Below, piece after piece: positions 1 to 37,707 of a stretch of 37,707 bases of DNA. The DNA comes from Verrucomicrobiota bacterium. Lineage in GTDB: Bacteria; Verrucomicrobiota; Verrucomicrobiia; Limisphaerales; VHCN01. Below the pieces are notes generated by a model that worked only from the letters and a program-made list of their open reading frames with translations, was not told the origin of the DNA and ran no database searches. The stretch's first letter is position 1. Each line of letters begins with the position of its first letter. Position numbers and translations under genes: made by a program. Where the stretch lies: NCBI GenBank assembly GCA_016871675.1, contig VHCN01000031.1, positions 1 to 37,707 on the forward strand, read 5' to 3'.

Positions 1-152
1 AATACTTCTGCACCGAAGACGGCGCGAAGAACGGGATCACCTTCGAGAACACCAGCGAGACCGAACCGCTCGTCACCCTCCGCTACTTCGGCCCCGAGGT
101 GAACCCGGACGCCCCGGCGATGGGCGCGTATCGGAAGAACAAGTTCAACTAA
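1..152 (+). CDS. 3' end of an unrecognised protein
   Basis: An open frame enters from the left edge and ends with TAA at 150-152, leaving the last 49 residues, from YFCTEDGAKNGITF to the C-terminus GAYRKNKFN. Codon use fits the neighbouring genes and a strong terminator hairpin follows 22 bases downstream, so this is probably a true gene end. The fragment is hydrophilic with no membrane segment, and I cannot place it in a family. Confidence 0.6.
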   Translation, partial: YFCTEDGAKNGITFENTSETEPLVTLRYFGPEVNPDAPAMGAYRKNKFN

Positions 153-173
153 AGCTCGTTCGACTTCACAAAA

Positions 174-210
174 CGGCGGCTGGCGATGGCGTCAGCCGCT
201 GTTCTGTTTT
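174..210 (+). terminator. Rho-independent terminator
   Basis: Bases 174-185 pair with 190-201 to form a 12-bp stem with two G-T wobbles and the loop ATGG. TTCTGTTTT follows immediately at 202-210. The hairpin sits just after the stop codon of the partial gene and before the next transcription unit, which fits intrinsic termination. Confidence 0.75.
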
Positions 211-256
211 CCGGCTCGCGAGCCGCGACCATTCCCTGTGGACTACGCGAAGCGAC

Positions 257-262
257 TATACT
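257..262 (+). promoter_or_regulatory. Possible -10 box (TATACT)
   Basis: TATACT stands out in this G+C-rich gap, 88 bases before the ATG at 350 and just after the terminator of the previous gene. No convincing -35 hexamer lies 16-18 bases upstream, so the call rests on the -10 match and position only. Confidence 0.3.
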
Positions 263-349
263 AGAATCAGGCCATGCGCTGCGTCTTCACCTGTTCACCT
301 GGTTTCCGTCGGCTTGGGCCAATCTCCGGCCCGCAATTATTCTACCGTT

Positions 350-3202
350 ATGGCGCAACCTCCCCCTGATCACCATCCGGCCGAGCACGCCGGAATGGTG
401 CCCACTTCCTTCAAGTATCTGCTGGTCGCTTCGGCCTTGTTCATCGCGGGCGTCTCGGCGTTCTTCTCCGTGCAGGGCCTGGGCTTTCTCTTCGCTGGTT
501 CGGCCGTGGCGGTGATGGTCATGGCAGCGAGCTTGGAAGTAGGGAAGCTCGTCGCCGCGTCCTACCTGTCGCGCTACTGGAACGTGACGAGCCGCGTGCT
601 GAAGATCTACCTCGTGCTCGCGGTGCTGTCCCTCATCGCGATCACTTCGCTGGGCAACTACGGCTACCTCGCGCGGGCGTATGAGCGCACGCACATGCAG
701 ATCACCCTGTTCGAGAGCCAGATCGTCCGCAACGAGAAGGAGATCGTGGACACGCAGCGCCAGATTGACGGCGCACGCGGGTCGCTCGCGACGAGCAGTG
801 AGGCCACGCGCGAAGATATCGGCAAGCTCCAGCAGCGGATCACGGCGGGCAACGAGTCCCTGAACCAGGCGCTCGCCCGCCTTCAGGAGCGGCGCAAGAC
901 GGCGCAGGAGCGGCGCGACCGCGATTTGCAAGTGCCCGCCCAGCGCGTGACCGAGCAGGGTGAAGTGCTCAAGAAAGCCATCGCGATCGAAGAGGCTGCC
1001 ATCACCAGCCTCAACGAGCGCTTGAGTGCGATGGACAAAGCCGGTGCGCCGCGCTTCGCCGTCGAGGAGGCCGCGACCACCAGCTTGAACGAGCGACTCG
1101 CCGCACTGGACCGGGCCGAGGGACCGAAGTTCGTCGCCGAGGAGTCAGCCATCGCCACGCTGAACGAACGGCTGGCCGTGCTCGACCGCGCGGTGGACGC
1201 TTACACGAAGCAGGGTGCCGGCGGGTTGTTTAAGTTCGACAACATCAAGAAGGGGCAGGCGCTCCAGGCACAGCAACGCCCGCAGCGCGAGGCCATCGCC
1301 GCCGACTTGGCCGTGCAACGGGAGCGCATCGAAGAACGGCGCGTGGAGCACCTCAGGCAGCAGGCCAAGGCCCGCGCGGACCTCACGGCGGAACTGGCCA
1401 CGTTGCGGGCGCGCATCGAGCAGTTGCGCACCGACCACGCCAAGCAGCAGGCCAAGGCGCACGAAGCCATCAAGACCGAACTCGCAGAACGCCGCGCGAT
1501 GATCGACAGCCAGCGCAGCGGCTTTGCGAAGCAGGTGGAGGCGGCGGACCGCGAGGTCGTCGCCGTGCGCGAACGCTTCACGCAGGAGTCGGCGCGGCTC
1601 GACACGGAAGAGCAGGACACGCGCAAAACCGGCATGGCCGAGATCGGCGAGGTGGAGAAGCAGTTGAAGGCCATGCAGGCGCAGGGGCTGGCGGCGACTT
1701 CCACCAGCGATTCGCAGTCCGAGTCGCTCTATCAGCGCATCCGCGCCCGCAACGAGGACATCCACCGGCTGCGCGGCCAGATCGCGGCCGTGGACATCGG
1801 GTCCTATCGCTTCGTGGCCCGGGCGTTTGATGCGACCGCCGATGGCGTGGTGAAGTGGCTGATACTCGTGCTCGTGTTGGTGTTCGATCCGCTGGCCGTT
1901 TCGCTGGTCGTCGGATTCAATGTGAGCTTGCTGGCAGAGCGTCCGCGTTCGCGTTCGCATTTGGTCGCCGGAACAACGGCGGGTGAGAGCGCCGAGGAAC
2001 ATCCGTCCGATGCATCACCGCGTTCCAAGGCCTTGGCCACGAGCCTGAGCCTGCTGCTCATCGCCGCGACGTTGGGCGCGGCGGCGTTCGTGAGTGTCTG
2101 GGGCACGAGTGCCTTCCGTGACAAGGCGCGCGCCGGGCACGGCAGCCTGATTCCCGGCGGGAGCTTCGCCGTGATGACGTTCCGGCCCGATGACTTGAGC
2201 CGGTCGGCGCAGGGGCAGACGTTCGCCGATTGGCTGGGGGCCTCCGGCGGCAAGGCGGTTTCCGACACCGTGACCGAGTTGATGACGAATGGCTTTGACC
2301 CCAGGGCCGATCTCTACGCGTTCGCCAAGTTCCCGTCGCAGGAAGCGGCGGCGAAGAGCGACCAACCCGTGATGCTGTGCGGCTTCGTGGGGCGCGTGAC
2401 CGACCCGGTGGCGGTCGAGGCGGCGCTCTCGCGCATCGCGGACCGGGTCAGCAGCAGCCTGCGCACGTCGTCGAACGCCGCGCCGTCCCGCGCGCGCAAC
2501 CGGGCGATGATCCGGCACGGGACGGGCCGCTACATGGATCCCGAGGGCGGTTACTTCACGTTCGGGCTGACCGGGCAGGCGGTCATACTGCTGATCGAGT
2601 TCGAGGGCGATCCGAAAGCCCCGTGCGTCGAGGACGAGATTCGCCGGTGCCTTGCGCCCGCGGTCGCCGCCGGGACGGGCACGGAAGCCCCCGAGCAACT
2701 GCCCCCGCGCGCCCGCAGTCGCAACGGCGCGATCTCCCTGTGGTTTGATGCAGGACGTTTTTGCAAGCACCTGCCCAAAAACCCCGCCGCGCAGACACGT
2801 TACCAGCAACTGGAGAAGCATCTGGACTTCGACCTGTTGCTGTCGGTGAAGCCGAGCCTGAGCGGGCAGTTGAACCTGATCGCCGACTACGCCTATCAGG
2901 CCGAGCGCTTCAAGGACCGCCAGCAGCCTACGCCGCTGCAACTGCTCTCGAAGATCGGCGCGGCGGAACCGGCGGGCATCGGCGGGCGGCTGATGGACCG
3001 GTGCATGGACACGCTCGACTACGACTCGCTCATCGAACGGCTGCGCGCGGCGCTGGGCGGCACGAACGGCGCGAGCGCACAGCAGGTGCTCGTCGAAAAG
3101 ACGTTCACGTCGGAGCGCAACGCGCGGTTCGCCCTGAGCGTGCGCTACGGCGAGCAGGCCGGGCCGCCGATCATAGCAGCCATGCAAACCCTCTTCCAGT
3201 AA
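350..3202 (+). CDS. Multi-pass membrane protein with long coiled coil and C-terminal extracytoplasmic domain
   Basis: A 950-residue protein counted from the ATG at 350; an in-frame TTG at 314 is an alternative start. Three hydrophobic segments lie at about 20-105, with YLLVASALFIAGVSAFFSV the first. A charged Gln/Glu/Arg-rich coiled coil of nearly 380 residues follows. It contains three consecutive 25-residue repeats (989-1213) and then further degenerate heptad repeats. Two more membrane helices fall near 500-528 and 560-583. The last ~350 residues form a soluble domain, probably periplasmic, that I do not recognise. The N-terminal block (membrane pair, ASLEVGKLVAASYL, third helix, coiled coil) recalls uncharacterised coil-containing membrane proteins in bacterial and marine viral sequences; this is from memory. 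The lipoprotein at 3213 starts 10 bases after the stop and probably shares the transcript. A structural or envelope-spanning role is inference. Confidence 0.75.
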   Translation: MAQPPPDHHPAEHAGMVPTSFKYLLVASALFIAGVSAFFSVQGLGFLFAGSAVAVMVMAASLEVGKLVAASYLSRYWNVTSRVLKIYLVLAVLSLIAITSLGNYGYLARAYERTHMQITLFESQIVRNEKEIVDTQRQIDGARGSLATSSEATREDIGKLQQRITAGNESLNQALARLQERRKTAQERRDRDLQVPAQRVTEQGEVLKKAIAIEEAAITSLNERLSAMDKAGAPRFAVEEAATTSLNERLAALDRAEGPKFVAEESAIATLNERLAVLDRAVDAYTKQGAGGLFKFDNIKKGQALQAQQRPQREAIAADLAVQRERIEERRVEHLRQQAKARADLTAELATLRARIEQLRTDHAKQQAKAHEAIKTELAERRAMIDSQRSGFAKQVEAADREVVAVRERFTQESARLDTEEQDTRKTGMAEIGEVEKQLKAMQAQGLAATSTSDSQSESLYQRIRARNEDIHRLRGQIAAVDIGSYRFVARAFDATADGVVKWLILVLVLVFDPLAVSLVVGFNVSLLAERPRSRSHLVAGTTAGESAEEHPSDASPRSKALATSLSLLLIAATLGAAAFVSVWGTSAFRDKARAGHGSLIPGGSFAVMTFRPDDLSRSAQGQTFADWLGASGGKAVSDTVTELMTNGFDPRADLYAFAKFPSQEAAAKSDQPVMLCGFVGRVTDPVAVEAALSRIADRVSSSLRTSSNAAPSRARNRAMIRHGTGRYMDPEGGYFTFGLTGQAVILLIEFEGDPKAPCVEDEIRRCLAPAVAAGTGTEAPEQLPPRARSRNGAISLWFDAGRFCKHLPKNPAAQTRYQQLEKHLDFDLLLSVKPSLSGQLNLIADYAYQAERFKDRQQPTPLQLLSKIGAAEPAGIGGRLMDRCMDTLDYDSLIERLRAALGGTNGASAQQVLVEKTFTSERNARFALSVRYGEQAGPPIIAAMQTLFQ
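989..1213 (+). repeat. Three tandem 75-bp coding repeats
   Basis: Three back-to-back units at 989-1063, 1064-1138 and 1139-1213 encode 25-residue repeats beginning EEAAITSLNERL, EEAATTSLNERL and EESAIATLNERL. They lie in the coiled-coil region of the membrane protein. The DNA copies have diverged, so this is an old in-frame duplication rather than a recent slippage product. Confidence 0.8.
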
Positions 3203-3212
3203 GGCCACCACG

Positions 3213-4193
3213 ATGCGACGGCTGCTGACACTTCTTCTGCTGGGGGGATGTGTCGCGCTGTCCGCGTGCCTTTCCAAACCGAAGAAGAAAGCGGCAGAAC
3301 TGCCGTTCAAACCGCCCACGCGCCAAGGTCGTGGCCCGAGTGAAGCGCCAAAGGCGACGGCGGAAGGAACTCAGCCCAAGGCCCCCGCCTCCGCGCCGGC
3401 TCCTGCGGCGTCGCGACCGAAACCTCCGGTTGAGCCGCCTCCCGTGGCGGCAAGACCAGCGGCTCCCGCTGTCCCGCCGCCTGCGCAGGAACCCAAGACG
3501 AAGGAAGGAGCGAATGCGGCAGCGCCAGCAAAAGTGCCGGCCAAGCCAGTTGAACCGCCGCCGGTCCCTCAGCCGACGGTCCAGCGCGGAGCCCCTGACT
3601 CAGCGGCCGCCAAAGCTCCGCTCCCTCCCGGCAACCCGCCAACGTCCGTCCCCAAGCCTGAGCCAACGACGGCGAGCAAGCCGGTGGTCCCACCGCCGCC
3701 GTCCCAACCGTTGCCGGCGACCCCCCAGGTCACGAAGCCAGTCGAGGGACGCGCGACCGAAACCAACCTTGCGCCCAAGCCACCGCCCACCGCTCCGTCC
3801 GCAGCGCCGTTGCGAACCGTGATCCCGTCAACTGCAACGACCTCAACCAAGCCCTCACTGAGTGGTCCGATTTTGGGCGTGGCGGGAATGGAAGCGCGCC
3901 CGCGCACGGGAGAAGCGCGCAGCCTGCCCTTGCCGCCCGGCGGAGGCGGGAGAACGAACGGGGTGACGCCAGCTCCACCACTCGCGCTGCAGTTCGGTCA
4001 GAGCACCAACCAGCCGCCGGCCACCAACGCCACGCAGCGGGCAATCGGCGTTGATCCCTTGCTGCAAGGGGCGGCGTGGCGCGAGCAGCAACAGGCCAAG
4101 CAAGCCGCCGAACAGAAGGCGCGCGAGGAAGAGCAGCAGAAATTGAAGGCCGCGCTGTATCGGTTCCTGCTCAAGGGCGGCACGAACCGGTGA
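3213..4193 (+). CDS. Proline/alanine-rich lipoprotein
   Basis: A 326-residue protein that begins MRRLLTLLLLGG and has a lipobox ending L-S-A-C with the lipidated cysteine at residue 19, so it should be membrane anchored. Most of the mature chain is low-complexity Pro/Ala/Lys, typical of a flexible periplasm-spanning linker. The last ~100 residues are more ordered and end in a Gln/Glu/Lys-rich helix (roughly 280-320). It starts 10 bases after the coiled-coil membrane protein, which implies co-transcription and perhaps a joint envelope complex. The lipobox is seen directly; the linker role is inference. I recognise no enzymatic domain. Confidence 0.75.
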   Translation: MRRLLTLLLLGGCVALSACLSKPKKKAAELPFKPPTRQGRGPSEAPKATAEGTQPKAPASAPAPAASRPKPPVEPPPVAARPAAPAVPPPAQEPKTKEGANAAAPAKVPAKPVEPPPVPQPTVQRGAPDSAAAKAPLPPGNPPTSVPKPEPTTASKPVVPPPPSQPLPATPQVTKPVEGRATETNLAPKPPPTAPSAAPLRTVIPSTATTSTKPSLSGPILGVAGMEARPRTGEARSLPLPPGGGGRTNGVTPAPPLALQFGQSTNQPPATNATQRAIGVDPLLQGAAWREQQQAKQAAEQKAREEEQQKLKAALYRFLLKGGTNR

Positions 4194-4253
4194 CAGCGAG
4201 GAACGCGGCGCGCTGGCGCGAGCGTTGGGCGTCAGCTACGCTCCCCGCGCGCG

Positions 4254-5861
4254 ATGTCACCTGGAACCACGGCCGCCTCTGGCACCAACTCACCGGACGA
4301 GAACACCGGCGTGGTCGCGCGCCTCAAGGCCGCCACTGAGCTGCTGGAAAAAGTCGCGGGCGATCGCGCCTTGCTGGCGCAACTGACGATTGAGGAGCGC
4401 ACGCGGCTGCTGACCGCGGCGGGCGACATTTACTGCCCGGACTTGAAGGAGCGGCGGCGGCTGGTGAAGGCACGAGTGAAGCAGCGCAAGGCGGAAAAGT
4501 TGGAGCGGGATCTGGCGAAGCTGCACGAGACGGGCATTCGCAAGCTGCGGCGCGAGAAGGTGTTCATGACGCCGAATGTCTTTCCGCCGGCGGATTTTCA
4601 GCAGCAGGAGGTCACGGCCGACGCCGAGTTCCGCGAGGTGGTCGAGCCGCAGAACTGCTACATCTGCAAGCAGGATTACTCGACGATCCACCACTTCTAC
4701 GACCAGCTCTGCCCGGCGTGCGCGGACCTGAACTGGCGCAAGCGCACGGAGTCGGCGGACCTGCGCGGGCGCGTCGCGCTGCTCACCGGCGGGCGCGTCA
4801 AGATTGGCTACCAAGCCGGGATCAAGCTGCTGCGCGCGGGCGCGAACGTGATCGTGAGCACCCGCTTCCCGCGCGACTCGGCGCGGCGTTACGCGGCGGA
4901 ACCGGACTTCAAAGACTGGGGGCACCGGCTGGAGATTTTCGGCTTGGACCTGCGGCACACGCCGAGCGTGGAGGCGTTTTGCCGTCACCTGTTGGCCACG
5001 CGGTCGCAGCTGGATTTCATCATCAACAATGCCTGTCAAACCGTGCGCCGGCCGCCGGATTTTTACGCGCACATGATGGAACGCGAGAATGGGGCGTTGC
5101 ACGACTTGCCGCCGGAAGCGGCGAAGTTGCTCGGCGCTTACGAAGGGCTGCGCGGGTATCATTTGCTGCCGGAAGGAGCGCCGGGCATTGCCCGGCAGGA
5201 TGACATGACAATCTCCAAGCCGGGCGATGCCCGGCGCTCCAGCGCGTTGCCCGGGCTAACGCACGCCGCCGCGCTGTCACAGGTTTCTTTGCTTCCCGAG
5301 GAACTGGCTGCGCAGCAGGCGTTGTTCCCGCAAGGCCAGTTGGATCAGGATTTGCAGCAGGTGGATTTGCGCGACCGTAATTCGTGGCGTTTCCTCATGC
5401 ACGAGGTTCCCACGGTGGAACTGCTCGAGGTGCAGCTCGTGAACGCCATCGCGCCGTTCATCCTTAACGCACGCCTCAAGCCGCTCATGCTCCGCACGCC
5501 CGGGCGCGACAAACACATCGTCAACGTCTCGGCCGTGGAGGGGCAGTTCTACCGGAAGTTCAAGACCACGCGGCATCCGCACACGAACATGGCCAAGGCC
5601 GCGTTGAACATGATGACGCGCACCTCGGCGGCGGACTACCACGCGGACGGCATCCACATGAACGCCGTGGACACCGGCTGGGTGACGGACGAGGACCCGG
5701 TGCAAATCGCCGCGCGCAAGCAGCAGGAGCATCGCTTCCACCCGCCGCTGGACATCGTGGACGGCGCGGCGCGGATCGTTGACCCGATCATCGCGGGCTT
5801 CAACACGGGCACGCACATCTGGGGGAAATTCCTGAAAGATTACCGCGAAACGGACTGGTGA
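4254..5861 (+). CDS. SDR-fold protein with N-terminal Zn-ribbon-like module
   Basis: A 535-residue protein. Residues 1-130 are a charged helical region. C135, C138, C153 and C156 (CYIC and CPAC) look like a four-cysteine metal site. From about residue 165 there is a Rossmann short-chain dehydrogenase fold: the cofactor loop [12 protein letters not shown], the NNA motif in FIINNACQ, and IVNVSA carrying the usual catalytic Ser. The classical Tyr-x-x-x-Lys is altered: Lys448 is present in TNMAK but Thr444 replaces the Tyr, so ordinary SDR chemistry is doubtful. Residues about 308-337 are encoded by a palindromic repeat inserted in frame at 5175-5260. The ATG at 4254 lacks a clear ribosome binding site. 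The substrate is unknown. Confidence 0.8.
5175..5240. repeat. Palindromic (REP-like) element inside a coding sequence
   Basis: The 21-base arms 5175-5195 and 5220-5240 are inverted copies with one mismatch (GGAGCGCCGGGCATTGCCCGG on the left), separated by 24 bases. The element sits in frame in the SDR gene without introducing a stop. It encodes an odd stretch, [20 protein letters not shown], just before the sequence resumes with a normal-looking [12 protein letters not shown]. Confidence 0.8.
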
Positions 5862-5887
5862 AGGCCGGCGCCATTTCAGCCAGGAAC

Positions 5888-5912
5888 CCGGGGAGGACGC
5901 CGTCCGCCCCGG
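5888..5912. repeat. Intergenic hairpin, possible terminator or REP
   Basis: Bases 5888-5898 and 5902-5912 form an 11-bp stem with one mismatch and a GCC loop, 26 bases after the stop of the SDR gene. No T-run follows, so it may be a palindromic repeat rather than an intrinsic terminator. Confidence 0.5.
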
Positions 5913-5970
5913 TTGGGTGGCGACCCGTGCAACGCTTGACAGCCGGTGCTCGCGGGCGGACAACCGCGCC

Positions 5971-7188
5971 ATGAAATCCCTGTTCGCCTCCGCGGCCGCC
6001 GTGCTGCTTGCCGTTCCCAGTCACGCGTCCGCGGCACCGGCGCTGCGAGTGACCGTGGCTGCTGGAGACACGGACCGGCGCGAGTCCATCGTGGCTTTCG
6101 ATCTTCCGGCAAGCGCGCGTGAGTGGCGCGGGTTGACCGATGCCACGGGGAACCTGGTTCCGTTTCAAGCGGACGACTTCGGGCGCGGCTGGTTTGTGCT
6201 GCAGGAACTCAAGGCGGGCACGACCGCGAACTTCCGCCTCGGGCCCGCCGCGACGACGTGGCCGGACGGCGTGACCGTGAACGCCGACGGCGCGGTGCTG
6301 CGGCTCGCCGTGGCAGGCCAGCCCGTGGCCGCATACCAAACCACGCCGAGCGAGGTTCCGCCGGGAGTGCCGCCGCATTATCGGCACGGCGCGTATCTGC
6401 ACCCGGTCCACACGCCCGCGGGCCGGCTCGTGACGGCGGATTATCCTCCGGACCACCGGCATCAGCGCGGGATTTTCTTCGCGTGGACCAAAACGGAGTT
6501 CGAGGGCGGCCACCCGGACTTCTGGAACATGGGCAAGGACAAATCCGGCGTGGTCACGGCCGCGGTGGAGTTCGACCGGCTGGATCGCACGTGGAGCGGC
6601 CCGGTTCACGGTGGCTTCGCGAGCCGGCATAAGTTTCTCGACCTCGCGGGCGGCAAGCCCAAGCCGGCCCTGCGGGAGCAGTGGAACGTGCGCGTCTTCC
6701 GCGCACGCGCGCTCGGCGGCACGGCGTGGCTGCTCGACATGGTCTCGACGCAGGAGTGCGCGGGCAACAGCCTCTTCAAGTTGCCGAAATACCATTACGG
6801 CGGACTCGGCGTGCGCGGCGCGGCGGAATGGGACCCGGAGAACGTGCCGAAGTTCATCACGTCGAACGGCGACGACCGGAAGAAGGGCGACTCGACCAAG
6901 GCGAATTGGATCCACTTCGGCGGCGCGCTCGGCGGCGGCACGGCGGGGATCGCCGTGCTGATTCATCCGGACAACTTCCGCTCGCCGCAGGCGCTGCGGC
7001 TCAATCCGAAGAACCCGCAGATTTGCGTCGCGCCTTCGCAGGATGGCGACTGGGAGATTTCGCCGGGCAAGCCCTACGTGTCGCGCTACCGCTTCGTCAT
7101 CGCCGATGGCGAACCGGACAAAGCCGGGCTGCAACGGCTCTGGCAGGACTACGCGAATCCGCCGAAGGTGACCGTGCAGGCGGAGTGA
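5971..7188 (+). CDS. Secreted PmoA/DUF6807 family protein
   Basis: A 405-residue protein. The ATG at 5971 is chosen over an upstream in-frame ATG (5917) because it opens a clear signal peptide, MKSLFASAAAVLLAVPSHASA. The body matches the family often annotated as methane oxygenase PmoA, now DUF6807. Landmarks are the segment HGAYLHPVHTPAGRLVT, the following DHRHQRGIFFAW, and a late FGGALGGGTAGIAVLIHP. Despite the old name, these proteins are common in Verrucomicrobiota and Planctomycetota near sulfatases and sugar-degradation genes, and they are not linked to methane oxidation. The likely role is in extracytoplasmic carbohydrate metabolism, but the reaction is unknown. The gene stands alone on this strand and converges with the genes at 7228-8887. 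Confidence 0.85.
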   Translation: MKSLFASAAAVLLAVPSHASAAPALRVTVAAGDTDRRESIVAFDLPASAREWRGLTDATGNLVPFQADDFGRGWFVLQELKAGTTANFRLGPAATTWPDGVTVNADGAVLRLAVAGQPVAAYQTTPSEVPPGVPPHYRHGAYLHPVHTPAGRLVTADYPPDHRHQRGIFFAWTKTEFEGGHPDFWNMGKDKSGVVTAAVEFDRLDRTWSGPVHGGFASRHKFLDLAGGKPKPALREQWNVRVFRARALGGTAWLLDMVSTQECAGNSLFKLPKYHYGGLGVRGAAEWDPENVPKFITSNGDDRKKGDSTKANWIHFGGALGGGTAGIAVLIHPDNFRSPQALRLNPKNPQICVAPSQDGDWEISPGKPYVSRYRFVIADGEPDKAGLQRLWQDYANPPKVTVQAE

Positions 7189-7227
7189 GTGTGGCAAGGC
7201 TTCGGGCGCCCCCGCGCTTTCGCCGAA

Positions 7228-7552
7228 TCACCTCGCGATGGCCCGCACCACCTGACCCTTCGACCACGCGCCGAGCTTCTTCCCGTCGGCGGCGTTTTTG
7301 AGCCGCAGCGTGACCTCCGAGGCGCCGGAGCCGCAGGTGCCGAGATTCTTGCGGGTGAGCAGCTCCGCTTCGATGGCGTCGCCGGTGGGAGTGAAAGTCG
7401 CCGTGGTGGCCCGCAGCGAGAGCGGCGGCCTTGGCGCGGTGCGTGAACCTGGCGGCGCTGAGCTTCTCCCCGAGGGACGCAGCCGTCGCGCGGGCCGCGG
7501 TGCACAGGGAAGCGAGAGCGAATACGCGAGCGAGAAATGGAACCACCTTCAT
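7228..7552 (-). pseudogene. Small secreted protein split by a frameshift
   Basis: The ATG at 7552 opens a good signal peptide, MKVVPFLARVFALASLCTAA, but this frame soon turns into Arg/His-rich nonsense. A second reverse frame carries a protein-like segment, TPTGDAIEAELLTRKNLGTC then GSGASEVTLRLKNAADGKKL, ending with a TGA at 7230-7228. Joining the two frames would give a secreted protein of about 105 residues. The switch must fall around 7400-7480. This is either a real inactivating indel or a sequence error; I cannot tell which. No family is recognised. It lies just downstream of the PQQ-like propeller gene's strand-mate start region without overlapping it. Confidence 0.55.
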
Positions 7553-7585
7553 GGCGTGAACTGACGTGCCCGCCCGTCGCTCGGG

Positions 7586-8887
7586 TCACCTCTTCTCGGC
7601 GATGCACCAAAGCGAGCGGTGCGTGCGGATGAACAACTCGCCGTTCGATGGCGCGATCGAAGAGTTGCTCGGCTCGCCAAGCGAATTCACGGAGACGAGT
7701 TCGAATTGGGGCGACGCCTTGAACACGAAACAATCGCCACCCTGCGTGATCGAATAGCAGTGGCCGCCCGCGAGCATCACCGAGGACCAGTTTTGTTTGC
7801 TCGGCGCCTTTCCGGTCAGCGTCTCGGACCACACGGTCGCGCCCGTCTTGAGGTCGAGGCACATCGCGGTGCCGGGGTCGTTGTGGATGTAAATGCGGCC
7901 GTCGTGAATCACGCCCGAGCCGATGCGCTGCGGCGAGCGCGGGTGATGCCAGAGCCGGCGCGAACCCGTCACATCGCCGCCGCCGCCCGCCCGCACTGCG
8001 AACGCCGAGCCGCCGAAGCCGCCCATCGCGACCACGATGCCGTCCGCATGAATCGGCGAGGTGTAGCAAAGCGGGTTGAGCCCGGTGCAGTGCCAGATTT
8101 CCGAACCGGTCTGCAGATCGTAGGCCACGAGGCGCTTCGGCCAGCTCATGAGCAACTGTTCCTTGCCCTCGACGGTCGTGACAATCGGCGTGGTCCACGA
8201 GCCGATGTAGGTCTCGCCCTGCACGCCCTTCTCGCCCGGTTTCGGATGCTTGTAGCCGGTGGATTCGTCCTGCTTCCAGACGGTCTTTCCCGTGCGCTTG
8301 TCCACGGCGATGAGGTAGGTCGCATCCGCGGGGCCGAAGTTGAGGAAGCACAGGTTGCCGCGAATCACCGGCGAAGCGCCGTTGCCCCAGATGTGGAATT
8401 GCCTGCCGAGATCGGTGCGCTTCCAAAGCTCCTTGCCGGCGAAGTCGTAGCAGAACAGTCCGTCGGACGCGAAGGACACGATCACGCGCTCGCCGTCGGT
8501 GGCGGGCGACGCCGGGCAGTAGGGATTGGTCGAATGTGTCGGCTCCTTCTCGTTGGTGGCGACGCCAACCTGCCAGGCCAGCTTGCCATCGGCGCGATTG
8601 AGGCACATGAGCGTGCGACGCTCTTGAACGGCTTGAGTCACGAACACCTTTTCGCCCCAGACGACCGGCGTGGAGTTGCCTCGCTCCGGCAGCGGGATGC
8701 GCCACTTTACGTTTTCGGTCGCGCTCCACTTCATCGGAAGGTTGTTCTCGGTGCAGATGCCGTCACCCGTCGGGCCGCGCCACGCGGGCCAGTTCCCGGC
8801 ACCGGCGGAGGGGACGGCGGCCAGCAGTGAGATGGCCGTGATGGCGCTGAGCAGGCAGGGGCGCACGGCAGGGACGAGTGGCTTCAT
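7586..8887 (-). CDS. Secreted PQQ-like beta-propeller protein
   Basis: A 433-residue protein with the signal peptide MKPLVPAVRPCLLSAITAIS. The mature start, NWPAWRGPTGDGI, is the hallmark of PQQ-like propeller proteins of Planctomycetota and Verrucomicrobiota. Successive blades carry motifs such as LNRADGKLAWQ, AVDKRTGKTVWKQ, YDLQTGSEIWH and CLDLKTGATVWSE, each ending a four-stranded blade. No cytochrome or quinoprotein dehydrogenase catalytic domain is attached, so it is more likely a binding or scaffold propeller (BamB-like fold) than an alcohol dehydrogenase. It diverges from the acetamidase gene at 8996 across a 108-base gap that should hold promoters for both. Confidence 0.88.
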   Translation of the reverse strand: MKPLVPAVRPCLLSAITAISLLAAVPSAGAGNWPAWRGPTGDGICTENNLPMKWSATENVKWRIPLPERGNSTPVVWGEKVFVTQAVQERRTLMCLNRADGKLAWQVGVATNEKEPTHSTNPYCPASPATDGERVIVSFASDGLFCYDFAGKELWKRTDLGRQFHIWGNGASPVIRGNLCFLNFGPADATYLIAVDKRTGKTVWKQDESTGYKHPKPGEKGVQGETYIGSWTTPIVTTVEGKEQLLMSWPKRLVAYDLQTGSEIWHCTGLNPLCYTSPIHADGIVVAMGGFGGSAFAVRAGGGGDVTGSRRLWHHPRSPQRIGSGVIHDGRIYIHNDPGTAMCLDLKTGATVWSETLTGKAPSKQNWSSVMLAGGHCYSITQGGDCFVFKASPQFELVSVNSLGEPSNSSIAPSNGELFIRTHRSLWCIAEKR

Positions 8888-8995
8888 GACGCGAATGTAG
8901 CAACCGCCGCGCGCGTGGCAACTGCGGCGCGTGAATGCGGCAGGCGTGACGGGTTTCTGTTCGACAACCGCCGCAGGCTTCGTTGAACTCCGCCC

Positions 8996-9961
8996 ATGCA
9001 GCGCATCACCCGCGACGCCGCCAGGAAATTCGCCTTCGACTGGCGCGATGAACCCATTCTGCGAGTCCGGCCGGGCGAGTCGTTTGAAGTCGAGACGTGG
9101 GACGCGAGCACCGGTTACTTCCAGACCCCGGCGGACAAGGCCATTCCCTCGAAGCGCCCCGGCTTCGACCGCTCGCCGCCGACCGCCAATCCCATCGGTG
9201 GCCCCGTGTGGATCGAGGGCGCCCAGCGCGGCGACACCCTGGTGGTGGCCGTCGAGGACATCGTGGTCGAGGGCCACTCGTGGATCGCGATCGGCCCGCG
9301 GCGCGGTCCGCTGGGCGAGAGCGCCCGCTGGCCGGAGTTGAGCGCGGACTACACCACCAAGATTTTCAAGCACACGCCCGGTCCGAGCGGAACGAACCGC
9401 GACGGCACGCTGCACTTCAGCGACACGCTCTCGTGGCCGATCACGCCGTTCATCGGCACGATCGGCACCACGCCGGATCGCGAGGTACACTCGAGCATCT
9501 CCGGGCAGGGCGAGTGGGGCGGCAACCTCGACATCCGCGACGTCGCGCCGGGCAACCGCATCCTCCTGCCCATCTTTCACGACGGCGCGCGATTTTATCT
9601 CGGCGACGTGCACGCGAGCCAGGGCGACACCGAGTTCACCGGCACCGCCGCGGAAACCTGCGCGACCGTGCGCGTGAAACTCGACTTGGTGAAGGGCCAG
9701 CGCGTGCCGTGGATGCGCATCGAGAAGCCCGCCTCAATTGTGAGCGTCTTTGCGGCCCGCCCGATGGAGAGCGCGGTCGAAACCGCGACCATCAACCTCA
9801 TGGACTGGCTCATCACCGGGCACGGCTTCACGCCGACGGACGCGTATTGCCTCGTGAGCACGTGCCCCGACTTCCGAATCAACGTCTACCAGTCGTGCAA
9901 GATCGCGAAGCTCGACTGCGTGGTGGGCGCCGAGTTGCCGCGCAAGTATCTGAACCACTGA
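8996..9961 (+). CDS. Acetamidase/formamidase family amidohydrolase
   Basis: A 321-residue protein matching the FmdA/AmdA family, which hydrolyses short amides such as formamide or acetamide to ammonia and a carboxylic acid. Recognisable segments are NPIGGPVWIEGAQRGDTLVV near the N-terminus, PFIGTIGTTPDREVHSS, the Gly-rich GEWGGNLDIRDVAPGNRILL, and the C-terminal half with GDVHASQGDTEFTGTA. The length is typical and no signal peptide is present, so it should be cytoplasmic. The ATG at 8996 follows a short divergent intergenic gap. Family assignment is secure; the substrate is not determined by sequence. It may supply nitrogen, which would fit the amino-acid catabolism further downstream. Confidence 0.9.
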   Translation: MQRITRDAARKFAFDWRDEPILRVRPGESFEVETWDASTGYFQTPADKAIPSKRPGFDRSPPTANPIGGPVWIEGAQRGDTLVVAVEDIVVEGHSWIAIGPRRGPLGESARWPELSADYTTKIFKHTPGPSGTNRDGTLHFSDTLSWPITPFIGTIGTTPDREVHSSISGQGEWGGNLDIRDVAPGNRILLPIFHDGARFYLGDVHASQGDTEFTGTAAETCATVRVKLDLVKGQRVPWMRIEKPASIVSVFAARPMESAVETATINLMDWLITGHGFTPTDAYCLVSTCPDFRINVYQSCKIAKLDCVVGAELPRKYLNH

Positions 9962-10018
9962 GTCGCTGGACGGGTGACGGGCTGTGACACGTCCTCCCCG
10001 GCCTCCGGGCAGCACCTC

Positions 10019-10046
10019 GAAATCCGTGTCCATCCGCGGTTCCATC
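10019..10046. repeat. Short dispersed repeat-like sequence
   Basis: On the minus strand this reads CGATGGAACCGCGGATGGACACGGATTT. I recall the phrase AACC(G/A)CGGATGGACACGGAT as recurring between genes in many bacterial chromosomes. Only one copy is present in this window, so repeat status rests on memory, not on the sequence here. Confidence 0.3.
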
Positions 10047-10111
10047 GGAGCGGTTTCTGCCGTTCTCGGAAATCCTCGCGCCCACGCGGCAGCTTTCGCT
10101 AGTCTCACGTC

Positions 10112-10894
10112 GTGAATCCGAGCGCGAATTACCTCGCCCGCTCCCGCGACTTGTTGACGGTCGTGGAGAAGCAACTCCCGGCCATCGCGCAGGCGGCGGA
10201 CTGGTTTGCGCAGACGATCCTCGCGGGGCGGATGGTCCATCTCTTCGGCTCCGGCCACAGCCGCATCCTCGTGGAGGAGATGTGGCCGCGTTACGGCTCG
10301 TTTCCCGGCTTCAACCCCATCGTCGAGCTCTCGCTGAGTTTCCACAACATGGTCGTCGGGCCGAACGGCCAGCGGCAGGCGATGTTCCTCGAAAACGTCC
10401 CCGGATTCGCCGCGCGCATCCTGCGCAACTTTGACCTCTCCGCAAGGGACTCCGCGCTCGTGGCGTCCTCGTCCGGTTGCAACGTCGTCCCGGTCGAGAT
10501 CGCGGAAGAGTTTCACAAGCGCGGCATCAAGGTCGTCGCCATCATCAGCCGTGCCCACTCCGAGGCCAGCGCCAGCCGTCACCCGGCGCGGAAAAAGTTG
10601 CAGGACTTCGCGGACGTCGTTCTCGACACCGGCGCGCCCGCCGGCGACGCGATGGTGCAGATCGACGGACTGGAGACGCCCGTCGCCCCCGGCTCCACGC
10701 TCGGCGGTTGCGCCATCGTCAATTGCATCAAAGCCGAGGTCGCCGCGCGACTCGTCGCCGCCGGCCAGCCCCCGCTTGTCCTCACCGCGGGCGCGGTCGT
10801 CGGCGCCGACCACGCCGCCGCGCTCTTCGAGGCCGCCTACGACGAACACGCGCAGCGACTCGCCGGACTTTACCAGCACCTGGGATCGGGTTGA
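10112..10894 (+). CDS. SIS-domain protein (COG4821-like)
   Basis: A 260-residue cytoplasmic protein with a GTG start at 10112; no nearer ATG exists. The sugar-isomerase (SIS) fold is marked by RMVHLFGSGHSRILVEEM, which binds the phosphate of a phosphosugar, and by a second strand-loop in ALVASSSGCNVVPVEIA. Overall it resembles the uncharacterised family of phosphoheptose-isomerase-like proteins (COG4821). Such proteins are often linked to amino-sugar catabolism, but the substrate here is unknown. The next gene begins 4 bases after its stop, so the two are almost certainly co-transcribed. Confidence 0.85.
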   Translation: MNPSANYLARSRDLLTVVEKQLPAIAQAADWFAQTILAGRMVHLFGSGHSRILVEEMWPRYGSFPGFNPIVELSLSFHNMVVGPNGQRQAMFLENVPGFAARILRNFDLSARDSALVASSSGCNVVPVEIAEEFHKRGIKVVAIISRAHSEASASRHPARKKLQDFADVVLDTGAPAGDAMVQIDGLETPVAPGSTLGGCAIVNCIKAEVAARLVAAGQPPLVLTAGAVVGADHAAALFEAAYDEHAQRLAGLYQHLGSG

Positions 10895-10898
10895 CCTC

Positions 10899-11816
10899 AT
10901 GCGCGCGCAGCCGAGTTGTCGGAGAAGGCCCGCTTGGGAGCTGGTTGCCGTGCTCGGTCTGGTCGCGACGTGGACGTGTCACGCTGCCGCCGCCGGCGCG
11001 ATCAAGCCCCCGCGCGCCGCGCGCTCGGTTCACCTCGGTTATCCCGCGCCGGACGCCGCGCTGTTTTACACCGAGATGGTCGTCGAGGAGTCCGTCAACG
11101 GCAGTTACTTCATGGCCGCGGGCTGGAACACGGGCTACCTCGGCGTCCAGCAACTCGGCCCGCCGACGAACAAGGTCGTCATCTTTTCCGTGTGGGACCC
11201 GACGAAGGGCGACAACCCCAACGCCGTGAAACCGGAGGACCGCGTCGAGTTGCTGCACGAGGGCGAGGGCGTGCGCATCCGGCGCTTCGGCGGCGAAGGC
11301 ACCGGCGGCCAATGCATGGCGCCGTTCGCGTGGAAGGTCGGCGAGACGAATCGCTTTCTCATGCGGGGCGAAGTGCAGGGTGACAAGACCGCATACACGG
11401 CGTGGATCTGGCGCGCCGACCGCGGCGACTGGTGGAAGCTCGCGACGTTCCGCACACAGTCGAAAGGCTCGCCATTGCGCGGGCTTTACTCGTTCGTCGA
11501 GGACTTTCGACGCGACACAAGAAGCGCGACCGAACGCCGCCGCGCGCGCTTCGGCAATGGCTGGGTGCAGACGGTCGCAGGCGCATGGCAGCCGCTGGTG
11601 AAGGCGCGTTTCACCGCATCCTCCGCCGAGTGGGAGGCGAAGGACACAATCGACGCCGGCGTCCGAGACGGTTGGTTTCAACTCGCGACCGGCGGGGAGA
11701 CGAAGACCACCACGCCGCTTCGCTCGGTGATGGAATTGCCGCCGTCCCAGCGCAAAGCGCCGGCGCGGTTGCCCGAACCGGCCGCGCCCGCGAAACCCGC
11801 GCCGGGACCCCGTTGA
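10899..11816 (+). CDS. Secreted DUF3472 protein
   Basis: A 305-residue protein whose N-terminal stretch, WELVAVLGLVATWTCHAAAA, acts as a signal peptide after a basic start. The DUF3472 core is clear: a strand with FYTEMVVEESVNGSYFMAAG, then TGYLGVQQLG, then KVVIFSVWDPTKGDNPN, and a later LRGLYSFVEDFRRD. Many homologues carry an extra N-terminal DUF5077 module, which is absent here. The function is unknown; the fold suggests a secreted carbohydrate-binding or surface protein. It begins 4 bases after the SIS gene and ends 2 bases before the putA start codon, so the three genes form one compact unit. Confidence 0.8.
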   Translation: MRAQPSCRRRPAWELVAVLGLVATWTCHAAAAGAIKPPRAARSVHLGYPAPDAALFYTEMVVEESVNGSYFMAAGWNTGYLGVQQLGPPTNKVVIFSVWDPTKGDNPNAVKPEDRVELLHEGEGVRIRRFGGEGTGGQCMAPFAWKVGETNRFLMRGEVQGDKTAYTAWIWRADRGDWWKLATFRTQSKGSPLRGLYSFVEDFRRDTRSATERRRARFGNGWVQTVAGAWQPLVKARFTASSAEWEAKDTIDAGVRDGWFQLATGGETKTTTPLRSVMELPPSQRKAPARLPEPAAPAKPAPGPR

Positions 11817-11818
11817 AC

Positions 11819-14800
11819 ATGAGCACCACGGCGAAGGACTCGCAGTTGATCGAGTCCGCCATCGCGCTCGCGCGCGCGTTGCAGGCGCGCGCGACGGGGC
11901 TTCAGACGCCGCACGAGCGCCGCCAGCAGGCCGAGTTGGACCGCATGCTTCAGACGCCCGCGGACAAGGTCACGCTGGTGCAACTCACCGACCAGGCGTT
12001 CCGTTGTCGCGCGGTGTCGCGCACGGCGGACCACCTCACGCACATCCTCGACGCGCAGGGCGTGCCGCGCTTCTTCAGCCCGATGGACCGCGCGCTCTTG
12101 CGCGGGTTCCAGACCTTCGGCGGATGGCTGCCGGGCGTGTCCGTCCCGCTCGTGAAGGAGCACATGCAGCACGAGACCGCAAACGTCGTGCTGCCGGCCG
12201 AGACCGAGCTGCTCACGCGGCATCTCCGCGCGCGCCAGTCGGAGGGCGTGCGGATGAATCTCAACTTCCTGGGCGAAGCCCTGCTTGGCGAGGAGGAAGC
12301 CGCGCACCGGCTCGAGAAGTATCTTGCCGCACTACAATTGCCCGAGGTCGAGGTGATGTCCGTAAAAATCTCGACGCTTTTCTCGCAGATCCATCCCCTC
12401 GCGCGCGACCACACGCTGCGCGTGCTGTGCGAGCGGCTCGAATTGCTCTATCGCGAGGCGGCGCACCTGAAGTTCACGCGGCCCGACGGTTCGCACGCGG
12501 CGAAGTTCATCTACCTCGACATGGAGGAGTATCGCGACCTGCACCTCACCGCGCAGGCGTTCATGCGCGCGCTCGACCGGCCGGGGCTGCAACACGCGGG
12601 CGCGGGCATCGCGTTGCAGGCCTACATCCCGGACTCGGCCCGCGCGCAGCGCGAGCTGAACGACTGGGCGCGGCGGCGCGTCGCGGCCGGTGGCGCGCCG
12701 ATCACCGTTCGCATCGTGAAGGGCGCGAACATGGAAATGGAGCGTGTCGAGGCGTCGTTGCGCGACTGGCCGCAGGCGCCGTTCAAGTCGAAGCGTGAGA
12801 CGGACGCCAACTTCAAGCGCATGCTCCGCGAGGCGATGCGCCCGGAGAATCTCGCCGCCGTGCGTGTGGGCGTCGCTTCGCACAATCTCTTCGACCTCGC
12901 CTTTGGGCTCGTGCTCGCAGCGGACGCGCAGGCCGGTGACCGGGTGCAATTCGAGATGCTCGAGGGCATGGCGAATCACCAGCGGCGCGCGCTGCTCGAG
13001 CATTCGCGCAACCTGCTCCTCTACGCGCCCGCGTGCCGCAAGGAGGAGTTCCTCAACGCCATCGGCTATCTCATCCGCCGGCTCGACGAGAACACCGGGC
13101 CGGAGAATTTCCTGCGGCACGCGTTCCGGTTGAACGTGGGCTCGGCGGACTGGGATCAACTGGAGCGCGGCTTCCGCGAAGCGTTCGAGGTGAGAGCCTC
13201 CGACGCACCGCGTCGCACGCAGGACCGGTTGACGGAGCGATCGGATGCGCCGCGCGCGGAGATGGACTGGCGTCACTTCCAAAACGAGCCGGACACCGAC
13301 TGGTCGCTTCCGCAGAACAGCGCGTGGGCCGCGAGCATCGGGGCGAGGCAGGCGGCGGGCACGACCGAGATTCCGCTGGTGATCGGCGGCGAGCCATTGG
13401 CATTTGACAACCGGCAACCGGCCATCGGCCATTGTCTCGATCCATCCCGCCCCGGCGTGGTCGTGGCGCGGTATCGCGTGGCGGACGTGTCGGACATCGA
13501 GCGCGCGGTCGCTTGCGCGAAGGCCGATCCCGATGGCTGGCGCGCAATGACCCTGGATGAACGCAGCGCCGTGCTCGGCCGCGTGGCGCAGGAGCTTCGC
13601 CGCGCCCGCGCCGATTTGATGTGGGCCGCGCTCGCGAATGGAGGCAAGACGCTCGCCGAGTCCGATCCCGAGGTGAGCGAGGCCGTGGATTTCGTGGAGT
13701 TCTACCGCGCCAGCGCGCGGGAGTTTTTCGAATTGGGGGGCGTCACCGAACGAGGCGCCACCTCATGGGCACCGGGCTTCAGCCCGGTGAGCGGGCCTGA
13801 AACGAAATGGCCAGCCGCGTCAGCGGCTTCCCCTCGGGTCAAAGCCATGGAAACGGCTGCACCCGTTGACCGGCCGGCCAACACCGCGCCGAAGCCGGGG
13901 GCTGAAGAGAGGATTCACGCAGCCGGCCGCGGCGTCGTGGTCGTCGTGCCGCCGTGGAATTTTCCCATCGCGATTCCCGGCGGCGGCGTCGCGGCGGCGC
14001 TCGCGGCGGGGAACACGGTCATCCTCAAGCCCGCGTCGGACACCGTGCTCATCGCGTGGGAGTTGTGCCAGTGCTTCTGGCGCGCGGGCGTGTCGCGGCG
14101 CGTATTGCAGTTCGCACCGTGTCCCGGCAGCGGCGCGGGCGCGCGACTCGTCACGCATCCGGACGTGGATGCCGTCATCCTCACCGGCGGCACGGACACT
14201 GCGCTGCGCATGTTGAACGCGCGCCCCGACCTGCGGCTCTTCGCCGAGACGGGCGGCAAGAATGCGACCATCATCACCGCGCTTTCCGACCGCGAGCTTG
14301 CGATCAAGCACCTCGTCCACAGCGCGTTCAGCCACAGCGGGCAGAAGTGTTCCGCCACCTCGCTGCTGCTGCTCGAGGCGGAAGTTTACGAGGATGCCGC
14401 GTTCAAGCGCATGCTCTGCGACGCCGTGAAGAGCCTCCACGTCGGCAGCGCGTGGGACTTGCCCACGCGCGTCGGTCCGCTCATTCGCCCGCCGGGCGGT
14501 GACTTGGAAGCGGCGCTCAAGACGCTCGAGCCCGGCGAATCGTGGGCCGTGCTGCCGCGACAGGTCGGCGACAACCCGCACTTGTGGTCGCCCGGCGTGA
14601 AATGGGGCGTGCAGCCCGGAAGTGTCACGCACCTCACGGAGTTCTTCGGGCCGGTGCTCGGCGTGATGCGCTTCGAGCGGTTGCACGAGGCCATCGCGCT
14701 CGTGAACCAGACCGGCTACGGGCTCACGAGCGGCCTCGCGAGCCTCGACGACCGCGAGCAAGCCGAGTGGCTCGCGGGCATCCGCGCGGGCAACCTCTAC

Positions 14801-15610
14801 ATCAACCGCCCGACGACCGGAGCGGTGGTGCTGCGCCAGCCGTTCGGCGGGATGGGCAAGTCCGTCTTCGGCGCGGGCATGAAGGCGGGCGGGCCGAACT
14901 ACGTGGCGCAGTTCATGCAGTTCACGGAGTCCGACGAGCCAGACTCGCCGGACACGTCCGACTCGCGAGACAAATCCACCGGCCCGTTGCTGCCTGGCTT
15001 CATCGAAATCCTGCGCCACCTCGCGCCCGACGCCGCGCCCGCGCCGGACGTCCGTCGCACGCTCGCCGCGGTGCGGAGCTACGCGCGGAACTTCCGCGGA
15101 GAGTTCAGCCACGCGCACGACCACTTCCGCCTGCTCGGACAGGACAACTTCCGCCGCTACCTGCCCGTGCGCGAGGTGCGCGTGCGGGTCGGCGCGGCGG
15201 ACACTTTCTTCGAGAACGCCGCGCGCCTCGCCGCGGCACGCATCGCGGGGTGCCGCATCACCGCGAGCCACGCGCTGCCTTTCACGTCGGCGTCGGTGCA
15301 GTTGCTCCACGAGTTGACCGAGGAATGGGCTGGAGGCATCGAGTTTATCGAGGAGTCGGATGCTCAACTCGCCGCTGCGGTCCGCACACGACAGGCAGAC
15401 CGCATCCGCTTCGCCGCCGAGGACCGCGTGCCGCGCGTCGTGCGCGACGCCGCGGCGGAAACCGGTCTGTTCCTGGCCGACGCGCCCGTGGTGTCCGAGG
15501 GCCGCGTGGAACTGCTCTGGTATCTGCGCGAGCAAAGCATCAGCCACGACTACCACCGCTACGGCAACCTCGGCGCGCGCGGCTGCGATTCGCGCCGCGA
15601 ACCGGCGTGA
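11819..15610 (+). CDS. putA: Bifunctional proline dehydrogenase / L-glutamate gamma-semialdehyde dehydrogenase
   Basis: A 1263-residue PutA-type enzyme that oxidises proline to P5C (FAD domain) and then to glutamate (NAD domain). The proline dehydrogenase barrel spans about residues 60-470. It includes RMNLNFLGEALLGEEEA, IRIVKGANMEME-type strands (VRIVKGANMEMERVE here), and the substrate-binding YLIRRLDENTGPENFLRHA. The aldehyde dehydrogenase domain has GVVVVVPPWNFPIAIPGGG, the general base Glu810 in FAETGGKN and the nucleophile Cys844 in SGQKCSATS. A C-terminal region of about 230 residues follows, as in longer PutA forms. The ATG at 11819 lies 2 bases after the DUF3472 stop. Residues about 640-698 are not ALDH-like and are encoded by an in-frame palindromic insertion. 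No DNA-binding N-terminus is present, so it is not an autoregulator. Confidence 0.93.
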   Translation: MSTTAKDSQLIESAIALARALQARATGLQTPHERRQQAELDRMLQTPADKVTLVQLTDQAFRCRAVSRTADHLTHILDAQGVPRFFSPMDRALLRGFQTFGGWLPGVSVPLVKEHMQHETANVVLPAETELLTRHLRARQSEGVRMNLNFLGEALLGEEEAAHRLEKYLAALQLPEVEVMSVKISTLFSQIHPLARDHTLRVLCERLELLYREAAHLKFTRPDGSHAAKFIYLDMEEYRDLHLTAQAFMRALDRPGLQHAGAGIALQAYIPDSARAQRELNDWARRRVAAGGAPITVRIVKGANMEMERVEASLRDWPQAPFKSKRETDANFKRMLREAMRPENLAAVRVGVASHNLFDLAFGLVLAADAQAGDRVQFEMLEGMANHQRRALLEHSRNLLLYAPACRKEEFLNAIGYLIRRLDENTGPENFLRHAFRLNVGSADWDQLERGFREAFEVRASDAPRRTQDRLTERSDAPRAEMDWRHFQNEPDTDWSLPQNSAWAASIGARQAAGTTEIPLVIGGEPLAFDNRQPAIGHCLDPSRPGVVVARYRVADVSDIERAVACAKADPDGWRAMTLDERSAVLGRVAQELRRARADLMWAALANGGKTLAESDPEVSEAVDFVEFYRASAREFFELGGVTERGATSWAPGFSPVSGPETKWPAASAASPRVKAMETAAPVDRPANTAPKPGAEERIHAAGRGVVVVVPPWNFPIAIPGGGVAAALAAGNTVILKPASDTVLIAWELCQCFWRAGVSRRVLQFAPCPGSGAGARLVTHPDVDAVILTGGTDTALRMLNARPDLRLFAETGGKNATIITALSDRELAIKHLVHSAFSHSGQKCSATSLLLLEAEVYEDAAFKRMLCDAVKSLHVGSAWDLPTRVGPLIRPPGGDLEAALKTLEPGESWAVLPRQVGDNPHLWSPGVKWGVQPGSVTHLTEFFGPVLGVMRFERLHEAIALVNQTGYGLTSGLASLDDREQAEWLAGIRAGNLYINRPTTGAVVLRQPFGGMGKSVFGAGMKAGGPNYVAQFMQFTESDEPDSPDTSDSRDKSTGPLLPGFIEILRHLAPDAAPAPDVRRTLAAVRSYARNFRGEFSHAHDHFRLLGQDNFRRYLPVREVRVRVGAADTFFENAARLAAARIAGCRITASHALPFTSASVQLLHELTEEWAGGIEFIEESDAQLAAAVRTRQADRIRFAAEDRVPRVVRDAAAETGLFLADAPVVSEGRVELLWYLREQSISHDYHRYGNLGARGCDSRREPA
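13733..13915. repeat. Palindrome-rich insertion inside putA
   Basis: This stretch holds a perfect 9-bp hairpin (13770-13778 with 13781-13789), a 6-bp hairpin (13813-13818 with 13823-13828), and nested arms GGTCAA 13837-13842 / TTGACC 13866-13871 with AGCC 13843-13846 / GGCT 13855-13858 inside. CCGGGGGCTGAA near 13897 mirrors the TTCAGCCCGG of the first hairpin. It is open in the putA frame and encodes Pro/Ala-rich sequence between FYRASAREFFE and RGVVVVVPPWNF, which are close together in typical PutA/ALDH proteins. Confidence 0.75.
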
Positions 15611-15690
15611 GGCGAACGCCCGGCGGGAGAACGTCACACCGAGTTGGAAGCAGGTGCTGAAAAGCGACGGCCGCCCGTCCTGTGCCGCGT

Positions 15691-16794
15691 TCACTCGTAT
15701 GCGGCGACAGGCTTGCCCAACACATCCATCCGCGGCTGGATGCCGAGGCCGGGCGCGGTGCCTGCAGCGAGGCGGCCGTGTGTGCGCCGGGGCGCGCCGG
15801 CGGCGATGGACTTGGTCACGTAGCTGTTGAAGTCGGTGCTGGTGAAGAGGAACCCGGCCGGCGTGCTGTGCGCGAGGTGCGCGATGGCGGCGGTCACGAT
15901 GTCGCCGCCCCAGGTGTCCTCAATGGTCATCGCGAGGCCGAGCGAGACGCAGAGGTCGCGGGCCTGCCGGGTCTTGGTGAGGCCGCCGAATTTGCTGATC
16001 TTCAGATTGACCACGTCCATCGCGAAGTCGGATTTCCCGCGCACGAGCATGCCGATATCATCCACGACTTCGTCGAGTACGAAGGGGTGGTCCGTCGCCC
16101 GGCGCACGGCGAGGCACTCCTCATAGGTGAGGCAGGGTTGCTCGATGTAAATGTCCACGTCGCGCACGGCGCGGCAGACGCGGATGGCTTCGTGCTGGGT
16201 CCAGCCCGTGTTTGCGTCGGCCACGAGTCGTTCGCCGGTCGCGAGCACCGCGCGCACGGCGCGGATTCGTTCAATGTCCACGTCCGGGTCGCCACCGACC
16301 TTGAGTTGGAATCGGCCGTAGCCCTCTGCGCGATAGCCTGCGACGCGTTTCGCCATCGCATCGGGAGTGTCCTGTGAAATGGCGCGGTAGAGATGGAAGT
16401 CCTCGCCGAAACGCCCGCCCAGCAACACACACACAGGCAGGCCCGTGGCCTGGCCGAGGATGTCCCAGCACGCCATGTCCACGGCGGACTTCACGTAGGG
16501 ATGGCCTTTCAAGACCGCGTCCATGCGGCGCGCGAGCTTGGTGAGTTCGAGCGGATTCTCGCCGAGCAACTGCGGAGCGAGTTCCGCGAGTCCTGCGCGC
16601 ACACCGGCCGCGTAAGCTGCAAGATACGCCGGGCCGAGCGGACACACCTCGCCCCAACCGGTGAGGCCCGAGTCCGTTTCGACCGCGACGACGGTGCTGT
16701 CGAACACCGTGACGGATTTGCCGCCGCTCCACTTGTAGCTGCCCTCGTGCAGCGGGAGGTCCACCTGATACACGGCGATGCGGGTGATGTTCAT
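15691..16794 (-). CDS. Enolase-superfamily enzyme, hydroxyproline dehydratase/epimerase-like
   Basis: A 367-residue mandelate racemase/muconate lactonizing enzyme family protein. Acid-base lysines fit K165 (in FQLKVGG) and K265 (in [10 protein letters not shown]). Metal ligands fit D193 (VADANTGW), E218 (YIEQPC) and D241 or E242 (VLDEVVDD). The segments [13 protein letters not shown] and [17 protein letters not shown] closely resemble the subgroup containing hydroxyproline-betaine 2-epimerase and cis-3-hydroxy-L-proline dehydratase; this assignment is from memory. Proline-derivative chemistry fits the neighbouring 4-hydroxyproline epimerase and putA, but the exact substrate is open. The ATG at 16794 overlaps the TGA of the upstream GxxExxY frame by four bases (ATGA). 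It is the last gene of the minus-strand run and converges with putA. Confidence 0.85.
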
Positions 16795-17255
16795 CGGAGG
16801 GATGGGCCGCAAAGAACGCAAAGCGACGCAAAACATGGCGTGAAGACGGAGCGGAATGAAGTTCCTGCCGCCGGCGGAGACTCTGACACCACGAACTTCT
16901 TTATCGCGAACTTCGGCGCGTCGAAGTTGACGGGCGCGCGGTGTTCGGTCCGCGACGCGCGAAGGTGACCGAGAAGTTGCGCGACATGTTCGTCACAGAA
17001 CGCGCGCGCAGCTTTGAGTCCCACGATCCGTTGTCCTTCGATGAAAAGGTCGGCAAACAACTCACCGATGACCGTGCCGCCTTCATCGCGCACTGTAAGC
17101 GGATGTTGCTGCTTGACGTCAAGGCCGGGGCTTCGCAGTCGATGCACAAGCGCATTCCCGTAGACTTTCTCCAAGTGCCCCGGTCCGAGGTAACGGTGAA
17201 TCGAATAGGCGGCTTCCCGCACTTGGTCGCACAATTGGAACACGCGGTCTTTCAT
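16791..17255 (-). CDS. GxxExxY protein, probably catalytically degraded
   Basis: A 154-residue protein. The ATG at 17255 has an AAAGGA ribosome site 7 bases upstream. The signature GHLEKVY gives the family its name, and the fold is a PD-(D/E)XK nuclease-like domain. The usual acidic Asp is present in ADLFIEGQ, but the expected Glu of the E-L-K-A motif is Gly (VGLKA, codon GGA instead of GAA), so nuclease activity is unlikely. The conserved tail [11 protein letters not shown] then [13 protein letters not shown] is intact. After it the frame runs on through a flanking inverted repeat to give an extra C-terminus, ending in a stop that overlaps the next start. The biological role of the family is not established. 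Confidence 0.75.
16806..16833 (+). repeat. Left inverted repeat flanking the GxxExxY gene
   Basis: This reads GCCGCAAAGAAC followed by GCAAAGCGACGCAAAA. It matches, in inverse orientation, the sequence at 17273-17299 at 23 of 28 positions counting one extra base. The pair brackets the GxxExxY gene, like the ends of a small mobile cassette. Confidence 0.6.
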
Positions 17256-17272
17256 GCTGGAGTCCTTTCCCC

Positions 17273-17299
17273 TTTGCGTTGTCTTGAGTTCTTTGCGGC
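17273..17299 (-). repeat. Right inverted repeat flanking the GxxExxY gene
   Basis: Read on the minus strand: GCCGCAAAGAAC then TCAAGACAACGCAAA. It is the inverse partner of 16806-16833 and lies only 9 bases from the stop of the truncated gene at 17309, so the cassette may have entered at that gene's 3' end. Confidence 0.6.
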
Positions 17300-17308
17300 A
17301 AATCTCGG

Positions 17309-17686
17309 TCAATTCGGCGGCATGCCCCAGAGTGCGCCCAATGGCTCGAACATCTGCGGGTCGTGTTTCTCGAGCAGCCAGCCCGCGCCGGGGTCATACT
17401 CGGCTTTCGGCCGCGTGCCGGGATACCCGGGCGAAAACCAGAGCGGCACCTCGCGCAGCTTCGCGACGGCATTCGCCGGCACGACGCGAACAATCTCCGC
17501 GAGTTGAGCCGGCGTGAGCTTGAGCGCCTTCTCGGTTTCGTCCGCCCGCTCGCCGGGCAACTTCTCGCTCCCGGGCACGGTCCGGCCTTCGATCTGGCGG
17601 GTCTTGTAGCCTTCGGCGGCTTTGGGTGGAAGCGGCGACGCGATGAACGCGGCCGCGCAAAGTGCAAGGGTTCTCATGATTCTCAT
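17309..17686 (-). pseudogene. Secreted metallopeptidase-like protein with its core deleted
   Basis: A 125-residue open frame with the signal peptide MRIMRTLALCAAAFIASPLP. The mature part has LREVPLWFSPGYPGTRPKAE, then YDPGAGWL, and jumps at once to LEKHDPQMFEPLGALWG. From memory, longer Planctomycetota/Verrucomicrobiota proteins share both segments but place roughly 100 or more residues between them, including an H-E-x-x-H-like metal site. That region is missing here without breaking the frame, so the product should lack catalysis. The ATG directly abuts the TGA of the 4-hydroxyproline epimerase (no gap), so it is still read within that operon. It could also be a naturally short protein; the deletion reading is inference. 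Confidence 0.5.
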
Positions 17687-18613
17687 TCAGCGGATTCCCC
17701 AGCAAAAAAAATCGCGTTCATCGAGCAGCAGCGTGGCCTCGCTGTTGACGCTCGCGTTGCCGGTGATGACCGGCAGCACCTCGCCCTTCGCGCGGTCGAG
17801 CCAATGATAACGTCCGGTAAGCCTGGTGCCGAGCACGCTCTCCTGCACCCACGCCTCGCCTTCAGCCAGCTTGCCGTCCGCGGCGAGGCACGCGAGCTTG
17901 GCGCTCGTGCCGGTGCCGCACGGTGAACGGTCGTAGGCCTTGCCGGGGCACAACACGAAATTGCGCGAGTGCCCGCCAGCCTGCGGCGGCCCGAAGAGTT
18001 CGACGTGATCCACCTCGGGGAAGCCCTGGCCATTCACCGCCTGCCGGATGCGCCACGTCACGTCCGTGAGCTGCCCGACGTTGTTCAACTCGATCGCACA
18101 CGGATGATTCTCGACGAGGAAGAACCAGTTCCCGCCCCACGCGACGTCGCCGGTGATGTTGCCGACGCCCGGCACGTCCACGACCGCGGCTTTTGCCCGC
18201 CGCCAGCTCGGCACGTTCGCGACGGACACCGAGCCGTCGTCGTGCAACGTCGCCGACACCACGCCGACGGGCGTGTCGATGCGATGCTCACCGGGCTGGA
18301 TGCGACCGAGGTGCGCGAGTGTGACGATGAGCCCGATGGTGCCGTGACCGCACATGCCGAGGACGCCGACGTTGTTGAAAAAGATGACACCGCACGCGCA
18401 CGAAGGGTCCGCGGGTTCGACGAGCATCGCGCCGACGAGCACGTCCGAACCGCGCGGCTCGTTCACCACGGCGGAGCGGAACTTGTCGTGCTGCTCGCGG
18501 AAAACGCGGCGTTTGTCTGCGACGCTGCCGTCGCCGAGGTCCGGGCCGCCGGCGAGGACGACGCGCGTCGGTTCCCCGCCGGTGTGCGAGTCAATGACCT
18601 GGACGCGCTGCAT
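17687..18613 (-). CDS. 4-hydroxyproline 2-epimerase (proline racemase family)
   Basis: A 308-residue cytoplasmic enzyme expected to convert trans-4-hydroxy-L-proline to cis-4-hydroxy-D-proline. Both catalytic cysteines are visible: Cys88 in MCGHGTIG and Cys232 in DRSPCGTGTSAK. A second Cys rather than Thr separates it from trans-3-hydroxyproline dehydratases. The N-terminus, VIDSHTGGEPTRVV, and the NFFN-type segment before Cys88 (VIFFNNVGVLG here) are typical. True proline racemases have different residues at the substrate pocket, and the neighbours favour hydroxyproline: an FAD D-amino acid dehydrogenase and a DHDPS-family deaminase lie in the same region. It starts only 5 bases after the trypsin-like protease stop, so the two are co-transcribed. 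Confidence 0.88.
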   Translation of the reverse strand: MQRVQVIDSHTGGEPTRVVLAGGPDLGDGSVADKRRVFREQHDKFRSAVVNEPRGSDVLVGAMLVEPADPSCACGVIFFNNVGVLGMCGHGTIGLIVTLAHLGRIQPGEHRIDTPVGVVSATLHDDGSVSVANVPSWRRAKAAVVDVPGVGNITGDVAWGGNWFFLVENHPCAIELNNVGQLTDVTWRIRQAVNGQGFPEVDHVELFGPPQAGGHSRNFVLCPGKAYDRSPCGTGTSAKLACLAADGKLAEGEAWVQESVLGTRLTGRYHWLDRAKGEVLPVITGNASVNSEATLLLDERDFFCWGIR

Positions 18614-18618
18614 CGCGG

Positions 18619-19542
18619 CTACTTCTTGAGCGGCCGCACGAGCGCGAGGACGTCGGCGGCGCGGACGGCGTTGTGGAAGACGATGTAAGTGTTGGTCGCG
18701 CCGGTCTTGGCGTCCTTCGCGCCCGCAGGCGGTGTGTTGCCGTGCGCGGAGATTTCGGAGACGTGGCCGATGGCGTTGCCAAATTCATCGAGGACCGCGG
18801 CGCCGCTGGAGCCGGGCGCCCAATCGGTGGAGACGTTCATGCGCTGCGGGAATTTCTCCTTCGCGTTCTCGCCGTGCCAGTGCTGGTAGAAACGGTTCAC
18901 GATACCGCGGCTGAAATACGCCGGGTGTCCCGCGGGATCGCTGTAGCAGAAGGCCTCCTCGCCCGGTCGCACGTTGGTGTTGAGCGGCAGCGGCGCGAAT
19001 TGCTCGCCCGGCGCGATGCGCAGGATGGCCGTGTCGGTGAACTTGTCCGCGGCCAGCACTTCGATCACGGGCATCACCGTGCCGCCATCGGTCGCGGCGA
19101 TGAGATAGCCCTCCCGCATGTCCTTGGGCTCGGCGACGTGGTAACAGGTCGCGATGGCGCCGCTCGCGGAAATGGCGTAGGCGCCCGCGAGGTTCAGGTG
19201 CCAGTTGTCGCAGCGCGGGCAGAGGTAATAGAAGCCGACGCGCCAGTGGGCCTTGCGCGCGCGGTCCCAAACCTCCGGGGCAGCGAGCTTGCGCGTGCCG
19301 GGCTTGGGCAGGATGAGGTCGCAGTTCGTGCGCTTGAGTTGCTCGCGCACAACTTCCATGGCGAGGAGCTTGCCCGCCTCGCGCAGTTTCTTCGCGGCTT
19401 CGAGTGTCTCGGGCGGCGGGCCATGGCCTTCCTTGACGACGGGCACACCGGGGGACTGGGCGGCGGCGGTCGCGGTGAATGCGACCCACGCGACCCACGC
19501 GAGGAATGATGACGAACGGTCACGGGACCATGCTGATTTCAT
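18619..19542 (-). CDS. Secreted trypsin-like serine protease
   Basis: A 307-residue protein. The ATG at 19542 is chosen over one at 19581 because it leads directly into a signal peptide (about residues 10-28, FLAWVAWVAFTATAAAQ). The S1-type triad is His135 (TCYHVAE), Asp170 (FTDTAIL) and Ser246 (APGSSGAAV). An N-terminal region of about 95 residues and a CPRCDNWH motif (residues 108-115) precede the protease fold; the two cysteines may bind metal or form a disulfide. There is no PDZ domain, unlike DegP. It lies between the POT transporter (52-base gap) and the hydroxyproline epimerase (5-base gap). A role in breaking down external protein for the peptide importer is inference from position. 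Confidence 0.85.
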   Translation of the reverse strand: MKSAWSRDRSSSFLAWVAWVAFTATAAAQSPGVPVVKEGHGPPPETLEAAKKLREAGKLLAMEVVREQLKRTNCDLILPKPGTRKLAAPEVWDRARKAHWRVGFYYLCPRCDNWHLNLAGAYAISASGAIATCYHVAEPKDMREGYLIAATDGGTVMPVIEVLAADKFTDTAILRIAPGEQFAPLPLNTNVRPGEEAFCYSDPAGHPAYFSRGIVNRFYQHWHGENAKEKFPQRMNVSTDWAPGSSGAAVLDEFGNAIGHVSEISAHGNTPPAGAKDAKTGATNTYIVFHNAVRAADVLALVRPLKK

Positions 19543-19594
19543 AAAGTGTGGGAGTGTGGCGAAGCCGTGGCCGGATTGCACGCAGAATGGCCGG

Positions 19595-21070
19595 TCATTT
19601 CACGCCCGGCATGAGGTTCCGGATGGGCTTCGAGAAAATCAGCAGCACCAGTCCCGTGCCGCCGGCGGTTCCCACGATCTGCAGGAAGATGCCCGGCATC
19701 TCGGAGGCGTTCTCGCCGGTGACCTCGCCGGCGATGAGGCCGCCGAGCAGGTTGCCGAGCGACGCCGCGAGAAACCACACGCCCATCATCTGCCCGACGA
19801 GCCGCGGCGGCGCGAGCTTCGTCACCGAGCTCAGGCCCACGGGGCTCAGGCACAACTCGCCGACCGTGTGCAGCAAATACGTGATGACGAGCCACGACGG
19901 CCACACGGGGCCGCCGGCGAGCGCGCGCTTCGCGCCGACCGCGAGCACCAGGAAGCCCGCGCCCAGCAGGATCAGCCCGTAGGCCATCTTGCTCGCGAGC
20001 GAGGGATCGCGGCCGCGCCGCGCAAGCGCGACCCACATCGCCGCCGCGACCGGCGCGAGCACGATGATGAAGATCGCGTTCAGTGACTGGAACCAGGTCG
20101 ACGGCACTTCGAACTTGATCAAGTCAAGCATCCGGTCCGTCTGCCGGCTTGCGAAGAGGTTGAGCGACGAGCCCGCCTGTTCGAAGCCCGACCAGAACAT
20201 CGCCGCCGAGAGGAACAGGATCGCGATGACGCCGACGCGTTTCTTCTCCGCCGTGTCGAGTCCGCCGAACGCAAAGACGCCCGCGAAGTAAAGCACGGCG
20301 ATCGCCACGATCACCACCGTGGTGCGTTTCGCGAGCCACTCCGGGTTGATCTGAACCACGCCCGCGAGCGCGAGTCCGACCACGGCTGCCAGCGCCCCGA
20401 GCGCGACGGCGACGATCGCCCAGTCGCGTTTCTGCCTGTCACCGCCATGGGGCGGGTGGAGTCCGGCGTCGCCGAGGTGATGACGCGTGAGCCGGAATTG
20501 AATGAGACCGAAGACCATGCCGACGCCTGCCGCGGTGAAGCCGTAGTGCCAGTTGAGTTTCTCGCCGAGCGCGCCGCACACGAGCGGGCCGATGGCCGCG
20601 CCGAGGTTGATGCCCATGTAGTAGATCGTGAAGCCCGCGTCGCGCCGCGCCCCGCCCTCGGGATACAGGCTGCCGACGAGCGTGCTGATGTTGGGCTTGA
20701 GCAGCCCCGTGCCCACGACGAGCAGCACGAGCCCGAGGAAGAACGCCGCAACGCTCGGCACCGCGAGCGAGAAGTGCCCCGCCGCGATGAACATGCCGCC
20801 GATCCACACCGCGCGCTGCGCGCCCAGCAGGCGGTCTGCGATCCAGCCGCCCGGCAGCGCCGCGAGATACACGCCGGCGGTGTAGAGCCCGTAAATCGCC
20901 GTCGCCGTCTTGTCCGTCATCCCCAGCCCGCCCTTCTGCACCTGGTCCACCATGAACAGCACGAGCAGCGCCCGCATGCCGTAGTAACTGAGCCGCTCCC
21001 ACATTTCGGTGAAGAAGAGCGTGTAGAGCCCGCGAGGGTGCGGGACGGATGGTTCGGTGGTCACGCCCAT
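19595..21070 (-). CDS. POT-family proton-coupled di/tripeptide transporter
   Basis: A 491-residue integral membrane protein of the major facilitator superfamily. The family's proton-coupling motif ExxER is present as FFTEMWERLSYYGMRALL at the start of helix 1, and the PTR2 signature region follows in YTAGVYLAALPGGWIADRLL. About 14 hydrophobic segments can be traced, as in bacterial POT carriers. FWSGFEQAGSSLNLFASR in the middle of the C-terminal half is the usual peptide-binding helix 7. The ATG at 21070 is preferred over 21100. Its position between a DPP IV-like peptidase, a PepP and the hydroxyproline enzymes suggests that it imports Pro- or Hyp-containing peptides. Confidence 0.93.
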   Translation of the reverse strand: MGVTTEPSVPHPRGLYTLFFTEMWERLSYYGMRALLVLFMVDQVQKGGLGMTDKTATAIYGLYTAGVYLAALPGGWIADRLLGAQRAVWIGGMFIAAGHFSLAVPSVAAFFLGLVLLVVGTGLLKPNISTLVGSLYPEGGARRDAGFTIYYMGINLGAAIGPLVCGALGEKLNWHYGFTAAGVGMVFGLIQFRLTRHHLGDAGLHPPHGGDRQKRDWAIVAVALGALAAVVGLALAGVVQINPEWLAKRTTVVIVAIAVLYFAGVFAFGGLDTAEKKRVGVIAILFLSAAMFWSGFEQAGSSLNLFASRQTDRMLDLIKFEVPSTWFQSLNAIFIIVLAPVAAAMWVALARRGRDPSLASKMAYGLILLGAGFLVLAVGAKRALAGGPVWPSWLVITYLLHTVGELCLSPVGLSSVTKLAPPRLVGQMMGVWFLAASLGNLLGGLIAGEVTGENASEMPGIFLQIVGTAGGTGLVLLIFSKPIRNLMPGVK

Positions 21071-21139
21071 TGAGTAACAGCCGGCGCGAGGAGGCTCCAA
21101 TCAATTCTCACAGGCAGCGACCTCTGCAAATTGTGCAGC

Positions 21140-21245
21140 GTCGAGGCGGCGCCTCGACGGAACCTGCCAGATTCCTTGGAAGTCCGGCCACTGGCCGGAC
21201 ACTACACCGGCGCAAGATGGGATTTGCAGCGGTCTCAGACGGCTG
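21140..21245. repeat. Three consecutive 19-nt palindromes
   Basis: Each palindrome has 9-base arms around a single central base. GTCGAGGCG-G-CGCCTCGAC at 21140-21158 is perfect. GTCCGGCCA-C-TGGCCGGAC at 21182-21200 is perfect. CAGCGGTCT-C-AGACGGCTG at 21227-21245 has one G-G mismatch. Centres are 42 and 45 bases apart. They fill most of the 200-base gap between the DHDPS-family gene and the POT transporter and have no T-run. They may be REP-like elements, protein-binding sites or mRNA processing hairpins. Confidence 0.8.
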
Positions 21246-21270
21246 AAGCAGCGACCGGTGACGCTTGTGG

Positions 21271-22179
21271 TCAGGGCGATTGCGCCAGCTTTGGCCGCTC
21301 CTTGATCCCATCGCGAATGATCTTCAACACCGCCTTCCGTTCCTCGCCGGCGATGGTCAGGCGCGGCGCGCGGACCCACTCGCGGCCGAGGCCGGTCTCC
21401 TGTTCGCACAGCTTGATGTATTGCACGAAGTGCACATGCGTATCGAGCTTGAGCAGCGGCTGGAACCAGCGATACAGCGCGCGCGCCTCGTCCCAGCGGC
21501 CCGCGCGTGTGAGGTCCCACAGCCGCTGGTTCTCGCGCGGGAATGCGATGCCCGTGCCCGCCACCCAGCCGTCAATGCCGAGGATGCTCGCCTCCAGCAC
21601 AAGGTCGTCCACGCCGGTGAAGAGCGCGTAGCGGTCGCCGACGGCGTTGCGAATCTCCGTGATGCGCCGCGTGTCGCCCGAGCTTTCCTTGATGGCGACG
21701 AAGCGATCCTCGTCCGCAAGCTCGGCAAACAGCGCGGGCGTGATGTCGTTCGCGTAGCTGATGGGGTTGTTGTAAATCATGATCGGCAAGCCGCCGCCGC
21801 GCGCGACCGCGCGCAGGTAAGCCGTGCTTTCGCGCGGGTCGCCCTTGTAACTCATCGGCGGCATGAGCATCACGCCGCTCGCGCCGAGCTTCGCCGCGTC
21901 GCGCACGTAGCGGATGGCCGCTGCGGTGCTCGACTCCGCCACGCCGCTCAACACCGGCACGCGGCCGCGCGCGCTCCGCACGGCGCAGCGCACCACGGCG
22001 CGCTTCTCGTCGGGCGCGAGCGTCTGGTTCTCGCCGAGCGAGCCGCAGACGATGAGCCCGCTCACGCCGCTCTCGATCAGCGCCTCGAAGTGGCGCGCGG
22101 TGGCGGGCAGGTCGAGCGATTCGTCGCGCTTCAATTGCGTGGTGACGGCGGGAAAGACTCCGGCCCAGAGGGGAGGCAT
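21271..22179 (-). CDS. DHDPS/NAL-family enzyme, likely pyrroline-4-hydroxy-2-carboxylate deaminase
   Basis: A 302-residue TIM-barrel aldolase-class protein. The ATG at 22179 is chosen because upstream in-frame sequence encodes Arg-rich repeat-derived residues. Schiff-base Lys164 lies in VAIKESSGD, the conserved Tyr136 in MIYNNP, and the keto-acid-binding loop in CGSLGEN. The combination KESSGDTRRIT, LFTGVDDLVLEA, LYRWFQPLLKLD and VQYIKL resembles, from memory, the branch that deaminates delta1-pyrroline-4-hydroxy-2-carboxylate to alpha-ketoglutarate semialdehyde, not the lysine-pathway DapA. The neighbouring 4-hydroxyproline epimerase supports this. Family membership is secure and the reaction is likely but unproven. 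It lies 89 bases downstream of the DPP IV-like gene. Confidence 0.85.
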   Translation of the reverse strand: MPPLWAGVFPAVTTQLKRDESLDLPATARHFEALIESGVSGLIVCGSLGENQTLAPDEKRAVVRCAVRSARGRVPVLSGVAESSTAAAIRYVRDAAKLGASGVMLMPPMSYKGDPRESTAYLRAVARGGGLPIMIYNNPISYANDITPALFAELADEDRFVAIKESSGDTRRITEIRNAVGDRYALFTGVDDLVLEASILGIDGWVAGTGIAFPRENQRLWDLTRAGRWDEARALYRWFQPLLKLDTHVHFVQYIKLCEQETGLGREWVRAPRLTIAGEERKAVLKIIRDGIKERPKLAQSP

Positions 22180-22233
22180 GAAGTATTCAGTGTTCAGGGG
22201 TTGGAAGGTGGCTCGCTTCGCGCGGCGGGGCGG

Positions 22234-22252
22234 CCGGCCGCAGCGCGGCCGG
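22234..22252. repeat. Intergenic 19-nt hairpin
   Basis: CCGGCCGC at 22234-22241 pairs perfectly with GCGGCCGG at 22245-22252 around the loop AGC. An outer GGTGG/CCACC pair lies further out. It sits between the DPP IV-like and DHDPS-family genes. It has the same 19-nt span as the palindromes at 21140-21245, but the sequence differs. Confidence 0.6.
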
Positions 22253-22268
22253 TTCCACCTCCACAAGT

Positions 22269-24446
22269 TCATCGCATCACGAGGTTCTCAATGAAGAACT
22301 CCATCATGCGGTCGCGATTCAGGCCGGCGTGTCCGATGTCGGGGCCGATTTGCAGGTCGAAGCTCTTGCCCGCGCGCTGCAACGCCTGCACGAGCTGGAG
22401 CGTGTTCGACGGGTGCACGTTGTTGTCCGCCGTGCCGTAGAAGAGCATCAGCCGGCCCTTCAGGTTCGGAGCGTAAGTCATGATGGACGCGGCGTCGTAG
22501 GCGGCCTTGGCCTCCTGCGGAATCCACATATACCGCTCGGCGTAGATGCTGTCGTAGTTGCGGTAATCGGTGACAGCCGATGAACTGCACGCCGCGTGAA
22601 ACACGTCCGGGTGCCGCAGCAGCGCGGTGGCGGAAACCGTGCCGCCGTAGGACGTGCCGAACATGCCGACGCGGCCGCGGTTCACGTAAGGCCGCGACCA
22701 GAGCGATTTCACACCGGCGGCCTGGTCATCCACTTCCACGAGGCCGAGCTTCTGGTAAATGGCGTCGAGGAAGCGCTTGCCGCGGCCGTTCGCGCTGCGC
22801 GAGTCGAACGACGCGACGAGAAAGCCAAACTCCGTGAGCGTGTTCGGCGTGGCGAAGGTCTCCCGCGCCGCGCTCGTGGCCGGGCCCGCATAAACGCTCA
22901 CGAGCAGCGGATACTTCTTCGCCGGGTCGAAGTTCGACGGGAAGTGCAGGAGGCCGTGGAGGTCGTTCGTGCCCTCGGCTGCCTTGAACGTGAGCAGTTC
23001 GACGCGCTTGAGGCCGAGCTTGTCGAACTTCGTCGTGTCGCTTTTGGCAAGTTCGGCGAGAACCTTGCCGTCGGCGTCCACGAGGCGCGTGCTCGGCGGC
23101 GTGTCGTGCCGCTGGATCGTGTCCACGAAGTGCCTCGCGTCCGGCGCGAGGTCCACGGTGTGATGCCACGCCGGGTCGGTGAGGCGGCGTTCGCCGGTGC
23201 CGTCGAGTGCGACGCGATGGAGCTGGAACTTCATGTGGTTGTCGCTGCTGCGGGCCATGTAGTGGAGCGTGTTCGCGTCCTCGTCGAGGCGCACGATGGT
23301 CGCGACTTCGAACTCGTGCTTCGTCAGCGCCGCGAGCAGGCGGCCGTCGAGATGGCGCAGCTCGAAGTTCTTCCAGCCCGTGCGCTCGCTCGTCCAGATG
23401 AAGCGCTTGCCGTCCTTGAGCCAGCGGATCGCGGGCGAATTCTCCGTCCAGCTCGCGGGCCATTCCTCGCGCACCACCACGCGGCACTTGCCCGTGGCAG
23501 GATCCGCCGCGGTGAATTCCATGATGTTCTGGCGGCGGTTCGTGCGGTGGAAAAGCAGTTCCCGTCCGTCCTGTGTCCACGACACGCCGTAGAGATAATG
23601 GCCGACGACGCCGTTGTCGAAGGGCCTGCCGTCGCGCGCATCCACGGTGATCGTGCGCTTCGAGTCGAGGTCGTGGATGAGGATGTCGACGACGGGATTC
23701 GTGGCGCCGGCTTTCACATAAGGCTCGGAGTCGAGCGCCGTGTTGATGCGCGTGTGGCTGAGCGTGAGAAAGAAGTCGCGCACCTGCGACTCGTCGAACC
23801 GATAGAACGCGACGCGCCTGCCGTCGGGCGACCACCACATCGCCGTGAGCTGGTCGAGCTCCTCGCCATAGACCCAGCTCGCGGTGCCGAACTTGAGCCG
23901 CCTGGCCGCGCTGCCCTCGGTCGTGAGGGCGCGCTCGTTCGCGCCATTCGTGTCGCTGAGCCAGAGATTGTGGTCCCGGTAGAAGGCCTTGAGCTTTCCA
24001 TCCGGCGAGATTGCCGAGGTGTATTGGCGACCGCGCCCGGGACGGTTGCCCCCGCCGGAGAAACGTCGACCCGCGCCATCGCCCGGCGGCGACTTCGCGG
24101 CGGGCGCGGTTTTCGAAGCGTCCGCCTCGGCGGCCTTGCCTTCGGCGATGTCGAAGCGCCAGCGCTTGCCGTCCTTCGAGTATTGGAACGCCTTGCCGCC
24201 GTCGAGCCACGTCACGGACAGCGTGCCGGGCTTCACCGCATCTGCGCCCTCGCGGCTCATCTTCGTGAACCGGTCGTAACCCGGCATCGTCTTGAGCCGG
24301 TCCTGTGCCGTCGCGGAGGTCGCAAGCAGCGCGAGAACGAGCAAGGCGCTCGCCACGAGACTCCGTGCGGCACCACGACACGGGTTGAGCGCTCCGGCCT
24401 CGTGACGGCGGGCACCCTGCCCCCACAGTTTCGCAGTTGAATTCAT
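22269..24446 (-). CDS. Secreted S9 prolyl dipeptidyl peptidase (DPP IV-like)
   Basis: A 725-residue protein. The ATG at 24446 precedes a signal peptide (hydrophobic core near residues 28-46, SLVASALLVLALLATSATA). Residues about 60-500 form the DPP IV N-terminal beta-propeller; its substrate-gripping acidic pair fits WVYGEELDQLTAMWWSPDG. The catalytic alpha/beta-hydrolase domain has Ser599 in FGTSYGG, Asp674 in YGTADNNVHPSN and His706 in DIGHAGL. DPP IV-type enzymes release X-Pro or X-Ala dipeptides from the N-terminus of peptides, acting outside the cytoplasm. Dipeptide products suit the POT carrier two genes downstream. Residues about 110-130 carry an unusual Gly/Arg-rich insert near GGGNRPGRGRQY. 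Substrate preference is inferred from family and context. Confidence 0.92.
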   Translation of the reverse strand: MNSTAKLWGQGARRHEAGALNPCRGAARSLVASALLVLALLATSATAQDRLKTMPGYDRFTKMSREGADAVKPGTLSVTWLDGGKAFQYSKDGKRWRFDIAEGKAAEADASKTAPAAKSPPGDGAGRRFSGGGNRPGRGRQYTSAISPDGKLKAFYRDHNLWLSDTNGANERALTTEGSAARRLKFGTASWVYGEELDQLTAMWWSPDGRRVAFYRFDESQVRDFFLTLSHTRINTALDSEPYVKAGATNPVVDILIHDLDSKRTITVDARDGRPFDNGVVGHYLYGVSWTQDGRELLFHRTNRRQNIMEFTAADPATGKCRVVVREEWPASWTENSPAIRWLKDGKRFIWTSERTGWKNFELRHLDGRLLAALTKHEFEVATIVRLDEDANTLHYMARSSDNHMKFQLHRVALDGTGERRLTDPAWHHTVDLAPDARHFVDTIQRHDTPPSTRLVDADGKVLAELAKSDTTKFDKLGLKRVELLTFKAAEGTNDLHGLLHFPSNFDPAKKYPLLVSVYAGPATSAARETFATPNTLTEFGFLVASFDSRSANGRGKRFLDAIYQKLGLVEVDDQAAGVKSLWSRPYVNRGRVGMFGTSYGGTVSATALLRHPDVFHAACSSSAVTDYRNYDSIYAERYMWIPQEAKAAYDAASIMTYAPNLKGRLMLFYGTADNNVHPSNTLQLVQALQRAGKSFDLQIGPDIGHAGLNRDRMMEFFIENLVMR

Positions 24447-24703
24447 GGCATCACATTTTATCCGAGGCGCGGCACTGCGCGACCCGGACGTTCCGCGTCG
24501 CGCATGAGCTTGGGAACGGGCGCAGCCTTGCCGACTTCGACCGTAGCATCGAGAAAAATCCACGTCACCAAACCGCCCATGCGCTCAAAGAGTGAGGTTC
24601 CACGAGCCACGAAGGCTCGCGATTGTCTCCCAAGCCTCCGCCTCCCCGCTAACCCGCCGCCTTGGGAGTGCGGAGGCCTTCCGGCATGAGTATCGCCAGA
24701 CCG
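24447..24703. other. 257-base intergenic stretch with inverted repeats
   Basis: No coding sequence was seen between the pepP stop and the DPP IV-like start. The stretch holds CGAGCC (24603-24608) with GGCTCG (24614-24619), plus two interleaved inverted repeats: CTCCCAAG (24627-24634) with CTTGGGAG (24661-24668), and GCCTCCGC (24634-24641) with GCGGAGGC (24670-24677). The a-b-a'-b' order would form a pseudoknot or alternative hairpins in RNA. The rest looks featureless. A separate promoter for the DPP IV-like gene may lie here. Confidence 0.6.
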
Positions 24704-25993
24704 TCACCGTCGGCTCATGACATCTTCAATTTCCTCCGCCTCGACGGGAATCTTCGCCATCAAATCCACCGGGCCGCTTTCCGTCACGAGGATGTCGTTC
24801 TCCAGCCGCACGCCGAAGCCTTCCTTCGGAATGTAGATGCCGGGCTCGACGGTGAGCACCCAGCCGGGCGCGAACGGTTGCGATGCGAAACCGACATCGT
24901 GCACATCGAGCCCGAGCGGATGGCCGAGTCCGTGCATGAAATACTTGCGGCACGCGGGCTCGTCGGCGGTCTGTTTCTTGATGTCGCGCGAGGTGAGCAG
25001 GCCGAGTTGCAGCAACGCCTCGTTCATCATCGCCTGAGATTCCTTGAGCCAGTCGCGCGCGAGTTTGCCGACGGTCGCGCCCGCGATGCTCGCGCGCATC
25101 ACGCGCAGCACGGCGTCATACACGCGCCGCTGCCGCCGCGTGAAACGTCCGCCGACCGGGATGGTCCGCGTGAGGTCGGAGTTGTAGTTCGCGTAGCTGG
25201 CGGCGACGTCGAGCAGCAGCAAGTCACCCTTTTTGCAAGGCTGGTCGTTCTGGTTGTAATGCAGCACGCAGGCGTTGGCGCCCGAGGCGATGATGGGGTT
25301 GTAGGCGAACTTGCCGCGGCGCCGGATGAACTCGTGCGCGAACTCGGCCTCGACTTCGCACTCGTTCACACCGGGCCTTGTGAACTTGAGCACGCGGCGG
25401 AAGCCCGCGTCCGTGATGGCGACGGCCTGCCGGATGAGTTCGAGTTCGGCGGGTGACTTGACGACGCGGAGCTGGTGCATGAGCCGCGCGAGCCGGTGAT
25501 ACTGGTGCAGGGGAAACAGCCGCTGGCATTCGCGCACGAAGCGCTCGTCGCGCGTCTCCACCTCGGCGGCGGCGCGCTTGTGCTCGTTGGAGTTGAGATA
25601 CACGCGCTCGGCGTCGCACATGAGCTGGCGGAACACGGTGCGGAACTCGCCGAGCCACTTCACCGTCTTGATGCCGGAGATTCTCTGCGCCTCGTCCTTC
25701 GGGTGCTTGTGGCCCTCCCAGATTTTCAGCAGCTCGTTCGGCTCGCGGAGGAAAAGCACCTCGCGGAGCCCCGGGTCGAAGGCATCGGGCGCGAGCACGA
25801 GCACGCTCTCCTCCTGCTCGATGCCCGCGAGGTAGAAGAGGTCCGAGTTCGGCACGAGCATGAGCGAGCCGTCGGCATTGGTGGGAAGCACATCGTTGGC
25901 GTTCAGGACCGCGACGCTGTTGCGCCGCATCAGCGCGGCGAGGCGCCGGCGGTTTTCGACGAAGAGTTTGGAGTCAACCGTGGCGTGGCGCAT
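24704..25993 (-). CDS. pepP: Xaa-Pro aminopeptidase (M24B)
   Basis: A 429-residue cytoplasmic enzyme that removes the N-terminal residue from peptides with proline in second position. The ATG at 25993 starts MRHATVDSKLFVENRRRLAA, the usual N-terminal aminopeptidase P domain (about 1-170). The pita-bread catalytic domain shows the dinuclear metal ligands: two Asp in LLLDVAASYANYNSDLTRT, His in FMHGLGHPLGLDVHD, Glu in VEPGIYIP and Glu in VRLENDILVT. No signal peptide is present, so it acts on imported peptides. It is the first gene of the minus-strand run and diverges from the sulfatase across an 88-base gap. Confidence 0.93.
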   Translation of the reverse strand: MRHATVDSKLFVENRRRLAALMRRNSVAVLNANDVLPTNADGSLMLVPNSDLFYLAGIEQEESVLVLAPDAFDPGLREVLFLREPNELLKIWEGHKHPKDEAQRISGIKTVKWLGEFRTVFRQLMCDAERVYLNSNEHKRAAAEVETRDERFVRECQRLFPLHQYHRLARLMHQLRVVKSPAELELIRQAVAITDAGFRRVLKFTRPGVNECEVEAEFAHEFIRRRGKFAYNPIIASGANACVLHYNQNDQPCKKGDLLLLDVAASYANYNSDLTRTIPVGGRFTRRQRRVYDAVLRVMRASIAGATVGKLARDWLKESQAMMNEALLQLGLLTSRDIKKQTADEPACRKYFMHGLGHPLGLDVHDVGFASQPFAPGWVLTVEPGIYIPKEGFGVRLENDILVTESGPVDLMAKIPVEAEEIEDVMSRR

Positions 25994-26081
25994 GGGCGCG
26001 ACGATACTGAAACCGCGGCGCAAGGCAAACACCGCGACGGACTCCCTTCCCAAACTCCGCCACCTCTGCCATCGTCGCGTC

Positions 26082-27605
26082 ATGCGTGCGACCTTGCTGC
26101 TCTCCGCCTTCCTTGCGTGCGTGCGACTTTGCCCCGGGCCGGCGATCGCCGCGCCGCGTCCGCCCAACGTCGTCTTCATCATCGCCGACGATCTCGGATG
26201 GGGCGACCTCGGTTGCTACGGCCAGAAGATCATCCGCACGCCGAACGTGGATCGCATGGCGGCCGAGGGCATCCGCTTCACGCACCATTACTCGGGCAAC
26301 GCCGTGTGCGCGCCGTCCCGCTGCGTGCTCATGACGGGGAAGCACCCCGGTCACGCGTTCATCCGCGACAATCGCTCGACGCCGCCGGAGGGTCAGTGGC
26401 CGATTCCCGCGGACACGGTCACGATGGCGAAGCTCTTCAAATCGCGCGGCTATGCGGTCGGCGGCTTCGGCAAGTGGGGCCTCGGCGGGCCGGACAGCAC
26501 GGGCGAGCCGCTCAAGCAGGGTTTCACGCGCTGGTTCGGTTACAATTGCCAGGGCGTCGCGCACAATTTCTATCCGACGCATCTCTGGGACAACGACAGG
26601 AAGGTGGCGCTGAAGAACCCGGCGTTCCCTTCCGCCGACACCTTCAAACCCGGCGAAGATCCGAAAGACCCGAAGTCCTATGCGCGCTTCAAGGGCACCG
26701 AGTATTCCTCGGACCTCATCTGGGAGCAGGCGCGGCAGTTCGTGCGCGACAACCGCGGGAAGCCCTTCTTCCTTTACGCGCCGACGACCGTGCCGCACCT
26801 CGCGCTCCAGGTGCCGGACGACTCGCTCGCGGAATACCTCGGCAAGTTCGACGACCCGCCCTACGCCGGCGGCAGGGGCTACCTCCCGCACTTCACGCCG
26901 CGCGCCGCCTACGCCGCGATGGTCACGCGCATGGACCGCGAGATTGGCGCGCTCATGAAAACCGTCGCCGACCTCGGCCTCGACGAGAACACGCTCTTCA
27001 TCTTCACGTCGGACAACGGCCCGCTTCACGGCCGTCTCCAAGGTCTCGCGGGCACCGACGCGGCATTCTTCAACTCGAGCGGCGGGCTGCGCGACGGCAA
27101 GGGAACACTGTTCGAAGGCGGCTTCCGGGTCCCGGGCATCGTGCGGTGGAAGGGAAGCATCCGGCCCGGCCAGGTGAGCGAACGCGTGACGGGGTTCGAG
27201 GATTGGATGCCCACGCTTCTCGAACTCACCGGCGCAAAGGACGCCACGCCAGGCGACATTGACGGCATCAGCTTCGCCCCGACGCTCTTGGGGCAGAAGC
27301 AGCCGGAACGCGCATTTCTCTACCGCGAATTCCCCGGCTACGGCGGCCAGCAGTGCATCCGCATCGGCGACTGGAAGGGACTGCGACAGAATCTCCGCCC
27401 CGTCGCTGCGAAAAAGGCCGCGCCGAAAGCCGCGCCCGCCGCGCCCGACTTGAGCCTCAAGCTCTACAACCTCCGCGACGACCCGAAGGAAACGACCGAC
27501 GTCGCCGCGAAGCACCCCGAAATCGTCGCGAAGATGCTTGCCCTCATGCGCAGCCAGCACGTCCCGGCGAAGGACTTCCCGATGCCGGCACTGGACAATC
27601 CCTGA
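26082..27605 (+). CDS. Secreted Cys-type sulfatase
   Basis: A 507-residue arylsulfatase-family protein with the signal peptide MRATLLLSAFLACVRL ending near AIAA. The metal site is IIADDLGWGDLG (Asp36/Asp37), and the formylglycine motif is C76-A-P-S-R in GNAVCAPSRCVLMTGKHPG, so it needs the formylglycine-generating enzyme (not in this window). Later landmarks are FIFTSDNGP and LYNLRDDPKETTD, typical of the S1 family. It should cleave sulfate esters on polysaccharides or glycosaminoglycans outside the cytoplasm; the substrate is undetermined. Its TGA overlaps the ATG of the next gene by one base, so the two are co-translated. A sulfatase coupled to an amino-acid oxidase is unusual, although proteoglycan-rich tissue could supply both substrates (inference). 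Confidence 0.92.
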   Translation: MRATLLLSAFLACVRLCPGPAIAAPRPPNVVFIIADDLGWGDLGCYGQKIIRTPNVDRMAAEGIRFTHHYSGNAVCAPSRCVLMTGKHPGHAFIRDNRSTPPEGQWPIPADTVTMAKLFKSRGYAVGGFGKWGLGGPDSTGEPLKQGFTRWFGYNCQGVAHNFYPTHLWDNDRKVALKNPAFPSADTFKPGEDPKDPKSYARFKGTEYSSDLIWEQARQFVRDNRGKPFFLYAPTTVPHLALQVPDDSLAEYLGKFDDPPYAGGRGYLPHFTPRAAYAAMVTRMDREIGALMKTVADLGLDENTLFIFTSDNGPLHGRLQGLAGTDAAFFNSSGGLRDGKGTLFEGGFRVPGIVRWKGSIRPGQVSERVTGFEDWMPTLLELTGAKDATPGDIDGISFAPTLLGQKQPERAFLYREFPGYGGQQCIRIGDWKGLRQNLRPVAAKKAAPKAAPAAPDLSLKLYNLRDDPKETTDVAAKHPEIVAKMLALMRSQHVPAKDFPMPALDNP

Positions 27606-28873
27606 TGGCGCGGCGCGTCCTCATCATCGGCGGCGGCGTCATCGGGTTGTGCTCGGCCTATTACGCGGCAACGGCGGGCCACCGCGTCACGCTCGTCGAG
27701 CGCGGCGCGCCCGACCACGACACCTGCGCTCACGGCAGCGCGGGGATGATCACGCCGAGCCACTTCGTGCCGTTGGCCGCGCCCGGCATGGTTGCGCTCG
27801 GCCTCAAGTGGATGTGGAACCCCGAATCGCCGTTCTACATCAAGCCGCGTCTCGACCGCGAGTTGTTGAGCTGGGGCTGGAAATTCTTCCGCGCCGCAAA
27901 CGCAGCGCACGTCGACCGCGCCGCGCCGGTGCTTGCGGAACTGAACCTCGCCAGCCGCGCGTTGTTCGAGGAGCTGGCGGACACGTCGCTCGCAGACTTC
28001 GGACTCGTTCGACGCGGCTTGCTGATGCTCTGCAAGTCGCCCGCCGTCCTCGACGAGGAGGCGCACTTCGCCGACCGGGCGAACCGCGTCGGCGTTCCCG
28101 CGGAAGTCCTCGACGCGAAGCAAGCCGCCGCGCTCGACCCCGATGCGCGCATGGACGTCGCCGGGGCGATTTACTTTCCGAAGGACTGCCACCTCGACCC
28201 GCGCCGCTTCATGGCTGCGTTGCAGGCGAAGTGCGAACAGCTTGGCGTGCAGTTTCGTTGGAACTCTGACGTCACCGGCTTCGCGAGCCACGCGCAAGAC
28301 GCCACGCCGCGGCTCGCCGCCGCGCGCACATCCACCGGCGACATCGAGGCGGACGAGTTCGTCCTCGCGGGTGGCTCGTGGTCCCCGCAGCTCGCGCGCC
28401 CGCTCGGCCTGCGCCTGCCGATGCTGCCCGGCAAAGGCTACAGCCTGACGTTGCCGAGGCCGCGCCAGCTTCCGCAGCTCTGCTCCATCCTCACCGAGGC
28501 GCGCGTGGCGGTGACGCCGATGGGTTCGTCGCTCCGTTTCGGCGGCACGATGGAAATCGGCGGGCTGGATCACGACATCAACCCCTTGCGCGTCCGTGGC
28601 ATCATCAAGTCTGCGCGCCGCTACTTCCCGGATTTCACGGAGTCGGACTTCGAGAGTGTCCAACCGTGGTGCGGCTTGCGGCCCGTGTCGCCCGACGGCC
28701 TGCCGTATCTCGGCCGCACCGCGAAGTGCCCAAATCTCACGATCGCCACCGGCCACGCGATGACGGGCCTGAGCCTCGGGCCGGTTACGGGCAGGCTTGT
28801 CGGCGAACTGCTCGACGGGAAGCAGCCGTCGATGGATCTCTCGCTGCTCAGCCCGGACCGGTTCGCGGCGTGA
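27605..28873 (+). CDS. FAD D-amino acid dehydrogenase, likely D-hydroxyproline oxidising
   Basis: A 422-residue DAO-family flavoprotein. The FAD-binding Rossmann motif starts at residue 5 (VLIIGGGVIGLCSAYYAA), and the C-terminal FAD-contact region is LRPVSPDGLPYLGRT followed by GHAMTGLSLGPVTGRLV. It resembles DadA-like D-amino acid dehydrogenases, including those that oxidise cis-4-hydroxy-D-proline to pyrroline-4-hydroxy-2-carboxylate in hydroxyproline clusters. The product of the 4-hydroxyproline epimerase encoded on the opposite strand would be its substrate; this link is inference from context. The ATG sits in TGATG, overlapping the sulfatase stop, so translation is probably coupled. There is no signal peptide; a peripheral membrane position feeding the quinone pool is typical of the family. 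Confidence 0.85.
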   Translation: MARRVLIIGGGVIGLCSAYYAATAGHRVTLVERGAPDHDTCAHGSAGMITPSHFVPLAAPGMVALGLKWMWNPESPFYIKPRLDRELLSWGWKFFRAANAAHVDRAAPVLAELNLASRALFEELADTSLADFGLVRRGLLMLCKSPAVLDEEAHFADRANRVGVPAEVLDAKQAAALDPDARMDVAGAIYFPKDCHLDPRRFMAALQAKCEQLGVQFRWNSDVTGFASHAQDATPRLAAARTSTGDIEADEFVLAGGSWSPQLARPLGLRLPMLPGKGYSLTLPRPRQLPQLCSILTEARVAVTPMGSSLRFGGTMEIGGLDHDINPLRVRGIIKSARRYFPDFTESDFESVQPWCGLRPVSPDGLPYLGRTAKCPNLTIATGHAMTGLSLGPVTGRLVGELLDGKQPSMDLSLLSPDRFAA

Positions 28874-28916
28874 CGCGCTGGCGACAACGGTCGTTGAGGC
28901 TAGGATTGCCGCGATC

Positions 28917-29069
28917 ATGAAACTACCTGTAACGCGCCGCGCGGCATATCTCGCGCTCGCCTTGTTGGCCGGATGCCTCGCGGCCCGCGGCCACGCCGCC
29001 GTGGGCGACCCGCAGCTTCGGACGGAGCATCCGTGGTATCCGGGTGAGCTGGCGGTCGCCCACGACTGA
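28917..29069 (+). pseudogene. Truncated secreted protein (N-terminal remnant)
   Basis: A 50-codon frame with a clear signal peptide (RRAAYLALALLAGCLAARGH) and a short mature part, VGDPQLRTEHPWYPGELA, that stops at VAHD. From memory, the phrase DPxLRTxHPWYPGELA opens much longer secreted proteins in Verrucomicrobiota and Planctomycetota and continues CSTFERL. Here the frame diverges right after GELA and ends, and no continuation is visible before the convergent gene at 29115. This looks like the stump of a gene cut by a deletion. Confidence 0.5.
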
Positions 29070-29114
29070 TTGCCCTTTGTGGCGTCGTGAGCAGCGCCGG
29101 GCGCGTGCGGCCCC

Positions 29115-29690
29115 TCAGCACACCACGAGTGCGCATTCCTCCTCGTGCTGCTGGTGCAGGCACTCCCGGAGGTAGCCCACGATCTGGTCGCTCAACCGAT
29201 GGCATCGCGGGCACCAACGCTTCGCGCCCGCGAGGGTCTTCACGCAGGGCCTCAGCCCGCTGAACCGCAGCACGCGCGGATGCGTGGCGAGCCGGCCGCG
29301 CAGTTCGTCCCGAAGGCGCGGGAAGAAACCCAGCTCGAACGCGCCCGACGAAACGGTTGCGAGCGTTCGCAGGTCGCACTCGATCACGCCGCGGTCGGGC
29401 GCCGGGGCGACCGCAGAATTCACAGCCGGTCCCGCGGCCTTCACTTCCAAGCCGAAGCCCTGCAGCACGCGCTCAAGCGCGCTGATGAACTCCGCCATCG
29501 TGATCGTGGACCGGCCGAGCTCGTTCTTGAAGTAGTAGAGCACCGTCGCCGCCGCGTGGCGCACGAGGTCGGAGTGGACGCCGTTGGCCGCCTCGCCCAT
29601 GACCTCAACGGTGATTTGTTCCGCGGAACAAGGGATGGCGGTGCCGTCCGGCTGTTCAAATGCCAGGCAGTGGGAATGTAGCAGTATCAA
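29115..29690 (-). CDS. Conserved-looking protein overlapping nrdR
   Basis: A 191-residue protein of unknown function. The start is TTG at 29690, supported by a strong Shine-Dalgarno GGAGG at 29701-29697 with a 6-base spacer, lying inside the last codons of nrdR. The two genes overlap by 35 bases in different frames, so they are translationally linked. It contains helical segments such as TMAEFISALERVLQGFGLEV and, near the C-terminus, a CPRCH motif with further Cys/His residues (ending HEEECALVVC), which may bind zinc. No signal peptide or membrane segment was seen. The tie to nrdR suggests a role near nucleotide reduction, but nothing in the sequence proves it. Confidence 0.7.
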   Translation of the reverse strand: MILLHSHCLAFEQPDGTAIPCSAEQITVEVMGEAANGVHSDLVRHAAATVLYYFKNELGRSTITMAEFISALERVLQGFGLEVKAAGPAVNSAVAPAPDRGVIECDLRTLATVSSGAFELGFFPRLRDELRGRLATHPRVLRFSGLRPCVKTLAGAKRWCPRCHRLSDQIVGYLRECLHQQHEEECALVVC

Positions 29691-30141
29691 CTTTCACCTC
29701 CAGTTTCTTGACGGCTTCAACGAAGTCGTCGGGTTCCTGAAACCGCCGATAAATGCTCGCGAACCGCACGTAGGCCACCTCGTCGAGCTGGCGAAGCTCC
29801 TGCATCACCCGCTCGCCGATCGCCATGCCCGGCACCTCGGCGTCGTATTTGTCCGTGATGTCGGAGACGATCCGCTCGACGGCATCCTCGATCGCCTGTG
29901 GACTGATGGGGCGCTTCTCGCACGCGCGCCCGATGCCTGTGGCGAGCTTGTCCTTCGAGAAGGGCTCCCGCCTCCCGTCGCGTTTGAGCACCATCAGCGT
30001 CGCGCGCTCGATCTGCTCGTAGGTCGTGAAGCGGTGGATGCACTTCATGCACTCGCGACGGCGCCGGATCGCCGTGCCCTCGCGTGAGGCACGTGAGTCA
30101 ATCACCTTGTCTTCGAGACAACCGCACTTCGGGCAGCGCAT
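29656..30141 (-). CDS. nrdR: Transcriptional repressor NrdR
   Basis: A 161-residue regulator of ribonucleotide reductase genes. The N-terminal zinc ribbon is MRCPKCGCLEDKVIDSR with the second pair in ECMKCIHRF. The ATP-cone domain follows from about residue 48 (MVLKRDGRREPFSKDKL to the IYRRFQEPDDF region). Length and layout are standard for the family: it senses (d)ATP and represses nrd genes through paired NrdR boxes. No ribonucleotide reductase gene is in this window. A promoter-like TTGACA and a partial NrdR-box match lie upstream. Confidence 0.95.
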   Translation of the reverse strand: MRCPKCGCLEDKVIDSRASREGTAIRRRRECMKCIHRFTTYEQIERATLMVLKRDGRREPFSKDKLATGIGRACEKRPISPQAIEDAVERIVSDITDKYDAEVPGMAIGERVMQELRQLDEVAYVRFASIYRRFQEPDDFVEAVKKLEVKVDTATFPLPGI

Positions 30142-30442
30142 GAGGTTCGGAACGGCAAAACACCGCTGACTACTGCTAAATGTGGCGGGTCAGTTCGTAA
30201 CACACAGCTAATTGTGGTGTCAAGGCCGGCGGCGGTCTAATCGGAGCGATTGGCAGCGGCCGAAGCAGGGGAGCGAAGGGCTGTCGAATCGAGTTTGCAT
30301 CAACGGGGGTGGGAACGTCACACCAAGGCATCGGCGTCACCCGACAAGCGACAGGCGGAATCCTGCCGGATTTGCGCTGTTGTGCTTCCTCGAATCCAAG
30401 AATCTTGCTGCCCGCCGGGCTTCGCACTGCTATTCCTCGCGC
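30142..30442. other. 301-base divergent intergenic region
   Basis: No gene was seen between nrdR (-) and the cupin (+). The left third holds a candidate nrdR promoter with a partial NrdR-box. The remainder, about 30240-30442, shows no clear promoter hexamers, hairpins or repeats by eye. Confidence 0.6.
30194..30223 (-). promoter_or_regulatory. Candidate nrdR promoter with overlapping NrdR-box-like site
   Basis: Minus strand: a perfect -35 TTGACA (30223-30218), an 18-base spacer and TACGAA (30199-30194, 3 of 6 to the -10 consensus), 53 bases before the nrdR start. Between them, 30202-30217 reads ACACAGCTAATTGTGG on the plus strand and matches a 16-base NrdR-box consensus, recalled as ACACWATATATWGTGT, at about 11 positions. 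Autoregulation is inference; only one box is seen. Confidence 0.4.
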
Positions 30443-30868
30443 ATGGGAATCAAAGACCGCCGGTTCGTCACCGCCGCCGACGCCGTGAACTTCCTCTCAC
30501 CGTGGACGCTCGAGGAGTGGATGTGCCGCGGCGATGTCGTCGCCAACGAACACCTGCTTTTGGTGCGCGCCAACATGGATGCCGGCCGCTGCCACCCGTT
30601 TCACACGCATCCCACGCGCGAGGAGATCATCTTCATCATATCGGGTCGCGCGGAACAGTGGGTCGGCCGGGAACACCGCATTCTCGGGCCCGGTGAGATG
30701 GCGTTCATCCCGATGGGTGAAGTCCACGGCACGTTCAATCCTTTCGCCGAGAAGCTCGTCTTCCTCGCCATCCTCTCGCCGGCGAAGGCCGCCGAACCCG
30801 GCATCGTGGACGTCTCGACAGAAGAACCGTGGGCGTCGATTCGGAAGGGATTCCCTCCGGTAACGTAG
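30443..30868 (+). CDS. Small cupin-domain protein
   Basis: A 141-residue single-domain cupin. Motif 1 is CHPFHTHPTREEIIFIISGRAE, with His residues and a Glu in metal-ligand positions. Motif 2 is GEMAFIPMGEVHGTFNP, with the final His. The short length and lack of a signal peptide suggest a cytoplasmic metal-binding enzyme or sugar/ligand-binding protein; the substrate cannot be assigned. The ATG at 30443 gives a start consistent with the domain boundary. It stands 109 bases ahead of the large ThuA protein, perhaps in one unit. Confidence 0.85.
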   Translation: MGIKDRRFVTAADAVNFLSPWTLEEWMCRGDVVANEHLLLVRANMDAGRCHPFHTHPTREEIIFIISGRAEQWVGREHRILGPGEMAFIPMGEVHGTFNPFAEKLVFLAILSPAKAAEPGIVDVSTEEPWASIRKGFPPVT

Positions 30869-30977
30869 CCCCCGGTGGTTCGCGGTGACGGCGTCGCGCT
30901 CCTCCGTGATCTTCGGTTCCGCAAAACCATTGGCAAAGTCCTGCGCACCGTTATTCTCCGTGCAACCGCTTCTTGAA

Positions 30978-33900
30978 ATGAAACTCCACAGCTTCGTCCT
31001 CCTCGTCTCGCTCGGATTGACCGGCATTCAACTCAACGCCGCCGAGCCGTTGCGCGTCTTTATCCGCGCGAACGCCTCCAACCGCGGCCAGGAAGTCCAC
31101 GCGCACCCGCGCTTCCTCGGTGACTGGACCAAGCTGCTCACCGACCGTGGCATGAAGGTCGAAGGTGGCCTCGAACTGCCCACCGCCGGGCAGCTCGCCC
31201 AAACCGACGTGCTCGTGATGTATGCCCAGGACGGCGGCGGCTTTCCGCCCGGACCATTGCGCGACGGCCTCGATGCCTTCCTCAAGCGCGGCGGCGGGCT
31301 CGTCGTGCTGCACACGGCCACCGTGCCCACCCGGTCCATCCCGGACAACTCCGCGCACTGGAAATCCGTCATCGGCGGCTCGTGGGTTCACGGCTCGACC
31401 AAGTGGCTCGAAGGCCCGATGGCGCTCTATTACGTGGACCGCACGCATCCCATCTCCGCGGGCACGGCGAACTTCGACCTCGACGACGAGATTTACTACG
31501 ACATGGACCTCTCGCCCGACGCGCGCGTGCTCGCCGCGGCTTACACGCCGAACATGTCCGAGAGCCGGCGCAACCAGAAAAACGCGCAGCCCGCGAAAGG
31601 CAAGGTGACGGTCTACGACCTCGCGCCGCAGATGTGGACCTACGAGCGCGCGCTCGACGGCGGCAAGCCGTATCGCGCATTCGTCAGCATCCCCGGCCAC
31701 AAGAACGCCACGTTCAACCTGCCGCACTATCGCGCCGTGCTGTTGCGCGGCATCGCGTGGGCGGGCCATCGAGCGGACGTAAACGAGTTCGTGAAGAAGG
31801 ACGAGCTCGACTCGCTGCTCTATCCCGCGGGCGGGCCGTCGCGTCCGGCGGATTCGCTCAAGCAGCTCGTCGTGCATCCGGAATTCAAGGTCTCGCTCGT
31901 CGCGAGTGAACCGCTCGTGAACAAGGTGATGAACGTGGATTGGGACGCCGCCGGCCGGATGTGGGTCGCCGAGACGCCTGAGTATCCCGACGGCCGCTCG
32001 GTGAATCCGCGCACCGATTACGTCCAGCGCTGGCAGAAGGACGACAAGCTCTCCGACGATGGCAGGACTTACGCGCGCGACGCGCTCGATCGAATCTCGA
32101 TTCTCACCGACACGAACGGCGACGGCGTGATGGACAAGAAGCAGGTCTTCGCCGACTTCGCGCACGGCGTGCCGGGCGGACTCGAGCGCGTGACGAGCTT
32201 CGTGCTGCACAAGAACGGCGTCATCGCCGCCGCCGCTCCGGACGTGTGGTGGCTCGAAGACACGAACGGCGACGGCGTTTGCGACAAAGCCACGAAGCTC
32301 TACACGAATCTCGGCTTCGGCGACACGCACGCCGTCATCAACAACCTGCGCTGGGGCTTCGACGGCTGGATATACGCGACACACGGCTACAGCGGCACGC
32401 GCGACGTGACGAGCGGCGACGGCTCGAAGCACTTCGGCGCGGCCGGCTCGGGCGTGGTGCGCTTCAAGCCCGACGGTTCGGCCTTCGAGCAGCATTCCAG
32501 CAAGGGCGGCAACACGTGGGGCCTCCAAATCTCCTGGGACAACGAGGTCTTCTGGACGCAACCGACCAGCGGCGACCTGCTCATGCACGTCGTGATGAGC
32601 GAGGGGCAGCTCTCGCGCGGGCGCATCCCCGGCACGACGAGTTTCTTCGTTGCGGAGAAAAGCGTGCAGACGTTTCCACTCATCCCCTACGACTCGCTTC
32701 CGTATGTGCAGATTGACCAGGTCGGGCGCTTCACCGCCGCGGCGGGCACGGTCATCTACGACGGCGGCTCGTGGCCTGCCGCGTGGAACTTCCGCTACTT
32801 CACCACCGAACCCACCATCAACATCGTCCACGATGCGATCGTAACGAAATCCGGCGTGACCTACACCGCCGCGCGCGCTCCGGGCCGCGAGACGGTCGAG
32901 TTCATCGCGGGCAAGGACCTGTGGTTCCGCCCGATCGAAGTGCGCACCGGCCCGGACGGCGCCGTGTATGTCGTGGACTTCTACAATCAGGCCGTCATCC
33001 ACAACGACACGCGCGGCCCCAAGCACGGTCCGCGCAACGCCGCCATCCGCCCCGACCGCGACCATTACTACGCACGGCTCTGGCGCGTGGACCACAAGGA
33101 CGCGCAAAAGCTCGCGGCGCCGAACCTCGCGAAGGCCGGCAGCGCCGAACTCGTCGCCGCACTCGACCACGCCAACCAGCACGTGCGCATGAACGCCGTC
33201 CGCCTGCTCGCCGAAGGCAGCAAGGCAGACGCCGCGCCCGCGTTGAAGCAACTTGTCGCTTCGCAGAAGCCGCCGCAGGCGCGTGTGGCCGCGCTGTGGG
33301 CGCTCGCGCAGTTGAGGCAACTCGACGCGCCAACGCTCACTGCCGCCGCAAATGACAGGGACGCAGCGCTCCGCAAGAACGCGATGAAAGCCGCCGCGGT
33401 CGCCGCGCCCCCCGGTGGCAACGTCAAGTCCGCCGCGCTCAAGCTCGCGAAGGACACCGACCCGCGCGTGCGACTTGACGCGCTCGTCGCGCTCGCGTCA
33501 CAAGACATCACCGCTGCCGACGTCGCCGGGTTGGTCACGGCATATCCGGCGCTCGAAGACAGATGGTCGCAGGCCGCGTTCCTTGGAGTCGCCTCGAAGT
33601 CACCCGCGGCGTTTCTCGATGCCGCCTTCGCAAGCGGCAAGCCCGAACTCACCGCGCTCGTGCGCCAACTCAGCGGCAACGTCGCCAACTCGCCATTCCA
33701 GTCCGCCGAGCTCATCGTCTCGCTCGCGGGCAAGCCCGACAACGCCCTCAAGGCCAGCCTGCTCGAGAGCCTCGCTCCCGCGCTCAAGCTCGCTGAGATT
33801 CCCCCCTGGGACGCCGCCCTCGAAGCCGCGCTGCGCAATCTTTCCGCCTCGCCCGACGCTGGCGTCGCCGCCGCCGCGCTGCCGTATATCGCCAAGTGGG

Positions 33901-36182
33901 ACACAACGGGCGCGCTCAAGGACATCCTCGCCACGCAGGTCAAGTCGCTGCTGGCGAAACTCGGCGACGCCAGCCTCGGCGAATCCACCCGCGCCGCGCT
34001 CGTGCCAAACCTGCTCGGGCTTCGCGCCGGCAACCCGGACATCCTCCCCGCCGTCACCAAACTTCTCGCCGGCAACGCGCCGGCCGGCCTCAAGCGCCGC
34101 GTCATCGAATCACTCGGCGACCTTGCGGACGCGAGCGTGGGCGCGAGCCTCGCCTCGGCGTATCCCGGCCTGAACACCGAATTGCAGCCGCTCGCGTTCA
34201 ACACGCTGCTGCGGCGCAACGACTGGACACTCGCGCTCGTCGCCGCGCTCGAGAGCGGCGCCATCCGGCCCGAGTCGCTCGGACCTGCGAACATGCACCG
34301 CCTCCGTTACGCGCCGAATGCCGACGTCGCGCGGCGCGCCGCCGACTTGTGGCAGAAATTGCGTGGCGACGAAGGCAAGCAGAAGGACGCGCTCATCGCG
34401 AAGCTCACACCCGAAGTCGAGAAGAAGGGCAGCGTCGCGAAGGGCAGGGAATTGTTCATTGCGAATTGCGCCAACTGCCACCAACTCGGCGACCTCGGCA
34501 AGCGCGTCGGCCCGCCGCTCACCGGCATGGGCGCGCACGGCCCCGCCGAACTGCTCGGGCAGATCATCGACCCGAACCGCGAGGTGGATGCGGCGTTTGT
34601 CGCCGTCGCCATCGAGACCAACGACGGCGAGCAGCACGACGGCATCCTGACCCGCGAGAACAACCAGCTCGTCGCCCTCGCCAACGCCGCAGGCGAGAAG
34701 GAAATCCTAAAGTCCACGATCAAGTCGCGCCGCAGCACGGGCCGCTCGCTCATGCCCGAGGGCTTGGAGGCGCTCGGCGCCGAGGCCCTGCGCGACATCC
34801 TAGCCTTCATGTGCGAAGGCGACTCTCGGTTCCGCTTCGTGGACCTCGCGGCGGCGTTCACCGCGAACACGCGCGACGGCCTCTACTTGGCCAAGGAGCC
34901 CGGCGGCGGCGCGTTGCCGCTCGCCAGGTCCGGCGTCATCGCCGCGTTCGGCGTGCCCTTCAACGTCGTGGATCCCGCGCGCGCGCCCAGCGGCCGGAAC
35001 ATCATGGTCCTCAAGGGCGGCCCGGCGAATTCCTACGCGCAGAAAACCTTCCCGCAGGCCGTCGAGGCGAAGCTCGGATTCGCGGCGAAGCAACTGCACT
35101 TCCTCGGCAACGTCGGCGGCTGGGCGTTCCCGTTTGGCCAGGCAAAGGAATCATCGCTCAAAGTCACCGTGCACTACGCGGGCGGCAAGACCGAGGAACT
35201 CTCCTTCAAGAACGGCGAGGACATCGCCGACTACATCCGCGAGGTGGATGTGCCCGAATCGAAGCTCGTGCGCGGCATCGGCGGCAACGGCACGCAGGTG
35301 CGATTCGCCAGCCGCAAGCTCACGGGCGCAGGCGTGATTGAGAAACTCACTTTCGCCAGCGCGGCGAGCATCGTCGCGCCCACCACGCTCGCGGTGACCG
35401 CGGACTTCAGCGCGGACCCCATCGCCGGCGCGCCCGCGCCCGCGCCCGCGCCCGCCGCGCCGGACGCGCCGAAGAAAGGCAAGAAGGCCGCCGAGGCCGC
35501 GCCCGCCGCGCTTCCGCCGCGCGCCGCAACGATCGAGTGGGGCGCGGGCACGAAGGTGCTGCTCATCGGTGGCGGCAGCTCGCACGACTTCCAGCGCTTC
35601 TTCAACCTCGCCGACGTCGCCACGCTCAAGGCCGCGAAGTTTTCCGTGAACTACACCGAGAGCCCGCTGGACTTCGTGGACCACGTGAAAACCGTGGACG
35701 TCCTCGTGCTCAGCGTGAACACGCCCGCGTTCACCACGCCCGAGGCGCGCAAGGCGCTCTTCGACCACGTCGCGGCGGGCAAGGGCTTGGTGCTGCTGCA
35801 CGCGGGCGTCTGGTATAACTACCGCGACTGGCCCGAATACAACCGCGAGCTGGCCGGCGGCGGCTCGCGCGGACACGACCGCCTCGGCGAATACGAGGTG
35901 AAGGTCACCAACGGCGCGCACCCCATCATGAAAGGCGTCCCGGCGACGTTCCGCATCACCGACGAACTCTACTACTACACGCCCGACACCACGGGCACGC
36001 CCATCGAAATCCTCGCCACCGCGACTTCGACGCAGCGGCCCGGCACCTATCCGCAAGTCTTCGTGGTGAAGCACGCGAAAGCCCGCATCGCCGGACTCAC
36101 CCTCGGCCACGACGCCCGCGCCCATGACCTGCCGGAGTTCAAGACGCTGCTTGTGAACTGCATCGAGTGGGTGAAGAGGTAG
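30978..36182 (+). CDS. Giant secreted ThuA / PVC-type propeller / HEAT / cytochrome c / ThuA protein
   Basis: A 1734-residue protein from the ATG at 30978, which opens the signal peptide MKLHSFVLLVSLGLTGIQLN. Order of parts: a ThuA-like domain (about 25-280, with VLVMYAQDGGGF and GGLVVLHTAT); a PVC-type beta-propeller (about 300-700, from HPEFKVSLVASEPLVNKVMN, with repeated DTNGDGV calcium-like loops); an alpha-helical HEAT-repeat region (about 720-1110); a single cytochrome c domain with C1164-A-N-C-H and a likely axial Met in SLMPEG; a beta-rich domain of unknown type (about 1275-1470); a Pro/Ala linker (about 1484-1516); and a second ThuA domain (about 1526-1734, with KVLLIGGGSSHDF). ThuA domains are linked to sugar (trehalose-type) metabolism, and the haem suggests periplasmic oxidation. 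The substrate is unknown. Confidence 0.92.
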   Translation: MKLHSFVLLVSLGLTGIQLNAAEPLRVFIRANASNRGQEVHAHPRFLGDWTKLLTDRGMKVEGGLELPTAGQLAQTDVLVMYAQDGGGFPPGPLRDGLDAFLKRGGGLVVLHTATVPTRSIPDNSAHWKSVIGGSWVHGSTKWLEGPMALYYVDRTHPISAGTANFDLDDEIYYDMDLSPDARVLAAAYTPNMSESRRNQKNAQPAKGKVTVYDLAPQMWTYERALDGGKPYRAFVSIPGHKNATFNLPHYRAVLLRGIAWAGHRADVNEFVKKDELDSLLYPAGGPSRPADSLKQLVVHPEFKVSLVASEPLVNKVMNVDWDAAGRMWVAETPEYPDGRSVNPRTDYVQRWQKDDKLSDDGRTYARDALDRISILTDTNGDGVMDKKQVFADFAHGVPGGLERVTSFVLHKNGVIAAAAPDVWWLEDTNGDGVCDKATKLYTNLGFGDTHAVINNLRWGFDGWIYATHGYSGTRDVTSGDGSKHFGAAGSGVVRFKPDGSAFEQHSSKGGNTWGLQISWDNEVFWTQPTSGDLLMHVVMSEGQLSRGRIPGTTSFFVAEKSVQTFPLIPYDSLPYVQIDQVGRFTAAAGTVIYDGGSWPAAWNFRYFTTEPTINIVHDAIVTKSGVTYTAARAPGRETVEFIAGKDLWFRPIEVRTGPDGAVYVVDFYNQAVIHNDTRGPKHGPRNAAIRPDRDHYYARLWRVDHKDAQKLAAPNLAKAGSAELVAALDHANQHVRMNAVRLLAEGSKADAAPALKQLVASQKPPQARVAALWALAQLRQLDAPTLTAAANDRDAALRKNAMKAAAVAAPPGGNVKSAALKLAKDTDPRVRLDALVALASQDITAADVAGLVTAYPALEDRWSQAAFLGVASKSPAAFLDAAFASGKPELTALVRQLSGNVANSPFQSAELIVSLAGKPDNALKASLLESLAPALKLAEIPPWDAALEAALRNLSASPDAGVAAAALPYIAKWDTTGALKDILATQVKSLLAKLGDASLGESTRAALVPNLLGLRAGNPDILPAVTKLLAGNAPAGLKRRVIESLGDLADASVGASLASAYPGLNTELQPLAFNTLLRRNDWTLALVAALESGAIRPESLGPANMHRLRYAPNADVARRAADLWQKLRGDEGKQKDALIAKLTPEVEKKGSVAKGRELFIANCANCHQLGDLGKRVGPPLTGMGAHGPAELLGQIIDPNREVDAAFVAVAIETNDGEQHDGILTRENNQLVALANAAGEKEILKSTIKSRRSTGRSLMPEGLEALGAEALRDILAFMCEGDSRFRFVDLAAAFTANTRDGLYLAKEPGGGALPLARSGVIAAFGVPFNVVDPARAPSGRNIMVLKGGPANSYAQKTFPQAVEAKLGFAAKQLHFLGNVGGWAFPFGQAKESSLKVTVHYAGGKTEELSFKNGEDIADYIREVDVPESKLVRGIGGNGTQVRFASRKLTGAGVIEKLTFASAASIVAPTTLAVTADFSADPIAGAPAPAPAPAAPDAPKKGKKAAEAAPAALPPRAATIEWGAGTKVLLIGGGSSHDFQRFFNLADVATLKAAKFSVNYTESPLDFVDHVKTVDVLVLSVNTPAFTTPEARKALFDHVAAGKGLVLLHAGVWYNYRDWPEYNRELAGGGSRGHDRLGEYEVKVTNGAHPIMKGVPATFRITDELYYYTPDTTGTPIEILATATSTQRPGTYPQVFVVKHAKARIAGLTLGHDARAHDLPEFKTLLVNCIEWVKR

Positions 36183-36188
36183 TGACTT

Positions 36189-36431
36189 ATGAACCGGCCG
36201 GGCTCCTGCATTTTCTTTGCGTTGGCTTGGTCGCTCGTGGCGGCGCTCGGAGCCGAGGACAGGCCGACGCTCGCGCAGGAGATTGCCAAGGCTCGCGCTG
36301 AGTTGGTTGAAACGGAGATGAAACTGTTGCCGGAAGCACGGGCGGTTCCCGACAAGTCGGCAACGGAGGTCCGTGAGCGCCAGCGGGAGGCGGAGGCGAC
36401 TCGGATGGGCCGCAAACCTCTCGGGCGATGA
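36189..36431 (+). pseudogene. Secreted coiled-coil protein remnant running into hicA
   Basis: An 80-codon frame 6 bases after the giant ThuA gene. It has a signal peptide (CIFFALAWSLVAALGA) and then a charged helix, LAQEIAKARAELVETEMKLL. It ends with MGRKPLGR, whose first residues are the start of a HicA toxin rather than part of this protein. The sequence after about 36400 therefore belongs to another gene, and this one has lost its 3' end. No family is recognised. Confidence 0.5.
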
Positions 36432-36615
36432 GGTCTGCCGGGCATTGAAGCGGCTTGGCTTCGTGTTCCAGCGGCAGACCGGTTCCCACCGCCACTACGC
36501 CAAAGGTGGCCGGCATCCGCGCGTGCCGGTGCACCGCGAAATCCGTCCGAAGACGCTTCAATCCATCCTCAAGCAGGCGGACCTCACGCTTGTGGAATTG
36601 CTGGCGAATCTCTGA
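36405..36615 (+). pseudogene. hicA: HicA-family toxin with an early frameshift
   Basis: The ATG at 36405 starts MGRKPL, a typical HicA beginning, but the frame hits a stop nine codons in. The rest, LSGDEVCRALKRLGFVFQRQ then TGSHRHYAKGG and a complete C-terminus, continues in another frame to the TGA at 36613-36615. Adding TC to the CCTCTCGGG run (36417-36425) would restore MGRKPLSGDEVCRAL exactly, so a 2-base loss in a TC repeat is the likely lesion (or a read error). The catalytic His is present in GSHRHY. HicA is an mRNA interferase normally paired with HicB; no hicB is seen on either side. Confidence 0.7.
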
Positions 36616-36618
36616 GGT

Positions 36619-36650
36619 GGCAGGCAGCGGACTGCCGCCCTGCCTCTTTC
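36619..36650. terminator. Possible shared terminator hairpin
   Basis: GGCAG (36619-36623) pairs with CTGCC (36640-36644), and GCAG (36624-36627) with CTGC (36632-36635) around the loop CGGA, with a CGCC bulge. TCTTTC follows. It lies in the 33-base gap between the converging hicA remnant and the deacylase gene, where a bidirectional terminator would be expected. Confidence 0.4.
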
Positions 36651-37668
36651 ACCCTTCCATCACTTCCCGCTCGCTCACGCGCTGCGCGATGACGGCGACG
36701 CAATCGCCTTGCTGGGTGAGGCACGGGGCGCGTTGGGTGATGAGGTAGCCGGCGGACTGCGCAACGAGCGGCTCGGGGGCGCGGTCGGCGCGTTCGAGGT
36801 GATGGATGAAGCCGACGGTCTGGCCGCGTTTCACTTTCGCGCCGAGGTCGAGGCCGATTTCAAAGATGCCGGACTCGGGCGCGAGCAAATAGTCCTCGCG
36901 ATGCAACGCCTGGGTGAGGATGACCGGCGGCAGGCCGAGTTTTTTGCGCGTCTGCTCGCGGCCTTTGAGCGCGCCGAGGTGAATGAGGACGTTGCGCAGA
37001 CCGCTCTGCGTGATGCGGTGCACGTCGGCGGGGATGCATTCGCCGCCGCCCATTTCCGTGGTGACGACGAGCTTGCCCTGGTTCTCCGCCTCGACCGGCA
37101 GCAGGCCCGTGCCCGCGATGTCCGCGTAGAGGAAGGCGAAGTCGGCGTTCCACGCGAGCATGGCGTCGAGCATCCGGCGGCGTTGCGCGCGGTCGGCGAC
37201 GAGGTGCATCGTCGAGCACGGGACGAACTCCATGCTGCGGCCGCCGGAGTGGATGTCTATGACCACGTCGCTCAGGGGAAAGAGAACGGTCGTGAGGTAG
37301 TGGGCAATCTGGCTGGTGACCGCGCCCTCGGGCGAGCCGGGGAAGGCGCGGTTCATGTTCATGCCGTCCACGGGCGAGAGGCGCGTGGCGGCGCGAGCGG
37401 CGGGGAAGTTGAGCGAGGGAATGAGGATGAGGCGGCCGTTGACCATCGCGGGCGTCAGTTCGCGCGCGAGTTTCATGATGGCAATCTGGCCCTGATATTC
37501 GTCGCCGTGGTTGCCGGCGAGGATGAGGACAGTCGGGCCTTTGCCGCGTGCGACGATGGTGCAAGGGATGAAGATGTTCGCCCAGCCGCCGAGGTTGTGG
37601 GACCAAGGGACTTGGAGGAAGCCCTGCTGCTTGCCGGAGCGGGAGAGATCGAGGGTGGTGTTTAGCAT
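36649..37668 (-). CDS. Succinylglutamate desuccinylase/aspartoacylase-family deacylase (DoeB-like)
   Basis: A 339-residue zinc carboxypeptidase-fold hydrolase that removes an acyl group from an N-acylated amino acid. Zinc ligands fit His54 and Glu57 in GNHGDE and His140 in DIHSGG. The substrate-binding DGMNMNRAFPG loop and the catalytic Glu in TTEMGGG are present. The C-terminal ~80 residues form a biotinyl-like barrel (GIFEIGLDLGAKVKRGQTVG then a late CLTQQGDCVAVIA), a layout I associate with DoeB, the N-acetyl-diaminobutyrate deacetylase of ectoine breakdown. No other ectoine gene is visible, so the substrate stays open. No signal peptide. The gene is complete, starting 39 bases from the right edge. 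Confidence 0.88.
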   Translation of the reverse strand: MLNTTLDLSRSGKQQGFLQVPWSHNLGGWANIFIPCTIVARGKGPTVLILAGNHGDEYQGQIAIMKLARELTPAMVNGRLILIPSLNFPAARAATRLSPVDGMNMNRAFPGSPEGAVTSQIAHYLTTVLFPLSDVVIDIHSGGRSMEFVPCSTMHLVADRAQRRRMLDAMLAWNADFAFLYADIAGTGLLPVEAENQGKLVVTTEMGGGECIPADVHRITQSGLRNVLIHLGALKGREQTRKKLGLPPVILTQALHREDYLLAPESGIFEIGLDLGAKVKRGQTVGFIHHLERADRAPEPLVAQSAGYLITQRAPCLTQQGDCVAVIAQRVSEREVMEG

Positions 37669-37707
37669 AGGTGGTTCACGCGACGCGAAACTTCCGCACT
37701 TCTCCCT

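Follow-up and report, generated by a model that had tools for sequence, protein, structure and literature searches.

Palindromic repeats that lie in frame within protein-coding genes are best known from Rickettsia. A review of these Rickettsia palindromic elements (RPEs) describes their contribution to new proteins as unexplored and considers that the same may occur elsewhere (PMC10969869). REPs tagged with GTAG or CGTC have been found inside ORFs, including those of Opitutus terrae of the Verrucomicrobia, so that in-frame palindromes are not new to this phylum as a phenomenon, and GTAG repeats are tied to Y1 transposases in many genomes (PMC3733652). Enzymes of the IS200/IS605 type recognise subterminal hairpins in single-stranded DNA and a guide tetranucleotide located at the foot of the hairpin (PMC6006769); short derivatives of IS605-type elements that consist of fused ends have been named palindrome-associated transposable elements (PATEs; PMC3119063). 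In the literature searched, we found neither the element family described below nor its host genes or its transposase.

PutA and its insert

The window, a stretch of 37,707 nucleotides, comes from a Verrucomicrobiota genome of 3.61 Mb in 149 contigs and contains putA (11819–15607, + strand), which encodes a proline dehydrogenase / L-glutamate gamma-semialdehyde (P5C) dehydrogenase of 1263 aa. A sequence-only reading of this locus had proposed that a palindromic repeat is read as protein inside the aldehyde dehydrogenase (ALDH) domain while the frame stays open and both active sites remain intact. The ORF is indeed uninterrupted, the ALDH motifs ETGG and GQKCSA are retained, and Pfam places Pro_dh at residues 134–434 (E 8.9e-59). 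The Aldedh match is divided into two stretches, the better of which spans residues 693–1035 (E 3.7e-96). NCBIfam models for PutA and P5C dehydrogenase match as well, albeit under their cut-offs, and the best PDB relative is the PutA structure 5ux5, the closest one solved.

Among the 58 genomes of the order that we searched, nine besides the source genome encode PutA-like proteins. In those relatives that cover the site, the match stops at query residues 635–644 and resumes at 697–702, the two flanks being directly adjacent in the relatives. A clean empty site is found in orthologues such as those of G024 (83–84% identity) and G026 (80%), and codon alignment with the orthologues delimits an insert of 171 bp at 13754–13924 (+ strand), corresponding to 57 codons (646–702), which occurs in none of the other PutA proteins found in the order. 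Judged from these alignments, with the empty site known from orthologues of at most about 84% protein identity, the segment is an insertion relative to all relatives found. This agrees with the earlier estimate of about 60 residues unlike ALDH between two blocks adjacent in other PutA proteins; of the span given for them (13733–13915), the start lay about 20 bases too early and the remainder was right. As predicted from the sequence, the gene should be translated into a PutA that carries about 57 extra residues and retains its activity. Relative to 5ux5, the insert lies in an unaligned stretch between a helix ending in EFYRASA and a strand starting with GVVVVVPPWNF. The linker at this position is variable in length among aldehyde dehydrogenases, which makes it plausible that PutA tolerates the insert, and it is longer in the distantly related L075. 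An AlphaFold2 model of the ALDH part alone, computed without an alignment, was unusable (mean pLDDT 38).

The PutA of G017 (L074) has peculiarities of its own. At about 1420–1500 of this locus, 24 residues of a different insert (within GTGVPPVSGNPDIAQKVSVDRQDACPT) lie in frame in the proline dehydrogenase part; the ends of this insert are roughly inverted (GTGGCACAGGCGTCC / GGATGCTTGTCCCAC), and it probably represents a second palindromic family that has become part of a coding sequence. Compared to other PutA proteins it also lacks about 40 ALDH residues (window residues ~898–939), the flanks being adjacent.

Anatomy and distribution of the element family

Within the insert we recognise one full-length copy of a quasi-palindromic element of about 154 bp (13759–13912, + strand), with full-length homologues in G002, G017, G018, G021, G025, G037, G044, and others. 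In the copy alignment (A1), the left outer end is CACCTCATGGG (13759–13769; family consensus CCTCTCATTAG), followed by hairpin 1, CACCGGGCTTCAGCCCGGTG (13770–13789), a conserved column block whose perfect 9-bp stem (13770–13778/13781–13789) had been noticed already in the initial reading. Copy alignment and covariation define hairpin 2, AGCCGCGTCAGCGGCT (13813–13828); the same evidence, together with the count of intact pairs, shows hairpin 3, AGCCATGGAAACGGCT (13843–13858), to be partly decayed and hairpin 4, CACCGCGCCGAAGCCGGGGG (13882–13901; consensus CACCGGGCTRAAGCCCGGTG), to be decayed. The right outer end, CTGAAGAGAGG (13902–13912; consensus CTAATGAGAGG), is the left end inverted; all these features lie on the + strand. 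The left half of the consensus comprises CCTCTCATTAG, the hairpin CACCGGGCTTYAGCCCGGTG, about 22 nt, and the hairpin AGCCGCTTYAGCGGCT; after about 15 nt, the right half, made up of the hairpin AGCCGTTRAAACGGCT, about 20 nt, the hairpin CACCGGGCTRAAGCCCGGTG, and CTAATGAGAGG, is the left half inverted. TTAG, replaced by TTAA in some copies, precedes hairpin 1 at the foot of the outer stem.

The impression that the segment is packed with hairpins stands in one sense and falls in another. As single-stranded DNA its folding energy is unexceptional (z −0.86; 39 of 200 shuffles fold as well), and for this reason the case is built on homology rather than hairpin density. In contrast, the four hairpins recur from copy to copy: across 20 aligned copies 98.6% of the cells form pairs, and compensatory changes occur in all four hairpins (7 of 32 pairs, 12 cells), a level reached by none of 500 shuffles. 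This supports the hairpins being selected structures of the element. In the window copy, 7 of the 32 family pairs are broken, compared with 0–1 in each of the other 19 copies. Rfam gave no match within the window.

The source genome contains one further copy with real similarity, which is shorter, lies on contig 45 (C45:1475–1596), and is likewise in frame inside a gene. Homologues of full length (~151 bp) are common in related genomes. Searched with a covariance model, 24 of the 58 genomes of the order yield matches, including at least 50 scored candidates on both strands in each of G017, G018, and G036; since the palindrome matches on both strands, match counts are roughly doubled, and the four matches in the source genome are taken as two copies. 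An exact pattern retrieved 113 stretches from named genomes; almost all of them bear the title Verrucomicrobia, Verrucomicrobia subdivision 3, Limisphaerales, or Pedosphaera, and a few copy-bearing records are titled Proteobacteria or Acidobacteria. By these searches the family is common across Verrucomicrobiota subdivision 3 (Limisphaerales/Pedosphaera), a host group deduced from the titles, and the suspected segment is neither a solitary sequence nor a regular part of PutA. Copies from G002 and G017 (L100, L102, L103, L107, L113) share an extra motif about 15–20 bp beyond the element, CAAAA... to the left or ...CATTTTGA to the right, which may reflect a longer element or a preferred target.

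We examined the coding context of 124 copies, almost all from named genomes. With gene calls based on a simple codon model and Pfam rather than full annotation, 62 copies show a coding signal on neither side and 25 on one side only; about 15 lie within long open frames whose GC content at the three codon positions follows a coding-type pattern, and most others are intergenic. The in-frame hosts include the glycine dehydrogenase GcvP (one site, four genomes), a GH63-like hydrolase (one site, two genomes), PSD1/PSCyt2, YfhO, a DUF7133-ThuA protein, and an oxidoreductase with Pyr_redox and Fer4 domains. Read in the frame of PutA, the element gives SWAPGFSPV...NTAPKPGAEER; the copy on contig 45, inside an ORF of 1088 aa (DUF7133, cytochrome c), is read in the same frame as SFAPGFSRV...RTGLKPGAHER. 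In the G026 orthologue of the latter gene, this position is occupied by a diverged segment (ISLAPSFSPT...GPLLGADE), and this comparison suggests an old insertion common to both genomes. Nearly all in-frame copies encode the right end TGLKPGANE, preceded on the left by LAPGFSPV or, in GcvP, by TGLQPGV. Copies in the opposite orientation (L202, L144, L226, L143) encode the same peptide, as predicted because the element is symmetric. None of the copies examined clearly breaks a gene; the strongest candidate, L182, reads as a pair of genes separated by the element. Selection on the element itself for coding capacity is unsupported, as 50 of 65 non-genic copies have stops in the frame used by PutA.

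In the inserts shared by GcvP proteins, pN/pS is about 0.5–0.8 versus about 0.2 in the flanks, and pS itself is lower in the insert. This points to weak constraint on the insert peptide; the lower pS perhaps reflects a younger age or selection on the DNA palindrome. Two further observations concern individual hosts: a single ORF of about 2070 aa (L226:829–7038) contains two element copies, one complete and one partial, and in two genomes (L191, L209) the GcvP insert is directly followed by the peptide HSSFVIRHSSFL, apparently a simple DNA repeat that is translated too.

A candidate mobilising transposase

The source genome has no Y1_Tnp gene. Plain co-occurrence of Y1_Tnp and element across genomes is uninformative because Y1_Tnp is present in 48 of the 58 genomes, whereas one specific clade is informative. 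In G044 (L252), a Y1 transposase gene (1255–1707) is accompanied by element halves at 1152–1246 and 1673–1767; in G017 (L243), the gene (1202–1657, − strand) is accompanied by halves at 1142–1221 and 1682–1762. The closest transposase clade comprises five genomes, G044 itself and four at 61–67% identity over the main match. Element ends are found at the gene in all five, on both sides in at least three (L252, L243, and L264 of G022) and on at least one side at L265 and L266 (G051, G038), while none of 25 more distant Y1 loci has them. L252, L243, and L264, in which the element's ends enclose a Y1 TnpA gene, represent putative autonomous copies as expected for IS200/IS605 elements. The transposase scores above the cut-off of the NCBIfam IS200/IS605 model NF033573 and resembles solved IS200-type structures, e.g., 2xm3 and 2vhg. 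Its position makes the Y1 transposase of this clade the likely mobiliser of the element. By analogy with the family's recognition mechanism, TTAG, which lies at the corresponding position, may be the guide tetranucleotide here.

At L252 and L243 the gene lies between nuoH-like and nuoI-like genes (names read by eye from the sequence); the two genomes that share this site are labelled as different families. Several copy-rich genomes, namely G018 (with no Y1 gene at all), G002, G033, G036, and G057, have no transposase of the clade, which counts against the explanation preferred below and may be due to assembly gaps, loss, or another enzyme.

Origin of the insert and comparison with known systems

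The segment in putA is very probably a non-autonomous palindromic mobile element of the IS200/IS605 type that was mobilised into the gene by a Y1 transposase with the frame kept. The element would consist of two double-hairpin ends joined without a transposase gene, and a Y1 (HUH tyrosine) transposase acting in trans would have recognised its hairpins in single-stranded DNA; we infer this transposition step from the position of the transposase gene and the known mechanism of the enzyme family. Insertion would have occurred in the ALDH domain, at the linker that directly precedes the GVVVVVPPWNFP strand; the frame stayed open because the length of the insert is divisible by three and the element offers one open frame. 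The lineage would later have lost any detectable Y1 transposase, leaving two copies that are both in frame in genes; in a genome without this enzyme the putA copy is a relic, whose palindrome is decaying while the frame is kept. A further detail counts against this explanation: the insert exceeds the recognised element by 17 bp at its edges, owing to divergence or to extra terminal sequence.

The most serious competitor, which we nevertheless consider unlikely, is a REP/REPIN moved by a RAYT (TnpA-REP), that is, by a domesticated, vertically inherited enzyme instead of one belonging to an IS200/IS605-type mobile element. High copy number, paired inverted hairpins, and TTAG replacing GTAG at the foot of the hairpin (PMC6006769) are consistent with such a system, as is the transposase gene between nuoH-like and nuoI-like genes, whose recurrence in two genomes suggests vertical inheritance there. 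However, the enzyme that passes the IS200/IS605 cut-off falls far under that of the curated model for REP-associated transposases, NF047646 (27.7 and 20.8 bits, with a cut-off of 80), TTAG or TTAA takes the place of GTAG/GTGG or CGTC as the tag, and the units are four-hairpin composites of about 154 bp rather than single hairpin repeats of 20–40 nt.

That ordinary indels expanded an ALDH surface loop in this lineage, with incidental palindromes, would fit the length-variable linker, longer still in L075, and the unexceptional folding energy, but is hardly credible: end-to-end DNA homology to elements dispersed over other genes and intergenic regions of many genomes already refutes it. A further question is whether the element is kept in putA beyond mere tolerance, for a function of its hairpins (RNA/DNA) or of its peptide in regulation or interaction. 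Same-site inserts common to several genomes, as in GcvP and the GH63-like gene, and the diverged one of G026 at the contig 45 site, indicate that inserts persist for long; yet the hairpins in PutA are decaying, and the GcvP inserts exceed the flanking enzyme in pN/pS as expected of a tolerated segment. We regard such a function as improbable.

Beyond putA, the chances seem evenly balanced that a palindromic derivative of the IS200/IS605 type has repeatedly seeded Verrucomicrobiota proteins with a segment of about 50 residues that is then long inherited, as the GcvP same-site inserts in four genomes would exemplify. If true, in-frame palindromic elements would repeatedly give rise to new protein segments in bacteria other than Rickettsia, and, with the mobilising enzyme known, the process would be directly testable. 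The family adds a further in-frame case from uncultured Verrucomicrobiota, in core enzymes (PutA, glycine dehydrogenase) and with shared insertion sites; these sites and a candidate transposase with the same ends turn both the movement of the element and its tolerance by enzymes into testable questions.

Among described systems, the REPs of Opitutus terrae are similar in being palindromic repeats in ORFs of a verrucomicrobium (PMC3733652) and differ in unit and tag as set out above. With IS200/IS605 elements and PATEs the family shares subterminal hairpins, a Y1 TnpA in the autonomous form, and short derivatives made of fused ends only (PMC3119063). Unlike the PATEs of Haloquadratum, which were described without terminal inverted repeats, its ends are inverted copies and the whole unit is therefore one palindrome, and its copies also occur in frame in genes. 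The parallel to RPEs drawn at the outset is borne out in anatomy and behaviour: as far as the account in PMC10969869 goes (citing Ogata 2000, 2002), RPEs are likewise palindromes of about 150 bp, several of them in frame in unrelated genes, with a conserved peptide from one frame and host proteins apparently intact. Here, palindromes of about 100–150 bp that encode a conserved peptide lie in frame in the window and in about 14 further ORFs. The differences are the phylum, the mostly intergenic location of the Verrucomicrobiota copies, and the presence of a cognate transposase gene that carries the element ends on its flanks. The element works like an RPE and is best classed as a separate, new non-autonomous family of the IS200/IS605 type.
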